A stretch of DNA of 64,000 bases from Frigoribacterium sp. JB110 (GTDB lineage: Bacteria > Actinomycetota > Actinomycetes > Actinomycetales > Microbacteriaceae), in NCBI RefSeq assembly GCF_900163665.1, contig NZ_FUIA01000020.1, forward strand, positions 62,001 through 126,000. The letters are read 5' to 3'. Made by a program: the position numbers and the translations under genes. Every line of letters starts with the position of its first letter. The stretch's first letter is position 1. Positions 1 through 64,000 of this stretch are shown here, piece by piece. Below the pieces are notes generated by a model. The model ran no database searches. It was not told the DNA's origin and was given only the letters and a program-made list of their open reading frames with translations.

Positions 1-117
1 GCAGACCTGATCCGGAAGCTCGACTTCCCCACCGCTCCGCGCGCTGAGGCATACGATCGGCAGGCCGTCGACGACCTCTTCGACAATCTGAAGTGGGGCT
101 CGGACCCGCGCGGTTAG
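1..117 (+). CDS. C-terminal end of an unidentified protein (DivIVA-like motif possible)
   Basis: The first 117 bases read as an open frame ending in TAG, giving the last 38 residues of a protein that starts before the window. The tail contains a segment like DFPTAPRAEAYDRQAVDDLF, which loosely resembles the F-x-T-x-R-x-x-x-YD-xx-x-VDDF pattern of DivIVA domains, but this is too short to assign. Its stop codon forms part of the predicted -10 box of the next gene, xthA. Confidence 0.5.
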   Translation, partial: ADLIRKLDFPTAPRAEAYDRQAVDDLFDNLKWGSDPRG

Positions 118-126
118 GCTGGATCC

Positions 127-969
127 ATGCGGTTGGCGACGTGGAATGTGAACTCTGTCAGGGCTCGGGCGGACCGGATCGTCGGCTTCGCGGAGCGCGC
201 CGACATCGACGTGCTCGCCATGCAGGAGATCAAGTGCAAGCCCGAGCAGTTCCCGTACGCGGCTTTCGAGGCGGCCGGCTACCACGTCGAGGCGCACGGC
301 CTGAACCAATGGAACGGCGTCGCCATCGCCAGTCGCGAGCCGCTCGAGGAGATCGAATATTCCTTCAACGGAATGCCCGGATTCAAGAAGGGGTATGAGG
401 GCGAAGACGCCCCCCTCGAAGCCCGCGCGATCGGCGCCACAGTGAACGGCGTCAAGGTGTGGAGCCTGTACGTGCCGAACGGCCGCTCGCTCGACGACCC
501 GCACTACACCTACAAGCTGCGCTGGCTCGAGGCGCTCAGGCAGCACACGGCAGACGCCCTCGCCGCACAGCCCGACCTGCCGCTCGCCCTCGTCGGCGAC
601 TTCAACATCATCCCTACCGATGCCGACAACGGCGACCCCGACATCGTCGAGGGCACCTCCACCCACGTCTCCCCCGCGGAGCGCGAGGCGTTCCAGGCGC
701 TGTTGAGCGCAGGCCTCACCGACACGGTCCGACCGCTCATCCCCTCCGGCTACACCTACTGGGACTATCAGCGCCTCAAGTTCCCGAAGGATCAGGGCAT
801 CCGGATCGACTTCGTCCTGGGCTCGAAGGCGTTCGCCGACGCGGTCTCCGGCGCCAGCATCGAGCGCAGCGAACGCAAGGGCGAACAGCCCAGCGACCAC
901 GTTCCCGTCGTGGTCGACGTCGACGTCGCCGCCCCAGATGACGACGACGTCCCCATGATCTTCGGCTGA
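127..969 (+). CDS. xthA: Exodeoxyribonuclease III (AP endonuclease family)
   Basis: This 280-residue protein is a complete EEP-superfamily nuclease that cuts DNA at abasic sites and trims 3' ends in base-excision repair in the cytoplasm. Family motifs appear in order: WNVNS with Asn7, MQEIKCK with metal ligand Glu34, YVPNG, GDFNI, TYWDYQ, IRIDF and the C-terminal SDH catalytic pair. Length fits the ExoIII family. The ATG follows a TAGGCT hexamer by exactly six bases with no Shine-Dalgarno sequence, so the mRNA is probably leaderless. The acidic tail after SDHVPVVVDV is not part of the catalytic fold. It stands alone, and an 11-bp hairpin follows. Confidence 0.95.
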   Translation: MRLATWNVNSVRARADRIVGFAERADIDVLAMQEIKCKPEQFPYAAFEAAGYHVEAHGLNQWNGVAIASREPLEEIEYSFNGMPGFKKGYEGEDAPLEARAIGATVNGVKVWSLYVPNGRSLDDPHYTYKLRWLEALRQHTADALAAQPDLPLALVGDFNIIPTDADNGDPDIVEGTSTHVSPAEREAFQALLSAGLTDTVRPLIPSGYTYWDYQRLKFPKDQGIRIDFVLGSKAFADAVSGASIERSERKGEQPSDHVPVVVDVDVAAPDDDDVPMIFG

Positions 970-1000
970 CCCTACGCGAGAGTACCCTTTCGGATCGGTT

Positions 1001-1049
1001 GCACCCCTTGTTCCCGGATGCACGTGGTCCACTCGATCACAAGGGGTGC
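1001..1049 (+). terminator. Candidate terminator after xthA
   Basis: The arms GCACCCCTTGT (1001-1011) and ACAAGGGGTGC (1039-1049) form an 11-bp perfect stem with a 27-base loop. No T-run follows, so termination is plausible but unproven. Confidence 0.35.
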
Positions 1050-1113
1050 GCTCGCGAGGATCTCCGCCGCACGGCGGAGGCGTCGAGCGCGGACCGCGAC
1101 GTAACGTGGCGGT

Positions 1114-2538
1114 ATGAGCACGCGAGTCCCTCGGTCGGCGCAGGGCGATCCTCCGCCTGACACCCGCAGCGAGCCCGTCGCGCCGGGCCTCAGCAGCGAG
1201 TCCGCTCCCAGCGGCAGTCGCGAAGAGGCGCAGCCGGCCCCCGCGCGGGCGAGCCTCTCCCCCGCCCGCGCCGCACCCACGCAGCGCGAGCTGCGGCAGG
1301 ACTACGTGCTCGCCGCCGCCCTGTTCGTCGCGGCGATGATCAGCGGCGCGCTGTCATCGATCACCGAGTTCTACGGCGAGCAGACAGCAGACCTCGTCTG
1401 GGTGCTCCCGCTGGCGATGGGAACCACTTTGCCGCTCGCCGTCCGCAGGAGGTTGCCGATCACGGCCGCGGTCGTCGTGTGCGCCTCGTACTTCTGCGGT
1501 GTGACGCTGTACGTTCCCGAGGCCTTCGTGTCGAACGTATCCATGTTCATCGCCATCTACACGATCGGCGCATGGATGAACGACCGCCGACGCGCTGTCG
1601 TCGGCCGCGCGATCATGATGGTCGCCATGATGGTCTGGCTGCTGATCTCGACGTACTTCGCGATCGGGAACGCAGCGGACGAGGCCGACGTCGTCGCCGG
1701 CGCGATGTCGCCGCTGGTCGCGTACATGCTCATCCAGTGGCTGATCAACGTCGCCTACTTCGGCGGCGCCTACTACATGGGCGACCATGCCTACAGGGCC
1801 GCCCTGAACCGACAGGATCTGCGCAGGCTCGCAGAGCAGCTCGAGGAGGAGCGCGAGCTCTCCGCGTCGCAGGCCGTCGCGCTCGACCGGGTGCGCATCG
1901 CGCGCGAGCTGCACGACGTCGTCGGCCACCACGTGTCGGCGATGGGCGTTCAGGCCGGCGCCGCCCGCACCATCATGGCCACGAATCCGGATGCCGCAGG
2001 CGACGTGCTCAGGGAGGTCGAGCAGGGCGCACGCACGGCGATCGACGAGCTGCATCACCTGCTAGACACGCTGCGCGATCCCGGTGAGAACCACGAGTCC
2101 CCTTCCGCGCTGAAGCTGCAGGACCTCGATCAGCTGGTGCGGCAGGTCACCGCCGCCGGCACGCCGACGACCTTCACCGTGATCGGTGACGCCGTTCCGC
2201 TTCCGCCCCTGATCGAGACCAACCTGTACCGGATCGCGCAGGAGGCGCTCACCAACGCGCGCCGGCACGCGGGACCGGATGCACGGGCGGACATCCGGCT
2301 GCGCTACCGCAGGGACACGGTCGAGCTGGAGGTCACGAACACCGGCAGAGTGCGCGCGGGCGCCCGCCCCGGCGTGGGCCAGCTCGGCATGCGGGAACGT
2401 GCGACCTCGATCGGGGGAGTGCTCCACTTCGGGCATCGAGAGGCCGGTTCTGATGGCTCAGTGGAGCGGCCTGGGTATCTGGTGCGCATCAGCGTGCCCC
2501 TGCGGGAGAATCCGACGCTCGAGGAGGTCGACGCATGA
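1114..2538 (+). CDS. Sensor histidine kinase, NarL/DesK (HisKA_3) class
   Basis: This 474-residue membrane kinase has a proline/alanine-rich cytoplasmic N-terminus of about 55 residues, several hydrophobic segments between roughly residues 65 and 220, a short coiled region, then the dimerisation/phosphoacceptor motif RIARELHDVVGHHVSAM with phosphoacceptor His267. The HATPase part carries the N-box EALTNARRHAG and the G-box VGQLGMRERA. The ATG comes six bases after TAACGT, which suggests a leaderless transcript. The stop overlaps the response-regulator start in ATGA, so the two are translationally coupled. The stimulus cannot be told from sequence. The nearby exporter genes are separated from this pair by a convergent gene. 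Confidence 0.9.
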   Translation: MSTRVPRSAQGDPPPDTRSEPVAPGLSSESAPSGSREEAQPAPARASLSPARAAPTQRELRQDYVLAAALFVAAMISGALSSITEFYGEQTADLVWVLPLAMGTTLPLAVRRRLPITAAVVVCASYFCGVTLYVPEAFVSNVSMFIAIYTIGAWMNDRRRAVVGRAIMMVAMMVWLLISTYFAIGNAADEADVVAGAMSPLVAYMLIQWLINVAYFGGAYYMGDHAYRAALNRQDLRRLAEQLEEERELSASQAVALDRVRIARELHDVVGHHVSAMGVQAGAARTIMATNPDAAGDVLREVEQGARTAIDELHHLLDTLRDPGENHESPSALKLQDLDQLVRQVTAAGTPTTFTVIGDAVPLPPLIETNLYRIAQEALTNARRHAGPDARADIRLRYRRDTVELEVTNTGRVRAGARPGVGQLGMRERATSIGGVLHFGHREAGSDGSVERPGYLVRISVPLRENPTLEEVDA

Positions 2539-3218
2539 CCGAGCCGATCAGTGTGCTGCTCGTCGACGATCATGCCACGATGCGGATGGGGTTCCGGATG
2601 ATCCTGGAAGCCTCGGGTATCACGGTCTCGGGCGAGGCAGGCACGGGGGAGGAGGCGATACATTCCGTTCGCGGCATGCGCCCGGACGTCGTCTTCATGG
2701 ACGTGCAGATGCCCGACCTCGATGGCATCGAGGCGACCCGCCGCATCCGAGCCGATCTGGGCGACAGCGGCCCGCGCATCGTGATCGTGACGACCTTCGA
2801 TCGCGACGACTATCTGTTCTCGGCGCTCGAGGCGGGCGCGAGCGGATTCCTGCTCAAGAACGCCGGGCCGGAGGAACTGGTCAACGCCGCGCGCGTCGCG
2901 GCGTCAGGGGAGGCGCTGCTCGCACCGGAGGTCACGCGGCGCGTCATCGAACGCTTCGCCGCGCAGGGCCGCGCCGATGCCGGCTCTGGCCAGGCGCAGT
3001 CGCCGTCGTCGCCCGAGCGCACCGGCGTCACCCTGACCGAGCGGGAAGCCGATGTGCTGCGCCTGCTCGCGCGGGCCATGAGCAACGCGGAGATCGCCGC
3101 GGAGCTCTACATCGGCGATGCCACCGTGAAGACGCACGTCTCGAACGTGCTGCTCAAACTCGCCGCCCGCGACCGCGTCGCCGCGGTCGTCTGGGCGCAC
3201 CAGCACGGGTACGCGTAG
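2535..3218 (+). CDS. LuxR/NarL-family response regulator
   Basis: This 227-residue two-domain regulator is the partner of the preceding kinase. The receiver domain has the acidic pair Asp11-Asp12, the phosphoacceptor Asp56 in VVFMDVQMPD, a conserved Thr in VIVTTF and Lys in FLLKNAG. A low-complexity linker of about 30 residues leads to a C-terminal LuxR helix-turn-helix beginning LTEREADVLRLLARAMSNAEIAAEL. It starts on the ATGA shared with the kinase stop. Its target genes are unknown. Confidence 0.93.
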   Translation: MTEPISVLLVDDHATMRMGFRMILEASGITVSGEAGTGEEAIHSVRGMRPDVVFMDVQMPDLDGIEATRRIRADLGDSGPRIVIVTTFDRDDYLFSALEAGASGFLLKNAGPEELVNAARVAASGEALLAPEVTRRVIERFAAQGRADAGSGQAQSPSSPERTGVTLTEREADVLRLLARAMSNAEIAAELYIGDATVKTHVSNVLLKLAARDRVAAVVWAHQHGYA

Positions 3219-3295
3219 CCCGCGAGTGCCTACGCCGTCTGCGAGTGCCTGCGCTGTCGCATAGGCATTCGCGAGGAACGCAGGCACTCGCGGGA
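3219..3295. repeat. Intergenic inverted repeat between convergent genes
   Basis: The arms CCCGCGAGTGCCT (3219-3231) and AGGCACTCGCGGG (3283-3295) are perfect 13-bp complements with a loop of about 51 bases. The loop holds further partial copies of GCGAGTGCCT in both orientations. The element fills the gap between the response regulator and the convergent reductase and may act as a bidirectional terminator. Confidence 0.6.
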
Positions 3296-3300
3296 GGTGA

Positions 3301-3861
3301 TCAGGCTGCGTAGGCCTTCTGCACCCGCGCGATGAGGCCGAGGAAGGTGTCCAGGTAGGACTGCAGGAACGCCTTGGTGCCCTCGTTGCTGATGTCGCCG
3401 TCGCCGTCGATGAGACCCGGGGTGACCTGCACGAAGCCCTCCGGCTGACCCATCACGATCGCGTTCACGTGGCTGAGCACGGCCTTGAGGTGCTGCTGAG
3501 CCGCCGCGGTGCCGATCGCGCCGGGCGAGCCGCCCAGCACGGCGACCGGCTTGTCGCCGAAGGAGAAGTCGCCGTACGGGCGGCTGGCCCACTCGATGGC
3601 GTTCTTCAGCACGCCGGGGATCGAGCGGTTGTACTCGGGCGTGACGATGACGATGCCGTCGACGCTTTCGATGTGCTTCTTGAAGTCCAGCCCGACCTGC
3701 GGGAACTCGGCGTCATAGTCGGAGGAGTAGAACGGAAGGTCTTTGATGACGATCTCTTCGAACTCGACGCCCTCTGGTGCGAGCTTCGCCAGGGCCTCGG
3801 CGAGTGCGCGGTTGAGCGAGGTGCTCGAGATGCTGCCGACGATGTAGCCGATGGTGGTCAC
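3301..3861 (-). CDS. NADPH-dependent FMN reductase family protein
   Basis: This 186-residue flavodoxin-fold protein starts at GTG 3861, preceded by AAGGAGAT at good spacing. A much longer upstream reading frame is antisense to the ABC ATPase and is not used. Family features are the N-terminal phosphate loop GSISSTSLNRALA, the VTPEYNRSIPGVLKNAIEWAS flavin-binding stretch in which PEYN is the hallmark, and VLGGSPGAIGTA. Such enzymes reduce FMN or quinones with NAD(P)H in the cytoplasm. It is transcribed away from the ABC exporter genes and shares a 234-bp divergent promoter region with them. Substrate not assignable. Confidence 0.88.
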   Translation of the reverse strand: MTTIGYIVGSISSTSLNRALAEALAKLAPEGVEFEEIVIKDLPFYSSDYDAEFPQVGLDFKKHIESVDGIVIVTPEYNRSIPGVLKNAIEWASRPYGDFSFGDKPVAVLGGSPGAIGTAAAQQHLKAVLSHVNAIVMGQPEGFVQVTPGLIDGDGDISNEGTKAFLQSYLDTFLGLIARVQKAYAA

Positions 3862-4095
3862 GGATGGATCTCCTTCATGGGTGGTGGCCGCTGCGGCCGT
3901 TCGTGCGTACGAGTGCGGAAACGTGCGCCGGTCGAATCGTATTCCATGCGGATGCATGCATGCTCGGCACAGGGGTGCCTGACCGGCGTCCGTCTCCGCA
4001 CAGCGGCGGAGCGCGAAGATCCGTCGTGCGGGGGAGGCGGGCGACACAGTCGAATTCGTAGCGTGGAGGCACACACCGAGAAAGGGAGCCCGCCG

Positions 4096-4980
4096 ATGCT
4101 GCGACTGAGCGGAATCACGAAGAACTACGGCGAACGCCGCGCCCTCGACGGGGTCACGTTCGATGTCGCCCCCGGCCGTCTGACGGGTTTCGTCGGCGGC
4201 AACGGGGCGGGGAAGACCACGACGATGCGGATCATCCTGGGCCTGCTGAACTCGGACGGCGGCACCGTTTCGCTCGACCGGCAGGAGATCACCACGGAGG
4301 ATCGCCGACGCTTCGGCTACATGCCGGAGGAGCGCGGCCTCTACCCGAAGATGAAGGTGCTCGACCACATCGTCTACCTGGCCCGGTTGCACGGGTTCAG
4401 CCGCGCAGACGCCACAGAGCGCGCCACGGCGATCCTGGACCGGCTCGGGCTGGGGGAGCGGCTCACCGACAACATCGAGGCCCTCTCGCTGGGAAACCAG
4501 CAGCGCGCCCAGATCGCCGCAGCGCTTGTGCACGACCCAGAGGTGCTGATCCTCGACGAGCCGTTCAGCGGCCTCGATCCACTCGCCGTCGAGGTGGTCG
4601 CCGGCGTGCTGCAGGATCGCGCGGCGGCCGGTGCCAGCGTGCTGTTCTCGTCGCACCAGCTCGACGTGGTCGAGCGTCTCTGCGACGATCTGGTGATCAT
4701 CGCCGGCGGCGAGGTGCGCACCTCCGGCCCCCGCGAGCGGCTTCGCGAGGAGCACGCCACCAACCGCTTCGAACTCGCCGCGGCGAAGGACGTCGGCTGG
4801 GTGCGCGAGGAGCCGGGCATCCAGGTGCTCGATTTCGACGGCGGGTACGCGCTCTTCGACGCCGACGACGACGCAGCGGCGCAGCGCGTCCTGCAGCGAG
4901 CAGTCTCGTACGGCGAGGTCGCTCGCTTCGCCCCCCAGCAGCCTTCCCTCGCCCAGATCTTCAAGGAGGTCATCCGATGA
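4096..4980 (+). CDS. ABC transporter ATP-binding protein (NatA-like)
   Basis: This 294-residue ATPase energises the downstream membrane protein. It shows Walker A at residues 34-41 (GGNGAGKT), signature LSLGNQQRAQIAAAL, Walker B VLILDEPFSGLDP and H-loop SSHQ, followed by a C-terminal extension of about 80 residues typical of NatA/DrrA-type subunits. The ATG at 4096 follows AAAGGGAG. A TAGCGT hexamer at 4059-4064 could be its -10. The stop overlaps the permease start by four bases. The family exports sodium, drugs or lipids; substrate is not known here. Confidence 0.9.
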   Translation: MLRLSGITKNYGERRALDGVTFDVAPGRLTGFVGGNGAGKTTTMRIILGLLNSDGGTVSLDRQEITTEDRRRFGYMPEERGLYPKMKVLDHIVYLARLHGFSRADATERATAILDRLGLGERLTDNIEALSLGNQQRAQIAAALVHDPEVLILDEPFSGLDPLAVEVVAGVLQDRAAAGASVLFSSHQLDVVERLCDDLVIIAGGEVRTSGPRERLREEHATNRFELAAAKDVGWVREEPGIQVLDFDGGYALFDADDDAAAQRVLQRAVSYGEVARFAPQQPSLAQIFKEVIR

Positions 4981-6077
4981 CGCTCGCAACCGATGCCCGC
5001 TCGATCTCGACCGCGCAGGCCACATGGCTCGTCGCCGAGCGCGACATCCTCTCGCGCCTGCGCAGCAAGGCGTTCATCATCTCCACCCTGATCCTCGTGC
5101 TGATCGCGGTGGGCGGCATCGTCTGGATGGGGATCTCGAGCGCAACGACATCCGGAACGCCCGTCGCCGCCACGGCGGACTCAGCCGAGATGCTCCCCGA
5201 CACCGAGGACCTCGAGGTCACCGAGGTCGCCGACGCCGCAGCAGGCGAGGCGCTCGTGCGCGACGGCACAGTCGACGCGTTCGTGACGCCCAGTGCTGGC
5301 TCTGCGACCGGCGTGGAGGTCGTCGCACTCGATGAGGCGCCGGACGACGTGACGTCGCTGCTCGCCGTGCACCCCGAGGTGACGCTGCTCGAGGATCCGG
5401 CCGTGCCGTTCTTCCTGCGCTACATGCTCGGGCTGATCTTCGGCGTGCTGTTCATGGGCATCACGCTCACCTTCGCGATGCCGATCGCCACAGCGGTCGT
5501 CGAGGAGAAGCAGACCCGCGTCGTCGAGATCCTGATCTCCACGGTCTCGGCCCGCGCACTCCTGGCAGGCAAGGTGCTCGGCAACCTGATCCTCGCGCTC
5601 GGTCAGATCGTGGTGCTGGCCGCCGCATCGATCATCGGCCTCGCGGTGACGGGGCAGGGCGACTTCGTGACCGATTTCGGCGCACCCGTCGCATGGTTCG
5701 CGGTGTTCTTCGCGCTGGGGTTCCTGCTGCTGTCGGCGATGTTCGCCGCCGCCGGTTCGATGGTCTCGCGCCAGGAGGACATCTCACCGACCGTGATGCC
5801 CGTGATGTACCTGGTGATGCTGCCGTACTTCCTCGTGGTCCTGTTCGGCAACAACCCGGTCCTGATGAACGTGATGAGCTACGTCCCGTTCTCGGCACCG
5901 ACCGCGATGCCGGTGCGCCTCTACTTCAACGAGGCGGCATGGTGGGAGCCGGTGCTCTCCCTCGGCGTTCTGGCCGTGTCCTGCGTCATCATCATCGCCG
6001 TCGGGGCGCGAATCTACGAGAACTCGCTGCTGAAGATGGGCGGCAGAGTCAAGGTGCGCGAGGCGCTGAAGGGCTGA
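4977..6077 (+). CDS. ABC-2 type transporter permease (NatB-like)
   Basis: This 366-residue integral membrane protein has the ABC-2 arrangement: one N-terminal membrane segment (VLIAVGGIVWMGI), an extracytoplasmic domain of about 100 residues, then five hydrophobic segments from about residue 145 to 350. The cytoplasmic motif EEKQTRVVEILISTVSARALLAGKVLG is characteristic of NatB-type permeases. It overlaps the ATPase by ATGA, so both are made from one transcript. A strong hairpin follows directly. Confidence 0.9.
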   Translation: MTLATDARSISTAQATWLVAERDILSRLRSKAFIISTLILVLIAVGGIVWMGISSATTSGTPVAATADSAEMLPDTEDLEVTEVADAAAGEALVRDGTVDAFVTPSAGSATGVEVVALDEAPDDVTSLLAVHPEVTLLEDPAVPFFLRYMLGLIFGVLFMGITLTFAMPIATAVVEEKQTRVVEILISTVSARALLAGKVLGNLILALGQIVVLAAASIIGLAVTGQGDFVTDFGAPVAWFAVFFALGFLLLSAMFAAAGSMVSRQEDISPTVMPVMYLVMLPYFLVVLFGNNPVLMNVMSYVPFSAPTAMPVRLYFNEAAWWEPVLSLGVLAVSCVIIIAVGARIYENSLLKMGGRVKVREALKG

Positions 6078-6089
6078 GTGCTCCGGATG

Positions 6090-6133
6090 CACGAAGGAGG
6101 GCCGCGGGGTGCACCCCGCGGCCCTCCTTCGTG
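6090..6133. terminator. Strong bidirectional hairpin terminator
   Basis: A perfect 20-bp stem with a TGCA loop (arms 6090-6109 and 6114-6133) sits between the convergent permease and proline-rich protein genes. In both directions it lies within 13 bases of a stop codon, so it most likely ends both transcripts. Confidence 0.85.
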
Positions 6134-6141
6134 CTGGCGAC

Positions 6142-7230
6142 TCAGTCGACCGTGAGTTCGCGCATCGAGTCGATCTCGTCGGAGATGTTCTCCAGACCGC
6201 ACGACACGTATGCCTGCATCGTCGTACCCGTATCGGCGAAGGTGCGCCAGTACCAGCGCTCCTTCGTCACGGAGACGGTGTCATCGACCCAGGCGAGGTC
6301 GACGTTGTACGCCTGGAACTCGATCGTGCCTGCCGGCGACTCGAGTGCGACCGTCCCGGCCTCCTCGATCGTCTGGCTGTCGATCGACGGGTCATCCTCC
6401 AGAGAGGCGAGGTAGGCGTCGAAATCAGCCGTGGACGCCTCGGCGTCGTTCGCCGCATCGCCCTCGGCTCGATCGGGATTCACATCGGCGACCGGAAGCG
6501 TGTAGCCGACGAACGAGCACGTCTGGCCGTCCTTCGTCGCTTCGAAAGCGGTGGCGTCCTGCCTGGTGAAGTCCCAGTCGCCGCTCGTCACGCCGTCCGC
6601 GTTCCACGCGTAGGTGATGTCCGTCGGCCCCGCGTCGCTCAGCGCGAAGTCCGCGCCCTCCGCCGTCTCCTCGCCGCGGCCGTCGAACAGGTGCATGGCG
6701 TCCGCGATGAACCAGCCGCCGACGAGAATGACGACCAGGCCGCCGCCGACGGCCCAACCGATCCAGCCGCGCTTGCGCTTGGGCGGCTGCTGCGGGCCGG
6801 GCAGGAAACCGGGCTGGCCGGCGTATCCGGGCTGCGCCGCGTACCCCGGCTGCTGACCGTACCCGGGCTGGCCGCCGATCTGACCGTAGCCCTGCTGCGC
6901 ACCGGCGGGGGACTGCTGCGCGGCGTACGGGTCAGCCCCGGCCTGAGCGGCCTGAGCGGTCTGGTCGGCGCGGGCGGCGTACGGGTCGGCGGGCGGTGCC
7001 GGCTGCTGCGCGCTCGGCGCCCCCTGGTACGGATTCTGCGGGTCGACATCCGGTGCGCCGGCGTACGGGTTCGGCTGCTGCGCCGCCGGGTCACCGGGCG
7101 CCGCTGCCTGGGGCTGTGCGTCGCCGCCCTCCTCCCAGGGGAGCGGCGGGAGCTTCGGCGCGGGCGGAAGCCCGGAGTCCGGCGGGGTCTGGTCGCCCTG
7201 GTTCGATCGATCGTCGTTGTTGCCGCTCAT
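6142..7230 (-). CDS. Proline/glutamine-rich single-pass membrane protein (paralogue A)
   Basis: I do not recognise a named family. The 362-residue protein has a disordered N-terminal half rich in Pro, Gln, Gly and Ala with repeated QPGY units and the short motif LPPLPWEE near residue 28. A basic KRKRGW stop-transfer flank precedes one membrane segment at about residues 155-175, then an acidic extracytoplasmic domain of about 185 residues with two cysteines and the motif KERWYWRTFADTGTTMQ. The topology suggests a cytoplasmic Pro-rich tail and an external sensory or binding domain. GGAGGAG precedes the ATG. The next gene upstream is a paralogue with the same plan. Confidence 0.75.
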   Translation of the reverse strand: MSGNNDDRSNQGDQTPPDSGLPPAPKLPPLPWEEGGDAQPQAAAPGDPAAQQPNPYAGAPDVDPQNPYQGAPSAQQPAPPADPYAARADQTAQAAQAGADPYAAQQSPAGAQQGYGQIGGQPGYGQQPGYAAQPGYAGQPGFLPGPQQPPKRKRGWIGWAVGGGLVVILVGGWFIADAMHLFDGRGEETAEGADFALSDAGPTDITYAWNADGVTSGDWDFTRQDATAFEATKDGQTCSFVGYTLPVADVNPDRAEGDAANDAEASTADFDAYLASLEDDPSIDSQTIEEAGTVALESPAGTIEFQAYNVDLAWVDDTVSVTKERWYWRTFADTGTTMQAYVSCGLENISDEIDSMRELTVD

Positions 7231-7308
7231 GGCGGTCTCCTCCCCCTGCGAAAATTCTCAGATAAAGCGTACCCGGATCCGAGGGCGTCACTGGGCCCCG
7301 CGTCGGGC

Positions 7309-8541
7309 CTACTGCATCCGGAGCTGTCCGACGCTCTGCTCGACCATCTCGGCCGTCGGCTCCTGATCGCAGACGAGCTGCACGTGCATCTGCGTTCCCG
7401 CTTCGGCGAAGCTGCGCCAGTACCACCGCTCCGTCGCCCGGGAATCGGCGTCGACGTCGAGGATGACGTCGACGCCGAGGAACTCCACCGCCCCTGCGTC
7501 GAACGGCACGGCGAACGATGAGACCTGCTCCGACCCGGATTCCTCTCCGTCTTCTGCGTACGCCTCGATCGCGTCTGCGAGGTCGCGCTGGGTCGCCGTG
7601 GCGTCATCCGTCGCGCCATCCGACGCGAACCGGGATGAGGAGAATGCCATGACGTTGCAGAAGTGCTCGCCGTCGTCCCAGACGCCGACGACGCTCTCCG
7701 GAGAGTCGTCGTACACCTCCCAGTCGCCGCCGGGTTCGGCCGCGAGCCAGCCCAGCTCAAGGTCTGTGGGCACGGACTCGTCGAGCCTGATCGCCCCTAT
7801 TGGTGCCCCTTCCTCGCCCGACGCGCTCCCGTCCGAATCCGGGTCGTCATCCGTCTGCTCGCCGCCGCCCCCGACGGGTCCGGATGAATCATCGGCCGGC
7901 GCGCTCGCGCTCTGGCTCGGCAGCAGGCTGATCACGTAGCCGACGATCAGCACGGCCGCGATCAGCACGACCACGCCGATGCCGATCAGCCACCCCGCCC
8001 ATACCGGGAACCCGCGCTTGCCGGGCGGCGCCGCGACAGGCGCTCCGTACCCCGGCGCACCGCCGTAGGGAAGAGCCGCGGATGCGGCAGCGCCTCCCTG
8101 CCCGCCGTACGCGGCCGTGCTCCCGTAGGCGCCGGAAGGAGCGGCGTACGCCTGCGGAGCGTGATTCGCGGCTCCGGGTGCCGCAGACACCGGATGCCCC
8201 TGAGCGCCGGGGGCGTATCCGTGGATTGGCGCACCGTATGCCTGACCGTGCGGAGGCTGCTGGCCCTGCGGTGCGGCATATGGAGGCAGCCGTTGCGGTT
8301 CGGCGGCACCCTGCGGAGCACCGAAGCTCTGGGCCGCGGCCGGCTGGAACAGGGGAGTGCTCGCCAGCCGCGGCGGGTGCGACGAGGGAGCGGCCGGCGG
8401 TTGTTCAGCTCCGGGCGATGGTGCGCCCTGCGCGCCATCCGGTTCCTGCTCCCATGGCAGCGGAGGAAGTGCGTGCGGCTGATTCGCCTCGGGCAGCCGC
8501 CACCCGTTCCCGCCGGTTCCGTCCGCGCCGCTGCCGCTCAT
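7309..8541 (-). CDS. Proline/glutamine-rich single-pass membrane protein (paralogue B)
   Basis: This 410-residue protein has the same architecture as the following gene: an N-terminal LPPLPWEQ motif, a long Pro/Gln/Ala/Tyr-rich region, a basic PGKRGF flank, one membrane helix near residues 180-205, an acidic Ser/Asp/Gly linker, and an external domain ending in ERWYWRSFAEAGTQMHVQLVCDQEP, which matches KERWYWRTFADTGTTMQ in its neighbour. The pair are 78 bases apart and in the same orientation, so they arose by tandem duplication and are probably co-transcribed. Function unknown. Confidence 0.75.
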   Translation of the reverse strand: MSGSGADGTGGNGWRLPEANQPHALPPLPWEQEPDGAQGAPSPGAEQPPAAPSSHPPRLASTPLFQPAAAQSFGAPQGAAEPQRLPPYAAPQGQQPPHGQAYGAPIHGYAPGAQGHPVSAAPGAANHAPQAYAAPSGAYGSTAAYGGQGGAAASAALPYGGAPGYGAPVAAPPGKRGFPVWAGWLIGIGVVVLIAAVLIVGYVISLLPSQSASAPADDSSGPVGGGGEQTDDDPDSDGSASGEEGAPIGAIRLDESVPTDLELGWLAAEPGGDWEVYDDSPESVVGVWDDGEHFCNVMAFSSSRFASDGATDDATATQRDLADAIEAYAEDGEESGSEQVSSFAVPFDAGAVEFLGVDVILDVDADSRATERWYWRSFAEAGTQMHVQLVCDQEPTAEMVEQSVGQLRMQ

Positions 8542-8615
8542 CCCGGCCCCTTCCCCCGCACCGCGTGTTCACGTCGAGGCTACCGCGCCCCGCCGACGTC
8601 GCCGCAAGTATTCAA

Positions 8616-8660
8616 GTCTCCGGCAATTCCGCAGCCGACAGCAGAAGAAAAGCCGGAGAC
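8616..8660. terminator. Hairpin downstream of clpB
   Basis: GTCTCCGGC (8616-8624) pairs with GCCGGAGAC (8652-8660), a 9-bp stem with a 27-base loop, 14 bases beyond the clpB stop. There is no clear U-run, so its role as a terminator is tentative. Confidence 0.35.
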
Positions 8661-8673
8661 GTGAAGAGTTGCG

Positions 8674-10809
<2,136 letters not shown>

Positions 10810-10861
10810 GAGCCCTCCCGTGCCCTTCCCTCGCAACCCGAACACAGCATCCGGATGAAAA

Positions 10862-10882
10862 CTTGAGTCTTACAAGCTCAAG
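10862..10882 (-). promoter_or_regulatory. HAIR operator (HspR binding site) before clpB
   Basis: The sequence CTTGAGT-N7-GCTCAAG differs from the HAIR consensus CTTGAGT-N7-ACTCAAG at one position. HspR is known to repress dnaK and clpB operons through this site in Streptomyces and mycobacteria. The position 53 bases before the clpB start is as expected. Confidence 0.85.
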
Positions 10883-10913
10883 TTTAGCAGGGTGGAGTGG
10901 AGCGCGGAAGCCG

Positions 10914-11546
10914 TCAGAGCTGCGTTCCCAGGCGACGCGCCTCGGCCTCGGCGTCGGCGAACTCCTGTTCCGCCCTGTCGGCGCCCAGCGCGGGAATGCG
11001 GTCGGCGAGGGTCCTGCTGGCTGCCACAACGTGCACGGTCATGCCGAGATTTGCGCCCAGCACGAGCCGGAGCGGCGGGATGACGTGGTCGTCGTGCTCG
11101 GTCGTCGTGCCGCGGTCGTAGGCCGCGCCCTGCGCGGTGAGCAGCACGACGCCGCGCCCTGCCATGGGCTGCGCCTCGGCGCCGGGGAACGGGGCGGTCA
11201 GCCCCGGCACATGGATGAGGTCGACCCAGTTCTTGAGCGTCGCCGGCATCGAGTAGTTGTACATCGGCGCGCCGATCACCACGGCATCGGCGGCGAGCAG
11301 CTCGTCGACGACCTCCTTCTGCACCGACTCCAGCTCATCCGGCACCGTCGCCCCGTCTCGCAGCTGCTCGGGCCAGTGCCGCGCCGGGGTGCTCAGATGC
11401 GGAAGCGGGTTCCTGTGCAGATCGCGCACCGCAACGGTGTGGTCGCCCCCTCGTGCGGTCCAGGCCTCGACGAAGGCATCGGTGAGCGCGCGCGAACGCG
11501 ATCCGGTCAGGTCGGCGGAGGAGTCGATTCGCAGCAGTGTCGGCAT
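10914..11546 (-). CDS. FMN-dependent NADH-azoreductase-like flavoprotein
   Basis: This 210-residue flavodoxin-fold protein resembles AzoR/AcpD enzymes, which reduce quinones or azo compounds with NAD(P)H. Visible features are the N-terminal phosphate-binding loop RIDSSADLTGSRSRALTDAF, the ADAVVIGAPMYNYSMPATLKNWVDLI stretch whose PMYNYSMPATLKNW core is the family signature, and LLTAQGAAYDRG. The ATG lies six bases after a TAGCGT hexamer without a ribosome site, so the mRNA is probably leaderless. It is divergent from neither neighbour and is likely a single-gene unit. Confidence 0.85.
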   Translation of the reverse strand: MPTLLRIDSSADLTGSRSRALTDAFVEAWTARGGDHTVAVRDLHRNPLPHLSTPARHWPEQLRDGATVPDELESVQKEVVDELLAADAVVIGAPMYNYSMPATLKNWVDLIHVPGLTAPFPGAEAQPMAGRGVVLLTAQGAAYDRGTTTEHDDHVIPPLRLVLGANLGMTVHVVAASRTLADRIPALGADRAEQEFADAEAEARRLGTQL

Positions 11547-11603
11547 GCTCCGACGCTATCGGCTCCGGGAGGCGTCTGCGGGTCACTGTACGGAGCGCCG
11601 ACG

Positions 11604-12692
11604 TCAGGGCGCGGCGAGCGATTGGGCCAGCCGCTGCAGCGCCGGGAGGCCGATCTGCTCATCGATCAGCGGGATCCGCGTGATCGGTGCGCCCAGGTCG
11701 AGCGACGCCAGCTGCTGCTCCTCGCGCTCACGGCGCACGGGGAGCACGTCAGCGGGGGAGAGGCGGTTGGCCACGACGCCGATCAGGCCGACGCCGAGTG
11801 CGTCGAGCTGGGCGGCCACTTCGCGGCTCTCGGCGATCGGCATCGGCTCGGCGACGGTGACCAGCACGAAGCCGGTCCGCTCCGGGTCCGTGATGGCGTC
11901 GCGCATCAGCGCGAACCGCGCCCGGCGCGCCAGCAGCACGCGGCGCAGCTCGGCATCGCGATCGCTGGTGTCCTTGGTGCCGCCGAGCGCGCCGTACGCC
12001 ACCGCGTACCTCTCCGACCTGTCGCGGTTGGCGAGCAGCTTCTCCGTCCATCCGGTCATCCGATCCGGCATCGCCAGCAGGTGCAGGGTGTGACCGGATG
12101 GGGCGGTGTCGAACACGACGAGGTCGTAGCGGTCCAGCCCGGTCTCGAGCGTCTCGGCGACGCGCTCGAGCACGGCGGACTCGTGCGTGCCCGGCGCATC
12201 GCGCGCCGACTCGAGGTGCTCGCGCGCCGCACGGTGCAGCCGCTCCGGCAGCAACCGCTCCATGGTGCCGCGCACAGCGCGCAGGTGCTCGTCGACCGTG
12301 CGGGCAGGGTCGATCTCGATGCCGTCGACCAGACCCGGCCGCGCCCCGGCATCCGTTTCGCTCGCACGTCGACCCTCGGCATCCGGAGCCTCACCGTCGT
12401 TCGCGCTCTGCGCGCCCGCGGCATCGTCCGTCGCCTCCCGGCTCACGGCATCCGGAGCCCGCCCGCTCTCAGCACCTCGCGCATCCGGTCGCCACAGCGC
12501 GGTCACATCGTCGCCGACGGCTCGCTCCCAGAGGTGCCCGAGGTTGTGGGCGGGGTCGGTCGAGACCACGAGCACCCTCGCCCCCGCTCTGGCGCGGGCG
12601 AGCGCGAGGGACGAGGCGATCGACGTCTTGCCGACGCCGCCCTTGCCGCCGACGAACAGAGCACGGCGCGAGGAGCTGTCGCTCAGCAGCAT
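11604..12692 (-). CDS. ArsA/Get3-family deviant Walker ATPase
   Basis: This 362-residue SIMIBI ATPase has the deviant P-loop GGKGGVGKTSIASSLA near the N-terminus, the switch motif STDPAHNLG and VVFDTAPSGHTLHLL, all typical of ArsA/Get3. An Ala/Asp/Gly-rich insertion occupies about residues 65-115. No arsenic genes lie nearby. Instead it overlaps the cory-CC-star gene by 10 bases, which in turn follows cstA by one base, so it belongs to that unit. Its role is therefore unlikely to be arsenite export. Handling of a membrane protein or of the partner is an inference. Confidence 0.85.
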   Translation of the reverse strand: MLLSDSSSRRALFVGGKGGVGKTSIASSLALARARAGARVLVVSTDPAHNLGHLWERAVGDDVTALWRPDARGAESGRAPDAVSREATDDAAGAQSANDGEAPDAEGRRASETDAGARPGLVDGIEIDPARTVDEHLRAVRGTMERLLPERLHRAAREHLESARDAPGTHESAVLERVAETLETGLDRYDLVVFDTAPSGHTLHLLAMPDRMTGWTEKLLANRDRSERYAVAYGALGGTKDTSDRDAELRRVLLARRARFALMRDAITDPERTGFVLVTVAEPMPIAESREVAAQLDALGVGLIGVVANRLSPADVLPVRREREEQQLASLDLGAPITRIPLIDEQIGLPALQRLAQSLAAP

Positions 12693-12967
12693 GAGATGTG
12701 GTCCAGGGGCGATCGTTCCATTCCCGCCCGTTGGTGCCAGTCGTGGAAGTCGTCGTAGACGGCAGGCAGCAGTTCGGCGGTGTAGTAGGCGGCGGGGTCG
12801 GGCACGCCGAGCGATTCGGCGAGCACGACGAGCATGAAGTGGTCGTCCTCGTCGCGCCTGGCGACCGCGAACGTCTTCCGGTACGGGCCAGCGTAGAACT
12901 CCTGCAGGCCGCGCGAGAATGCCCGGAAGCCGCGCACGATCGCGACCCAGCGCGACGAGGACGTCAC
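12683..12967 (-). CDS. cory-CC-star family small protein
   Basis: This 94-residue protein begins with GTG 12967, one base after the cstA stop, and ends in Cys-Cys immediately before the stop, the feature that names the cory-CC-star family of actinobacteria. It is aromatic-rich (VRGFRAFSRGLQEFYAGPYRKTF) with a DEDDHFMLVVLAESLG stretch and no membrane segment. The stop codon overlaps the ATPase start, so synthesis of the three proteins is coupled. Molecular function is unknown. The terminal dicysteine could bind metal or be modified, but this is inference. Confidence 0.85.
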   Translation of the reverse strand: MTSSSRWVAIVRGFRAFSRGLQEFYAGPYRKTFAVARRDEDDHFMLVVLAESLGVPDPAAYYTAELLPAVYDDFHDWHQRAGMERSPLDHISCC

Positions 12968-12968
12968 A

Positions 12969-14702
12969 CTACTTCACCGTTCGCACCGTTGTGGTGACGT
13001 GGTCGACGAGGTCGGCCTCGGCTTCCTCAGGATCGTCGGCCGCGGCGCGGCGCATCGCGGCGATGCCCTCGGCGCCGACCCAGATCGTGGCGATGATGAT
13101 CACGATGTCGAGGATCAGCAGCAGCCAGTTGGTGTCCGTGCCGCCGTTCCAGAAGGTGCCGAGCTGCACGATCGCCGCCCAGAAGGCCGCGACGAAGACG
13201 AACACCAGCGGAATCACCGCGACCAGCACGTTGCGCCGCTTCCGGATGAGCATGATCGAGACGATGATCAGCGTGAGCGAGGCGAGCAGTTGGTTCGTGG
13301 TGCCGAACAGCGGCCAGATCGTGAGGCCGCCTGAGCCGTCGATGCCCTGGCTGAAGACCAGTGCAACGCACACGACCAGCACGACGATGGTGGCGATGAT
13401 GTTGTTCAACTTGAAGCCGACCACTTCGGCGGCCTCCTGGAACACGAAGCGCAGCAGGCGCACCCCGGTATCCATGGTGGTCGCCGCGAAGAGCACCGCC
13501 ATGGTGGCGAGCACGGTCGCCGACAGCGACTGCGGCAGGCCGAGGCCCATCTCGATGATGTTGCCGCCGCCTTCGACGAAGGCGTTCACGCCGCCCTCGT
13601 TGAAGGCGCTGTAGATCTCCTCCCAGCGGCCCACGCTCTGGATGCCTGCTGTTGTGGCGATGATGGCACCGAGCGCCAGCATGCCCTCGCCGACGGCTCC
13701 GAAGTAGCCGACGAACCGGGCATCCGGCTCCTTGTCCAGCTGCTTCGACGTGGTTCCGCTGGCGACCGCGCCGTGGAACCCGCTGATCGCACCGCACGCG
13801 ATCGTGACGAACAGCAGCGGCCAGATGGCCGGCGTGCCGTCGGGGACGGCGTTGTTGATGGCCGGTGCGACGAAGCCGTTGCCGAAGAACAGACCCGCGA
13901 TGATGGTGCCGACGAACAGCACGGCGAGACCGATGAACAGCTGCACGCCGTTGATGTAGTCGCGCGGTTGCAGCAGCAGCCACACCGGCAGCAGCGACGC
14001 GATGCCCGCGTACAGGAACAGGGCGATGATCCAGAACGTGGCGGGGCTCATGCCCATGATCGGGTCCGGCAGCACGACGGGGAACCGGTCGCCGAGCCAG
14101 ATCAGTGCGTACAGCGCCACGACACCGACGACCGTCACGGCGGTGAGGTTCCACTTCAGCTTGTAGACGGCCAGGCCGATCAGCAGCGCGACGGGAATCG
14201 CCCCCCACGACGGGATCACGGCGGACGGGTTGCCGATCAGCAGGTTCTTGATGACGACCGCGAAGGCCGCGATCACCATGAGCAGAAGCAGCCCGATCAC
14301 GACGAGGAAGACGTAGGAGCCGCGCCGGCCGATGTAGCGGGCCGCGAGGGCGCCGATGGACCGGCCCTTGTTGCGCTCCGACGCCCACAGCGCGCCCAGG
14401 TCGTGCATGCCGGCGAAGAACACCGTGCCGATCGTGACCCAGAGGAAGGCAGGCAGCCAGCCCCAGATGACGGCGACGGCCGGCCCGACGATCGGAGCCG
14501 CGCCGGCGACCGAGGTGAAGTGATGCCCCCACAGCACGAACTTGTTGGTGGGGACGTGATCGACGCCGTCCTTCTTCTCGTGCGCCGGTGTGACGAACGC
14601 CGGATCGAGCCGCAGCACGCTCTTGCCGAGGTACCGGGAGTACACGAGATAGCCGAAGGCGAAGATGCCGAGGCCGATGACCAGGAGGAGGACGGAGTCC
14701 AT
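12969..14702 (-). CDS. cstA: CstA-family peptide/pyruvate transporter
   Basis: This 577-residue polytopic membrane protein carries CstA signatures: YSRYLGKSVLRLDPAFVTPAHE, the HHFTSVAGAAPIVGPAVAVIWGWLPAFLWV segment, HDLGALWASERNKGRSIG and SGFHGAVASGTTSKQLDKE. It has about 16 hydrophobic segments. The family imports peptides or pyruvate under carbon starvation. It is shorter than the roughly 700-residue E. coli CstA, as usual for actinobacterial members. ATG 14702 is preferred because AGAAAGG precedes it. An in-frame codon 69 bases upstream is less likely. It heads the cory-CC-star / ATPase unit. Confidence 0.92.
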   Translation of the reverse strand: MDSVLLLVIGLGIFAFGYLVYSRYLGKSVLRLDPAFVTPAHEKKDGVDHVPTNKFVLWGHHFTSVAGAAPIVGPAVAVIWGWLPAFLWVTIGTVFFAGMHDLGALWASERNKGRSIGALAARYIGRRGSYVFLVVIGLLLLMVIAAFAVVIKNLLIGNPSAVIPSWGAIPVALLIGLAVYKLKWNLTAVTVVGVVALYALIWLGDRFPVVLPDPIMGMSPATFWIIALFLYAGIASLLPVWLLLQPRDYINGVQLFIGLAVLFVGTIIAGLFFGNGFVAPAINNAVPDGTPAIWPLLFVTIACGAISGFHGAVASGTTSKQLDKEPDARFVGYFGAVGEGMLALGAIIATTAGIQSVGRWEEIYSAFNEGGVNAFVEGGGNIIEMGLGLPQSLSATVLATMAVLFAATTMDTGVRLLRFVFQEAAEVVGFKLNNIIATIVVLVVCVALVFSQGIDGSGGLTIWPLFGTTNQLLASLTLIIVSIMLIRKRRNVLVAVIPLVFVFVAAFWAAIVQLGTFWNGGTDTNWLLLILDIVIIIATIWVGAEGIAAMRRAAADDPEEAEADLVDHVTTTVRTVK

Positions 14703-14859
14703 GCCTGCACCTTTCTGTCTGCACTGACAGCGGGAAGCGCTGATTGCCGCATGGCTGCGGCACCCAGACAACCTACCCCGATCTTCACATCGGCAACAGC
14801 GGCCCCACCCGGGGTGCCTGATTCGTTATCTCCGGATGGACGGATCTCCTACTCCACGC

Positions 14860-14879
14860 AATGTACCTCCTGGTACATT
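14860..14879 (+). promoter_or_regulatory. TetR-type operator before the 3-dehydroshikimate dehydratase gene
   Basis: AATGTACC-TCCT-GGTACATT is a perfect 8-bp-arm palindrome ending seven bases before the start codon. An imperfect copy sits before the facing TRAP operon (22198-22217). The TetR gene between them is the obvious candidate ligand-responsive repressor. Confidence 0.75.
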
Positions 14880-14885
14880 CGGGTC

Positions 14886-16673
14886 ATGAGCACTTCAGTG
14901 GCGACAGTGTGTCTTTCGGGCGGGCTCGTGGAGAAGCTGCACGCCTGCGCTGCGGCCGGGTTCGACGGAGTCGAGATCATGGACACCGACCTGGTGGTGG
15001 CGCCGGAGTCGCCGGAGGAGATCCGCGCGCTGTGCGACAGGCTCGGGCTGCGCATCGACATGTTCCAGCCGTTCCGCGACCTCGAAGGCGTCGGCGACGA
15101 GGCCTTCGCCGACAATCTCAGGCGCGCGAGCGCGAAATTCGACGTGATGGATCGGCTCGGCACCGACCTGATGCTGCTGTGCAGCAACGCCGGCACGGCG
15201 ACAACGGGCGACGAGGCCACGACCGTTGACCAGCTGAGGGCGATCGCCGATCTGGCGGCCGATCGCGGCATCCGGATCGCCTACGAGGCTCTGGCGTGGG
15301 GCCGATACATCGACGACTACCGCGAAGCGTGGCGCCTGGTACGGCTCGCCGACCGCGACAACCTCGGCGTCTGCCTCGACAGCTTCCATATCCTCAGCCG
15401 CGGCCACGATCCCGCAGCGATCGAGGAGATCCCTGGTGAGAAGATCTTCTTCCTGCAGCTCGCCGACGCGCCTGCTCTCGATATGGATGTGCTGCAGTGG
15501 AGCCGCCACCACCGGCTCTTCCCCGGTGAGGGCGACTTCGATCTCACCGGATTCCTCGGTCACGTGCTTCGCGCCGGATACGCGGGGCCGATGTCGCTCG
15601 AGGTCTTCAACGACACCTTCCGGCAGACCGACGTGGTGCGCACCGCTGCGCACGCGCGCCGTTCGCTGATGTGGCTGGCCGACCTGACGTCCGCCGAGAA
15701 CGGCTGGCAGCGCGACAGGATCACGGCGCCGCAGGTCGCGCGAGGTGTCGACTTCGTCGAGGTCGCAGGCAGTGACCTGCACGCGCTCGACCAGATGCTC
15801 GGCCAGCTCGGCTTCGCGTTCCGCGGGCGCCACCGCTCCAAGCCCGTGCGGCTGTGGACAGCGGGTCGCGCGCGCATCGTGCTCAACGAGCAGGTCACCA
15901 GCGACCGGCCCCGCCTCTCCGGTATCGGCATCACGGTCGACGATGCCGCGCTCGCGTCGCGACGAGCCACCGCTCTCGGCGCCGCCCCCGTGTATCGGCG
16001 CACATACCAGGGCGAGGTCGAGCTGCGCGCCGTGGCCTCGCCCGACGGCACCGAGGTCTACTGGAACGACCGCGATCCCGAGGAGTCGTGGATCGGGGAG
16101 TTCGACGGCGGTCCGGCCGTCCGGGGATTCGCCGGCGACATCGACCACATCAACGTGGCGTACCCGTGGCAGGAGTTCGACGAGGCCGTGCTGTTCATGT
16201 CGAGCGTCGTCGGCCTGGTGGCGGAGTCGGCCTCCGACGTGCCAGGGCCGCGAGGTCTCGTGCGCAGCCAGGTGATGACGAGCCCGGACGGCGTGATCCG
16301 GCTGCCGATGAACCTCGCCCCGCCGACCGCGCCCGTTCCGGATCGGCATGCAGCCATCCGGGTGGATGACGCTGTGGCCGTCGCCCGGGCGGCCCACGAG
16401 CGGGGCCTGCAGTTCCTTCCCGTTCCCGCGAACTACTACGACGACCTCGCCGCGCGCTTCGCCCTCGACGACGAGCTTCTCAGCACCCTGCGGGAACTCG
16501 ATCTGCTCTACGACCACGACGCGGACGGCGCGTTCGTGCACTTCTACACCCCGACGATCGGCGGCGTCTTCCTCGAGATCGTCGAACGCCGCGGCGACTA
16601 CGACGGCTACGGCGCCCCGAACGCCCCCGTACGCCTCAGCGCCCAGCGCCAGGTCGCAGCGCCCCGCCCGTAG
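14886..16673 (+). CDS. qsuB: 3-dehydroshikimate dehydratase, QsuB-like isomerase/HPPD fusion
   Basis: This 595-residue protein joins an N-terminal sugar-phosphate isomerase/epimerase TIM barrel (about residues 1-265, with AYEALAWGRYI, VCLDSFHI and SLEVFND metal-site stretches) to a C-terminal 4-hydroxyphenylpyruvate-dioxygenase-like half (about 285-590, with DHINVAYPWQEFDEAVLFM and the terminal IGGVFLEIVERRG). This architecture is that of QsuB, which converts 3-dehydroshikimate to protocatechuate in quinate/shikimate catabolism. ATG 14886 sits seven bases after a palindromic operator, so repressor binding would block it. Context with a TRAP transporter and shikimate dehydrogenase supports the role. 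The final product step is inferred. Confidence 0.85.
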   Translation: MSTSVATVCLSGGLVEKLHACAAAGFDGVEIMDTDLVVAPESPEEIRALCDRLGLRIDMFQPFRDLEGVGDEAFADNLRRASAKFDVMDRLGTDLMLLCSNAGTATTGDEATTVDQLRAIADLAADRGIRIAYEALAWGRYIDDYREAWRLVRLADRDNLGVCLDSFHILSRGHDPAAIEEIPGEKIFFLQLADAPALDMDVLQWSRHHRLFPGEGDFDLTGFLGHVLRAGYAGPMSLEVFNDTFRQTDVVRTAAHARRSLMWLADLTSAENGWQRDRITAPQVARGVDFVEVAGSDLHALDQMLGQLGFAFRGRHRSKPVRLWTAGRARIVLNEQVTSDRPRLSGIGITVDDAALASRRATALGAAPVYRRTYQGEVELRAVASPDGTEVYWNDRDPEESWIGEFDGGPAVRGFAGDIDHINVAYPWQEFDEAVLFMSSVVGLVAESASDVPGPRGLVRSQVMTSPDGVIRLPMNLAPPTAPVPDRHAAIRVDDAVAVARAAHERGLQFLPVPANYYDDLAARFALDDELLSTLRELDLLYDHDADGAFVHFYTPTIGGVFLEIVERRGDYDGYGAPNAPVRLSAQRQVAAPRP

Positions 16674-16675
16674 TT

Positions 16676-16733
16676 CTTCATTTCTGGCACATCTCCGGGT
16701 GGGCACACCACCGGAGATGTGCCAGAAATGAAG
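16676..16733. repeat. 58-bp palindromic intergenic repeat, copy 1
   Basis: Two 23-bp arms (16676-16698 and 16711-16733) are perfectly complementary around a 12-base loop. The copy lies three bases after the qsuB stop and 15 before the convergent tetR stop. Two more near-identical copies occur at 24096 and 27081. Confidence 0.9.
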
Positions 16734-16748
16734 AGTTGGGCCGCGCTC

Positions 16749-17390
16749 TCAGCGGATGGCGACCCAGTTCTCCACGATGTCGGGAAGCATCGCGCGGGAG
16801 TGGGTGAGCGCGTCGGGGGAGAGCAGGTCGCGGTGGAACAGGTGGCCGAACGTGTGCTGATTCGCGACTTGGAATACGCAGTATGCGCTGATCAGCATAT
16901 GCACGTCGACGGCGTCGAAGCCGTCCCGGATCTCGCCCATCTCGCGGCCGCGGGTGAGGATCACGTCGAGCGCATCGACGGCGGGCTGGCCGAGCTCCCG
17001 CAGCGACTCGATCTGCTTGAGGAACTGCGCCCCGTGGATGTTCTCGATCATCACCAGCCGAATGAACTCCGCGTGCTCGACGTGGTGGTCGAAGGTTGCG
17101 ACCGCGATTTCGCGCAGCGCGGCCAGCGGGTCGAGACCCGCCACGTCGATGCGCGCCTCCTCCTGCCGGATGCCGCGGTACGCCCGCTCGAGAACCGCGC
17201 TGTAGAGCTGGTCCTTGCCCCCGAAGTAGTAGTAGATCATCCGCTTCGTGGTGCGGGTGCGCGCCGCGATCTCATCGACGCGCGCACCGGAGTAGCCGTG
17301 CTCGGCGAACACCTCTCCCGCAACGTTGAGAAGCTCCCGACGCGTACGCTCCGCGTCGCGCAATCGAGCCTTGGGGGCACTGCTGCTCAT
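16749..17390 (-). CDS. TetR-family transcriptional regulator
   Basis: This 213-residue repressor has an N-terminal HTH (ERTRRELLNVAGEVFAEHGYSGARVDEIAARTRTTKRMIYYYF) and a C-terminal ligand domain of about 150 residues beginning KDQLYSAVLERAYRGIR. It is the last gene of the dctQ-dctM-aroE-dctP-hydrolase-tetR transcript, 13 bases after the hydrolase, with AGGGAG before the ATG. The two AATGTACC-type palindromes flanking the whole locus are its likely operators, which would give autoregulation and coordinated induction of both arms. The ligand is probably a pathway intermediate. Confidence 0.88.
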   Translation of the reverse strand: MSSSAPKARLRDAERTRRELLNVAGEVFAEHGYSGARVDEIAARTRTTKRMIYYYFGGKDQLYSAVLERAYRGIRQEEARIDVAGLDPLAALREIAVATFDHHVEHAEFIRLVMIENIHGAQFLKQIESLRELGQPAVDALDVILTRGREMGEIRDGFDAVDVHMLISAYCVFQVANQHTFGHLFHRDLLSPDALTHSRAMLPDIVENWVAIR

Positions 17391-17403
17391 CTGTCTCCCT
17401 CGC

Positions 17404-18387
17404 TCAGGCGCCTGCGAGTACGCGCCGCGGCGTCTCCACCATCATGGTACGGATGGTCTCCTCGTCGACGCCCTCGCGTCGCAGACGGGGCAGCACGTCG
17501 TCGTGAATGTGATGCATATGCCACGACGGCGTGTGCCTGCGCCGCCACGACGGCGGAGTGACCCTGCTGAACGCCGCGGCGTCGTGCGACAGCACGATCT
17601 GTGATGCGAGCCCCCGCTCCAGAAGCGTCAGCAGAGTCCGGATGCGCTGCTCATCCGGCGCCGTATGCTCCATTCCGAATCGGTCGAAGCCGAGCCACGA
17701 GCCCTCGGACGCGAGCTCGGTCAAGTACGCGATGTCGTCTGAGTCTCCGGCATGGCCGATGACCACGCGCTCGAGCGGGACACCGAGTGCACGCAGCACC
17801 TTCTGCTGCTCCAGCCCGCCCCGGCTCGGTGCGTGCGAATGGGTGAACACCGGTGCCGAGGTCTCCGCCTGAGCCACAGCCGCCGCCTCGAACACGCGCC
17901 TGACATCCGGGGTGAGGCCCTCGACATCCGAGACCACCTTGATCGCCCCGGCGCGCACCTTCGTTCCCCGAATGCCGACGGTCAGGTCGTCGACGAGCAT
18001 CCGGATGAGCGGATCGGGCCCGTCGATGAGGCGCCCCGGTCCGTTGAGCCGGAAGTAGGCCGGCAGCGCGTTATGCGTGTACCACCCTGTGGCCGCCACG
18101 ATCCGCACCGGCGAGGCCTCGGCAACGCGCCGCACCAGAGCGACATCGCGACCGAGGCCAGGCACAGTGAGGTCGACGACCGTGCGCACCCCGCGCCGGA
18201 ACAGCCCGTCCAGCAGCGCGACGGCGTCGGCCACCGCGCGCTGCTCGTCCCATTCCGGGCTGGGCAGCGCGGCATCGACCTCTGGCTGCTGCACGAAGAT
18301 GTGCTCGTGCAGCAGCGTCTCACCGAGGTCGGCGCCGGCGACGTCGCCCGTGCAGGTCGGTGCCGAACCGGGTGCGCCGACGGTCAT
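17404..18387 (-). CDS. Phosphotriesterase-family hydrolase (amidohydrolase superfamily)
   Basis: This 327-residue TIM-barrel hydrolase shows the binuclear-metal ligands of the phosphotriesterase family: HEH in LLHEHIFVQQ, a candidate carbamylated Lys in AGAIKVVSDVEG, THSHAPSRGG, VIGHAGDSDDIAYL and LSHDAAAF. Members include lactonases and esterases besides true phosphotriesterases. It lies four bases after dctP and 13 before tetR. In this catabolic operon it may hydrolyse an ester or lactone of the imported compound, for example a quinate ester or quinide. That substrate is inference. GGAG precedes the ATG. Confidence 0.85.
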   Translation of the reverse strand: MTVGAPGSAPTCTGDVAGADLGETLLHEHIFVQQPEVDAALPSPEWDEQRAVADAVALLDGLFRRGVRTVVDLTVPGLGRDVALVRRVAEASPVRIVAATGWYTHNALPAYFRLNGPGRLIDGPDPLIRMLVDDLTVGIRGTKVRAGAIKVVSDVEGLTPDVRRVFEAAAVAQAETSAPVFTHSHAPSRGGLEQQKVLRALGVPLERVVIGHAGDSDDIAYLTELASEGSWLGFDRFGMEHTAPDEQRIRTLLTLLERGLASQIVLSHDAAAFSRVTPPSWRRRHTPSWHMHHIHDDVLPRLRREGVDEETIRTMMVETPRRVLAGA

Positions 18388-18391
18388 CCGG

Positions 18392-19405
18392 TCACTCCGC
18401 CGAGTCGCGAATGGACTCGAAGACGCTCAGCAGGTCGCCGTCGAGCTCGGCCTCGAACCACGCCACGGCCTGCTCCTGGAAGGCCGCGACGTCGACATCC
18501 TCGTTGACCTCCCATTCGCCCGAGTCCTTCCATTCCTCGATCTTCTCCGTCTCGTCGTCGGCGACGCACTGCGTCACCTCGTCGACCGCATTCTCGACGC
18601 CCTCCTGCAGCGCCGCCTGCTGATCCTCGTCCAACTCGTTCCACACGCCGCCGATGATGACGAGATTGGTGTTGAGCTGGTGGCTCGACAGGTTCAGGTA
18701 GTCCTGCACCTCCTGCAGATTGAGCGCGTCGATGTTGGTGATCGGGTTCTCCTGCCCGTCGGCGGTGCCCTGCTGCAGCGCGAGGTACACCTCCTCGTAG
18801 GCGATCTCCGTCGCCTGGGCGCCCAAGGCCTGAGCGTTGAGCAGGAACTGCGGGGAACCGGGGAACCGGATGCGCAGCCCCGCCAGATCGCTCGGCTCGT
18901 TGATCGGCGCGTTCGACGTGAAGTGCCGGGCACCGGCCGACCATGCGCCGAGAGTGTTGATGCCGCTCGCGTCGGCGAAGTCGGAGACGAGCTGCTGGCC
19001 GCCGTCACCCGCCATGAACGCGGCGAGGTGCTCGGGTCCGTCGAACGCGTATGCCGCGTCGAGCACCGAGATCGGCTCGTACACGGCACCGAGCGCAGAT
19101 GCCCCCTGGATGTCCATGTCGATGTCGCCGGATGCCACGGCCGAGATGCGGTCGGCGTCTCCGCCCAGCTGGCTCGACGGGAAGATCTCGATGTTCAGCC
19201 CGACATCGGCCGACTCGACGGTCTCCTTGATCACCTCTGCGCCGCAGGCGTGCTGGGGCTGATCGGTGTTGTAGCTGGTCGCCAGGTCGAGCGTGAGGGC
19301 GCCGTCCTCCGCCTCGCCGCCGCCGTCCGACCCGCAGCCGGCAAGGGCCACGGCGGATGCGCCGACCAGAGCGACCCACGCTGCTCGCTTGGTGCGTACG
19401 TTCAT
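18392..19405 (-). CDS. dctP: TRAP transporter substrate-binding lipoprotein DctP
   Basis: This 337-residue exported protein starts at ATG 19405 (GAGGAAG upstream) with a signal peptide and lipobox ALAGC, so the mature protein is lipid-anchored outside the membrane. The DctP fold is recognisable in SSQLGGDADRISAVASGDIDMDIQG, DLAGLRIRFPGSPQFL and the YLALQQGTADGQENPITNI signature. It delivers substrate to DctQM. The three TRAP genes are interrupted by the dehydrogenase gene, an unusual order that ties uptake to metabolism. The ligand is probably quinate, shikimate or a relative. Confidence 0.9.
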   Translation of the reverse strand: MNVRTKRAAWVALVGASAVALAGCGSDGGGEAEDGALTLDLATSYNTDQPQHACGAEVIKETVESADVGLNIEIFPSSQLGGDADRISAVASGDIDMDIQGASALGAVYEPISVLDAAYAFDGPEHLAAFMAGDGGQQLVSDFADASGINTLGAWSAGARHFTSNAPINEPSDLAGLRIRFPGSPQFLLNAQALGAQATEIAYEEVYLALQQGTADGQENPITNIDALNLQEVQDYLNLSSHQLNTNLVIIGGVWNELDEDQQAALQEGVENAVDEVTQCVADDETEKIEEWKDSGEWEVNEDVDVAAFQEQAVAWFEAELDGDLLSVFESIRDSAE

Positions 19406-19416
19406 TGTTCTTCCTC

Positions 19417-20346
19417 TCATCGGGGGGTTTCCTGCTGTGTGTTCTCCGCCGCCTCAGCGGCGACCAGGTCATGAATGTCCCGGATGATCGCGGCACGATC
19501 AGCCGCAGCACCCGTGAAGATCTCGAAGGAGTCGCCCGCCTGACCCGCCACCATGCCGAGGCCGGACATCGTGCGCAGTCCACGGGCGCGGGCCGTCCTG
19601 AGCAGCGCCGTCTCGGTCGGGCGGTACACGATGTCGCTCACCCATGCATCGCCCGGAAGCAGACCGGGGTCGAAGGCCATGCCCGGATGGGCGGCCATGC
19701 CGAACGGCGTGGCGTTCACGACGCCGACGGCACAGGGCAGCAGTGCGTCTGCGGCGTCGAGGCCGACGCCTCTGGCTTCGCGCCCGCCTGCGCACACGCG
19801 ATCCGCCAGTTCCTGCGCGCGGTCGACGACCGCATCGACGATCACGATCTCCTCGACATCGCGCTCTGCCAGCGCCGTCGCAACGGCGTTGCCCGCACCG
19901 CCGGCGCCGTACACGATGACGAGGCCGTGCCCTGCACCGCCGAACGCGTCGTCGAAGGCGCTGCCGAAGCCGGTGACGTCGGTGTTGTGACCGATCAGTC
20001 CGGATGGAGTGAACTTCACCGTGTTGACGGCACCGACACGTCGCGCGCTCGGCGCCAGATCGTCGAGCAGCGGGATGACCGCCTGTTTCGCGGGATGTGT
20101 GACGTTCAACCCGTCGAACCCCATCGTGCGCGCCGCCCACAGCAGCTGCTCGAGGCGATCCGGCGCCGCGTCATCCGGTGCGATGTCGACCGGGCGGTAC
20201 ACGTAGCTCATGCCGTGTCGTGCGCCCTCGAGCTCGTGCAGCGGCGGCGTCAACGAGGGCCGCACGCCCTGGCCGATCAGCCCGACGAGCACGGATCGCG
20301 GCGCCTGCGGCAGGCGCGGGGCCGTGGAGTGAGGATTCCCGATCAC
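19417..20346 (-). CDS. Shikimate/quinate 5-dehydrogenase family protein
   Basis: This 309-residue NAD(P)-dependent dehydrogenase starts at GTG 20346, overlapping the dctM stop by four bases. Motifs are the substrate-binding RPSLTPPLHE, GLNVTHPAKQAV with the catalytic Lys, AVNTV, NTDVTGF and the nucleotide loop YGAGGAGNAVATAL. AroE oxidises or reduces C3 of shikimate/3-dehydroshikimate. Within a TRAP operon facing a QsuB-like enzyme it more likely works in catabolism (QsuD-like) than in aromatic biosynthesis. Cofactor preference cannot be settled by eye, so no symbol is given. Confidence 0.88.
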   Translation of the reverse strand: MIGNPHSTAPRLPQAPRSVLVGLIGQGVRPSLTPPLHELEGARHGMSYVYRPVDIAPDDAAPDRLEQLLWAARTMGFDGLNVTHPAKQAVIPLLDDLAPSARRVGAVNTVKFTPSGLIGHNTDVTGFGSAFDDAFGGAGHGLVIVYGAGGAGNAVATALAERDVEEIVIVDAVVDRAQELADRVCAGGREARGVGLDAADALLPCAVGVVNATPFGMAAHPGMAFDPGLLPGDAWVSDIVYRPTETALLRTARARGLRTMSGLGMVAGQAGDSFEIFTGAAADRAAIIRDIHDLVAAEAAENTQQETPR

Positions 20347-21617
20347 AGTCCCAGCACCCCCGGCAGCCACATCACAGCATCGGGGAAGAGCACCGCGAGC
20401 AGCACGACCACGATCAGGGGCACCAGGAACGGCACCGTACCGCGGAACACGTCTCCGATGCGCGTCTTCGACACGCTCGATGTGACGAACAGCACGGTGC
20501 CGACGGGCGGAGTGAGCAGGCCGATCATCAGCGCGATGATGGTCACCACGCCCAGCACGATCGGGTCCACGCCATAGGTGTTCGCAATCGGGATCAGGAT
20601 GGGCACGATCAGCACGAGCACCGCTGTCGCATCGATCACGGTGCCGAGGATCAGGCACAGCACGACGACGAGCAGCAGGAAGACCGTGGGGTCGTCGCTC
20701 ACCGAGAGCATCGCGTCGGTCATCAGCTGGGGAAGGCGCTCACGGGCCAGGATGTAACCGAGCAGCGACGCCGTCGCCACGATCAGCATGATGGCGCCGG
20801 TGGTGAGCACCGTCTCCTTCAGCGCGGCGAGCAGGCCGCGCCAGGTCAGCGTGCGCTGCACGATGCCGACGAGCAGGATGTACACGGCCGATACCGCTGC
20901 GGCTTCCGTCGGTGTGAAGAAGCCGCCGAGGATGCCGCCCAGGATGATCACGGGCGTGATCATCGGCAGGATCACGCCCTTGGTCGCGGCGAGCACCTCG
21001 CGCTTGTCGAACTCGCCGCGAGTGATCTTCCTGTTGCGCGCCACGAGGACGGCGACGACCACGACGAGGCCCGCCGCCATCAGCAGCGCCGGGATCACCG
21101 AGGCCGCGAACAGCCCTCCGGTGGACACTGCGGCGAGGCCGGCGTAGATCACAGCGGGGATCGACGGCGGCATCACCGGTGCGATCAGCGCAGACGACGC
21201 CGACACACCGGTCGCGAAGCGGCGACCGTAGCCGGCACGGATCATCTGCGGGATCTGCACCTTTCCGAGGGCTGCGGCATCGGCGACCGCCGATCCGCTC
21301 ATCCAGCTGAATCCGACGCTCGTGCCGATGGCGACATAGCCGAGAGAGCCGCGCACCCTCGCCAGCACCGCCAGGGCGAAGCGGAAGAGGCGGTCGGCGA
21401 TTCCCGCGTGGTTGGCGAGCGCGCCCAGCAGCACGAACAGCGGGACGGCGAGCATCGGGAAGCTGTTGGCCGCGTTGAACACCTCGCGCAGCGCGTTGCC
21501 GACGGACTGGTCGTTCAGCCACATGTACACGATCGACGGGCCGAGGAAGGCGAACGCGACAGGGACGCGGATGATCAGCAGCACCGCGATCGCGATGCCG
21601 AGCAGGGCGACCATCAT
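20343..21617 (-). CDS. dctM: TRAP transporter large permease DctM
   Basis: This 424-residue protein has 11-12 membrane segments and the DctM signatures VPLFVLLGALANHAGIADRLFRFA, GFSWMSGSAVADAAALGKVQIPQM and PIANTYGVDPIVLGVVTIIALMIGLLTPPVGTVLFV. It forms the sodium-driven import channel with DctQ and DctP. The start overlaps the dctQ stop (ATGA) and the stop overlaps the dehydrogenase start, so translation is coupled along the operon. Confidence 0.93.
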   Translation of the reverse strand: MMVALLGIAIAVLLIIRVPVAFAFLGPSIVYMWLNDQSVGNALREVFNAANSFPMLAVPLFVLLGALANHAGIADRLFRFALAVLARVRGSLGYVAIGTSVGFSWMSGSAVADAAALGKVQIPQMIRAGYGRRFATGVSASSALIAPVMPPSIPAVIYAGLAAVSTGGLFAASVIPALLMAAGLVVVVAVLVARNRKITRGEFDKREVLAATKGVILPMITPVIILGGILGGFFTPTEAAAVSAVYILLVGIVQRTLTWRGLLAALKETVLTTGAIMLIVATASLLGYILARERLPQLMTDAMLSVSDDPTVFLLLVVVLCLILGTVIDATAVLVLIVPILIPIANTYGVDPIVLGVVTIIALMIGLLTPPVGTVLFVTSSVSKTRIGDVFRGTVPFLVPLIVVVLLAVLFPDAVMWLPGVLGL

Positions 21618-22159
21618 GCGCCGACCTCCTGCTCGTCTTCGTCGATCTCCGGCAGGATCGGTCCCCGCAGGGCGATGTGCACCGCCTGGATCAGCGAGCG
21701 CACCGCCGTCGAGACCACTCCGACGAGAACGGGAACGTACACCGACGACATCGGCAGGCGCAGCACCGGTGACTTGATGATGCCCTGCGAGTCGATCAGC
21801 CTCAGCGCCTCGATGACCAGCAGGATCGCCACAGCCGCGACGAGCAGCATCGCGAGCGTCTGCACGATGCGCACCAGCGCCTGGCTGCGGAAACCGTCGA
21901 CGATCTCGAGAGCGATGTGCCCTCGCGTCGTCACGAGCACGCCCGCGATCGAGAACGTCAGCCAGACGAGGCAGAACTGCGAGATCTCACCGGTCCACGC
22001 GACCTGATCGATCGGCAGGTACCGCTGCAGCGCCTGGAAGAAGACGAGCACCACGATCGCGACGAGGCAGACGATGGCGACGGTCATCTCCACCGCCGTG
22101 ATGATGCGAACGACGATGCGCCACGCGGGCAGGCGGGCGGGTGCAGCGGGCTCTGACAT
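21614..22159 (-). CDS. dctQ: TRAP transporter small permease DctQ
   Basis: This 181-residue protein has four membrane segments in the DctQ arrangement (AVEMTVAIVCLVAIVVLVFFQALQRY, ISQFCLVWLTFSIAGVLVTTRGHIALEIVDG). ATG 22159 is chosen because AGGACG precedes it; an in-frame codon 36 bases upstream would lie very near the operator. It is the first gene of the six-gene operon, and the palindrome at 22198-22217 lies 38 bases upstream. Confidence 0.88.
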   Translation of the reverse strand: MSEPAAPARLPAWRIVVRIITAVEMTVAIVCLVAIVVLVFFQALQRYLPIDQVAWTGEISQFCLVWLTFSIAGVLVTTRGHIALEIVDGFRSQALVRIVQTLAMLLVAAVAILLVIEALRLIDSQGIIKSPVLRLPMSSVYVPVLVGVVSTAVRSLIQAVHIALRGPILPEIDEDEQEVGA

Positions 22160-22197
22160 GGGACGTCCTTGTCGGTCCAGAGAATCGGGGTGCAATG

Positions 22198-22217
22198 AAT
22201 GTACCGGTTAGTACATA
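22198..22217 (-). promoter_or_regulatory. TetR-type operator before the TRAP operon
   Basis: AATGTACC-GGTT-AGTACATA matches the palindrome at 14860-14879 in its left arm and in seven bases of the right arm (GTACAT plus spacing). It lies upstream of dctQ, the first gene of the operon that includes tetR. Confidence 0.7.
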
Positions 22218-22343
22218 GGCTGCGCAACCCCGTCCTCGACCGCTGTGGGGCTCGCGCAGGTCGACGCCGGCGCCCGGATCCGGACGGCACCGCCCGCGCA
22301 TCCACCCGAGACAACGCACGCATCGCCCGCTACCGTGGTCATC

Positions 22344-22808
22344 ATGACGACCCCGCAGCAGCCGAACCAACCCCCGTACTCGCCACAGGGTCAGCCGCAG
22401 CAGCAGTACCCGCAGCAGTACAGCGCTCCGCCGCAGGCTCCCGGATATCCGACACAGATTCCGGGGCATCCGGCGCAGGCTCGTGCGTCATCCGGAGGCA
22501 AGGGCCTCGCCTGGACGGCGATCCTCATCGCAGTCTTCGCCGTGCTGGCCGGTCCGTTCATCAGCGCGGGACACGTTCTCGCGCAGGGCGGCGATCTCTC
22601 CGCGATCGGCACGAGAACGGCTTTCGGTGCGCTCGCGATCGGATTCCCTCTGCTTCTCGCGATCATCGGCACCGTGCTCGCCGGAATCGCGCTCCGCGGC
22701 TCCGCGAAGGCCCTCGCGGGTGCCGGCCTCGGCGCGAACCTGCTCCTGCTCCTGTCGGTGCTGGTCAACTCGTTTCTGACGCCGCTGCTCTACACCGCGC
22801 TGCTCTAG
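22344..22808 (+). CDS. Small Pro/Gln-rich N-tail membrane protein
   Basis: This 154-residue protein has a disordered Pro/Gln/Tyr-rich N-terminal third with QPQQQYPQQY repeats, then three hydrophobic segments (WTAILIAVFAVLAGPFI, FGALAIGFPLLLAIIGTVLAG, AGLGANLLLLLSVLVN). The pattern is common in actinobacterial DUF4190-like proteins, but I cannot name a family. ATG 22344 is preferred over an upstream in-frame ATG because TACCGT lies seven bases before it, suggesting a leaderless mRNA. It converges on the glycosyltransferase gene with only 13 bases between stops. Confidence 0.7.
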   Translation: MTTPQQPNQPPYSPQGQPQQQYPQQYSAPPQAPGYPTQIPGHPAQARASSGGKGLAWTAILIAVFAVLAGPFISAGHVLAQGGDLSAIGTRTAFGALAIGFPLLLAIIGTVLAGIALRGSAKALAGAGLGANLLLLLSVLVNSFLTPLLYTALL

Positions 22809-22821
22809 AGCACCGACGGCG

Positions 22822-24036
22822 TCAATGCTCCGTCTCGGCCAGAACCCGTTCGTAGAGCTCGATCATCTCGGCGGTCCTGGTCGACTGCCGGAAGCGATCC
22901 CGGATGTCCGCACTCGGGGTGGGAGCGGTGCCCGCCCGGATGTCGTCGGCCGCGACGCGAAGTGCGCGTGCAAGCGCGTCGGCTGACGGATCGGGCGCGG
23001 CACCGGGGGAGACCCGCCACACGCCGGAGCCGACCTCGTCTGCGATGTCCGGATCGCTCATCACGCTCGGGGTGCCGAGAGCGGCCGCCTCGAACGGCGT
23101 CATCCCCTGCGTCTCGAACCCGATCGATGTCTGCACGAGCGCATCGGCCCGAGCGATCCGCTCCAGAGTGAGCTCGTACGGCAGGCCGCCCAGGAATGCG
23201 ACTCGAGCGTCGATCCCGCGATCGGCGACCATCCGGCGTGCCCGGCGCATCTGCGCGCCGCCCCCGATCACCTCGACCCGCATGTCGACGCCCGAGCGTG
23301 CGACCGCGTCAAGGAACGGCAGCAGGCGCTTCTCCGGGCTCATCCGGCCGATCCACACGAATCGGGGCGGTCCGTCGACGCGCTCTGACGGCATGGCGGC
23401 GACGACGCGTTCCAGTACGTCGTCGTCCATGCCGTTCCACATCGCCTCGACCGTCGGGAAGACGCCGTGCTGCTCCAGCCGTCGGGCGAAGTGCGTCGAC
23501 GGCGCGGTCACCGCAGATGCACCGCCCGACAGCTCGCGCAGGTAGTCCCAGCCGTCTCGTCCGCGGCCCGAACCGGGCACGGACAGCCGGCGCCAGGCGT
23601 TCAGCGCTCGCATCACCAGACCGGGGAACGGCGCGGTCGCCCTGATGCCGGTCTCGACTCTGTTGTGCATCGTATGCACGACAGGCAGACGGTGACGGTT
23701 CGCGAATCTGTACCCGAGGAACGCGCCCCAGAAATCCGCTTGCACGTGCACTATGTCGACCGGAGGTCGTTCTCGCATGCGGCGGTCGACGACGCGATCG
23801 GAACCGCGGCCCGGCCACACCAGTGCGTACTCGCGATCAGGGGTGATCGGCACCGACGGCAGGTCGACGTACGCGGAGTCACCGCTGTTCACGCGCGCAC
23901 GCGGACCATGCCTGCGCGGTGCGACGACGGTGACGGTGTGACCCGCGCGCTCCAGGTAGAGCCGCTGCAGGCGCGTCGACACCTGCGCCCCGCCCAGCGT
24001 CTCGACGTGCTGGTCGGCGAACATCACGATGTGCAT
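22822..24036 (-). CDS. GT4-type glycosyltransferase
   Basis: This 404-residue GT-B fold enzyme has an N-terminal acceptor domain (MHIVMFADQHVETLGGAQVSTRLQ) and a C-terminal nucleotide-sugar domain with RFVWIGRMSPEKRLLPFLDAV and the retaining-enzyme EX7E motif in GFETQGMTPFEAAALGTP. It probably acts at the cytoplasmic membrane face on a lipid or polysaccharide acceptor. ATG 24036 has GGAGG upstream; the longer frame runs through repeat DNA. Donor and acceptor are unknown. Resembles mannosyltransferases such as MgtA/PimB only at family level. Confidence 0.85.
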   Translation of the reverse strand: MHIVMFADQHVETLGGAQVSTRLQRLYLERAGHTVTVVAPRRHGPRARVNSGDSAYVDLPSVPITPDREYALVWPGRGSDRVVDRRMRERPPVDIVHVQADFWGAFLGYRFANRHRLPVVHTMHNRVETGIRATAPFPGLVMRALNAWRRLSVPGSGRGRDGWDYLRELSGGASAVTAPSTHFARRLEQHGVFPTVEAMWNGMDDDVLERVVAAMPSERVDGPPRFVWIGRMSPEKRLLPFLDAVARSGVDMRVEVIGGGAQMRRARRMVADRGIDARVAFLGGLPYELTLERIARADALVQTSIGFETQGMTPFEAAALGTPSVMSDPDIADEVGSGVWRVSPGAAPDPSADALARALRVAADDIRAGTAPTPSADIRDRFRQSTRTAEMIELYERVLAETEH

Positions 24037-24095
24037 GCCGGCCTCCGCTCTCCCTGCCTCGACGCTACCGCCCCGAGCTATGACCGTCCGCAGAC

Positions 24096-24153
24096 CTTCA
24101 TTTCTGGCACATCTCCGGGTGGGCACACCACCGGAGATGTGCCAGAAACGAAG
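24096..24153. repeat. 58-bp palindromic intergenic repeat, copy 2
   Basis: Identical to the copy at 16676 except for one base (C at 24149) that creates a single mismatch in the stem. It lies between two genes of the same orientation, about 120 bases beyond the dehydrogenase stop. Confidence 0.9.
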
Positions 24154-24275
24154 AGATACCGGGGGCAGGGTCTCGGGGGCTGCGGCTGCGCGGCCTCGGC
24201 CGGAACCGCAGGAGAGCCGCCCGTGTCAGGATGTCCGCGCGCTGCGCGAGTGCGTCAGCGGACGTGCCGGGCCGC

Positions 24276-25235
24276 TCAGTCGTTCGAGATGGGCGCAGGG
24301 CCGAGCTCGACGATGAGCTTCTGCATCGCGACGTAGGCCTTGTTGCGGTACGCGATCAGCTCCGGTGTGCGCTCGGCGGGCACGTCGAGGTAGCCGGCGC
24401 CCGACTTGGTGCCGAAACTGCCTGCGTCGACGAGCTCCTTCAGCGAGCCAGGAGTCGCGAAGCGCTCGGGCCAGCGGGTCTGCAGCGATTCGTAGCAGGA
24501 CGCGTACACGTCGAGCCCGGCCATGTCGGCGATGGCGAACGGGCCGAAGAACGGCAGGCGGAACCCGAAGGTGGTGCGAACGATCGTGTCCACGTCGTTC
24601 GGGGTGGCGATGCCCTCCTCCACGAGCTGCGACGCCTCGTGGAACAGCGCATACTGCAGCCGATTGAGCACGAATCCGACCGCGTCGCCGACGCGCGCGG
24701 TGAGCTTGCCCGTCGAGCGCACGATCTCCTCGATCACCGGGAGCGCGCCCTCCGATGTGCCGTCGTGGCTGATGAGCTCGACACCGGGGATGAAGGGCGC
24801 GGGGTTCGAGAAATGCACGCCGAGGAAGCGCTCGGGACGCTCGACGGCTTCGGCGAGCCTGCCGATGAGGATCGTCGACGTGTTCGAGCCGATGATCGCG
24901 TCGGGGCGAGCGGCGGCCGAGATGCGCGCAAGGGTCGCGTGCTTGATCTCGATCTTCTCCGGCACGGCCTCCTCGATGACGTCCGCGTCCTTCACGGCGT
25001 CCTCGATGGTCTCAGCGGCCGTGACGTTCTCGCGGATCCGCTCGACCGCGTCATCCGGGAACAGCCCGTCCTCAACGAACCGGCCGGCCTCGGTCAGGAG
25101 GCGGTCGAGGTTCGACGCAGCGACCTCCGCCGAGATGTCGGCGATCTGAACGGTGTGACCGGCCAAGGCGAGCACCTGTGCGATGCCGCCTCCCATGTAG
25201 CCGGAGCCGACGACGGCAATCCTGTAGGCAGTCAT
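24276..25235 (-). CDS. 3-hydroxyacyl-CoA dehydrogenase family protein
   Basis: This 319-residue NAD-dependent dehydrogenase has the Rossmann loop VVGSGYMGGGIAQVLALAGH, EAVPEKIEIKHATLARISA, GSNTSTI, the catalytic-His region FLGVHFSNPAPFIPGVELI and a C-terminal 3HCDH domain with GFVLNRLQYALFHEASQLVEEG. ATG 25235 follows AAAGGCGAG. It lies 11 bases after the isomerase gene. With that neighbour and a GntR regulator, oxidation of a sugar acid (as in L-gulonate 3-dehydrogenases of this family) is at least as likely as fatty-acid oxidation. Substrate unresolved. Confidence 0.85.
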   Translation of the reverse strand: MTAYRIAVVGSGYMGGGIAQVLALAGHTVQIADISAEVAASNLDRLLTEAGRFVEDGLFPDDAVERIRENVTAAETIEDAVKDADVIEEAVPEKIEIKHATLARISAAARPDAIIGSNTSTILIGRLAEAVERPERFLGVHFSNPAPFIPGVELISHDGTSEGALPVIEEIVRSTGKLTARVGDAVGFVLNRLQYALFHEASQLVEEGIATPNDVDTIVRTTFGFRLPFFGPFAIADMAGLDVYASCYESLQTRWPERFATPGSLKELVDAGSFGTKSGAGYLDVPAERTPELIAYRNKAYVAMQKLIVELGPAPISND

Positions 25236-25246
25236 TGTCTCGCCTT

Positions 25247-26182
25247 TCACGCTGTGGGGAGGAGGGTGCGGAGGTACCGCTGGTTGGTCGCACAGACGCC
25301 GAGGCTGTCGCCGCCGTACTGCTCCATCAGGAAGATGCCGTCGAAGCCGCCGGCGACCGCGTCGCGGACGACCTGGCGGTAGTTGATCAGGCCGGCCTCC
25401 ATCGTGGTCGGCACCGAGGTGTACCAGGATCCGTCGGCCGCCTCGTCGCGGGTGTAGTTCTTGACATGCCAGTAGTTCGTATACGGCAGGGTCTTCGCGA
25501 ACGCCTCGCGCCAATCCTCGACAGGGCGGTGGAGGCGGATGAGGTTGCCGATGTCCGGGTTGATGCCGACGTTGTCGAGGCCGATCTCCTCGACGAGGCG
25601 GACCGCGCTGTCGGCCGAGCCGACGTAGGTGTCCTCGTACATCTCGAGCGACATCTTCAAGCCCACCTCAGCCGCGTGCGTGCCGAGCTCGCGCAGGCGC
25701 GTGACCGCTTTCTCCCACACCTCGGGGTCATCCGGGTCTTTGGGCCCCTGCACCGTCCAGAACCACAGAGCCTTGCGCTGCGCCTCGTTGAACGGCTGGT
25801 GCAGGCCGGTCGAGAAGACTTCCATGCCCCATTCGGCGGCCGCGTCGATCGTGCGGTGCGCGTACTCGAGGTTGCGCTCCTCGTGACCGGGCATGATCAC
25901 GCTCTGACGCTGCAGGTGGACGCTGGGGATCCGGATGCCGTGGGAGGCGACGATCGAGAAGAGCTCGTCACGCCTGGAGGGCTCGAGGTCGGCGGGCCGG
26001 ATATGGCTGTCGGCCAGCTCGACGAGCGAGAAGTCGACATCCTCGACCTGCTGGAAGACGTCGTCCCATACCTCGGGGGCCGCATCATGGAGCGCTGTGC
26101 CATCGGCCCCGACCGTGGGGAAACCATGCAGACACGTGGCGATCGGCCAGGTCTCTGCGGTGTGCGGGGACGACTTCGTCAT
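25247..26182 (-). CDS. Sugar-phosphate isomerase/epimerase (AP-endonuclease-2 TIM barrel)
   Basis: This 311-residue TIM-barrel protein has the family metal-site stretches VELADSHIRPADLEP, SLEMYEDTYVGS, VGINPDIGNLIRL, WHVKNYTRDE and DGIFLMEQYGGDS. Members isomerise or epimerise keto-sugars, inositol intermediates or hydroxypyruvate. It is the first gene of a two-gene operon. The ATCCTATAGGAT palindrome lies 38 bases before its start, next to TATAGT/TAGGAT hexamers that may be the -10, so the GntR gene just upstream probably controls it. Confidence 0.85.
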   Translation of the reverse strand: MTKSSPHTAETWPIATCLHGFPTVGADGTALHDAAPEVWDDVFQQVEDVDFSLVELADSHIRPADLEPSRRDELFSIVASHGIRIPSVHLQRQSVIMPGHEERNLEYAHRTIDAAAEWGMEVFSTGLHQPFNEAQRKALWFWTVQGPKDPDDPEVWEKAVTRLRELGTHAAEVGLKMSLEMYEDTYVGSADSAVRLVEEIGLDNVGINPDIGNLIRLHRPVEDWREAFAKTLPYTNYWHVKNYTRDEAADGSWYTSVPTTMEAGLINYRQVVRDAVAGGFDGIFLMEQYGGDSLGVCATNQRYLRTLLPTA

Positions 26183-26219
26183 GACGGCTCCAGTGCGGAT
26201 CGGTGGACGTCGTCACTAT

Positions 26220-26231
26220 ATCCTATAGGAT
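26220..26231 (-). promoter_or_regulatory. Candidate GntR operator
   Basis: ATCCTATAGGAT is a perfect 12-base palindrome in the promoter region of the isomerase operon, flanked by outer CACT/AGTG half-sites. It lies between the GntR gene and its presumed target. Confidence 0.6.
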
Positions 26232-26293
26232 CAGTGATCGTCGTCCCCCTTGCGCTGTGTGGCGTGTGGGAAGGGGAGGTCGCGCGGAGCGCA

Positions 26294-26983
26294 TCAGCCG
26301 CCGCTCAGCGAGCGTCCGCGCACGTTCTCGATGTGGGCGACGAGCGCCGCGATGCCCGCCTCCGCGCCGTCCGCAAAGGCGGTCACGATCGCCTCGTGCT
26401 CGCTGACTGCCTCGCGCACGTCCTCCGGCCCACGCAGCGCGGCCTGTCGCATCCGATGGGTGAGCGCACCGAGATCCTCGTACATCCCGGTGAGGTAGCG
26501 GTTGTTCGCGCGCTCGAAGAGCACCAGATGCACGGCATGATCGGCGTCGAAGTACCGCTGGGTGAGGTTCAGCGGAACCCCACGCCCGTCGCGGTGCGCC
26601 GAGAGGACAGATTCGGTCATCCTGGTGTGCTTCGCCTGCGCCGCCGTGAGGTCGGCCGCCAGCCGATCTCCGCCGTGCTGCGCCGCGAGGCGCGCGGCGG
26701 CGACCTCGAGAGGGAGGCGCGCGTCGAAAAGCTCGCCGAGCTGCACGGCGTCCAGCGGCGGGGCGACGCGGTATCCCTTGAGCGCCTCACGCGTGACCAG
26801 ACCTGTGCGCTCGAGGTGCACCATGGCTTCCCTGACGGGCGTCGGAGACACCTTGAGCTCGCGTGCCATCGTGTCGATCGACACGCGCTCGCCCGGGAGC
26901 AGCTCGCCGGCGAGGAGCATCTGCAGGATCCGGTCGTAGACCTCATCGCGAAGAGCACGACGTGAGATGTCGCCACCAGCCAT
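26294..26983 (-). CDS. GntR-family (FCD-type) transcriptional regulator
   Basis: This 229-residue regulator begins at ATG 26983, with a GGGGGTG ribosome site. The winged helix (LRDEVYDRILQMLLAGELLPGERVSIDTMARELKVSPTPVREAMVHLERTGLV) is followed by an all-helical FCD effector domain with DADHAVHLVLFERANNRYL, TGMYEDLG and AVSEHEAIVTAFADG. FCD domains bind organic acids, often with metal. It sits directly upstream of the isomerase/dehydrogenase operon in the same direction and probably represses it. Confidence 0.88.
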   Translation of the reverse strand: MAGGDISRRALRDEVYDRILQMLLAGELLPGERVSIDTMARELKVSPTPVREAMVHLERTGLVTREALKGYRVAPPLDAVQLGELFDARLPLEVAAARLAAQHGGDRLAADLTAAQAKHTRMTESVLSAHRDGRGVPLNLTQRYFDADHAVHLVLFERANNRYLTGMYEDLGALTHRMRQAALRGPEDVREAVSEHEAIVTAFADGAEAGIAALVAHIENVRGRSLSGG

Positions 26984-27080
26984 GCCGCACCCCCGCTCTC
27001 GGCGCCGTGTCATCACACCTTATCGGTCGAGCCGTTCCGCGCCGTGACACAGCAGCGCCGAACTCTGATTGCGCGCAGAT

Positions 27081-27138
27081 CTTCATTTCTGGCACATCTC
27101 CGGGTGGGCACACCACCGGAGATGTGCCAGAAATGAAG
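27081..27138. repeat. 58-bp palindromic intergenic repeat, copy 3
   Basis: Identical in all 58 bases to the copy at 16676. It lies between the GntR gene and the stop of the next glycosyltransferase, 42 bases downstream of that stop. Confidence 0.9.
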
Positions 27139-27180
27139 AATTACGCGCGGGGCGCTCGCGGACTGCGGTGCCAGCCGGTG

Positions 27181-28353
27181 CTACCCGCGGTACAGGCCCT
27201 CGAACGTGTCGAGGGTGCGACGGATGTCGTGCGACTCGACCATGTCGAGCGACTCCTGCTGCATCGCGCGTCGCTCATCCGGGGTCTGGGTGAGAACGTC
27301 GGTCAGGCGCGCTGCCAGTTCGTCCGCGTCACCCGGCGTGAAGAGGTAGCCGTTCTCGCCGTGGTGCACCAGATGCGGCAGCGCGACAGCGTCCGCCGCG
27401 ACCACCGGCAGCCCCGACGCCATCGCCTCCATCGTCGCGATCGACTGCAGTTCGGCGATGGACGCGATCGCGAAGACGCTCGCGCGAGTGAGCGCGGCGC
27501 GAAGCTCCTCGTCGCTGGTGCGCCCGTGGAATGTGATCCGCTCGCGCACGCCGAGGTCCTCGGCGAGCCGCTCCAGCGCGGGGCGCTGATCGCCGTCACC
27601 GACGAGTTCGAGGGTGGCGTTCAGCGCGGGATCGAGCTTGGCAAGTGCCCGCACGATCACGTCGATCTGCTTCTCCGCCGTGACGCGCCCGACGAACACG
27701 ATCCGGTTGTCGCTGCGCGGTGCGAGATCCGGCGTGTAGCTCGCCTTGTCGATTCCGCAGCTGATCGGGACGACTCCGGCGATGTCGATCGTCTGCTCGA
27801 GGAAGTCTGCGGCCCTGCGGGTCGGCGTGGTGACCGCGCTGGTGAGCGCGAACGTGCGCTTGGCGTCGGCCCAGGCAAGGCTCACCGCAAGATTGTTCAT
27901 CGACTTGGGCAGCATCGTGAAGTCGACGATGTTCTCCGGCATCACGTGGTTGGTCGCCACGATCGGAATGCCGAGCCCGCGCGCGATGCGCGACAGGCCG
28001 CGCCCGATCACGATGTGCGACTGGATGTGCACGACATCCGGCTGCACCTCAGCAATGATCTTCCGCGCGTAGTGCTTCGCCCGCCACGGCCATACGAACC
28101 GCAGCCACTCGTGCTTGGGCCACTTCACCGACGGCAGCCGGTGCACGGTCATGGGCTGGCCCTCGACGATCTCGGTCGCCGGCGCCTTCTTGCGGTACTC
28201 GGTGTTCGGGGCGACGATGTGCACCTCGTGGCCCCGCTCGACGAGACCGGCAGCGAGACGCTCGGCGAAGCGCGCTGCGCCGTTGATGTCTGGAGTGAAG
28301 GTGTCGCAGCCGATGAGGATCTTCAGCGGCCGGTTCGGCGTGTGGGTATGCAC
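27181..28353 (-). CDS. GT4-type glycosyltransferase (mannosyltransferase-like)
   Basis: This 390-residue GT-B enzyme starts at GTG 28353. Visible are the acceptor-side loop DTFTPDINGAARFAERLA, VVHIQSHIVIGRGLSRIA, the donor-domain start NRIVFVGRVTAEKQIDVIVRAL, and the EX7E motif in AELQSIATMEAMASGLPVV. A TAGCGT hexamer lies eight bases before the start, so the transcript may be leaderless. It resembles the glycolipid alpha-mannosyltransferases of actinobacteria. Donor and acceptor remain unassigned. Confidence 0.85.
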   Translation of the reverse strand: MHTHTPNRPLKILIGCDTFTPDINGAARFAERLAAGLVERGHEVHIVAPNTEYRKKAPATEIVEGQPMTVHRLPSVKWPKHEWLRFVWPWRAKHYARKIIAEVQPDVVHIQSHIVIGRGLSRIARGLGIPIVATNHVMPENIVDFTMLPKSMNNLAVSLAWADAKRTFALTSAVTTPTRRAADFLEQTIDIAGVVPISCGIDKASYTPDLAPRSDNRIVFVGRVTAEKQIDVIVRALAKLDPALNATLELVGDGDQRPALERLAEDLGVRERITFHGRTSDEELRAALTRASVFAIASIAELQSIATMEAMASGLPVVAADAVALPHLVHHGENGYLFTPGDADELAARLTDVLTQTPDERRAMQQESLDMVESHDIRRTLDTFEGLYRG

Positions 28354-28505
28354 GAGAGTCGACGCTACCGGCGTGATCTGAGATATCCACCAACACGGGA
28401 GCGTTTGCCGGAAAAACGGGGGTTAGCCCGAGAAACCGAGCCCGGTTGTCCGGATGCCGGCCTCAGGCGGACAGGCAGAGCAGGTTCGCCCGCGCGCGTC
28501 CGCCG

Positions 28506-29933
28506 TCACCCCTGCTGCGCCCACCACTCCCGCAGCCGACGCTCGGCCTCCTCCTCGCCGAGAGCGCCCTCGTCGAGGCGCAGGTCGAGCAGGAACTTGT
28601 AGGCCTTGCCGACCCCGGGGCCCGGAGCGATGTTCAGCACCTCTTGGATGCGGTTGCCGTCGAGCTCCGGCCGGATGGCGTCGAGCTCCTCCTGCTCGCG
28701 CAGCACACTGATGCGATCCTCGATGTCGTCGTACGCGGCGCGCAGGCGCGAAGCCTTCCGCTTGTTCCGGGTCGTGACGTCGGCGCGGGTGATGATGTGC
28801 AGACGCTCGAGCTGGTCGCCCGCATCGCGCACGTAGCGACGCACGGCGGAGTCGCTCCACGCGCCCTCGGAATAGCCGAAGAACCGCAGGTGCAGTTCGA
28901 CCAGCTTCGTCACGCCCGTGATCGTCTCGGAGCTGAACCGCAGCGCCTGCAGCCGCTTGCGCGCCATCCGGGCTCCGACCACGTCGTGATGGTGGAACGT
29001 GACGGCGCCGCCGGGCTCGAGCCTGCGCGTGCGCGGCTTGCCGATGTCGTGCAGCAGCGCGGCGAGGCGCAGCACGATGTCGGGCTCTGCGTCGGGAGTG
29101 CGGGCGCGCTCGAGTTCGATCGCCTGCAGCAGCACGGTGAGTGAATGCTCGTAGACGTCCTTGTGGTGATGGTGCTCGTCGACCTCGAGGCGGAGGCCGG
29201 AGATCTCGGGCAGGAACTCGTCCATCAGGCCGGAGTCGACCAGCTCCCGGATGCCGGTGGTCGGGTCCGGCGTGCCGAGCAGCCGGATGAGTTCGCCCTG
29301 GATCCGCTCGGGGCTGACGATGTTCAGGCTCTCGCGCAGACGCGCCATGGCCTCGCGGGTCGGCGCGGCCAGTTCGAAGCCCAGCTGCGAGGCGAAGCGT
29401 GCGGCGCGGAGCATGCGCAGCGGGTCGTCGCCGAAGCTGACATCCGGATCGATCGGCGTGCGCAGAATGCCGGCGATCATGTCCTCGACGCCCCCGGTCG
29501 GATCGACGAGCGTCGTCTCGGGAACTCGCAGCGCCATGGCGTTGACCGTGAAGTCGCGGCGGGTCAGATCGGCCTCGAGCGTGTCGCCGAACTCGACGGA
29601 CGGTTTGCGGGTCTCGCCGTCGTAGCTGTCGGCGCGGTAGGTGGTGATCTCGACCTGTTCGCCGCGGATCCGCGCGCCGATCGTGCCGAACTCGCGCCCG
29701 ATGTCCCAGTGCGCGCTGGAGATCGGCTTCACGACGCGCAGGATGTCGTCGGGCCTGGCGTCGGTGGTGAAGTCGAGGTCGTGCGTCTCGCGCCCCAGCA
29801 GTGCGTCGCGCACGGGGCCGCCGACGACCGCAAGGCCGAAGCCGGCATCGGCGAACGCCGCAGCGAGTTGGGCGACGACTCCGGATGCGGCGAGGTCACC
29901 CAGGCGTGCGAGACCGGCGGCCATGTTGAGCAT
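28506..29933 (-). CDS. CCA tRNA nucleotidyltransferase / poly(A) polymerase family
   Basis: This 475-residue class II nucleotidyltransferase completes tRNA 3' CCA ends. Neither tRNA in this window encodes CCA. It has the head-domain motif GGPVRDALLGRETHDLDFTTDA with catalytic acidic pair, RRDFTVNAMAL, the tRNA-binding FEAAP-like region (RAARFASQLGFELA) and an HD domain with ALLHDIGKPRTR. Length matches the actinobacterial PcnA/Cca type. ATG 29933 lies exactly six bases after TACCCT, another likely leaderless start. Together with DUF6049 and murJ it forms the gene order usual near actinobacterial origins. Confidence 0.93.
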   Translation of the reverse strand: MLNMAAGLARLGDLAASGVVAQLAAAFADAGFGLAVVGGPVRDALLGRETHDLDFTTDARPDDILRVVKPISSAHWDIGREFGTIGARIRGEQVEITTYRADSYDGETRKPSVEFGDTLEADLTRRDFTVNAMALRVPETTLVDPTGGVEDMIAGILRTPIDPDVSFGDDPLRMLRAARFASQLGFELAAPTREAMARLRESLNIVSPERIQGELIRLLGTPDPTTGIRELVDSGLMDEFLPEISGLRLEVDEHHHHKDVYEHSLTVLLQAIELERARTPDAEPDIVLRLAALLHDIGKPRTRRLEPGGAVTFHHHDVVGARMARKRLQALRFSSETITGVTKLVELHLRFFGYSEGAWSDSAVRRYVRDAGDQLERLHIITRADVTTRNKRKASRLRAAYDDIEDRISVLREQEELDAIRPELDGNRIQEVLNIAPGPGVGKAYKFLLDLRLDEGALGEEEAERRLREWWAQQG

Positions 29934-29969
29934 TACTCGAGGGTATCTTTTCCCGCTCCGAGCCGACTT

Positions 29970-30064
29970 CCGGTGTGCCGGATTGCGCCATGCCTCGCGC
30001 GGTGGCGCAGTTACGCACACTGGAGGCGTGGGACGGCGCGGGGTGGCGCAGTACGCCACACCGG
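29970..30064. repeat. Imperfect inverted-repeat cluster (three 21-bp arms)
   Basis: One arm at 29970-29990 is the imperfect complement of two arms at 30003-30023 and 30044-30064, all built around TGGCGCAGT and CACACCGG-like halves. The cluster fills the gap after the SRPBCC gene. Confidence 0.6.
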
Positions 30065-30084
30065 AGGTGGGGGAGGACGCCGCG

Positions 30085-30537
30085 TCACACCACGGCGAAC
30101 ACTCCGTCGAGCACCTCGAAGGCCTCGGTCCAGCCGTCGAAGACGCCGTGCTCGGCGCCGCTGTCATCCGGATGGCCGACGAGATGGAAGGTCATCTCGG
30201 TGCGGCCGCCAGGGGCTTCAGCGAGGTCCACCGTGATCACGGGCACGTCGGCGCCGCGCGTGTCGTCCGGGTCGCCCCAGGTGAAGCGGAGCCGCTCGGG
30301 CTCGCGCACCTCGAGGTAGGTGCCGGCCGTCGGCCACTCGCCGCCGGTCGGGTCGATCATCAGGTACTCGTACGCCCCGCCTTCGCGCGGGTCGATCCGC
30401 ACGGACTCCGCTGGCACGGTGACCTCATGCGGGTGCCACCACTGCGCGGCGATCGTCGGGTCCGTCCAGGCGCGCCAGACCGACGCCCGCGGTGCGTCGA
30501 ACGTCCGGGTGATGGTGAACTCGGCTGTGTTCGTCAT
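30085..30537 (-). CDS. SRPBCC / AHSA1-like domain protein
   Basis: This 150-residue START-fold protein begins ITRTFDAPRASVWRAWTDPTIAAQWWHPHEVTV, the standard AHSA1/SRPBCC opening, and ends with the helix GWTEAFEVLDGVFA. Such proteins bind hydrophobic ligands. The ATG overlaps the ArsR stop (ATGA), and ArsR-SRPBCC pairs are a common operon in actinobacteria. The ligand is unknown. Confidence 0.88.
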   Translation of the reverse strand: MTNTAEFTITRTFDAPRASVWRAWTDPTIAAQWWHPHEVTVPAESVRIDPREGGAYEYLMIDPTGGEWPTAGTYLEVREPERLRFTWGDPDDTRGADVPVITVDLAEAPGGRTEMTFHLVGHPDDSGAEHGVFDGWTEAFEVLDGVFAVV

Positions 30538-30890
30538 GATGACTCCTTCGTCGTGTCCGGCCCGGTCGGCCGGATGCGGGCGAGCACGTCGTCGAGCGTG
30601 TCGAATCGACTGCTCCACAGTGCTCGGTTCTCGTCGACCCACTGGCTCGCCGCGTCCAGGGGTTCGGTGCGGATCGTGCAGATCCGCCATTGGGCGCGCG
30701 TTGTGCGCTCGATGAGCCCTGCCCCCTCGAGCACGCGCAGGTGCTGGGAGACGGCGGGGGCGCTCACGTCGAAAGGCTCTGACAGCTCGCCCACCGTCGC
30801 GCTGCCGCCGCTGAGCCGCTCCAGGATCGCGCGCCGAGTCGGGTCGGCGAGCGCGTGGAACACTCTGGACAGCGGATCGACGGGTGCCAT
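30534..30890 (-). CDS. ArsR-family winged-helix regulator
   Basis: This 118-residue regulator has the ArsR core VFHALADPTRRAILERLSGG, a recognition helix in VSAPAVSQHLRVLEGAGLIERTTRA and no obvious metal-binding cysteines, so it probably does not sense a metal. It is the first gene of a two-gene operon with the SRPBCC protein. Direct repeats of TCACNNCCTTAA upstream (30894-30921) are its likely operator. Confidence 0.88.
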   Translation of the reverse strand: MAPVDPLSRVFHALADPTRRAILERLSGGSATVGELSEPFDVSAPAVSQHLRVLEGAGLIERTTRAQWRICTIRTEPLDAASQWVDENRALWSSRFDTLDDVLARIRPTGPDTTKESS

Positions 30891-30893
30891 TAG

Positions 30894-30921
30894 TCACATC
30901 CTTAATTAATCACTGCCTTAA
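30894..30921 (-). promoter_or_regulatory. Direct repeats before arsR, candidate operator
   Basis: TCACATCCTTAA (30894-30905) and TCACTGCCTTAA (30910-30921) match in 10 of 12 bases with a 16-base period and start four bases upstream of the arsR start codon. The intervening TTAATTAA is also palindromic. Confidence 0.5.
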
Positions 30922-30962
30922 CTATGACACTCACCGCCCCACCCGTCAACACCTCGTCGCCC

Positions 30963-31023
30963 GCTCACCTGACGCCAAGTGTCCTCGTTCCGGGGATGCA
31001 CCCGCAGTTGGCGTCAGGTGAGC
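30963..31023. repeat. Intergenic inverted repeat, 16-bp arms
   Basis: GCTCACCTGACGCCAA (30963-30978) and TTGGCGTCAGGTGAGC (31008-31023) are perfect complements with a 29-base loop. The element lies downstream of the methyltransferase stop and may terminate its transcript. Confidence 0.65.
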
Positions 31024-31044
31024 AGCACTCGCGCGCCGGTGGCG

Positions 31045-32571
31045 TCAGTCGGCGAAGGTGAGGAAGCCGTCGAGCAGGAGCTCCCGGATGGCGGGGAGCA
31101 GCCCGGCACGGAGCGCGGCGGGGTCGTTCTCCAGCAGCTGGGCGATCGCGTCGATGATCACGCCGGCGGACAGCTCCCCGTCGCAGGCGCCGACCAGCCC
31201 TGCCAGCGCGGGGTCGGCCTGCACGGAGCGACCGAAGCCGCCGCCCTGGCGCAGTTCGATCACACTCGGCGCATCCTCACCCGGGGTGTGGTGTCGGGCC
31301 TCCGTGACATCGGGGGCGGTCACGAACCTCGCCGCGGCGAGCGCATCGTCGTCGAGCCCGGCCGCCCTGTCGTGCTGCGCGAGGGCCGCTGCCAGGTGCG
31401 TGCCGAGCGCACCCTCCGAGGGGATCGGCTGCGTCACGCGCTCATACCGCCGCAGCGTCGGCTCTTTCTCCGCACGCCGCAGCAGCACATAGCCGAATCC
31501 CACGGCCGTGACTCCGCGCGCGGCGAAGTCGTCGAGCCAGGCGCTCAGCAGTGCGTCGAATTCGTCGCTGCCAGGAACGGTGCCTCCGTCGCGGATCCAC
31601 GTCTCGGCGTACCGGATCGGGTCGAGCTCCTCGCGCTCGACGACCCACGCGTCCAGCGGCACAGGCGATGCCTCCGCCCACGCGCGCACCCGCCCCAGCC
31701 CTGGCACGCCGTCGCGGGTCTCCCAGTTGCCGAGCATCTGCGCGACGCCGCCGGTCACGAGATGCTCGCCGACGCCGGCGAACACCTGCTCGACGAGCGC
31801 ATCGCCCACGAGCCCGCCGTCGCGGTACTCGTACGCCGGAACACCCGTCGCCCTCGGCGTGATCACGAACGGCGGGTTCGACACGATGCGATCGAAGGTC
31901 TCGCCTGCCACGGGGTCGAACAGCGACCCCTGCCGCAGTTCGACCCCGTCGGTGTCGTCGATGACGAGGTTCAGCCCCGCGAAATCGAGTGCCCGCTCGG
32001 ACAGGTCGGTCGCGACGACAGCATCGGCGTACCTCCTCGCCCTCAGCGCCTGGATGCCGCATCCGGTTCCCAGGTCGAGCACGCGTCGCGCGGGCGTCGG
32101 CAGCTGCAGGCCGGCGAGGGTGAGCGAGGCACCGCCCACGCCGAGCACGTGATCGGTCGCGAGCGCCCCGCCGCCGAGCGCGATCTCGTCGAGGTCGCTC
32201 GCCACCCACCACTCACCGGGCCCACGGTCGTCGTGGAACGACTGAGGGCGCAGCACGGCCTCCGGATGCACGAGGTCGTCGCGGAACGATGCCAGGCCGA
32301 GCGCGACCAGACCGGCGGAGCCCAGAGCGGGCAGCGCGCGATCGACATCGGCGAGCGGCTGGGAGACGCCGAAGATCAGCAGCCTCGCCAGCACGGCCTG
32401 AGCGTCGTCGCGGTCGCCGAGCCCGCGCAGCGCCGGGCGGCGCAGACTCCGTCCGATCGCGTCGTCCGCCTCGACGCCCCAGGCAGCGCGCAGCGCTTCC
32501 GAGCGGAAGCGGGCGGCCCGCAGATCGGCGACGAGCGATGTCACAAGGTCGGAGTCGGTGAGGACGGTCAC
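31045..32571 (-). CDS. Class I SAM-dependent methyltransferase (RlmG/PrmC-like NPPF type)
   Basis: This protein of about 508 residues has an N-terminal helical domain of about 150 residues, a Rossmann methyltransferase core with RVLDLGTGCGIQALRA and the catalytic IVSNPPFVITP motif typical of enzymes that methylate amino groups on nucleobases or glutamine, and a C-terminal winged-helix-like region. Start GTG 32571 is chosen because the longer frame would run into the divergent DUF6049 start. No good ribosome site is visible, so the start is uncertain. Substrate is probably rRNA or protein, not established. Confidence 0.8.
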   Translation of the reverse strand: MTVLTDSDLVTSLVADLRAARFRSEALRAAWGVEADDAIGRSLRRPALRGLGDRDDAQAVLARLLIFGVSQPLADVDRALPALGSAGLVALGLASFRDDLVHPEAVLRPQSFHDDRGPGEWWVASDLDEIALGGGALATDHVLGVGGASLTLAGLQLPTPARRVLDLGTGCGIQALRARRYADAVVATDLSERALDFAGLNLVIDDTDGVELRQGSLFDPVAGETFDRIVSNPPFVITPRATGVPAYEYRDGGLVGDALVEQVFAGVGEHLVTGGVAQMLGNWETRDGVPGLGRVRAWAEASPVPLDAWVVEREELDPIRYAETWIRDGGTVPGSDEFDALLSAWLDDFAARGVTAVGFGYVLLRRAEKEPTLRRYERVTQPIPSEGALGTHLAAALAQHDRAAGLDDDALAAARFVTAPDVTEARHHTPGEDAPSVIELRQGGGFGRSVQADPALAGLVGACDGELSAGVIIDAIAQLLENDPAALRAGLLPAIRELLLDGFLTFAD

Positions 32572-32642
32572 GCCCCCATTCTCGCCGATCCCGAGCGATG
32601 CACCCAGGAAGAAACAAGCCGGGTTCGTAGGATGGGCACGGC

Positions 32643-34850
32643 ATGTCACTGCTCCGTCGCCAGATCAGCACGACCGCGCGCAGGCGGCGAATCTTCGCCC
32701 CCCTCCCCGCGGCGCTCGTCGTGCTCGCCGCATTCGGCTGTGTCGTCGGCTCTGCGCCCGCCGCATCAGCGGCCTCGGGGCCCGTCGTGCGTGCAGCCGC
32801 GGAGGACGAGGAGCAGGCGCCGACGCTCGACCTCACGCTGCCCGACCACGGCCTCGTCTCCGGCGAGTTCACGGCGACCGTCACGATCGACTACCCGTCG
32901 GACGGCAATCCGCTCACCGCCGACGCCGGCGACCCGCTGCCATCCGGAAGAGTCGTCCTCGAGCGCGCCGTCTCGCCGCTGAAGGACGCGGACGCCCTCG
33001 ACGACTGGTCCGGCGGCGCAGCCACCGGAAGCACGGTCCAGCTCGCGTACGTGAACACCGAGGAGATCACGTCGGGGCAGACCCTCTCCGTCGACATCAC
33101 AGCCGACGTCTCGGACGATGACGACGGCGTCTATCCCGTCGTGGCCCGCTTCGAGCCCGACACGGCCGATACGACGCAGGAACTCACCGATTCGGCCGTG
33201 CTCACGCGTGCGGACGACGACCCCGCAGTCACCGTCGTCGTACCGATCACCGCACCCGCATCATCGCGAGGCGTGCTCACCTCCGACCAGCTCGACGTCC
33301 TCACCTCCTCCGGCGGAACCCTGCGCAACCAGCTCGACGCGGTCGACGGGAACAGCGCAGCCCTCGCCGTCGATCCGGCCATCCCCGCAGCGATCCGGGT
33401 GCTGGGAAGCGCGGCACCGGCCTCGGCGACAGAATGGCTCGACGATCTGATGGCGCTTCCGAACGACCGGTTCGCGCTGCAGTTCGGCGACGCGGACGTC
33501 GCGACCCAGATCAGCGCGGGCGAAGAGGAGCTGCTCGCCCCGACGAGCCTGGCTCCCTACATCGCAGGGGCCGGTGATGTCGACGACGCGGGAGTCGGCG
33601 GAGACGGATCCGAGCCCGATCCGAGCCCGACACCGAGCGTGGACCCCGTCGACATGACGCTGGACGAGCTGCTCGACATCGGCGACGCCACCGATGACGT
33701 CTACTGGCCGAATCCGGATCTCGTCGGCTCCCAGACCGTCGAGGGAATCGACGCGATGGACGGCGTGCCGCTCGTGCCGTCGACCAGGACTCGAGCCGGC
33801 GCGAACGGCGCACCGGTCGCGGCGAACGCCGGAGACGCGCTCGTCTATGACGCGGGCCTCTCGTCCGATATCAGCGAAGCGGCAGCTGTCGAGGACAGCG
33901 CGGCGCGCTCCGACGCACTCGAGAAAGCCGTGGCGTCGCTGTGGCTCACCTCCGATGAGCTCGACGGCGCGAACCTGTTGGTCGCTCTCGAGCGGACGGG
34001 GGGAGTCCTGGTGGACGAGGACGAGGACGCTCCAGCGACCACGCGCCCCGCCGGCGCTGTCTCGGACGTCGTCACCACGATCGCCGACGTGTCTAAGACC
34101 ACGCTGCGCTCCCTGACGACGAGCGATCGTCACGGCGCGAAGTACGTCAGCGCGGCGGGCCCGCTGCGGATCGACATGAGCGCCGCGCTGGCCGAGTACG
34201 GCTCTCCTCTCGAAGAGATCAGCTCAGTGCTCAGCGATCCGCAGCTGTTGATGGGGCGCACCCGCGCCGAACGGCTGCAGCTTCTCTCCGTCGCCTGGGA
34301 AGCGCATCCGGACGCATGGCGCGAGTCGTTCGATTCGCATCTGGCGTCGCTGGGTGCCTTGAGCGAGGCGGTCGGCCTGGTGCCGCCCAGCGACGTGAAT
34401 CTGCTCAGCAGCGAGGCTCCGCTTCCCGTGTGGGTGCGCAACGACCTGCCCTACCCGGTCACGGTCACGGTCTTCAGCTATCCCGACGACGTGCGCCTGA
34501 GCATGGACACCTCCACCGAGGTGGTGGCGCAGGCCTCCAGCAACACCAGAGTGCAGCTGCCGGTCGAGGCGACCCTCGGTTCGGGAGACGTCGACATCCG
34601 GATCTCGCTGCAGAGCCCGACGGGCGTGCTCATCGGGCCGGAGGAGTCGATGCACGTCACAGTGCGCGCCGACTGGGAGCGCTACGGCATCGCAGGGCTC
34701 GCGGTTCTGATCGTCGGTCTCGTCGTGTTCGGCACGATCCGCACCATCCGGCGTCGCATGAAGCGGAATGCGCCGGATGAGCCGGTGCCGGACGAGAATC
34801 CTGACGACGCCGCTCACGAAGAAGAGGAACCAGATGGCCAGTCTCGGTAG
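32643..34850 (+). CDS. DUF6049 family secreted membrane-anchored protein
   Basis: This 735-residue protein has a signal peptide (RRIFAPLPAALVVLAAFGCVVGSAPAASA), a large extracytoplasmic region with an acidic Asp/Gly/Ser-rich linker near residues 315-335, and one C-terminal membrane helix (YGIAGLAVLIVGLVVFGTI) followed by a basic then acidic cytoplasmic tail. DUF6049 proteins lie next to murJ in many actinobacteria, which suggests a cell-envelope role, but the function is unknown. A TAGGAT hexamer nine bases before the ATG may drive a nearly leaderless mRNA. The end overlaps murJ by 17 bases. Confidence 0.85.
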   Translation: MSLLRRQISTTARRRRIFAPLPAALVVLAAFGCVVGSAPAASAASGPVVRAAAEDEEQAPTLDLTLPDHGLVSGEFTATVTIDYPSDGNPLTADAGDPLPSGRVVLERAVSPLKDADALDDWSGGAATGSTVQLAYVNTEEITSGQTLSVDITADVSDDDDGVYPVVARFEPDTADTTQELTDSAVLTRADDDPAVTVVVPITAPASSRGVLTSDQLDVLTSSGGTLRNQLDAVDGNSAALAVDPAIPAAIRVLGSAAPASATEWLDDLMALPNDRFALQFGDADVATQISAGEEELLAPTSLAPYIAGAGDVDDAGVGGDGSEPDPSPTPSVDPVDMTLDELLDIGDATDDVYWPNPDLVGSQTVEGIDAMDGVPLVPSTRTRAGANGAPVAANAGDALVYDAGLSSDISEAAAVEDSAARSDALEKAVASLWLTSDELDGANLLVALERTGGVLVDEDEDAPATTRPAGAVSDVVTTIADVSKTTLRSLTTSDRHGAKYVSAAGPLRIDMSAALAEYGSPLEEISSVLSDPQLLMGRTRAERLQLLSVAWEAHPDAWRESFDSHLASLGALSEAVGLVPPSDVNLLSSEAPLPVWVRNDLPYPVTVTVFSYPDDVRLSMDTSTEVVAQASSNTRVQLPVEATLGSGDVDIRISLQSPTGVLIGPEESMHVTVRADWERYGIAGLAVLIVGLVVFGTIRTIRRRMKRNAPDEPVPDENPDDAAHEEEEPDGQSR

Positions 34851-36438
34851 GTCGAGCGCCCTGATCGCCGCGGGAACGTTCGCCTCCCGAATCACGGGAT
34901 TGCTGCGCACGATCGTGCTCGTGACCCTGATCGGATCGCTGAACACGCGTGCCGGCGACGCGTTCGCGAACGCGAATCAACTGCCGAACAACATCTACAT
35001 CGTCATCTCCACGGGCATCCTCACCGCCGTGATCGTGCCGCAGATCGTGCGGGTGTCGCAGCGCGACGCCGATGGGGGCGCGGCGTTCATCTCGAAACTG
35101 TTCACACTCGCGACCGTGGTGCTGCTCGGCGCGACCGCCCTGGCGATGCTCGCCGCCCCCGGCCTGATCTGGCTGTACGCGCCGAGGTTCACGCCGGAGC
35201 AGCTCGCACTGGCGACGGCGTTCGCATACTGGTGCCTGCCGCAGATCCTGTTCTACGGGCTCTACGCGCTCGTGGGAGAGACGCTGAACGCCCGAGGCAT
35301 CTTCGGTCCGTTCGCCTGGGCGCCTGTGGTGAACAACGTCGTGTCGATAGCGGGCTTCGGCGCCATGATCGTCATGTTCGGCAGCGGCCTCACGGCAGTC
35401 GATCTGTGGACGCCCGGCATGATCGCGGGGATCGGGGGCACCGCTACCGCCGGCATCGTCGTGCAGGCGCTCGTGCTCGTGCTGTTCTGGCGGAAGACGG
35501 GCCTGTCCATCCGGCCCGACTTCCGCTGGCGCGGAGTGGGGCTGCGCAACATCGGCAAGCTCGCCGGCTGGACGTTCCTGATGATGCTCGTGACCCAGGT
35601 CGCCGGCCTGCTCCAGTCACAGGTGGTCTCAGATGCCTCCGGCGACGGCGGTGCGGCGACCTTCGCGATGCAGAACGCGTGGCTGATCTTCATGGTGCCG
35701 TACTCAACGGTCGCGATCGCGATCGGCACCCCCTACTTCACGCAGATGTCCAGCCACGCCGCAGCGGGACGCGACGATGAGGTGCGCGCCGACATCGGCA
35801 AGGCCGTGCGCACGCTCGGACTGTTCCTCGTGTTCGGCACGGCCGGCCTGATGGCCGCATCCGGCCCGGTCTCCCGACTGTTCACGAACAGCTCTGCCGA
35901 AGCACACGAGGCGTCGATCGTGCTGATCGCGTTCCTGGTCTGCCTGGTGCCGCTGTCCGTGCTGTACGTGCTGCAGCGCACGTTCTACGCGTACAACGAC
36001 ACCCGCACGCCGTTCGTGTTCACGGCGATCCAGGCCGTGCTCGTGGTCGTCGCGGCCTACATCGCCTATGCCGTGCTGCCGTTGCAGTACCTCACCGCCG
36101 GCGTCGCGCTCGGTCAGGCGCTCTCGTCGACGATTCAGGCGATCATCGCCGGCGTGCTGCTGCGCCGGAAGCTCGGTCCGTACGGCATCGGCAAGGCGGT
36201 GCTCGCGCTCGGGCGGTTCGCCCTCGCCGCCGCACCGGCGGGGCTGGTGGCGTGGGGCGCCTACCTGCTGATGGGCGGCGATTCGGGCTGGATGCTCGAC
36301 AACAAGTTCACCGGCGCCGTCGGCACCTGCGTGATCGGAGCGATCGCCCTCGTCGTCTACGTGGGCATCCTCGCCGCGTTCCGCACCCCCGAGCTGAAGG
36401 TGGGCATGGGAATGCTGCGCCGCGTCGTCAAGCGGTAG
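34834..36438 (+). CDS. murJ: MurJ lipid II flippase
   Basis: This 534-residue polytopic protein has about 14 membrane segments and flips lipid II across the membrane for peptidoglycan synthesis. MviN/MurJ features include ASRITGLLRTIVLVTLIG, NQLPNNIYIVISTGILTAVIVPQIVR, GETLNARGIFGPFAWAPVVNNVVSI and VLQRTFYAYNDTRTPFVFTAIQ. ATG 34834, preceded by AGAGGAAC and lying inside the DUF6049 gene, is chosen. It lacks the long cytoplasmic pseudokinase extension of the mycobacterial MviN homologue. Confidence 0.93.
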   Translation: MASLGRSSALIAAGTFASRITGLLRTIVLVTLIGSLNTRAGDAFANANQLPNNIYIVISTGILTAVIVPQIVRVSQRDADGGAAFISKLFTLATVVLLGATALAMLAAPGLIWLYAPRFTPEQLALATAFAYWCLPQILFYGLYALVGETLNARGIFGPFAWAPVVNNVVSIAGFGAMIVMFGSGLTAVDLWTPGMIAGIGGTATAGIVVQALVLVLFWRKTGLSIRPDFRWRGVGLRNIGKLAGWTFLMMLVTQVAGLLQSQVVSDASGDGGAATFAMQNAWLIFMVPYSTVAIAIGTPYFTQMSSHAAAGRDDEVRADIGKAVRTLGLFLVFGTAGLMAASGPVSRLFTNSSAEAHEASIVLIAFLVCLVPLSVLYVLQRTFYAYNDTRTPFVFTAIQAVLVVVAAYIAYAVLPLQYLTAGVALGQALSSTIQAIIAGVLLRRKLGPYGIGKAVLALGRFALAAAPAGLVAWGAYLLMGGDSGWMLDNKFTGAVGTCVIGAIALVVYVGILAAFRTPELKVGMGMLRRVVKR

Positions 36439-36482
36439 GGCAGTTCTGCCCTTTGAGGTTCTCACGCAGTTGGCCGTAGTCT
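36438..36482 (+). promoter_or_regulatory. Palindrome-plus-promoter module, copy A
   Basis: GGGCAGTTCTGCCC (36438-36451) is a perfect 6-bp-arm palindrome, followed by TTGAGG (-35, 36453-36458), 18 bases, and TAGTCT (-10, 36477-36482). The first 24 bases recur exactly at 38495-38518, where a -10 is again 18 bases downstream. Confidence 0.65.
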
Positions 36483-36488
36483 CGCTCT

Positions 36489-36947
36489 GTGATTATCTGG
36501 CGCGGCTGGGGTGCACTCGGCGTTATCTTCGTTCTCATCGGTGCTGCAGTGTTCATCGGCATCGGCACGGCAATCGGCTCTGATCTGCTGATCACGCTGT
36601 GGCTCGGCCTCGGCCTGCTCGTCGGCGGGGCGGCTGCGGCGGTGCTCGGCTGGTACATGAACGTCACCCGGCCCGCACAGAAGACCGAGGAGTGGGTGAC
36701 CGAGCGCACGACGCAGCTGCAGCAGGTCGTGCAGGCCGGTCAGTTCCAGGTCGCCCCTGGTATCGCGCCGCCGAGTTCGATCGCGGAAGCGCAGTCGCAG
36801 GCCGACCAGCTCGTCGCCACCGAGCGCGAGCAGATGCACAAGAGCCTGCGCAACCGGCACACCATCTACTACGTACCGATGCAGTGGATCGGCGCCGTCG
36901 GGGCGATCATCGGCATCGTGCTCGTCGTGGTCGGTCTGATCGGCTGA
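36489..36947 (+). CDS. Small three-segment membrane protein, unknown
   Basis: I do not recognise a named family. This 152-residue protein starts at GTG 36489, six bases after TAGTCT, so it is probably leaderless. Two N-terminal membrane helices (ALGVIFVLIGAAVFIGIG, WLGLGLLVGGAAAAVLGWYM) precede a polar Gln/Glu-rich cytoplasmic or periplasmic segment of about 65 residues (TEEWVTERTTQLQQVVQAGQ), then a third helix (MQWIGAVGAIIGIVLVVVGLIG) at the C-terminus. It lies between murJ and trxB. Its promoter module is shared with the ion-channel gene at 38581. Confidence 0.75.
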   Translation: MIIWRGWGALGVIFVLIGAAVFIGIGTAIGSDLLITLWLGLGLLVGGAAAAVLGWYMNVTRPAQKTEEWVTERTTQLQQVVQAGQFQVAPGIAPPSSIAEAQSQADQLVATEREQMHKSLRNRHTIYYVPMQWIGAVGAIIGIVLVVVGLIG

Positions 36948-37003
36948 TCAGGCGTCCATCGGATGAACCCCGGCTTTCGCGGGGAGGAATCCCCAGGCCG
37001 GGC

Positions 37004-37029
37004 GGAATGCATCGCGGATACGATGTGTT
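37004..37029 (+). promoter_or_regulatory. SigR/SigH-type promoter before trxB
   Basis: GGAAT (37004-37008), 18 bases, then GTT (37027-37029) is an exact match to the GGAAT-N18-GTT promoter used by SigR in Streptomyces and SigH in mycobacteria for thiol-stress genes, including trxBA. It lies 26 bases before the trxB GTG. Confidence 0.75.
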
Positions 37030-37054
37030 GACGCAGCTAAAGGGAGGCTCTCAC

Positions 37055-38023
37055 GTGCGACAGCTCATCATCATCGGTTCCGGCCCCGCGGGGTTCACCG
37101 CAGCCATCTATGCGGCGCGCGCAAACCTCGCCCCGCTCGTCATCGCCAGCTCGGTCGAGATCGGCGGTGACCTGATGCAGACGACCGAGGTCGAGAACTT
37201 CCCCGGCTTCCCCGAGGCCGTCATGGGTCCCGACCTGATGGCCAAGATGCAGCAGCAGGCCGAGCGCTTCGGTGCCGAGATCGTATACGACGATGCGGCG
37301 GAACTGGAGCTGGACGGCCCGATCAAGCGCGTTCACCTCGGCAACGGCGGTGTCGAGGAGGCGCAGTCGCTGATCTTCGCGACCGGCTCTGCCTATCGCA
37401 AGCTCGGCGTTCCCGGCGAGGACACGCTTTCCGGTCACGGTGTCTCGTGGTGCGCCACCTGCGACGGCTTCTTCTTCCGTGACAAGACCGTCGCCGTGAT
37501 CGGCGGCGGCGACTCGGCGCTCGAGGAGGCCACCTTCCTCACCAAGTTCGCGTCGAAGGTGATCGTGGTCCACCGCCGCGACGAGCTGCGCGCATCGAAG
37601 GCGCTGCAGGACCGCGCCTTCGCGAACGACAAGGTCGAGTTCATCTGGAACGCCGAGGTCGTCGAGATGCTGGGCGCATCCGGTCTGACCGGTGCCACGC
37701 TGCGCGACACCGTCACCGGAGAGACTCGAGAGCTGGCCCTCGACGGAATGTTCGTCGCCGTCGGCTCCGACCCCCGCGTGCACCTGGTGCACAACAAGCT
37801 CGACCTCACAGCTGACGGCGTCGTGCGCGTCGACGGCCGTTCCTCGCGCACGTCGCTGCCCGGCGTCTTCGCCGCGGGCGACGTGATCGACCCGACCTAC
37901 CGGCAGGCCGTCACCGCGGCCGGCTCCGGCACGGTCGCCGCCCTCGACGCCGAGCACTTCCTGGCCGATCTGGCTGACGCAGAGAAGGCAGCGGAAGAGG
38001 CTGCGGCGCTCACCACCGCGTAG
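37055..38023 (+). CDS. trxB: Thioredoxin reductase
   Basis: This 322-residue flavoenzyme passes electrons from NADPH to thioredoxin. FAD loop IIGSGPAGFTAAIYAAR is at the N-terminus, the redox pair lies in SWCATCDGFFF, the NADPH loop is VIGGGDSALEEATFL and the C-terminal FAD motif GVFAAGDVIDPTYRQAVTAAGSG is present. GTG 37055 follows AGGGAGG by eight bases. It heads a trxB-trxA transcript under a thiol-stress-type promoter. Confidence 0.96.
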   Translation: MRQLIIIGSGPAGFTAAIYAARANLAPLVIASSVEIGGDLMQTTEVENFPGFPEAVMGPDLMAKMQQQAERFGAEIVYDDAAELELDGPIKRVHLGNGGVEEAQSLIFATGSAYRKLGVPGEDTLSGHGVSWCATCDGFFFRDKTVAVIGGGDSALEEATFLTKFASKVIVVHRRDELRASKALQDRAFANDKVEFIWNAEVVEMLGASGLTGATLRDTVTGETRELALDGMFVAVGSDPRVHLVHNKLDLTADGVVRVDGRSSRTSLPGVFAAGDVIDPTYRQAVTAAGSGTVAALDAEHFLADLADAEKAAEEAAALTTA

Positions 38024-38099
38024 GGGAATTTTCACGACATCCGCGCGTTGACCCCGACACAGGGTGAAACCGCCGCAACCCGCAATGAAGGAGACACAC

Positions 38100-38423
38100 A
38101 TGACCGCCAAGGCCACCACATCGGCAACGTTCGAGCAGGACGTTCTCAAGGCCGACGGGCCCGTGCTCGTCGACTTCTGGGCTGAATGGTGCGGCCCGTG
38201 CCGCATGGTTTCGCCCGTTCTCGACCAGATCCAGCAGGAGAACTCCGACAAGATCACGGTCGTCAAGCTGAACGTCGACGAGAACCCGGATCTGGCCATG
38301 CAGTACCAGATCACGTCGATCCCGGCGATGAAGGTGTTCAAGGACGGCGAGGTCGCCACGACCATCATCGGCGCCAAGCCGAAGCCGGCCCTGGAGCAGG
38401 ATCTCGCTGCGTTCCTGAAGTAA
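38100..38423 (+). CDS. trxA: Thioredoxin
   Basis: This 107-residue thioredoxin has the active site WAEWCGPCRM and the conserved cis-proline in QITSIPAMKVFKDG. ATG 38100 is chosen because AAGGAG precedes it at six bases; two upstream in-frame ATGs lack ribosome sites. It lies 76 bases after trxB and shares its transcript, which ends at a strong hairpin. Confidence 0.96.
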   Translation: MTAKATTSATFEQDVLKADGPVLVDFWAEWCGPCRMVSPVLDQIQQENSDKITVVKLNVDENPDLAMQYQITSIPAMKVFKDGEVATTIIGAKPKPALEQDLAAFLK

Positions 38424-38439
38424 GAACCTCCGCAGCTGC

Positions 38440-38482
38440 GACGCGGCCCCCGGCGCTCATCTCGAGTGCCGGGGGCCGCGTC
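38440..38482 (+). terminator. Terminator after trxA
   Basis: GACGCGGCCCCCGGC (38440-38454) pairs perfectly with GCCGGGGGCCGCGTC (38468-38482) around a 13-base loop, 17 bases after the trxA stop. Confidence 0.8.
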
Positions 38483-38494
38483 GTGGGAGGAGCG

Positions 38495-38539
38495 GGGCAG
38501 TTCTGCCCTTTGAGGTTCCCGGATCGGGTCGCTTACGAT
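38495..38539 (+). promoter_or_regulatory. Palindrome-plus-promoter module, copy B
   Basis: The same 24 bases as at 36438 occur at 38495-38518: GGGCAGTTCTGCCC, then TTGAGG (38510-38515). With an 18-base spacer comes TACGAT (38534-38539). The predicted start of transcription is about 35 bases before the ion-channel ATG. Confidence 0.65.
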
Positions 38540-38580
38540 CGGTGCGGCGGTCCGCCCGGTCGCCGACTCGGAGGGGAATC

Positions 38581-39399
38581 ATGACGGAGAACACGGCAAC
38601 GGTATCCTTCGCGGGGGCGCAGGCCCGCGTGAAGGCGCTCGTGGAGCACAACGTGTTCCAGGGTTTCATCATCGCCGTGATCATCATCAACGCCGTTCTG
38701 ATCGGGCTCGAGACCTTCCCCAGCATGCACGGTCCGGCCCTGCAGGCGGTCGACGTCGTGATCCTGGCCATCTTCACGGTCGAGGTCGTGCTGCGCATCT
38801 TCGCGCACGGCTGGCGGTTCTTCACCGACGGCTGGAGCATCTTCGACTTCCTCGTCGTCGCCGTGTCGTTCGTACCGGCAGGTCAGGGGCTGCAGGTTCT
38901 GCGCGTGCTGCGCGTGCTGCGGGTTCTCCGCCTGCTGTCCGCCGTTCCGGCGCTGCGCAAGGTCGTCGGCGCCCTCGGCTCCGCCGTTCCGGGCATCGGA
39001 GCCATCGGCGGGCTTCTCGTCATCGTGCTGTACGTGTTCGTCGTGGCGTGCACCATGCTGTTCGGCGAGGTGGCCCCGCAGTTCTTCGGCGACCTCGGAA
39101 CCTCGACCGTCTCGCTCTTCCGCCTGCTCAACGGCGACGGCTGGGGCGAGATCGTGCCGCCGCTGTCCGCCGAGTTCCCGTGGGCGTGGCCGTTCATGAT
39201 GATCTACGGCCTGGTGTCGACCTTCGTCATCCTGAACCTGTTCATCGCGGTGACCTGCGAGGCACTGAACGAGCAGAAGGACGCCGAGCCGACGCCGAGC
39301 GTCGTGGAGCAGCGTCTGCTCGAGGAGATCACCGCGCTGCGCTCGGAGGTCAGAGAGCTGAAGGATCGCGACGACGCGGCAGAGGAGCGTGCCGCGTAG
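38581..39399 (+). CDS. Voltage-gated cation channel (one-domain, BacNav-like)
   Basis: This 272-residue protein has six membrane segments in the Ion_trans pattern. Segment 4 carries arginines at every third position (LQVLRVLRVLRVLRLL), the voltage-sensor signature. The pore loop reads TVSLFRLLNGDGWGEIV, and the last helix is SFVILNLFIAVTCEALNEQ-like. A C-terminal coiled coil (VVEQRLLEEITALRSEVREL) should hold a tetramer together. ATG 38581 follows GGAGGGG. Bacterial sodium channels usually have LESWA in the filter. The GDGW here leaves ion selectivity open. Confidence 0.87.
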   Translation: MTENTATVSFAGAQARVKALVEHNVFQGFIIAVIIINAVLIGLETFPSMHGPALQAVDVVILAIFTVEVVLRIFAHGWRFFTDGWSIFDFLVVAVSFVPAGQGLQVLRVLRVLRVLRLLSAVPALRKVVGALGSAVPGIGAIGGLLVIVLYVFVVACTMLFGEVAPQFFGDLGTSTVSLFRLLNGDGWGEIVPPLSAEFPWAWPFMMIYGLVSTFVILNLFIAVTCEALNEQKDAEPTPSVVEQRLLEEITALRSEVRELKDRDDAAEERAA

Positions 39400-39572
39400 C
39401 AGCCTGCCGGCGCGCAGCTCGTCATCCCGGGCCGCTGAGGAGCCGTCGATCCGTCGGGGGCGACCCCGGAGGCACCATCCGACGCTCTCACGTCGCCACA
39501 GCGGCTCCAGGACCGCGGCGACGCGGCTGAGACGGCCCGGGTCGCGTCCTGCCCCTCAACGGGCCCGCACAC

Positions 39573-39586
39573 GCCCCTGCAGGGGC
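39573..39586. terminator. Small palindrome after the hypothetical gene
   Basis: GCCCCTGCAGGGGC is a 14-base perfect palindrome 13 bases beyond the stop of the minus-strand gene at 39600. It may form part of a terminator. The rest of the 200-base gap shows no clear signal. Confidence 0.3.
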
Positions 39587-39599
39587 CGGGAGAGGCGGC

Positions 39600-39941
39600 T
39601 CAGGATCCGAGTACGCGCACAACGGTGTCCCACCGGCGGTGCGTGTTCTCCTGCCCGATCAGACGCCACACCGCACGCGTGAGCTCCGGATACTCATTCG
39701 CGATCATCCGGAGCACTCGCTGATTTCGCGCGGCGGTGGGGCGGAGCCCGCCGTCGGCTTCGATGTGCTCCGCTCGGAGCAGGAACACGACGAGTTCGTC
39801 GATGGTCGGCAGGTCGTCCATGAACTCCCACGGATCCTCGCCTGCGCGCACTCGCTCCTCGATGAGGGAGTCGCGCTCGTCCTCGGCCTCCGCGCGGAGC
39901 ACTTCGACGCTGGCGCGGCGCTGGGGCGAGTCGTTCTGCAT
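39600..39941 (-). CDS. Hypothetical acidic cytoplasmic protein
   Basis: I do not recognise this 113-residue protein. It has a charged helical N-terminus (RASVEVLRAEAEDERDSLIEERVRAGEDPWEFMDDLPTIDELVVFLLRAEH) and a basic C-terminal half (LRPTAARNQRVLRMIANEYPELTRAVWRLIGQENTHRRWDTVVRVL). No membrane segment or signal peptide is present. Codon third-position GC is high, as in its neighbours, which supports real coding. ATG 39941 is chosen over a codon 99 bases upstream because the extension has no protein-like pattern. Confidence 0.65.
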   Translation of the reverse strand: MQNDSPQRRASVEVLRAEAEDERDSLIEERVRAGEDPWEFMDDLPTIDELVVFLLRAEHIEADGGLRPTAARNQRVLRMIANEYPELTRAVWRLIGQENTHRRWDTVVRVLGS

Positions 39942-40053
39942 CACTCGCTCAAGCGTACGCGCGTGATTCACCGGCCGGGCGGGATTCGCTGAGTGCGAAG
40001 AGCGGAACGGGAGGCAAGACCGATATATCGTTCCGGTCATCCCTCGACGAACC

Positions 40054-41157
40054 TCAGTCCTGGTATCCCTGTTCGCCGATCTCGGCGAGGATTCGGTTGA
40101 GGTCCTGGATCGTGGCGAAGTCGATCGTGACCTGCCCCTTGCGAGCGCCGAGGCCGATCTTCACCCGAGTGTTCAGCCGATCCCCGAGACGCGAGGCCAC
40201 ATCGTCGAGGTATGCACGACGCGCACCGGCCTTCGGACGAGGGGAGGGTGCCGCCGTCTCGCCGGCCGCCGCAACCGCCTTCGCCGCAGCCTCCGCTGCG
40301 CGGACCGAGAGGTCTTCGTTCACGATCTTGTCCGCGAGCCGCGCCATCAGCTCCTCGCTCTCGAGCGACAGGATCGCCCGCGCGTGCCCCGCGCTCAGCA
40401 CGCCGGCCGCGACGCGCTGCTGAACAGGAACCGGAAGACGGAGAAGGCGGATCGTATTGCTGATCTGCGGTCGTGAGCGCCCGATTCTGCGGGCGAGCTC
40501 ATCCTGGGTGGTGCCGAAGTCCTCGAGCAGCTGCTGGTAGGCCGATGCCTCCTCGAGCGGATTGAGTTCGGCCCGGTGCAGGTTCTCGAGCAGCGCGTCG
40601 CGGAGGAGGTCTTCGTCTGCCGTGTCGCGCACAATGGCGGGAATCACGTCGAGGCCAGCCTCACGAGCCGCGCGGGTGCGCCGCTCACCCATGATGAGCT
40701 CGTACGCGCCATCGTTCGTCTCACGCACCACCACCGGCTGGAGCAGCCCGAACTCGCGGACGCTGTGCACCAGTTCGGCCAGAGAGTTCGGATCGAACTC
40801 CCGACGGGGCTGTCGCGGGTTCGGGACGATGGCATGCGGGTCGATGTGGATCAGCCGCGCACCGGGAACCGCGACGAGTTCTTCGACGGCGTCGGAGTCT
40901 GCGACCTCCGCCGCGTCGGTCTGCTTCGCCGCAGATGCAGTGCTCCCCTTCGATGCCGAACGACGCTTCGGACCTGCGGTCGTCGACTTCTCGTCCGCCG
41001 GCGCCGGGGGTGCGAGAACCGTCGCCGAGCTCTCCTCCGGCGGCTGGTCAGCCTTCGGAGCGTTGGGGAAGAACACGTCGACAGGACGCGTGTTCGTGTT
41101 CTCCGTGGTGGGAATGAGAGAGCCGATTCCTCGACCCAGACCCGTTCGCTTCGCCAT
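40054..41157 (-). CDS. parB: Chromosome partitioning protein ParB
   Basis: This 367-residue protein binds parS and spreads to form the partition complex near the origin. It has an N-terminal ParA-stimulating segment (KRTGLGRGIGSLIP), a low-complexity linker to about residue 100, Box I/II with PRREFDPNSLAELVHSVREFGLLQP and MGERRTRAAREAG (CTP-binding GERRxRA), an HTH (GTTQDELARRIGRSRPQISNTIRLLRLP) and a C-terminal dimer domain. The ATG overlaps the parA stop by one base. Cognate parS sites lie just beyond parA. Confidence 0.95.
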   Translation of the reverse strand: MAKRTGLGRGIGSLIPTTENTNTRPVDVFFPNAPKADQPPEESSATVLAPPAPADEKSTTAGPKRRSASKGSTASAAKQTDAAEVADSDAVEELVAVPGARLIHIDPHAIVPNPRQPRREFDPNSLAELVHSVREFGLLQPVVVRETNDGAYELIMGERRTRAAREAGLDVIPAIVRDTADEDLLRDALLENLHRAELNPLEEASAYQQLLEDFGTTQDELARRIGRSRPQISNTIRLLRLPVPVQQRVAAGVLSAGHARAILSLESEELMARLADKIVNEDLSVRAAEAAAKAVAAAGETAAPSPRPKAGARRAYLDDVASRLGDRLNTRVKIGLGARKGQVTIDFATIQDLNRILAEIGEQGYQD

Positions 41158-42089
41158 CACGACGCTCCTTTGTTGTTGCCTGCCACGCGGTTGGTGATCT
41201 CGACCGCCGCTTCTTTGTACGCCACAGCGCCGGCGGAGCCGCCGTCGTACGAGATGACGGTCTGCCCGAAGCTCGGCGCCTCCGACACGCGCACGGAGCG
41301 GGGGATCACCGCGTCGAGTGTCTCGTTGGGGAAGTGCGTACGGACCTCGTCCGCGACCTGCTGCGCAAGGCGTGTTCGCGCGTCGTACATCGTCAGCAGG
41401 ATCGTGGATACGCGGATCTGGGGATTCAGATGCTTCTGGATCATCTTGATGTTCGCCAGCAGCTGGCTGAGCCCCTCGAGCGCGTAGTACTCGGCCTGGA
41501 TCGGAAGGAGCACCTCATCCGTCGCGGTGAACGCGTTGATCGTCAGCAGGCCGAGCGACGGCGGACAGTCGATCAGGATGAAGTCGAACGGCTTCTCCTG
41601 CGACGAGCGGAACTCCTCGAGCGCCGTCTTGAGGCGATGCTCGCGGGCGACCTGTGAGACCAGTTCGATCTCGGCGCCCGCAAGATGGATCGTGCTCGGC
41701 ACGCAGAAGAGGTTGTCGTGCTCGGGGGTCGCCTGGATGACGTCCGCGATGGCGAACTCGTCAATGAGAACGTCATAGATGCTCGGAGTGTCCGCGCTGT
41801 GCGGCACGCCGAGCGCGGTCGACGCATTCCCCTGTGGATCCAGGTCGATCACGAGCACACGCCCGCCGAGCGTGGCAAGTGCCGCGGCGATGTTGACGGT
41901 CGTCGTGGTCTTCCCCACGCCGCCCTTCTGGTTCGACACCGTCATCACGCGCGTCTGACCGGTGAAGGTGACCGCCGTATCCGCCAGACGGCGCTTGCGG
42001 GCACTGAGATCCGCGAGTTCGCGCGCCAGGGGAGTGTCGTCGGGAAGCGAGAAAGTGCTCTCGTTCTCGGACTGTTTCACGTGAAACAC
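41157..42089 (-). CDS. parA: Chromosome partitioning ATPase ParA
   Basis: This deviant Walker ATPase of about 310 residues moves ParB-bound origins. The P-loop is SNQKGGVGKTTTTVNIAAALA, Walker A' VIDLDPQGNAST and Walker B FDFILIDCPPSLGLL. The start is uncertain. GTG 42089 is chosen, whose first codons lie within a parS site and encode VFHVKQ. ATG 42161 gives a form 24 residues longer without a ribosome site. The frame continues further upstream through a second parS, but that is not credible as protein. Confidence 0.9.
   Translation of the reverse strand: MFHVKQSENESTFSLPDDTPLARELADLSARKRRLADTAVTFTGQTRVMTVSNQKGGVGKTTTTVNIAAALATLGGRVLVIDLDPQGNASTALGVPHSADTPSIYDVLIDEFAIADVIQATPEHDNLFCVPSTIHLAGAEIELVSQVAREHRLKTALEEFRSSQEKPFDFILIDCPPSLGLLTINAFTATDEVLLPIQAEYYALEGLSQLLANIKMIQKHLNPQIRVSTILLTMYDARTRLAQQVADEVRTHFPNETLDAVIPRSVRVSEAPSFGQTVISYDGGSAGAVAYKEAAVEITNRVAGNNKGAS
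42073..42088. promoter_or_regulatory. parS site 1
   Basis: TGTTTCACGTGAAACA matches the canonical 16-bp parS exactly. It overlaps the predicted parA start codon. Confidence 0.95.
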
Positions 42090-42183
42090 ACTCTTTCGTT
42101 CGCCGTCAGGGGTACTGAACAACTCTAACCCCGCCCTCGCGTCATATCGGGCGGCGAGCATCGAACACACCGTGTCTGGGCAA

Positions 42184-42199
42184 TGTTTCACGTGAAACC
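42184..42199. promoter_or_regulatory. parS site 2
   Basis: TGTTTCACGTGAAACC matches 15 of 16 parS bases, upstream of parA. Confidence 0.92.
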
Positions 42200-42801
42200 C
42201 TCGGCGAGGGGCCGACGGCTGTCGGACCTCCGACGCCGTTTTCAATCCGGATCGCAGCCGTGGACACGGAGGAGGAGCGTCGCAGCGCCGAACAACATGG
42301 TGCAGAAGCACGGGCCAGGCGGCACAAGCTCATGCGAACCGCGGCGAGAAGCGAGAACACGAGAGACGCCACACGCAGTCGTGCCCGGACGCACGCGCCT
42401 GTTCATTGTGCACGTTCACGCCCATACGCCCGCACGCGAGGACCGGTGCCTGCATCCACGCGTTCGACGCAGGTGAATCCGTCTGGAGAACCGTCACGTG
42501 CGAGAAGAACTCGCCCAGCAGGAATCCGTCAGCACATGTACCGGGGTCGCATCGGCACAGAATGTGCACACCGCAGGTACGTGGACGGATGGGGACCCAC
42601 ACGAAAGCGTCCCCCATACGCGCCGTCGCCACTCCGCGCCCCGCCTCGGCCTACGCCTGATGGAAAGCTGCACATCCCGTACGACCTCGGCACCGGGGAA
42701 GGCGCAAGGTAGGGAGCCCGCGGAACAACCACGATGGATGGCATGTCGGACAACACCCAGCCGTCTTCGTGATGTCACACGGGAACTGCCAACGACGCGC
42801 C

Positions 42802-42817
42802 CGTTTCACGTGAAACA
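42802..42817. promoter_or_regulatory. parS site 3
   Basis: CGTTTCACGTGAAACA keeps the 14-base GTTTCACGTGAAAC core. Confidence 0.92.
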
Positions 42818-42942
42818 GCCAACCAACGCGTCGAACTCACGATGCACCGCCGACACGACATTCCGGTGGCGTCGCTCTTGTCAGCAGCGCCACAGCCATC
42901 GCTGCACACCACGTCAGCCGCACTGGCCTCACCGAACACCGA

Positions 42943-42958
42943 CGTTTCACGTGAAACA
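42943..42958. promoter_or_regulatory. parS site 4
   Basis: CGTTTCACGTGAAACA, identical to site 3, 141 bases further on. Confidence 0.92.
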
Positions 42959-43669
42959 CGCCGTCTCAATCGGCATCCGGACCGCGTATCCCGTAAGGCG
43001 ACGCAGATTCCCCACACTCACGGACACGAGCGGCCCTCCACGAAAATGCTCCCCGCACGACAACGGTAAAACACCACGAAGCCGCCAAGTCGAACCCGGA
43101 GTCTGAGCCACAGCCGAAAGCAAGGGGTTCGTCAAAGTGCCATCGCCACCACCTGACGTCGAAGATCCTGTGCACCGCCTTGGACGTGAGGACGTGCGTA
43201 CCTCGCACTCTCAACCACGCAGAATTCCTAAGCGTCAGACCCGGGCGCCGCACACGTCAACGACCATCACGCAACCGCAGCGCGACCCGACTCATGACAT
43301 CGCCAGCGCGTAGGGGAGAGCAGCCTGTCAGAACGCATCGCACATCTCCTAGGAGCCACCCGCTTGTCTGTGCCGCGCGCCAGCGACGAATGATGCCGGG
43401 ACGGACGTCGGGGCCACCGCCGCCCGAAAGTTCTCATCGAGGAGTGCCGCATTGTGGGCTGCTTGAAGCCGTCTGAACTCGTCGTGGGGCCACGCATCAC
43501 ATTGACGACGCACTGTTCGAGCAACCCGCCCGTACTCGCCGAGAGGCACCGGCCCGGACCCCTCGTTCGCCAGCGTCCCCTGAATCCGCCTCACAACTGC
43601 CGGCACTCTGCGTCCAGGCGTCCATCGCGATCACGGATCAGCACGGACGGTAGTGCGCTCTCGGGAGCA

Positions 43670-43685
43670 CGTTTCATGTGAAACA
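43670..43685. promoter_or_regulatory. parS site 5 (variant)
   Basis: CGTTTCATGTGAAACA has one change, T for C, inside the core and is probably a weaker ParB site. Confidence 0.7.
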
Positions 43686-44010
43686 TCGTCGCGCTGCGCG
43701 ACCCCACGACAGACACCGATCAAGCAGGCCCCCCTATCCGCCCGCTCAGATGGGTCCCCGTTCGGAGAACTCCGAAGCACGTCTATGACACGTCATTTCG
43801 ACGCCCACCATCGCTTGTCCGCACGCACCTACCTGCGAAGACGCATCTCGATGGCACAGACTCTATCCGTTCAGACACCCGCTCATAGATCGTGTCGAAG
43901 AGCACGCCCAGCCGGCGTGATGACCGGCGGCAGCGTATCGGTCTGCTCAGCGAGCCTATGAAGCGTTCCGAGCAGACTCTGAATCGCAGAACAACCGACT
44001 CACCTCGACG

Positions 44011-44026
44011 TGTTTCACGTGAAACA
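44011..44026. promoter_or_regulatory. parS site 6
   Basis: TGTTTCACGTGAAACA, a second exact match to canonical parS. Confidence 0.95.
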
Positions 44027-44234
44027 CCGCTCAATGGGCATGAGCTTCGCCGCTGAGGAGCGCACCCAACCGAATCAGCCGCCACGATCATGATTCGGTT
44101 CCGCCGGGCTCCAGACCCGACGACGATCACGGGGAGACCTCACACGCCGCTCAGCCACACTCGCACAGCCGACGTCTTCGAAGCGCTCTGCACCGTGAAC
44201 CGATGGTCGCACCACCACGAGCAGCCTCCGTCCT

Positions 44235-44286
44235 TCCGTCCGTCCGTCTGTCTGTCTGACTGACTGACTGACTGACTGACTGACTG
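44235..44286. repeat. Stepped tetranucleotide repeat
   Basis: Three TCCG units (44235-44246) are followed by three TCTG (44247-44258) and seven ACTG (44259-44286) without interruption. Each block differs from the previous one by a single base per unit. Confidence 0.95.
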
Positions 44287-44330
44287 TGAGTTCATCCGTC
44301 CGAGGCCGAAGGAGCGCAGGAAAGCGGAGG

Positions 44331-44346
44331 CGTTTCACGTGAAACG
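44331..44346. promoter_or_regulatory. parS site 7
   Basis: CGTTTCACGTGAAACG keeps the full 14-base core and lies about 100 bases before the nitroreductase gene. Confidence 0.92.
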
Positions 44347-44443
44347 TAGGTGACGCCCGCGCTCATCCGGCACCGTTCATCCAACCTTCACGGCGCTGCC
44401 ACCGCGCCCGGTGCCACGCTGAGATCATCCGAGGAGGACACTT

Positions 44444-44902
44444 ATGGCAGGCAAGCCCTTCGTTCCACCACGATTCGTCGTCAAGACCGCGTGGGTGATT
44501 CACCGATGGTTGGCGAGGCGGGGAACCGGGCGCGGGCTGTGGGAACCCGGTCAGAGGAAAACATGGGGAGCGCTTGCACTCACGACCACGGGGCGCAGCA
44601 CCGGCAACCCACGCACAGCGATCATCGCCTACCTGCCCGATGGTGCCGACCGCGTGCACGCCCTCGCCATGAACGGCTGGATGGAAGGACACCCGGCGTG
44701 GTGGCTGAATCTCAAGGCCGACCCGGAAGCCTCTGCACTCTTCGCTGACGGCACCCGTCACAAGGTGGCCGCGGCGGTGGCTGAGGGCGACGAGCGGGAG
44801 CGACTGTGGACCGTCTGGGAGGACAACGAACCCGGCCTGAAGGTTCTCGCCTCACGGCCACGCACGCCCACGGAGATCGTCATTCTCGAACTCCAGGAGT
44901 GA
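44444..44902 (+). CDS. Deazaflavin (F420)-dependent nitroreductase family protein
   Basis: This 152-residue protein fits the DUF385/Ddn split-beta-barrel family: GALALTTTGRSTGNPRTAIIAYLPDGADRVHALAMNGWMEGHPAWWLNLKADPEASALF is the hallmark region, including the TTGRxTGxxR motif and the HPxWxxNLxA motif that bind F420. Members reduce quinones or nitro compounds with F420H2. GAGGAGG precedes the ATG. It sits at the edge of the parS region, convergent with rsmG, and seems unconnected with partition. Confidence 0.88.
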   Translation: MAGKPFVPPRFVVKTAWVIHRWLARRGTGRGLWEPGQRKTWGALALTTTGRSTGNPRTAIIAYLPDGADRVHALAMNGWMEGHPAWWLNLKADPEASALFADGTRHKVAAAVAEGDERERLWTVWEDNEPGLKVLASRPRTPTEIVILELQE

Positions 44903-44977
44903 CCGACGGCCAGAGCAGGACCACGCTCCCATCGACGCAGCAATCGGTCGGGTTCCCGCGGCACCACGCCCCGGTCG

Positions 44978-45634
44978 TCAAGAAGCGCGAACGACAGCCC
45001 TCACCACACGGGTGGTCTCATCGAGCACACCTTCGCCGAGAACCTCCACACGCACGTCGGTCACGCGGTGCTTGCGCAGCACCTTCTGTGCCGCGTCGAT
45101 CTCGGCGTCGACCGAGCGACCTTTGAGCAGGATCAGCTCGCCGCCGTCACGAACCAGGGGAGCGGTCCACGGGATCAGCGTGCGCATCGCCGATACTGCC
45201 CGCGCCGTGACCGCGTCGAGCATTCCCTCCACCGCAACCTCATCGGCGCGCGCGCGATGCACCGTCACGTTCTCCAGGCCGAGAGCGGAGACCTGCTCGT
45301 CGAGCCACGAAACCCGACGCTCCATCGGTTCGATCAGCTCCCACGTGACATCAGGGCGCGCGATCGCCAGAACCACACCGGGCAGACCGGCTCCTGATCC
45401 CACGTCGCCGACGCGGCCACCGGTGGGGAACAGAGGAGCAGCGATTGCGCAGTTGAGCACATGGCGGGTCCAGATCCGGGGGACCTCCTGCGGTCCGATC
45501 AGTCCGCGTTCTTCGCCGTGCTCCACCAAAGCCCTGACGAACTGACGGGCGAGAACGATGCGATCACCGAACAGTTCGCCGGCCACCGCCGGCTCCTGCT
45601 CGACGACGTCATCGAACGTTCCACCATCCATCAC
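44978..45634 (-). CDS. rsmG: 16S rRNA (guanine-527-N7)-methyltransferase RsmG
   Basis: This 218-residue methyltransferase modifies G527 of 16S rRNA. The SAM loop is VGDVGSGAGLPGVVLAIARP, preceded by PRIWTRHVLNC (the RHILDS-like motif) and followed by EPMERRVSWLDEQVSALGL and AVTARAVSAMRTLIPW. The start is either GTG 45634 or ATG 45631; GGAGGAG suits both. It is the last gene of the rpmH-rnpA-yidD-yidC-jag-rsmG series. Loss of the enzyme is known to cause low-level streptomycin resistance in other bacteria. Confidence 0.94.
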   Translation of the reverse strand: MMDGGTFDDVVEQEPAVAGELFGDRIVLARQFVRALVEHGEERGLIGPQEVPRIWTRHVLNCAIAAPLFPTGGRVGDVGSGAGLPGVVLAIARPDVTWELIEPMERRVSWLDEQVSALGLENVTVHRARADEVAVEGMLDAVTARAVSAMRTLIPWTAPLVRDGGELILLKGRSVDAEIDAAQKVLRKHRVTDVRVEVLGEGVLDETTRVVRAVVRAS

Positions 45635-45714
45635 GACCAGCTCCTCCGTCGATCCGACCCCTGAATATGCGCTCTCACCAGGCCATTCTTGTCAGCCCTA
45701 CAACACGAAATGCG

Positions 45715-46209
45715 TCAGGCGCGGCGGATCACCGTGTGACGCTGCGCCGCCTCGCCGTACGACTCAGAGACAAGATCACGGTCGGCGGCGATGTCATGCA
45801 CCAACTTGCGCTCATATGACGACATCGACGGAAGCGACGCCTGGCTTGCACCCTCATCGAGCTTCGCCACGGCCGCGTCCACGAGCTTCTCGAGCTGCTG
45901 ACGACGAAGATCGCGCGAGCCCCCGACATCGAGAATGAGGCGCGAGAAGCGACCGGTCTGGTTCTGCACCGCAAGTCGAGTGAGCTCCTGCAGCGCCTGC
46001 ACGGTGTCCGGATCCGAAACCGCCTTCAGCGACGCGTCCTCCGACTCCACCGACACATAGGCGCGGCCCTGACGCACGTCGAGATCGAGGTCACCGTCGA
46101 TATCCGCGATGTCGAGCAGCCCCTCCAGGAAGTCGGCCGCGACATCGCCTTCGCGCTCGAGATCCTCAACCGTCGGCTCCGACACGGCAGCGGGGTCAGT
46201 ACTGGTCAT
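45715..46209 (-). CDS. Jag/KhpB-family R3H RNA-binding protein
   Basis: This 164-residue protein is acidic at the N-terminus, has a KH-like middle (LDLDVRQGRAYVSVESEDASLK, QALQELTRLAVQNQTGRFSRLILDVGG) and a C-terminal R3H domain with SYERKLVHDIAAD, where Arg and His are spaced as in RxxxH. It lacks the Jag_N domain, as usual in actinobacteria. It lies 57 bases downstream of yidC, the conserved arrangement, and probably binds single-stranded RNA. Confidence 0.9.
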   Translation of the reverse strand: MTSTDPAAVSEPTVEDLEREGDVAADFLEGLLDIADIDGDLDLDVRQGRAYVSVESEDASLKAVSDPDTVQALQELTRLAVQNQTGRFSRLILDVGGSRDLRRQQLEKLVDAAVAKLDEGASQASLPSMSSYERKLVHDIAADRDLVSESYGEAAQRHTVIRRA

Positions 46210-46266
46210 CGTGATTCCTCGTTCATCGGGTCGTTTCGAACCATCCGCGGGTCAGCCCGGGGCGGG

Positions 46267-47331
46267 TCAGGAGCCGCTCTCGCCGCCCTTGTTCTTCTGG
46301 GACTGCTTCTTCGCCCGCTGCTTGCTCATCGGCTGCTGACGCTTCGCGCGCTGCTGGCGCTCCGCCTCCGCTTGGCGGAGCAGCTCCTCCTGCTCGCGCT
46401 CGTACTCCTCGATCGTGACGACCTTGCCCTTGGTGTCGAGGGTCTTGCCCTTCTTCTCCAGGCGAGCGGTACGAGCACGCCATGCCTCAGAACCGGGGGA
46501 GGGAAGCTCACGGATCACGAGGAACTGCTGACCCATCGTCCAGAGGTTGTTGAAGAACCAGTAGGTCACGACGCCGAGCGGGAAGAAGACACCGGAGAAG
46601 ATCATCGCGAACGGGATGATGTAGAGCATGATGCGCTGCATCTGGTAGGCCTGGCCGGTCTTGGCCTCGTCCGAGAGGTTCTTCGACACGATCAGCAGCT
46701 GCGTGAAGAACTGCGAAGCGATCATCAGCGCGACGAGGATGATGCTGAGCACGATCGCGATCGAAGACGTCGCGACCGGGCTGTTGAAGTGGTCGGTCAG
46801 CGTCATGCTGAGCGGTGCCACCCCGAACAGCTTCGAACTCTCGAACTGCTCGACGAGGTCGTTCGTGAAGATGTGCGGGAACCAGTCGGCCCGCGCACTC
46901 CACCCGCCGATGCCCTCGACCTGCCACGTCTGGATGTCCCGCAGCGTCCAGAACAGCGAGAAGAAGATCGGCATCTGAATCAGGATCGGCAGGCAGCCGC
47001 CGACAGGCGACGTGCCGTGCTTCTTGTACAGAGCCATCGTCTCGCGGCTCATCGCCTCACGGGAGAGCTGATCCTTCTTGCCCTTGTACTTCGCCTGGAC
47101 CTTGCGCATCTCTGGCGCAATCTCCATCATCTTGCGCTGGCTCTTGATCTGCTTCACCGTGAGCGGGAAGATCGCCAGACGCACCACGATCACCACGCCG
47201 GCGATCGCCAGCACCCAGGCCAGACCACTGTCATCGGTCAGGCCGATGTGCGTGAACACCCAGTGCCACGCGACGAGAATGATCTCGATCACGAACCGGA
47301 TCGGAACAAGAATGCTGCCCAGGATGTCCAA
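46267..47331 (-). CDS. yidC: Membrane protein insertase YidC
   Basis: This 354-residue insertase uses a TTG start at 47331, three bases after the yidD stop. Membrane segments flank the conserved groove region with AIFPLTVKQIKSQRKMMEIAPEMRKVQAKYKGKKDQLSREAM and PVGGCLPILIQMPIFFSLFWTLRD, followed by two hydrophobic helices and WFFNNLWTMGQQF. The long basic tail after residue 290 (RQQRAKRQQPMSKQRAKKQSQKNKGG) is typical of the ribosome-binding extension in Gram-positive homologues. Confidence 0.95.
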   Translation of the reverse strand: MDILGSILVPIRFVIEIILVAWHWVFTHIGLTDDSGLAWVLAIAGVVIVVRLAIFPLTVKQIKSQRKMMEIAPEMRKVQAKYKGKKDQLSREAMSRETMALYKKHGTSPVGGCLPILIQMPIFFSLFWTLRDIQTWQVEGIGGWSARADWFPHIFTNDLVEQFESSKLFGVAPLSMTLTDHFNSPVATSSIAIVLSIILVALMIASQFFTQLLIVSKNLSDEAKTGQAYQMQRIMLYIIPFAMIFSGVFFPLGVVTYWFFNNLWTMGQQFLVIRELPSPGSEAWRARTARLEKKGKTLDTKGKVVTIEEYEREQEELLRQAEAERQQRAKRQQPMSKQRAKKQSQKNKGGESGS

Positions 47332-47334
47332 GGG

Positions 47335-47682
47335 TCAGTCCTTTCGCCGCGGCACGACGAAGCCGCGGGGTGTCAGGTCGTAGCGGAAGTTCTGATGGGG
47401 CCGCACGTCGTCGACGCCGCCTTCGGCCCACGGGTGGCATCGCGCGATGCGCGCGAGCGCCTGAACCGATCCTCTCACGAGGCCGTGCTGCTGCACGGCG
47501 CCCACGGCATAGGCCGAACAGGAGGGGAAGTACCGGCACACATCGCCGTACATACGGGAGATCGTGGCGCGGTAGGCGATCAGAAAGGCGATTCCGGCGT
47601 TGCGCGGCAGCAGCGGAACGGTGCGCAGACCGCCGGAGGCGAGACGCGCCGTGCCGTAGCTGGTGGCGGGGAGGACGCTCAC
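47335..47682 (-). CDS. yidD: Membrane protein insertion efficiency factor YidD
   Basis: This 115-residue protein starts at GTG 47682, overlapping the rnpA stop by four bases. The YidD core YRATISRMYGDVCRYFPSCSAYAVGAVQQHGLVRGSVQALARIARCHPWAEGG includes both conserved cysteines and HPW. A longer in-frame reading overlaps rnpA and is not needed. It sits between rnpA and yidC in the standard order. Confidence 0.94.
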   Translation of the reverse strand: MSVLPATSYGTARLASGGLRTVPLLPRNAGIAFLIAYRATISRMYGDVCRYFPSCSAYAVGAVQQHGLVRGSVQALARIARCHPWAEGGVDDVRPHQNFRYDLTPRGFVVPRRKD

Positions 47683-48056
47683 GGCGCAGGCTCCGGATGG
47701 ACGTCGGCTGAGACGACGTCGAAAGCGCCTCGGCGCTTCAGCCCGCGCCGCACCTGTGAACGCAGTTCCGCGAAAGAAGCCCCCGCAGACGACGGAAGGG
47801 CGCGGATCACAATGTCCGCGCCCTCTCGCACATCGGGCAGCGCCTCCGCGCAGATCGCCTTGAGGCGGCGCCGCACCGCGTTGCGGCACACAGCGCCGCC
47901 CACGGCCCTGGTGACGATGAAGCCGAATCGTGCCGGCCGACCCTCGCCGGTGAACGCGATGTGCGTCACCAGGTGCGGCCCGGCGCTGCGAAGCCCCCGA
48001 CGGGAGACGCGTCGATAGTCGGCCCCTCGGGTGAGACGATTCGCCTTCGCGAGCAC
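47679..48056 (-). CDS. rnpA: Ribonuclease P protein component
   Basis: This 125-residue basic protein (GTG start) has the RNase P signature RFGFIVTRAVGGAVCRNAVRRRLKAICAE and the N-terminal NRLTRGADYRRV. It helps RNase P RNA mature tRNA 5' ends. It lies 19 bases after rpmH. Confidence 0.95.
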   Translation of the reverse strand: MLAKANRLTRGADYRRVSRRGLRSAGPHLVTHIAFTGEGRPARFGFIVTRAVGGAVCRNAVRRRLKAICAEALPDVREGADIVIRALPSSAGASFAELRSQVRRGLKRRGAFDVVSADVHPEPAP

Positions 48057-48075
48057 GTCGGGCCTGGCGAAGTGC

Positions 48076-48213
48076 TTACGCCGAGAGCTCGGTGCGGCCC
48101 TTGCCGCGACGAGCGGCGAGGATCGCGCGACCGGCGCGGGTGCGCATGCGGGCGCGGAAGCCGTGCTTCTTGGCGCGACGGCGGTTGTTGGGCTGGAACG
48201 TGCGCTTGCTCAT
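48076..48213 (-). CDS. rpmH: Ribosomal protein L34
   Basis: The 45-residue protein begins [20 protein letters not shown] and continues with [19 protein letters not shown], an unmistakable L34 of normal length. ATG 48213 follows GGAGAGAACTT. It is the first gene of the leftward operon and faces dnaA across a 389-base gap. Confidence 0.97.
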
Positions 48214-48602
48214 AAGTTCTCTCCGGATGAAGGCGTCACCGGATCATATATACAGCCGGAGACATCGTTACGGGTGCCCGAAACGGGCATAAGTCAACCG
48301 CCATAGATTACGCCGGGTCACACGTCCAAAGCAAATGCGACGGCGAACCTGACAGTATCTCCACAGCCTCGGGCGCGACCTAGCAGGAACACGCGCGACA
48401 CCGCGAAATGCGGCGCGCGAGGGAGCGAAAAAGGTTTGCTCTCTCGCGCTTCGCTGACTAGCCTAGGGCAAGTTATCCACAGGCGGAGGCCAGTGCTCGT
48501 GTGAGCTTCCACGGCCGGAGCCGCCGCCTGTCATCCGGCGGCCGCACGGCGCGATCCGCCTGCGGCGTCCGCGCCGCAGTCACATCATTTCCAGGGGGAG
48601 AC
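48214..48602. promoter_or_regulatory. rpmH-dnaA divergent promoter region with a DnaA box
   Basis: A TATATATGAT stretch read on the minus strand (48243-48252) may be the rpmH -10. On the plus strand TTGCTC (48436-48441), 17 bases, then TAGCCT (48459-48464) suits a dnaA promoter, and a perfect DnaA box TTATCCACA (48473-48481) lies at the expected transcription start, consistent with DnaA autorepression. No gene is visible in the gap. Confidence 0.65.
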
Positions 48603-50021
48603 ATGACGACGCAGGAGGTGCCGGACGTACCAGTCTGGAGCCGGGTTCTGGCCGAGCTGCAGACCGATGATCGCGTCACGCCCCAGATGCACGGCTTCCT
48701 CAGCCTCGCCATCCCGCAGGGGGTGATGGGGGGCACCGTCTACGTCGAGGTCCCCAACGACCTCACCGCCGCGCAGATCAACAAGCGAATGCGTGCGCCG
48801 ATCATGGAAGCTCTCGCCACCGTGGGCGAGCAGGTGCACACGTTCCGTGTTGCGGTGAACCCCGAGATCATCGACACCTACGACGAACCGCCCCCGACGC
48901 AGCAGCAGTCCGAGGCAGCACCGCGACCGGTCGCCGACAATCCGACACCGCCATCCGGATCCGCTCCCACCACGCCGTCGACGGCGAGCCGGGGCGAGAC
49001 CCGGCTGAACCCTCGCTACACCTTCGACAACTTCGTGATCGGCCAGTCCAACCGCTTCGCGCACGCCGCGGCGGTCGCTGTCTCCGAGGCGCCGGCGAAG
49101 GCATACAACCCGCTCTTCATCTACGGCGATTCCGGGCTCGGCAAGACGCACCTGCTCCACGCGATCGGCGACTACGCCCTCGGCATGTTCGAGGGCATGC
49201 GGGTGCGGTACGTGTCGAGTGAGGAGTTCACGAACGACTTCATCAACTCGATCGCCAACAACCGCGGCGCAGCGTTCAACGCCCGCTACCGCGAGGTCGA
49301 CATCCTGCTCATCGACGACATCCAGTTCCTGCAGGGTCGCGCCGAGACGCAGGAGGCGTTCTTCCACACCTTCAACACGCTGCACGATCACGACAAGCAG
49401 GTCGTGATCACCAGCGATGTGGCCCCGCGTCTGCTCACCGGCTTCGAGGACCGCATGCGCAGCCGGTTCGAGTGGGGCCTGATCACCGACGTGCAGGCGC
49501 CCGACCTCGAGACGCGCATCGCGATCCTCCGCAAGAAGGCGCAGGCCGAGCGGCTCTCGGTGCCGGATGACGTGGTCGAGTACATCGCGAAGAACGTCTC
49601 GACCAACATTCGCGAGCTCGAGGGTGCGCTGATCAGGGTCACCGCGTTCGCGAACCTGAACCGCTCGGAGGTCGACGTGCCTCTCGCACAGACGGTGCTG
49701 CGCGACATCGTCGACCAGGCCGAGGACAACGTCGTGTCACCGACGGACATCATCACGACCACGGCGGACTACTTCAAGCTCACCGTCGACGACCTCTACG
49801 GCTCGTCCCGCTCGCAGTCCATCGCCCAGGCGCGTCAGATCGCGATGTATCTGTGCCGCGAGCGCACGAATCTCTCGCTGCCGAAGATCGGCCAGCTCTT
49901 CGGCGGTCGCGATCACACCACCGTGATGTACGCCTGCCGCAAGATCGCCGATCTCATGAAGGAACGCCGCTCCATCTACAACCAGGTCTCAGAGATCACC
50001 ACCCAGCTCAGCAAGCGATAA
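48603..50021 (+). CDS. dnaA: Chromosomal replication initiator DnaA
   Basis: This 472-residue initiator has domain I (residues 1-85), a Pro/Ser/Thr-rich linker (about 90-130), AAA+ domain III with YGDSGLGKTHLLHAIGDYAL (Walker A) and VDILLIDDIQFLQG (Walker B), and DNA-binding domain IV with the signature FGGRDHTTVMYACRKI. ATG 48603 follows GGGGGAG. It binds TTATCCACA boxes in the two intergenic regions around it and opens oriC. Confidence 0.97.
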   Translation: MTTQEVPDVPVWSRVLAELQTDDRVTPQMHGFLSLAIPQGVMGGTVYVEVPNDLTAAQINKRMRAPIMEALATVGEQVHTFRVAVNPEIIDTYDEPPPTQQQSEAAPRPVADNPTPPSGSAPTTPSTASRGETRLNPRYTFDNFVIGQSNRFAHAAAVAVSEAPAKAYNPLFIYGDSGLGKTHLLHAIGDYALGMFEGMRVRYVSSEEFTNDFINSIANNRGAAFNARYREVDILLIDDIQFLQGRAETQEAFFHTFNTLHDHDKQVVITSDVAPRLLTGFEDRMRSRFEWGLITDVQAPDLETRIAILRKKAQAERLSVPDDVVEYIAKNVSTNIRELEGALIRVTAFANLNRSEVDVPLAQTVLRDIVDQAEDNVVSPTDIITTTADYFKLTVDDLYGSSRSQSIAQARQIAMYLCRERTNLSLPKIGQLFGGRDHTTVMYACRKIADLMKERRSIYNQVSEITTQLSKR

Positions 50022-50713
50022 GCACCGCTCACCACCTCACCACCTCACCACCAGGGCAGCGGCGTCACACAGGATCGCGCACATGGGGCGTTTTCGGCGT
50101 TCCGGAGACTTTCCACAGGCGCCTCCCTCGCGGTGCGGCGGAGGAAGCGTGCCCGCGCGGGGCCTTCCGGAGCTCAGATCGGCCGGAAGCGGCCTCTGAG
50201 AGCGGTTCTGGGGCTGTTTCACGCCGCCGCGCCCCTCGACGTACATCTCTCAGCGCCGAATCGGGAACACGTGCGGCGAACGGCATGTGACGTATTCCGG
50301 AACTCAACCTTGACAGACGATGACGCTCAGCCGTATAAATCGCTCTCCCCAGTGTGGAAAGCCTGTGGATAACTGTGGAGACACGCGATTCGGGCTGTGA
50401 GTGACACGCTGAGCGCGTGTGGACGGCGTTGTGACATCCGATCTCGCGCATATGGCATCGCCCACGAATCCTCCGCAGCCGCTCCACAGCTCACACAGAT
50501 GTAGTTCCTTACTCGCGACCGGCCTCCACAGAGTTATCCACATTATCCACAGCTGTGAGGATCACTACAGAGAAGTTTTCTTAGAAGGGGCTCAATCCGA
50601 TGACCTTGCCGATCCGAACCCGAATCACACGAATCGGCTGTTCGCACTAGCATGGGATTCCCACGCAGGCCGAGGCACGGCAGACCCCAAGCGTGGGAGC
50701 GAAGGGATACCCA
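50022..50713. other. Replication origin (oriC), dnaA-dnaN intergenic region
   Basis: This 692-base gap contains no gene. DnaA boxes matching TTATCCACA exactly lie at 50364-50372 (reverse), 50534-50542 and 50543-50551, the last two abutting. Near matches are CTTTCCACA at 50109-50117 and its reverse at 50353-50361, and TGTGGA-starting boxes at 50374 and 50418. This clustering between dnaA and dnaN is the actinobacterial oriC pattern. An AT-richer stretch runs through 50534-50585 (TTATCCACATTATCCACA, GAAGTTTTCTTAG), a candidate unwinding site. Confidence 0.88.
50310..50339 (+). promoter_or_regulatory. Sigma-70-type promoter within oriC, probably for dnaN
   Basis: TTGACA (50310-50315), an 18-base spacer and TATAAA (50334-50339) make one of the best consensus promoters in the window. 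It points toward dnaN, 374 bases downstream, and is followed by DnaA boxes. Confidence 0.65.
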
Positions 50714-51856
50714 GTGAAGTTCCACGTGAACCGCGACGTGTTCAGCGACGCTGTCTCGTTCGTCGTCAAGCTTCTGCCCCAGCGGAACCCCCAGCCGATC
50801 CTCGCCGGTGTACTCATCGAGGCGACGGAGAGCGGCGAGCTCTCGCTGTCGGCTTTCGACTATGAGGCTTCCGCCCGAACAACCATCAGCGCCACCATCG
50901 ACGAGCCGGGCACGATCCTCGTGCACGGACGCCTGCTGAGCGACATCGCCAGCCGGCTGCCGAACGCTCCGATTCAGATCTCGACGGAGGAGGACGGCGG
51001 CGTCTCCCTCACCTGCGGCTCTGCCAGCTTCGCGCTCGCATCCATGCCCGTCGAGGAATACCCCGCGATCCCCGAGGTCACAGGCGAGTCCGGCCTGGTA
51101 CCAGGTGAAGACTTCGCCACGGCCATCGCGCAGGTGGGTTTCGCCGCATCCAGGGATGACGTCACCCCCGTGCTCACAGGCGTGCAGCTCGAGGTGAAGG
51201 AGAACCAGCTCAGCCTCGTCGCCACCGACCGGTACCGAGTCGCGCTGCGTGACATCGACTGGGACGGCGGTCAGCAGGATCAGGCCGCGCTGGTGCCCGC
51301 CCGCACACTGCAGGAAGTCGGCAAGACGTTCTCACACGGCGAGAACATCTCGATCGCGTTCTCGGGAACGGGCGATCGGGAGATCATCGCGTTCACCTCG
51401 GGCAACCGCACCGTCACGTCGCTGCTGATCAAGGGCAACTTCCCGCCGGTGCGCCGGCTGTTCCCCGAGCAGACGGAGCACTACGCCGTTGTGAACACGG
51501 CCGACTTCGTCGAAGCCGTGCGACGCGTCGCGCTCGTGCTCGACCGTTCCGCGCCGCTGCGCTTCACGTTCGCGGACCAATCCGTGACGATGGACGCATC
51601 CGGCGGCGACCAGGCTCGTGCTTCCGAGACGGTCGACGCGCACCTGCAGGGCGAGGATGTGACCATCGGGCTCAACCCGCAGTATCTGCTCGAGGCGCTC
51701 GGCGCCGTGAAGAGCCCGTTCGTACGGGTGACGTTCACGTCGAGCGACAATGCGAACAAGCTCAGCCCCATTCTCGTCACGAGTCAGACCTCGGTCGACG
51801 AGGCGGCGAGAGACTCGTTCAAGTACTTGCTCCAGCCGAACCTGCTCCTGCGATGA
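50714..51856 (+). CDS. dnaN: DNA polymerase III beta sliding clamp
   Basis: This 380-residue clamp starts at GTG 50714 with AAGGGA upstream. Three repeated clamp folds are evident, with markers FHVNRDVFSDAVSFVVKLLPQRNPQPIL, VLTGVQLEVKENQLSLVATDRYRVALRDI and the C-terminal NPQYLLEALGAVKSPFVRVTF. It encircles DNA and tethers polymerase III. Confidence 0.97.
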   Translation: MKFHVNRDVFSDAVSFVVKLLPQRNPQPILAGVLIEATESGELSLSAFDYEASARTTISATIDEPGTILVHGRLLSDIASRLPNAPIQISTEEDGGVSLTCGSASFALASMPVEEYPAIPEVTGESGLVPGEDFATAIAQVGFAASRDDVTPVLTGVQLEVKENQLSLVATDRYRVALRDIDWDGGQQDQAALVPARTLQEVGKTFSHGENISIAFSGTGDREIIAFTSGNRTVTSLLIKGNFPPVRRLFPEQTEHYAVVNTADFVEAVRRVALVLDRSAPLRFTFADQSVTMDASGGDQARASETVDAHLQGEDVTIGLNPQYLLEALGAVKSPFVRVTFTSSDNANKLSPILVTSQTSVDEAARDSFKYLLQPNLLLR

Positions 51857-52010
51857 CGTGTGCCGCGTCTCGCGGCGTTGTCGTCAGTCGCCGGGCTATC
51901 GGCCCGACTCCTTCCTCCGCCTTGCGACACACAGCACCCGCCAACGCAGGTCTGGTTGACGGCACAAACCGGGGGCACGCAACGTCGGAAGGCGTGGTTA
52001 GGGTTACCGC

Positions 52011-53228
52011 GTGATCGTCGAGCACCTCAGCCTGAAGGACTTCCGCAACTATGCGGAGGCGGAGCTGACGCTCGGGGCGGGGCCGAACGTGCTCGTGGGG
52101 CGGAACGGTCAGGGCAAGACGAACCTCGCCGAGGCGATCGCGTATCTCGCCACGCTGGGGTCGCACCGCGTCTCGGCCGACGCGCCGCTCGTGCGGGAGG
52201 GGCAGGACGCCGCATTCGTACGGGCCAGGCTGCGCCACGGGGCGCGCACGGTGACGCTCGAGCTGCAGATCAACAAGCAGGGCGCGAACAAGGCGCGGAT
52301 CGGCGGCACCTCGGTGCGCCCCGGGGAGCTGCCGCGCTACGCGCAAGTGGTGCTGTTCGCGCCGGAGGATCTGCAGATCGTGCGGGGGAACCCGTCCGAG
52401 CGGCGCAAGTTCGCCGATCAGCTCCTGATCCAGCGCACCCCGCGCATGGCGGCGGTGCTGGCAGACTACGACCGCACGCTGAAACAGCGCACGACGCTGC
52501 TGAAGTCGGCCAGAGCCCGCGGCATGAAGGCATCCTCGCTCCCCACGCTCGATGTGTGGGATGACAAGCTCGTCGCCCTCGGCTCGGAGATCATCGACGC
52601 GAGAGTGAAGCTGGCGGAGGATCTGCAGGCGCCGCTCGCGCGGGCATACGAGGGCGTCGCCGGCGCCGATCATCGGCCGGAGCTGTCGTGGATGCTCTCG
52701 ATCCACGGCGCCGACCCGGAAGAGGGCGACGACGCCGAGGGTGAAGCGGAGGGAACAACCGCTGCGCAGTTCAGAGCGGCGCTCGTGCAGAAGCGCTCCG
52801 CTGAATTCGAGCGAGGACTGAGCCTGGTCGGTCCGCACCGTGACGACCTGCTGCTGCGGGTCCGAGGGCTGCCTGTGAAGGGATACGCGTCGCACGGTGA
52901 GAGCTGGTCGATGTCGTTGGCGCTGCGCCTGGCCGCGTCCGATCTGCTGCGCAGAGAATCGCAGGGCGGCGACCCGATCCTGATCCTCGACGATGTGTTC
53001 GCCGAGCTCGACTCCGATCGCCGCGCCAGGCTGGCGGGGGTCGTCGCCGACTACGAGCAGGTCGTCGTGACCGCCGCCGTCGCCGGCGATGTGCCCGAGC
53101 CGCTGCGTGGCAGCGCCATCCGGATCGACCACGGCCGCGTTCTCGGCCCGCTCGTCGACCATCCGTCCACCGAAGCGGCGGACGCGGCACATCCGGATCC
53201 TGGTGATGGGAGCGGCGACGATGGCTGA
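52011..53228 (+). CDS. recF: DNA replication and repair protein RecF
   Basis: This 405-residue SMC-like ATPase has Walker A VGRNGQGKTNLAEAIAYL, signature YASHGESWSMSLALRLA and Walker B DPILILDDVFAELD. It helps load RecA at gaps. GTG 52011 comes six bases after TAGGGT, suggesting a leaderless mRNA from its own promoter in the 154-base gap after dnaN. An acidic insertion near residue 245 and an acidic tail are lineage-specific. Confidence 0.95.
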   Translation: MIVEHLSLKDFRNYAEAELTLGAGPNVLVGRNGQGKTNLAEAIAYLATLGSHRVSADAPLVREGQDAAFVRARLRHGARTVTLELQINKQGANKARIGGTSVRPGELPRYAQVVLFAPEDLQIVRGNPSERRKFADQLLIQRTPRMAAVLADYDRTLKQRTTLLKSARARGMKASSLPTLDVWDDKLVALGSEIIDARVKLAEDLQAPLARAYEGVAGADHRPELSWMLSIHGADPEEGDDAEGEAEGTTAAQFRAALVQKRSAEFERGLSLVGPHRDDLLLRVRGLPVKGYASHGESWSMSLALRLAASDLLRRESQGGDPILILDDVFAELDSDRRARLAGVVADYEQVVVTAAVAGDVPEPLRGSAIRIDHGRVLGPLVDHPSTEAADAAHPDPGDGSGDDG

Positions 53229-53715
53229 CACGCCCGAGCTCCCCGAGACGCTTGCGACCTACCTGAGACTGCGGGGCCTGGAGCCGTCGAAGTACGCCAA
53301 GCGGTCGAAGCGCCGAAAGCGCAGCAGCGAGGACGACGGCAACCAGCCGTTCATGGCTGGGCGCGACCCGAAACCCCTCGGCGACGCCCTCGACAAGCTG
53401 ACGCAGCAGTCGGGCTGGAGCGGGCAGCTCGCCAAGGAGGATCTCGTCAGGCGCTGGGAGGATGTGGCCGGCACCGAGACCGCGCAGCACTCCGAGCCCA
53501 CATCCCTCATGAACGGCACCCTCACGATCCAGTGCGATTCGACGGCGTGGGCGAAGAATCTGCAGTTCATGCGGGCGCACATCCTGACCCAGATCACCAC
53601 CCGGTTCCCGGAGGCGGGCGTCGATGCGGTGCGCTTCGTCGGCCCGGATGCGCCGAGCTGGAAGTGGGGCCCGCGCACGGTTCCCGGCCGTGGGCCGAGG
53701 GACACGTATGGGTGA
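53221..53715 (+). CDS. DUF721 / DciA-like protein
   Basis: This 164-residue protein has a basic disordered segment (KYAKRSKRRKRSSED), then the DUF721 fold (LGDALDKLTQQSGWSGQLAKEDLVRRWEDVAG, TLTIQCDSTAWAKNLQFMRAHIL). DUF721 proteins between recF and gyrB are related to DciA, the helicase-loading factor. The ATG overlaps the recF end by eight bases. Earlier in-frame starts exist but are less well placed relative to GGGAGCG. Confidence 0.88.
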   Translation: MADTPELPETLATYLRLRGLEPSKYAKRSKRRKRSSEDDGNQPFMAGRDPKPLGDALDKLTQQSGWSGQLAKEDLVRRWEDVAGTETAQHSEPTSLMNGTLTIQCDSTAWAKNLQFMRAHILTQITTRFPEAGVDAVRFVGPDAPSWKWGPRTVPGRGPRDTYG

Positions 53716-53873
53716 GGAACCTCATCGCAATCGGCGGTGGCGATCCGAACTGCTCTACGGGCCTGTGGCGGCGATAAGGGGTCGGTGAACCATCGGGGCC
53801 CGGGGAGTGTGCTTTTTCTCGCGCCTACGGGCCCGTCTGTGCCCTGTGGAAGCCGTTTACCAGGTAAGCTTGA

Positions 53874-55964
<2,091 letters not shown>

Positions 55965-55996
55965 TCGACGGCCGGTAGCGAAGAGAGACAGAACAC

Positions 55997-58554
<2,558 letters not shown>

Positions 58555-58558
<4 letters not shown>

Positions 58559-58953
58559 GCACGGTAGCCGACAAGCTGGCACAGAAGAGCTCGCGCAAGC
58601 CGCGATCGAAGCAGGTGCGCCTGCGCCTGGTGTACATCGACTTCTGGTCGGCCATCAAGCTGTCGTTCCTGGCAGCGATCGTGGTTGCGATCGTGACCGT
58701 CGTGTCGTTCTTCCTGATCTACATGGTCATCGACACGATGCACATCATCGATCAGCTCGACGAGTTCATCGCCGGCTTCGCGGACATTCAGATCGCCTCG
58801 TTCATCGGTCTGCCGCAGGTGATGGCGTTCGCCGGCGTTCTCGCCATCCTGAACCTGATCGTGGTGACCGTGCTCGGCGCCGTGATGGCCGGAATCTACA
58901 ACCTCGCGGTCAAGGTCTCGGGCGGTCTGCTGGTCGGGTTCACCTCCAACTGA
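58555..58953 (+). CDS. DUF3566 membrane protein
   Basis: This 132-residue protein has a basic N-terminus ([28 protein letters not shown]), two membrane segments ([21 protein letters not shown] and [27 protein letters not shown]) and a conserved GGL-containing C-terminus. DUF3566 genes follow gyrA in most actinobacteria. The function is unknown, though the gyrase operon position is strongly conserved. Confidence 0.92.
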
Positions 58954-58959
58954 TCCTCA

Positions 58960-59006
58960 CCGCGCGGTGCGACACGGCCGGGAGACGCACGATTCGCACC
59001 GCGCGG
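58960..59006 (+). terminator. Terminator after the gyrase operon
   Basis: CCGCGCGGTGCG (58960-58971) pairs with CGCACCGCGCGG (58995-59006), a 12-bp stem six bases after the DUF3566 stop. Confidence 0.65.
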
Positions 59007-59063
59007 GATCATTCGGTAAACTCTTGAAGGTTGATCGGCGAGAGCCGAGATTCCTTCACAACG

Positions 59064-59136
59064 GGGCTATAGCTCAGGCGGTTAGAGCGCTTCACTGATA
59101 ATGAAGAGGTCCCAGGTTCAAGTCCTGGTAGCCCCA
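59064..59136 (+). tRNA. tRNA-Ile (GAT)
   Basis: The acceptor GGGGCTA pairs with TAGCCCC, the anticodon stem CTTCA/TGAAG encloses CTGATAA with anticodon GAT, and the T arm CCAGG-TTCAAGT-CCTGG is normal. The 3' CCA is not encoded. Confidence 0.97.
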
Positions 59137-59158
59137 CTCTCCAATTTCATACCCGCAA

Positions 59159-59231
59159 GGGGCCTTAGCTCAGTTGGTAGAGCGCCTGCTTTGCAAGCAG
59201 GATGTCAGGAGTTCGAATCTCCTAGGCTCCA
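59159..59231 (+). tRNA. tRNA-Ala (TGC)
   Basis: The acceptor GGGGCCT pairs with AGGCTCC (one G-T pair), the anticodon stem CCTGC/GCAGG encloses TTTGCAA with anticodon TGC, and the T loop is TTCGAAT. CCA is not encoded. The two tRNAs follow gyrA as in related genomes. Confidence 0.97.
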
Positions 59232-59239
59232 CAATTGAA

Positions 59240-59741
59240 GACGTACTAGAACACCTGACATCGGTTGGCTTGGGTGCGAGGGCGGCGAACGGCTCGGTGA
59301 GCCGGATCGTCGCCCTTTCGTCTTTGCTGATCTCGATGCCGTCGGTGAGCGCCTGGTTCGCGAGTTCTTGTGAGCGGGAGGCGAGGTGTTCGTCGAACGC
59401 GGCCTCGACCTGCGCTGCGAGCGCGGTGTACTCGGCCTCGGTGACAGCGATGTCTTGGGAGCAGTCAGCGACGCGTTGCTCAGAGCGACGACTTCGCGGC
59501 GGACGGCGGGCCGCTCCGTGATCGGGCCGCCCGGCCGCGACATCCGCGCTGACACCGTCGATCTGTCGCCGGTCACGGCGCACCACTCGCCTCCGTCGCC
59601 ATCGAAACCACTCATTGTCGCGCTCTCTGCGGACGGGTCGACGAACGCGCGGGCGATCAGGGCATTGTCGTCTCGGTGATCGTGGTTCATGTGCCGAAGC
59701 GCAGCGTCGATGACGTGCGACGCGAAGGTTGCGCGCAACAT
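59240..59741 (-). pseudogene. Frameshifted DUF2470-domain gene (heme-utilisation type)
   Basis: From ATG 59741 the frame encodes HVIDAALRHMNHDHRDDNALIARAF, SGFDGDGGEWCAV and ITERPAVRREVVALS, a good match to DUF2470, a domain linked to heme oxidation and iron release (HugZ-related). Near 59488 protein-like coding continues in another frame (EQRVADCSQDIAVTEAEYTALAAQ, then DEHLASRSQELANQALTDGIEI) with GC-rich third positions. The two halves suggest a one-base frameshift. The second frame runs toward the tRNA-Ala without a stop of its own. The alternative is an intact short DUF2470 gene beside unrelated coding debris. Confidence 0.5.
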
Positions 59742-59750
59742 CAGGGTCGC

Positions 59751-59780
59751 TTAGGGTGACCTTAGTTAGGTTTCCCTGAG
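59751..59780. promoter_or_regulatory. Candidate iron-responsive (DtxR/IdeR-like) operator
   Basis: TTAGGGTGACCTTAG and GTTAGGTTT lie side by side in the gap between the DUF2470 remnant and the surface-protein gene. Each resembles half of the DtxR box TTAGGTTAGCCTAACCTAA, but neither is a full match (about 11 of 19). The divergent heme-related context raises the likelihood. Confidence 0.35.
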
Positions 59781-59997
59781 TTTCGGCTCGCCTGCGGGCG
59801 CATCGGGGCTCGGATGCAGAACTGCCTGAGGCCGGGGTGGCGACCGGACCGAGATGGCGGAGCGAGCGCCCTCCCTACCAAGAAGCAGCGCCCGCTCCCA
59901 GCCGCCGGCCTCAGGCTGACACGCGCCGTTGGCGCGCCTGAAAACAGCGGGGCCGCGCGGCCACGCTGATTCTACCTCCCGGAGGAAACGGAATCAC

Positions 59998-61827
59998 ATG
60001 GCAGAGACAGCATCACTCATACCGCCGCGCTGGCGTGGCGCACAGCACAGAAAGCGGGCCGTCAGCTTGTTGACCGCTACCGCGCTGGCGTTCGGGGGCG
60101 CGATCCTCGCCCCACTGACCGCGCAGGCGGCGGAGCAGCCGAGTTTCACGGCTGAGGTGACGGAGGTCGCGAACGAGCGGATCGATGTCGCGATCGAAGG
60201 CGACGGTTACGGTGACGTTCAGGCGCTGCCGGGTCAGACTGAGCCGCACGCGTATTTCACGCTGATCGAGAAGGACTCGGATCTGTCCGAGGTCGGTCAG
60301 GCAGACACGGCGATCTCTGCAGAGGTCGCGCCCGACGGTACGGTCAGCGATGTCCTATCGGTTTCCGCCGGTGAGCTGGTCGAGCGCACCTCGTATGAGG
60401 TGATCTCCTGGCCTTCCCGCTCGTTCCCCACCGCGGAGAACCTGTATGCCCGCACAGACATCACGATCGACTGGGCCGCGCTCTTCCCCGAGGAAGCGCC
60501 GGTCTTCGAACCCAGCTTGTCTGTTGACCCGGCGACGGACCTGAACCCCGAAGGCGACACCGTCACCGTGACGGGCACGGGCTACAACCCGGCACAGGGC
60601 ATGTACGTCTTCCTGTGCGAAGATGTCGACCTTCCGGCCGACCTCTGGTCGCTCGCACTCGGATGCCGCGAGGGCGCCGCCGTCGTCTACCCCATCGACG
60701 ACACCACGGACGGCCGCGTCACCTTCGACGAGGACGGCGCGTTCGAGCTCGAGTTCGATGTGAAGCAGCTGAACGAAGGGACCACATCGGTCTACACCGC
60801 CGCGAACCACACGGCCACGTCAGATCGGGGGCAAGACGCGAAGGTGACGCTCGCATTCGCCGAGGCCCAGCCGGAGCCGGCTCAGCCGACGTTCACGGCA
60901 GAGGTGACGGAGAAGGCGAACGAGGGCATCGATGTCGCGATCGAAGGCGACGGTTACGGTGACGTTCAGGCGCTGCCGGGTCAGACCGAGCCGCACGCGT
61001 ACTTCACTCTGGTTGAGAAGGACTCCGACCTGTCAGATGTGAGCCAGTCGGACACCGCGATCTCAGCCTCGATCGAGGCTGACGGAACGCTCAGCGACGT
61101 GCTGTCGGTTCCCGCAGACGAGCTGGTGGAAGGCACCTCGTATGAAGTGATCTCATGGCCGTCACGGTCCAACCCGACCGAAGCGAACCTGTACACCCGC
61201 ACCGACATCACGATCGACTGGGCCGCACTCTTCCCAGACGATGAGACTCCCGGCGAAGAAGAGCCCGGTGAGGAACAGCCCGGTGAGGAAGATCCTGGCG
61301 CTATCACGGTCACGATCATCGACTCCAGCGGCGACGCCGTCACGTCGGTGACGCAAGGCGATGACATCGGAATCACCGTTAGCCCGGTCGAGCCGGGCGT
61401 GGAGTTCACCGTGACCGTCGAGTCTGATCGTGTCACGCTGCCGACCGCGGTCGCGGATGCGGATGGCGTCGCTTCGACGACGTGGATCGTTCCCGAGGGC
61501 TTCGAGACAGGCGAGCACACTGTCACCTTCGCTTCCGCGGACGGTGCAGATTCGTACAGCGCCGCGTTCGAGGTGCTCGCCGCCGGAGACCAGACCCCGG
61601 ACGATGGCGGTTCGGACGATGACGCAACCGGCGGTGGCTCCCATGAGGGCAACGGTTCCGGCGCCGCCGCTGGCGGGACGACGGACGGCGGCAGGGGCAA
61701 CGGCATCCTCGCCGCAACCGGCGCGGATGTCCCGTACGGCCTTGTGGGGATCGCGGGAGTGCTGACCCTGCTAGGGGCCGCCGTCCTGATGGCCAACCGC
61801 CGCGCGAACGCGGGCACCGCCCGCTGA
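59998..61827 (+). CDS. Secreted surface protein with two copies of a 115-residue module and LAATG sorting signal
   Basis: This 609-residue protein has a signal peptide (RAVSLLTATALAFGGAILAPLTAQAAE), module copy 1 (residues 50-164), an Ig-like GDTVTVTGTGYNPAQGMYVFLC domain, module copy 2 (299-413), a Glu/Pro/Gly linker, a second Ig-like domain, a Gly-rich spacer and a C-terminal LAATG motif, membrane helix and RR tail. LAXTG is the known sorting signal of class E sortases, so it should be cell-wall anchored. ATG 59998 follows GGAGGAA. It precedes an HtaA-domain gene with a third copy of the module, which suggests a heme or iron role. No family is recognised for the module. Confidence 0.82.
   Translation: MAETASLIPPRWRGAQHRKRAVSLLTATALAFGGAILAPLTAQAAEQPSFTAEVTEVANERIDVAIEGDGYGDVQALPGQTEPHAYFTLIEKDSDLSEVGQADTAISAEVAPDGTVSDVLSVSAGELVERTSYEVISWPSRSFPTAENLYARTDITIDWAALFPEEAPVFEPSLSVDPATDLNPEGDTVTVTGTGYNPAQGMYVFLCEDVDLPADLWSLALGCREGAAVVYPIDDTTDGRVTFDEDGAFELEFDVKQLNEGTTSVYTAANHTATSDRGQDAKVTLAFAEAQPEPAQPTFTAEVTEKANEGIDVAIEGDGYGDVQALPGQTEPHAYFTLVEKDSDLSDVSQSDTAISASIEADGTLSDVLSVPADELVEGTSYEVISWPSRSNPTEANLYTRTDITIDWAALFPDDETPGEEEPGEEQPGEEDPGAITVTIIDSSGDAVTSVTQGDDIGITVSPVEPGVEFTVTVESDRVTLPTAVADADGVASTTWIVPEGFETGEHTVTFASADGADSYSAAFEVLAAGDQTPDDGGSDDDATGGGSHEGNGSGAAAGGTTDGGRGNGILAATGADVPYGLVGIAGVLTLLGAAVLMANRRANAGTAR
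60145..60489 (+). repeat. 115-codon module, copy 1
   Basis: This 345-base segment encodes the block from FTAEVTEVANERIDVAIEGD to TIDWAALFP. It recurs with exactly the same length at 60892-61236 and 62104-62448. Confidence 0.9.
60892..61236 (+). repeat. 115-codon module, copy 2
   Basis: Same length as copy 1, with long runs of identical bases (for example across the VAIEGDGYGDVQALPGQTEP codons), so the duplication is recent or maintained by gene conversion. Confidence 0.9.
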
Positions 61828-61863
61828 TCACAGCATTCGGCTGCATCTCGGGCACGAGCCAAT

Positions 61864-61899
61864 CCCTCCTTCGGCGGCTGGCCAGCCGCCGAAGGAGGG
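61864..61899. terminator. Perfect 36-bp palindrome terminator
   Basis: The arms 61864-61881 and 61882-61899 (CCCTCCTTCGGCGGCTGG and its complement) form an 18-bp inverted repeat 36 bases after the surface-protein stop. It ends that transcript or attenuates read-through into the HtaA gene. Confidence 0.8.
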
Positions 61900-61989
61900 A
61901 CCGTGTCGCGTGGCAACGGATACGACAATCCGCAGCCGATCTGCGGATCTACGACGAATGACTGAGGACAACCCAGGAAGTGGTGCACT

Positions 61990-64000
61990 GTGGCTCGATC
62001 CATACCCCTGCGCAGGGCCGTCAGCCTGTTGACCGCCGCCGCCCTGGCACTGGGGGGCGCGCTTCTGGTGCCCTCTGCTGCGCAGGCGGCGGAGCAGCCG
62101 AGTTTCACGGCTGAGGTGACGGAGGTCGCGAACGAGCGGATCGAGGTCGCGATCGAAGGTGCCGGTTACGACGATGTGCAGGCGCTGCCTGGCCAGGCCG
62201 GCCCGCACGCATACTTCACAGTGATCGAGAAGGACTCGGACCTGGCAGCAGTGGAGGACACGCAGGCGGCGATCTCGGCGAGCATCGACGACGACGGCAG
62301 GATCAGCGATGTCCTGCCGATCCCCGCCGAAGACCTAGACCCGTCACGCGAATATGAGGTGATCTCGTGGCCGTCGCGCTCGTTCCCGACCGCTGAGAAC
62401 CTCTATGCACGTGCTGATATCGCTGTCGAATGGAACGTGCTCTTCCCCGGCGGTGCGCTGGAACGGGCCACCGTCACCCTCTCCGCCAGCTCGTCCTCGG
62501 CATATGTCGGCCAGGAGATCGAGTTGACGGCCAGGATCGCTCCTGACGTCGACGGCACCATCACGTTCTGGAATGGGAGCGAGCGGCTCGGCAGCGCGGT
62601 TCAGGCGACCCACGGCACCGCCGGGCTGACGACGAAGAACCTGCCAGTTGGTGATCACAGCATCACCGCCCGTTTCGTTCCGGACCCCGACGGCTACGCG
62701 GAATCGGTCTCCAACAGGGTGTCGGTCACGATCAGCGAACGGTCGGCGGAGGGCAGCTTGCAGTGGGGTGTGAAGAGCAACTTCCGCAGCTACGTCACCG
62801 GAGACATCGCAGGCGGGCGGATCATGGTGGCGGAGGGAGCAAAGCAGGCTGCGGGGAACGGCGTGTTCACTTTCCCGCAGGCCACCTCCGGCAGCACGTG
62901 GAACGGGCAGACGGGCACGGTCCAGTATGCGGGCCAGGTGACCTTCTACGGCCACAGCGGTGCACTGAATCACACGATCGCGAACCCGTCGATCCGAGTC
63001 ACGAACGCGACGAACGCGGACTTGAGGATCAGCTACAACGGCAGCACTATCGTTTTCGCGACCATCGACCTGTCATCGGCCACGCGACAGGGTCTCACCG
63101 GTGACGCGGTGCGCTTCAGCGGCGCGCCCGCGACGCTGACACGCGCTGGCGCGCAGTTCTTCTCCTACCAGGGACACGAGTTCTACAGCCCCGGAGAGGA
63201 ACTCGATCGGGTCACGTTCACGATCGGGCAGGCCAGCGATGTCGGCGTCACCGAACCCCCGACGACCCCGGGCGCGCACGGCAGCGAGAACCCGAACCCG
63301 CCCTCCAGCACTCCGGCGCCTGCTGCGGCGCAGGACTCGGCGGCGGCCGGCTCGTTGCGATGGGGCGTGTCCAGCGCCTTCGTCGCCTACACCACCTGTG
63401 AGGGTAAGGAACGCTTCGGCTACAGTCACTGCGCCAAGGGATCGATCTCGACCAGCGGCGTCGGCAACGGCTACCTCTTCCCCCAGGCCACCGGGAGCGA
63501 TTGGGATGCCGAGAGCCAGACCGGAACGGTCCGCTACTCGGGGGTAGTGAGCTTCCAGGGCTACGGGATGGCGATGTTCGCCGTGTCGAACCCCTCGATC
63601 ACCGTCCACAGCCCGGAATCGGCCACGCTGCACACGGGGAACACCGCGAACTTCGGTGTGTCCTCGTACCCGCTCGATCTGTCCTCCGCGACGAAGACCG
63701 GGGGCGAGAACGGTGAGGTCACCTGGTCAGGGGTCGGCGTCGAAGGGTCGCTCACCGGCGGTCCGGGCGGCGGCAGCTCGAACAGTGTCGGTTTCGACGA
63801 CCTGACGTTCACGGTCGGCACGGTGAGCTCGGAGTCGTTCGGCTCGACCTCGGCCGGCGACGAGGACACGGCGTACACGGCCGCTGAGAGCGTACCGACA
63901 ACGGCGGGGCTCGAGGTGCTCACGCCCGCCGACCGGATCCGCGCCGGCGGCCGCATCCAGTTGCAGGCATCCGGGTTCGACGCGGACGACCCCGGCGTGC
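61990..64000 (+). CDS. Secreted HtaA-domain (heme-binding) protein, truncated by window end
   Basis: The frame is open from GTG 61990 (AGGAAG upstream) to the window edge, at least 670 residues. Domains are a signal peptide ending AAQAAE, the 115-residue module (39-153), a bacterial Ig-like domain (about 165-250), and two HtaA domains beginning GSLQWGVKSNFRSYV (62752) and GSLRWGVSSAFVAYT (63349). Each HtaA domain has the typical GxxxFPQAT, TVxYxGxVxFxGxxxxxxxxxxNPSI progression. A further Ig-like segment starts before the edge. HtaA domains bind heme in corynebacteria and pass it to HmuT. The second domain has an inserted Cys pair (TTCEGKERFGYSHCAKG). Confidence 0.88.
   Translation, partial: MARSIPLRRAVSLLTAAALALGGALLVPSAAQAAEQPSFTAEVTEVANERIEVAIEGAGYDDVQALPGQAGPHAYFTVIEKDSDLAAVEDTQAAISASIDDDGRISDVLPIPAEDLDPSREYEVISWPSRSFPTAENLYARADIAVEWNVLFPGGALERATVTLSASSSSAYVGQEIELTARIAPDVDGTITFWNGSERLGSAVQATHGTAGLTTKNLPVGDHSITARFVPDPDGYAESVSNRVSVTISERSAEGSLQWGVKSNFRSYVTGDIAGGRIMVAEGAKQAAGNGVFTFPQATSGSTWNGQTGTVQYAGQVTFYGHSGALNHTIANPSIRVTNATNADLRISYNGSTIVFATIDLSSATRQGLTGDAVRFSGAPATLTRAGAQFFSYQGHEFYSPGEELDRVTFTIGQASDVGVTEPPTTPGAHGSENPNPPSSTPAPAAAQDSAAAGSLRWGVSSAFVAYTTCEGKERFGYSHCAKGSISTSGVGNGYLFPQATGSDWDAESQTGTVRYSGVVSFQGYGMAMFAVSNPSITVHSPESATLHTGNTANFGVSSYPLDLSSATKTGGENGEVTWSGVGVEGSLTGGPGGGSSNSVGFDDLTFTVGTVSSESFGSTSAGDEDTAYTAAESVPTTAGLEVLTPADRIRAGGRIQLQASGFDADDPGV
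62104..62448 (+). repeat. 115-codon module, copy 3 (in the HtaA-domain gene)
   Basis: Same 345-base length as the two copies in the preceding gene. The first 60 bases are nearly identical to copy 1, and the rest has diverged more. Confidence 0.9.

Follow-up and report, generated by a model that had tools for sequence, protein, structure and literature searches.

In the window (the whole stretch of 64,000 nucleotides analysed here), we found what is probably a two-operon TetR regulon, through which hydroaromatic acids (shikimate, dehydroshikimate and/or quinate) would be taken up and degraded to protocatechuate. We put the probability of this reading at about 0.8. As the first-pass annotation had proposed, a single TetR and a single palindrome appear to serve the importer/dehydrogenase arm and the dehydratase arm alike, a view that comparison of genomes supports through co-occurrence and placement at promoters. 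The features concerned are the following.

14860..14879, no strand: candidate operator 1, perfect palindrome AATGTACC-TCCT-GGTACATT, ending 6 nt before the qsuB ATG (14886)
14871..14879, plus strand: extended -10-like TGG-TACATT, within operator 1 (right half)
14886..16673, plus strand: qsuB-like gene (P0001), two-domain 3-dehydroshikimate dehydratase
16675..16734, no strand: 24-bp perfect inverted repeat in the gap between qsuB and tetR, where the two genes converge
16749..17390, minus strand: tetR (P0002), TetR_N and TetR_C_29, last gene of the TRAP operon
17404..18387, minus strand: PTE-family hydrolase gene (P0003), possible lactonase or esterase
18392..19405, minus strand: dctP (P0004), TRAP solute-binding lipoprotein
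19417..20346, minus strand: shikimate (quinate) dehydrogenase gene (sdh, P0005)
20343..21617, minus strand: dctM (P0006), TRAP large permease
21614..22159, minus strand: dctQ (P0007), TRAP small permease
22198..22217, no strand: candidate operator 2, 2 mismatches to the consensus, 38 nt before the dctQ ATG

The minus-strand genes follow the order dctQ-dctM-sdh-dctP-pte-tetR, with junction gaps of -4, -4, 11, 4 and 13 nt, and tetR is indeed the last of the six, as had been noted at first pass. Because the palindromes stand at the outer edges of convergent units (qsuB on the plus strand, dctQ to tetR on the minus strand), the earlier description of a divergent regulon bracketed by them was right as to the bracketing and wrong as to the divergence. 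Both sites were found where they had been placed, including the 38 nt to dctQ, but the gap to qsuB is 6 nt and not 7. The 24-bp inverted repeat is a dispersed repeat of this genome and possibly acts as a two-way terminator between qsuB and tetR. The PTE-family gene, between dctP and tetR, had been absent from the first-pass annotation.

The palindromes and their probable regulator

The two palindromes are genuine and well beyond what chance would give. A chance origin was ruled out by shuffling of the window (mean of 0.03 matches at ≤3 mismatches), by their scarcity in the genome and by a control with shuffled palindromes in TetR loci: the palindrome occurred at ≤3 mismatches in 58 of 80 loci of TetR relatives, while 300 shuffled palindromes averaged 0.72. 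With the strict consensus AATGTACC-N4-GGTACATT, a search of the 3.75-Mb genome returned operators 1 and 2 and a single copy with 3 mismatches. This last site (contig C17), considered as a sign of a larger regulon, falls inside an ORF, and no third convincing copy was found across the genome. A looser motif, allowing 1 mismatch, gave 6 matches versus 4 for the reversed control pattern, so that these matches carry little meaning; one of them, C28:363685, differs from the strict consensus by 5 mismatches and is situated where an IclR reading frame has its 5' end.

We also looked for the motif near the corresponding genes of related genomes, a check that had been suggested at first pass and that bore out the link with TetR and QsuB. 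Among 295 same-genus genomes, the palindrome was present in 63, the TetR in 59, QsuB in 71 and all three in 46; 17 genomes had the palindrome with neither TetR nor QsuB, and 13 had the TetR with no site at ≤2 mismatches. The palindrome ended 6-8 nt before QsuB in 41 of 75 cases (one of the 41 is listed at 10 nt, its match beginning at residue 2). In the TetR loci, 72 of 76 sites lay ≤250 bp upstream of a regulon gene and none inside one; a site at ≤3 mismatches was missing in 16 of the 74 TetR loci that have an enzyme gene. The palindrome stayed at promoters whether the gene order was convergent, divergent or co-directional.

P0002 contains a TetR DNA-binding domain (PF00440 and PF17938 above cut-off) and is a TetR fold by model and fold search, both of which pointed to general TetR relatives only. 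Among solved structures it is closest, in sequence as well as fold, to 3npi (DIP1788 of Corynebacterium diphtheriae), with 32% identity over the fold alignment; the record of 3npi names no function. Residues T47-F56 were identical in 81 sequences. Binding of the palindromes by another regulator, such as an IclR or LysR protein, with TetR controlling something else, is quite improbable. Other families do regulate related genes, since QsuR of C. glutamicum is LysR-type according to PMC11258901, and in this genome both 3-dehydroquinase genes have IclR-type genes nearby. However, the site and TetR occur together in the 46 genomes mentioned above, and the site is found near TetR relatives in many genera and on rhizobial plasmids, with a recognition helix that is nearly fixed among these relatives, the rhizobial ones included.

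The position of operator 1, with an extended -10 just before the ATG, predicts a leaderless qsuB mRNA, transcription probably starting at or adjoining the ATG. An extended -10 inside the operator, 6-8 nt before the qsuB ATG, was seen in 28 of 28 loci, which had been selected for this placement. In operator 2, the dctQ-proximal half contains TACATT on the minus strand (22198-22203). Scanning for sigma-70 promoters gave no hit. The idea that the palindrome is mainly a promoter feature, kept for its -10-like hexamer and not as an operator, seems scarcely credible: across the 28 selected loci there is less variation in the right half than in the left, but the left half is conserved too, the genome has hardly any further copies, and TetR loci seldom contain shuffled palindromes.

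Enzymes, transporter and substrate

P0001 has the QuiC/QsuB architecture, with a TIM barrel (PF01261) fused to an HPPD-like part (PF14696 and PF00903), and it aligned end to end with 5hmq. Its score with the NCBIfam QuiC equivalog (535.9 bits for a cut-off of 1200) marks it as related to QuiC, but the model does not assign it that name. P0005 was below the cut-off of NF010631, the NCBIfam equivalog for NAD+ quinate/shikimate dehydrogenase (242.1 vs 515 bits), and above that of the broader subfamily NF009201 (316 vs 235). Its nearest structures are 2nlo and a protein named quinate/shikimate dehydrogenase, 3jyo; both share with it an aligned Asp after the second beta strand. An Asp at this position indicates a preference for NAD. 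P0003 contains a PTE domain (PF02126, 266.8 bits), matched best with 4if2 (named phosphotriesterase homology protein; residues 11-324 aligned) and is a putative lactonase or esterase. Protocatechuate 3,4-dioxygenase subunit genes are present elsewhere in the genome.

All three TRAP components, DctP, DctQ and DctM, are present (PF03480, PF04290 and PF06808 above cut-off), and the gene context suggests a putative shikimate/quinate importer. The earlier view that TRAP is an unusual importer for such a pathway holds in part, in that it is a minority form. An orthologue of DctP (P0004; at least 63% identity) was found in 11 of the 295 same-genus genomes, 9 of which have a site at ≤2 mismatches and one (G222) a site at 3 mismatches, while in the remaining one (G040) the contig ends before the expected position. 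A DctM match was found in 10 of the 80 TetR loci. When six ORFs from six non-TRAP loci were checked for a transporter, three (L037, L044 and L076) proved to be MFS genes; no transporter domain was found in those from L050, L071 and L083, which were simple ORF picks and may be wrong or not adjacent.

No 3-dehydroquinase is encoded in the window's regulon. Shikimate or dehydroshikimate is therefore a safer substrate than quinate, the use of which would need that enzyme from elsewhere. The genome has a second TRAP-aroQ set, a dctQ-dctM-aroQ-dctP cluster on contig C28, and it is possible, though we lean against it, that the regulon as described serves mainly quinate with the 3-dehydroquinase of this cluster. 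In close relatives aroQ stands beside qsuB (between qsuB and dctQ in L034, L147 and L148), and in G230 (L143) a TRAP-aroQ cluster of the C28 type adjoins TetR, SDH and the palindrome; against this, there is no matching operator at the C28 cluster, the best candidate being the site with 5 mismatches mentioned above. The AroQ at C23:157593, considered as the missing pathway enzyme, had no matching site; among the genes around it are a PcaR-like IclR gene and a mycofactocin MftG-like gene. A possible AroQ at L047:6638-7072 proved to be MarR.

Proposed regulation and comparison with known systems

From the computed gene content, sites, co-occurrence and overlap geometry, we infer that the TetR made from the last gene of the TRAP operon would bind both palindromes. 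The operator would overlap the extended -10 at qsuB, with a transcript probably beginning at the ATG, and the -10 at dctQ, which would have a short leader with a ribosome site. Without substrate, both operons would be off, tetR among them (autorepression), until entry of a hydroaromatic acid released the repressor, through the acid itself or a product of it. The TRAP system would import the acid, the dehydrogenase would oxidise it to 3-dehydroshikimate (or 3-dehydroquinate), and QsuB would convert dehydroshikimate to protocatechuate, whose ring would be opened by the protocatechuate dioxygenase encoded elsewhere. A lactone or ester of the acid is the probable substrate of the PTE-family enzyme, which would open it.

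The qsu system of Corynebacterium glutamicum (QsuA, QsuB, QsuD, QsuR) represents the same pathway, with a homologous QsuB-type dehydratase and a quinate/shikimate dehydrogenase related to P0005. QsuA belongs to the MFS. The window's regulon differs by its TRAP system, its PTE-family gene and its regulator, the gene in the operon being of the TetR and not the LysR type. In PMC11258901, QsuR is a LysR-type activator that responds to chorismate, and the role described for QsuA is that of the quinate transporter. Actinobacterial TetR-QsuB-SDH loci of the MFS type (e.g. L037, L044, L076) have a related TetR, the site and the enzymes, with an MFS gene where the window has TRAP; no PTE match was found in 70 non-TRAP TetR loci.

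The combination, which had been thought perhaps undescribed, is not unique to this organism, as TRAP, shikimate dehydrogenase and TetR also occur together on rhizobial plasmids. These clusters (L155, L156, L157, L159, L160, L162) belong to a different phylum; they share a TetR 44-51% identical to P0002 and a palindrome-like site with the window, while their TetR gene and the enzyme/TRAP genes usually point away from each other. L155, L156 and L162 have a full QuiC-type gene alongside, L159 and L160 do not, and L157 has a 37-residue match only. No PTE match was found in L155-L158; L155 has an SMP-30/gluconolactonase gene. A text search of S. meliloti papers found no quinate, shikimate or TRAP, nor SMb20036 in one and quinic in the other. 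In titles and abstract starts of the open-licence literature, no TetR or TRAP system for quinate/shikimate was recognised among the matches listed.

A broader proposal, which we regard as tentative and rather unlikely in its entirety, is that a TetR family still without a name, with a single operator that hardly varies, serves as a widespread master switch of hydroaromatic catabolism in Actinobacteria and rhizobia. Its TRAP form would take up quinate/shikimate lactones or esters, opened by non-homologous PTE/SMP-30 lactonases, and in Microbacterium a leaderless qsuB promoter would have the operator itself as its extended -10, so that repressor and RNA polymerase would compete for the same bases.

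If the two-operon TetR regulon is confirmed, a TetR-type switch for hydroaromatic-acid breakdown would stand alongside the known LysR-type one, together with a TRAP importer for plant-made acids. From the single operator motif, such loci would be predictable in many genomes, and a biosensor for compounds of the shikimate pathway could be made from the repressor.

Putative operators and gene layout

The first-pass annotation had proposed two copies of one palindrome as TetR sites, and both palindromes proved real: a perfect copy before qsuB (operator 1) and a copy with two mismatches before dctQ (operator 2) were the only matches at up to three mismatches in the window, against a shuffle mean of 0.03.

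14860-14879: operator 1, perfect palindrome
14886-16673, + strand: qsuB unit, flanking operator 1
22159 down to 16749, - strand: dctQ-dctM-sdh-dctP-pte-tetR unit, flanking operator 2
22198-22217: operator 2, two mismatches

The 3.75-Mb genome contained three sites at up to three mismatches; the third was rejected as a further operator, as it sits within an open reading frame. Exact matches to the looser motif AYGTAC-N6-GTACRT in the genome were operators 1 and 2 alone. The six genes from dctQ to tetR each overlap their neighbour or lie at most 13 nt from it; they include pte, overlooked earlier, which a domain search assigned to the PTE-family hydrolases. The description of the locus as divergent is wrong for the window because the qsuB (+) and dctQ-tetR (-) units are convergent, while divergent order does fit relatives (e.g., L038, L061, and L146).

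Between qsuB and tetR (16675-16734) lies a 24-bp perfect inverted repeat, a dispersed element with further window copies at 24099-24150 and 27084-27135 (three in all) and, genome-wide, 47 arms and 20 complete pairs. Folding at -51.3 kcal/mol (z -10), it is possibly a repeat of the REP or terminator type.

Conservation of TetR, palindrome, and enzyme genes

Among 295 genomes that GTDB places in the same genus (closest named relatives, Microbacterium), the palindrome (up to two mismatches) was found in 63, QsuB (E <= 1e-100) in 71, TetR (E <= 1e-60) in 59, and all three in 46. Palindrome and TetR occurred together in 46, palindrome alone in 17, TetR alone in 13, and neither in 219 (Fisher p ~9e-28, overstated because the genomes are related). 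Of the 75 palindromes, 52 were followed by a QsuB match no more than 1 kb downstream, with gaps of 6-8 nt (n = 41), 51-52 nt (n = 6), or 737-957 nt (n = 5); the 41 include G109, listed at 10 because its QsuB match starts at residue 2. Two observations count against a perfect link: 17 genomes had the palindrome without TetR, and in the set L004-L033, 10 of the 30 loci had no query-gene match within about 3 kb. Many genus genomes also contained matches to a reversed control pattern, so single matches at up to two mismatches are not rare by themselves. A DctP orthologue (at least 63% identity) was present in 11/295 genomes, the window's own included, and nine of these 11 carried a site with up to two mismatches at the locus; G222 had one with three, and in G040 the contig stops within dctM.

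A recurring near-palindrome of the AAAGTACCCSRAGCTACATT type was seen in several genomes of the genus (L020-L022, L030, L032, and L033), where no regulon gene lies close to it; it would be a separate conserved feature or reflect its coding context. One internal stop codon each was reported in the QsuB matches of G222, G146, G077, G098, and G013, which may be just the gene's own stop at the match end.

Across genera we compared the best 80 of 491 TetR relatives (L034-L113), a set that leans to close relatives and includes Microbacterium, Brevibacterium, Aeromicrobium, Nocardioides, Mycolicibacterium, Streptomyces, and others. In these 80 loci QsuB was found near TetR in 67, SDH (shikimate/quinate dehydrogenase) in 68, and either in 74. 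A site with up to three mismatches was present in 58/80, whereas 300 shuffled half-site palindromes averaged 0.72 on the same loci (maximum 13); it was absent from 16 of the 74 enzyme-bearing loci. A query gene started no more than 250 bp downstream of 72 of the 76 sites, and no site fell inside one. Site variants tracked lineage (e.g., AATGTACGAACYRGTACGTT in Streptomyces). In all 81 aligned sequences, TetR residues T47-F56 were identical; invariant in the effector domain were R93, D101, H103, E116, N117, D162, H164, and N177. A PTE match was found in 7/10 loci with a DctM match versus 0/70 others.

Plasmid records matched by tblastn with the window's TetR numbered 220, with Sinorhizobium (97) and Rhizobium (70) making up most of them. 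Among nine loci examined (L155-L163), TRAP and SDH genes adjoined TetR in L155, L156, L157, L159, L160, and L162 (L161, S. meliloti 1021, is unannotated and was outside this search). A AATGTACNAACYAGT-type site, differing from the strict consensus at 4-6 positions, preceded the tetR start by 99-164 nt in 7/9 loci; in L160 and L161, where a second position ties with it at six mismatches, it was assigned by its resemblance to the rhizobial sites elsewhere. L163, with an MFS gene, SDH, AroQ (3-dehydroquinase), and QuiC, had a weak site only, and L158 had neither a palindrome-like site nor TRAP, MFS, SDH, AroQ, or QuiC genes. At these loci the recognition helix, TSKRMIYYYF, is one residue off the window's. 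The L155 cluster contains an SMP-30/gluconolactonase gene and no PTE match, a hint that the pathway may include the opening of a lactone.

Putative promoter geometry

Loci were selected in which the best site (up to four mismatches) ended at most 10 nt before the QsuB start; the 28 retained exclude the window's own copy (L001) and may include near-duplicates. Their gaps were 6 (n = 7), 7 (n = 7), or 8 nt (n = 14). The right half read TG-N-TA-N3-T in 28/28, and spacer position 12, where palindrome symmetry does not demand it, was T in all 28. This fits a qsuB operator that would double as an extended -10, with a predicted transcription start at or next to the ATG; a sigma-70 promoter scan found nothing. 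Gaps were often longer in Mycolicibacterium and Aeromicrobium loci (e.g., 19-34 nt). On the TRAP arm, the distance between site and dctQ was 38 nt for the window and 37-39 nt for L019, L025, L034, L035, L036, and L038. It was 47-84 nt for L057, L061, L004, and L005, and L046, L047, and L069 had no site there at up to four mismatches.

Enzymes, substrate, and relation to known systems

The QsuB-like protein has the two-domain build of QsuB/QuiC and aligned end to end with 5hmq, and scored under the cut-off of the QuiC equivalog model. The sdh product (P0005) is a shikimate dehydrogenase. Among proteins of solved structure it is closest to 2nlo and 3jyo, both from C. glutamicum, and 3jyo carries the name quinate/shikimate dehydrogenase. 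In the alignment P0005 retains the SLTP/SRTP motif and also the Asp associated with NAD use. Elsewhere in the genome are a single further AroE-type gene and, on contig C14, genes for protocatechuate 3,4-dioxygenase subunits. The TetR protein has TetR_N and TetR_C_29 domains, with no NCBIfam model at cut-off.

Two class II 3-dehydroquinases are encoded in the genome, both outside the window. The genome's second TRAP cluster, dctQ-dctM-aroQ-dctP (L123, G000:C28:354000-367000), lies close to an IclR gene, and its DctP shares 41% identity with the window's. A cluster of the C28 type adjoins TetR, SDH, and a palindrome in G230 (L143), and a similar DctP lies within a few kb of QsuB in other genus genomes (e.g., G160 and G261). 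In the close relatives L034, L147, and L148, quinate is indicated as substrate because aroQ lies between qsuB and dctQ. The window's regulon lacks AroQ, which the C28 cluster could supply; we therefore consider shikimate or dehydroshikimate the likelier substrate here, ahead of quinate.

TATGTACTGTTTGGTACGCA, located where an IclR reading frame begins (L123:9685-9704), is operator-like, with five mismatches to the strict consensus. Elsewhere (L122, G000:C23:150000-166000), a lone 3-dehydroquinase gene adjoins a PcaR-like IclR gene; an MftG-like mycofactocin gene lies nearby, as does a TetR gene whose C-terminal domain is of the MftR type.

Among the open-licence papers listed, judged by titles and the beginnings of abstracts, none on a TetR or TRAP system for quinate or shikimate was recognised. 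QsuR of C. glutamicum is LysR-type and responds to chorismate (PMC11258901); PMC7442255 and PMC10558750 deal with QsuB biochemistry and the quinate genes of Rhodococcus jostii RHA1, respectively. Comparison argues strongly for a link between TetR, palindrome, and operons, the biochemistry being predicted. We regard the window as holding a TRAP-bearing variant of what is probably a genuine TetR regulon for hydroaromatic-acid catabolism, conserved across many genomes.
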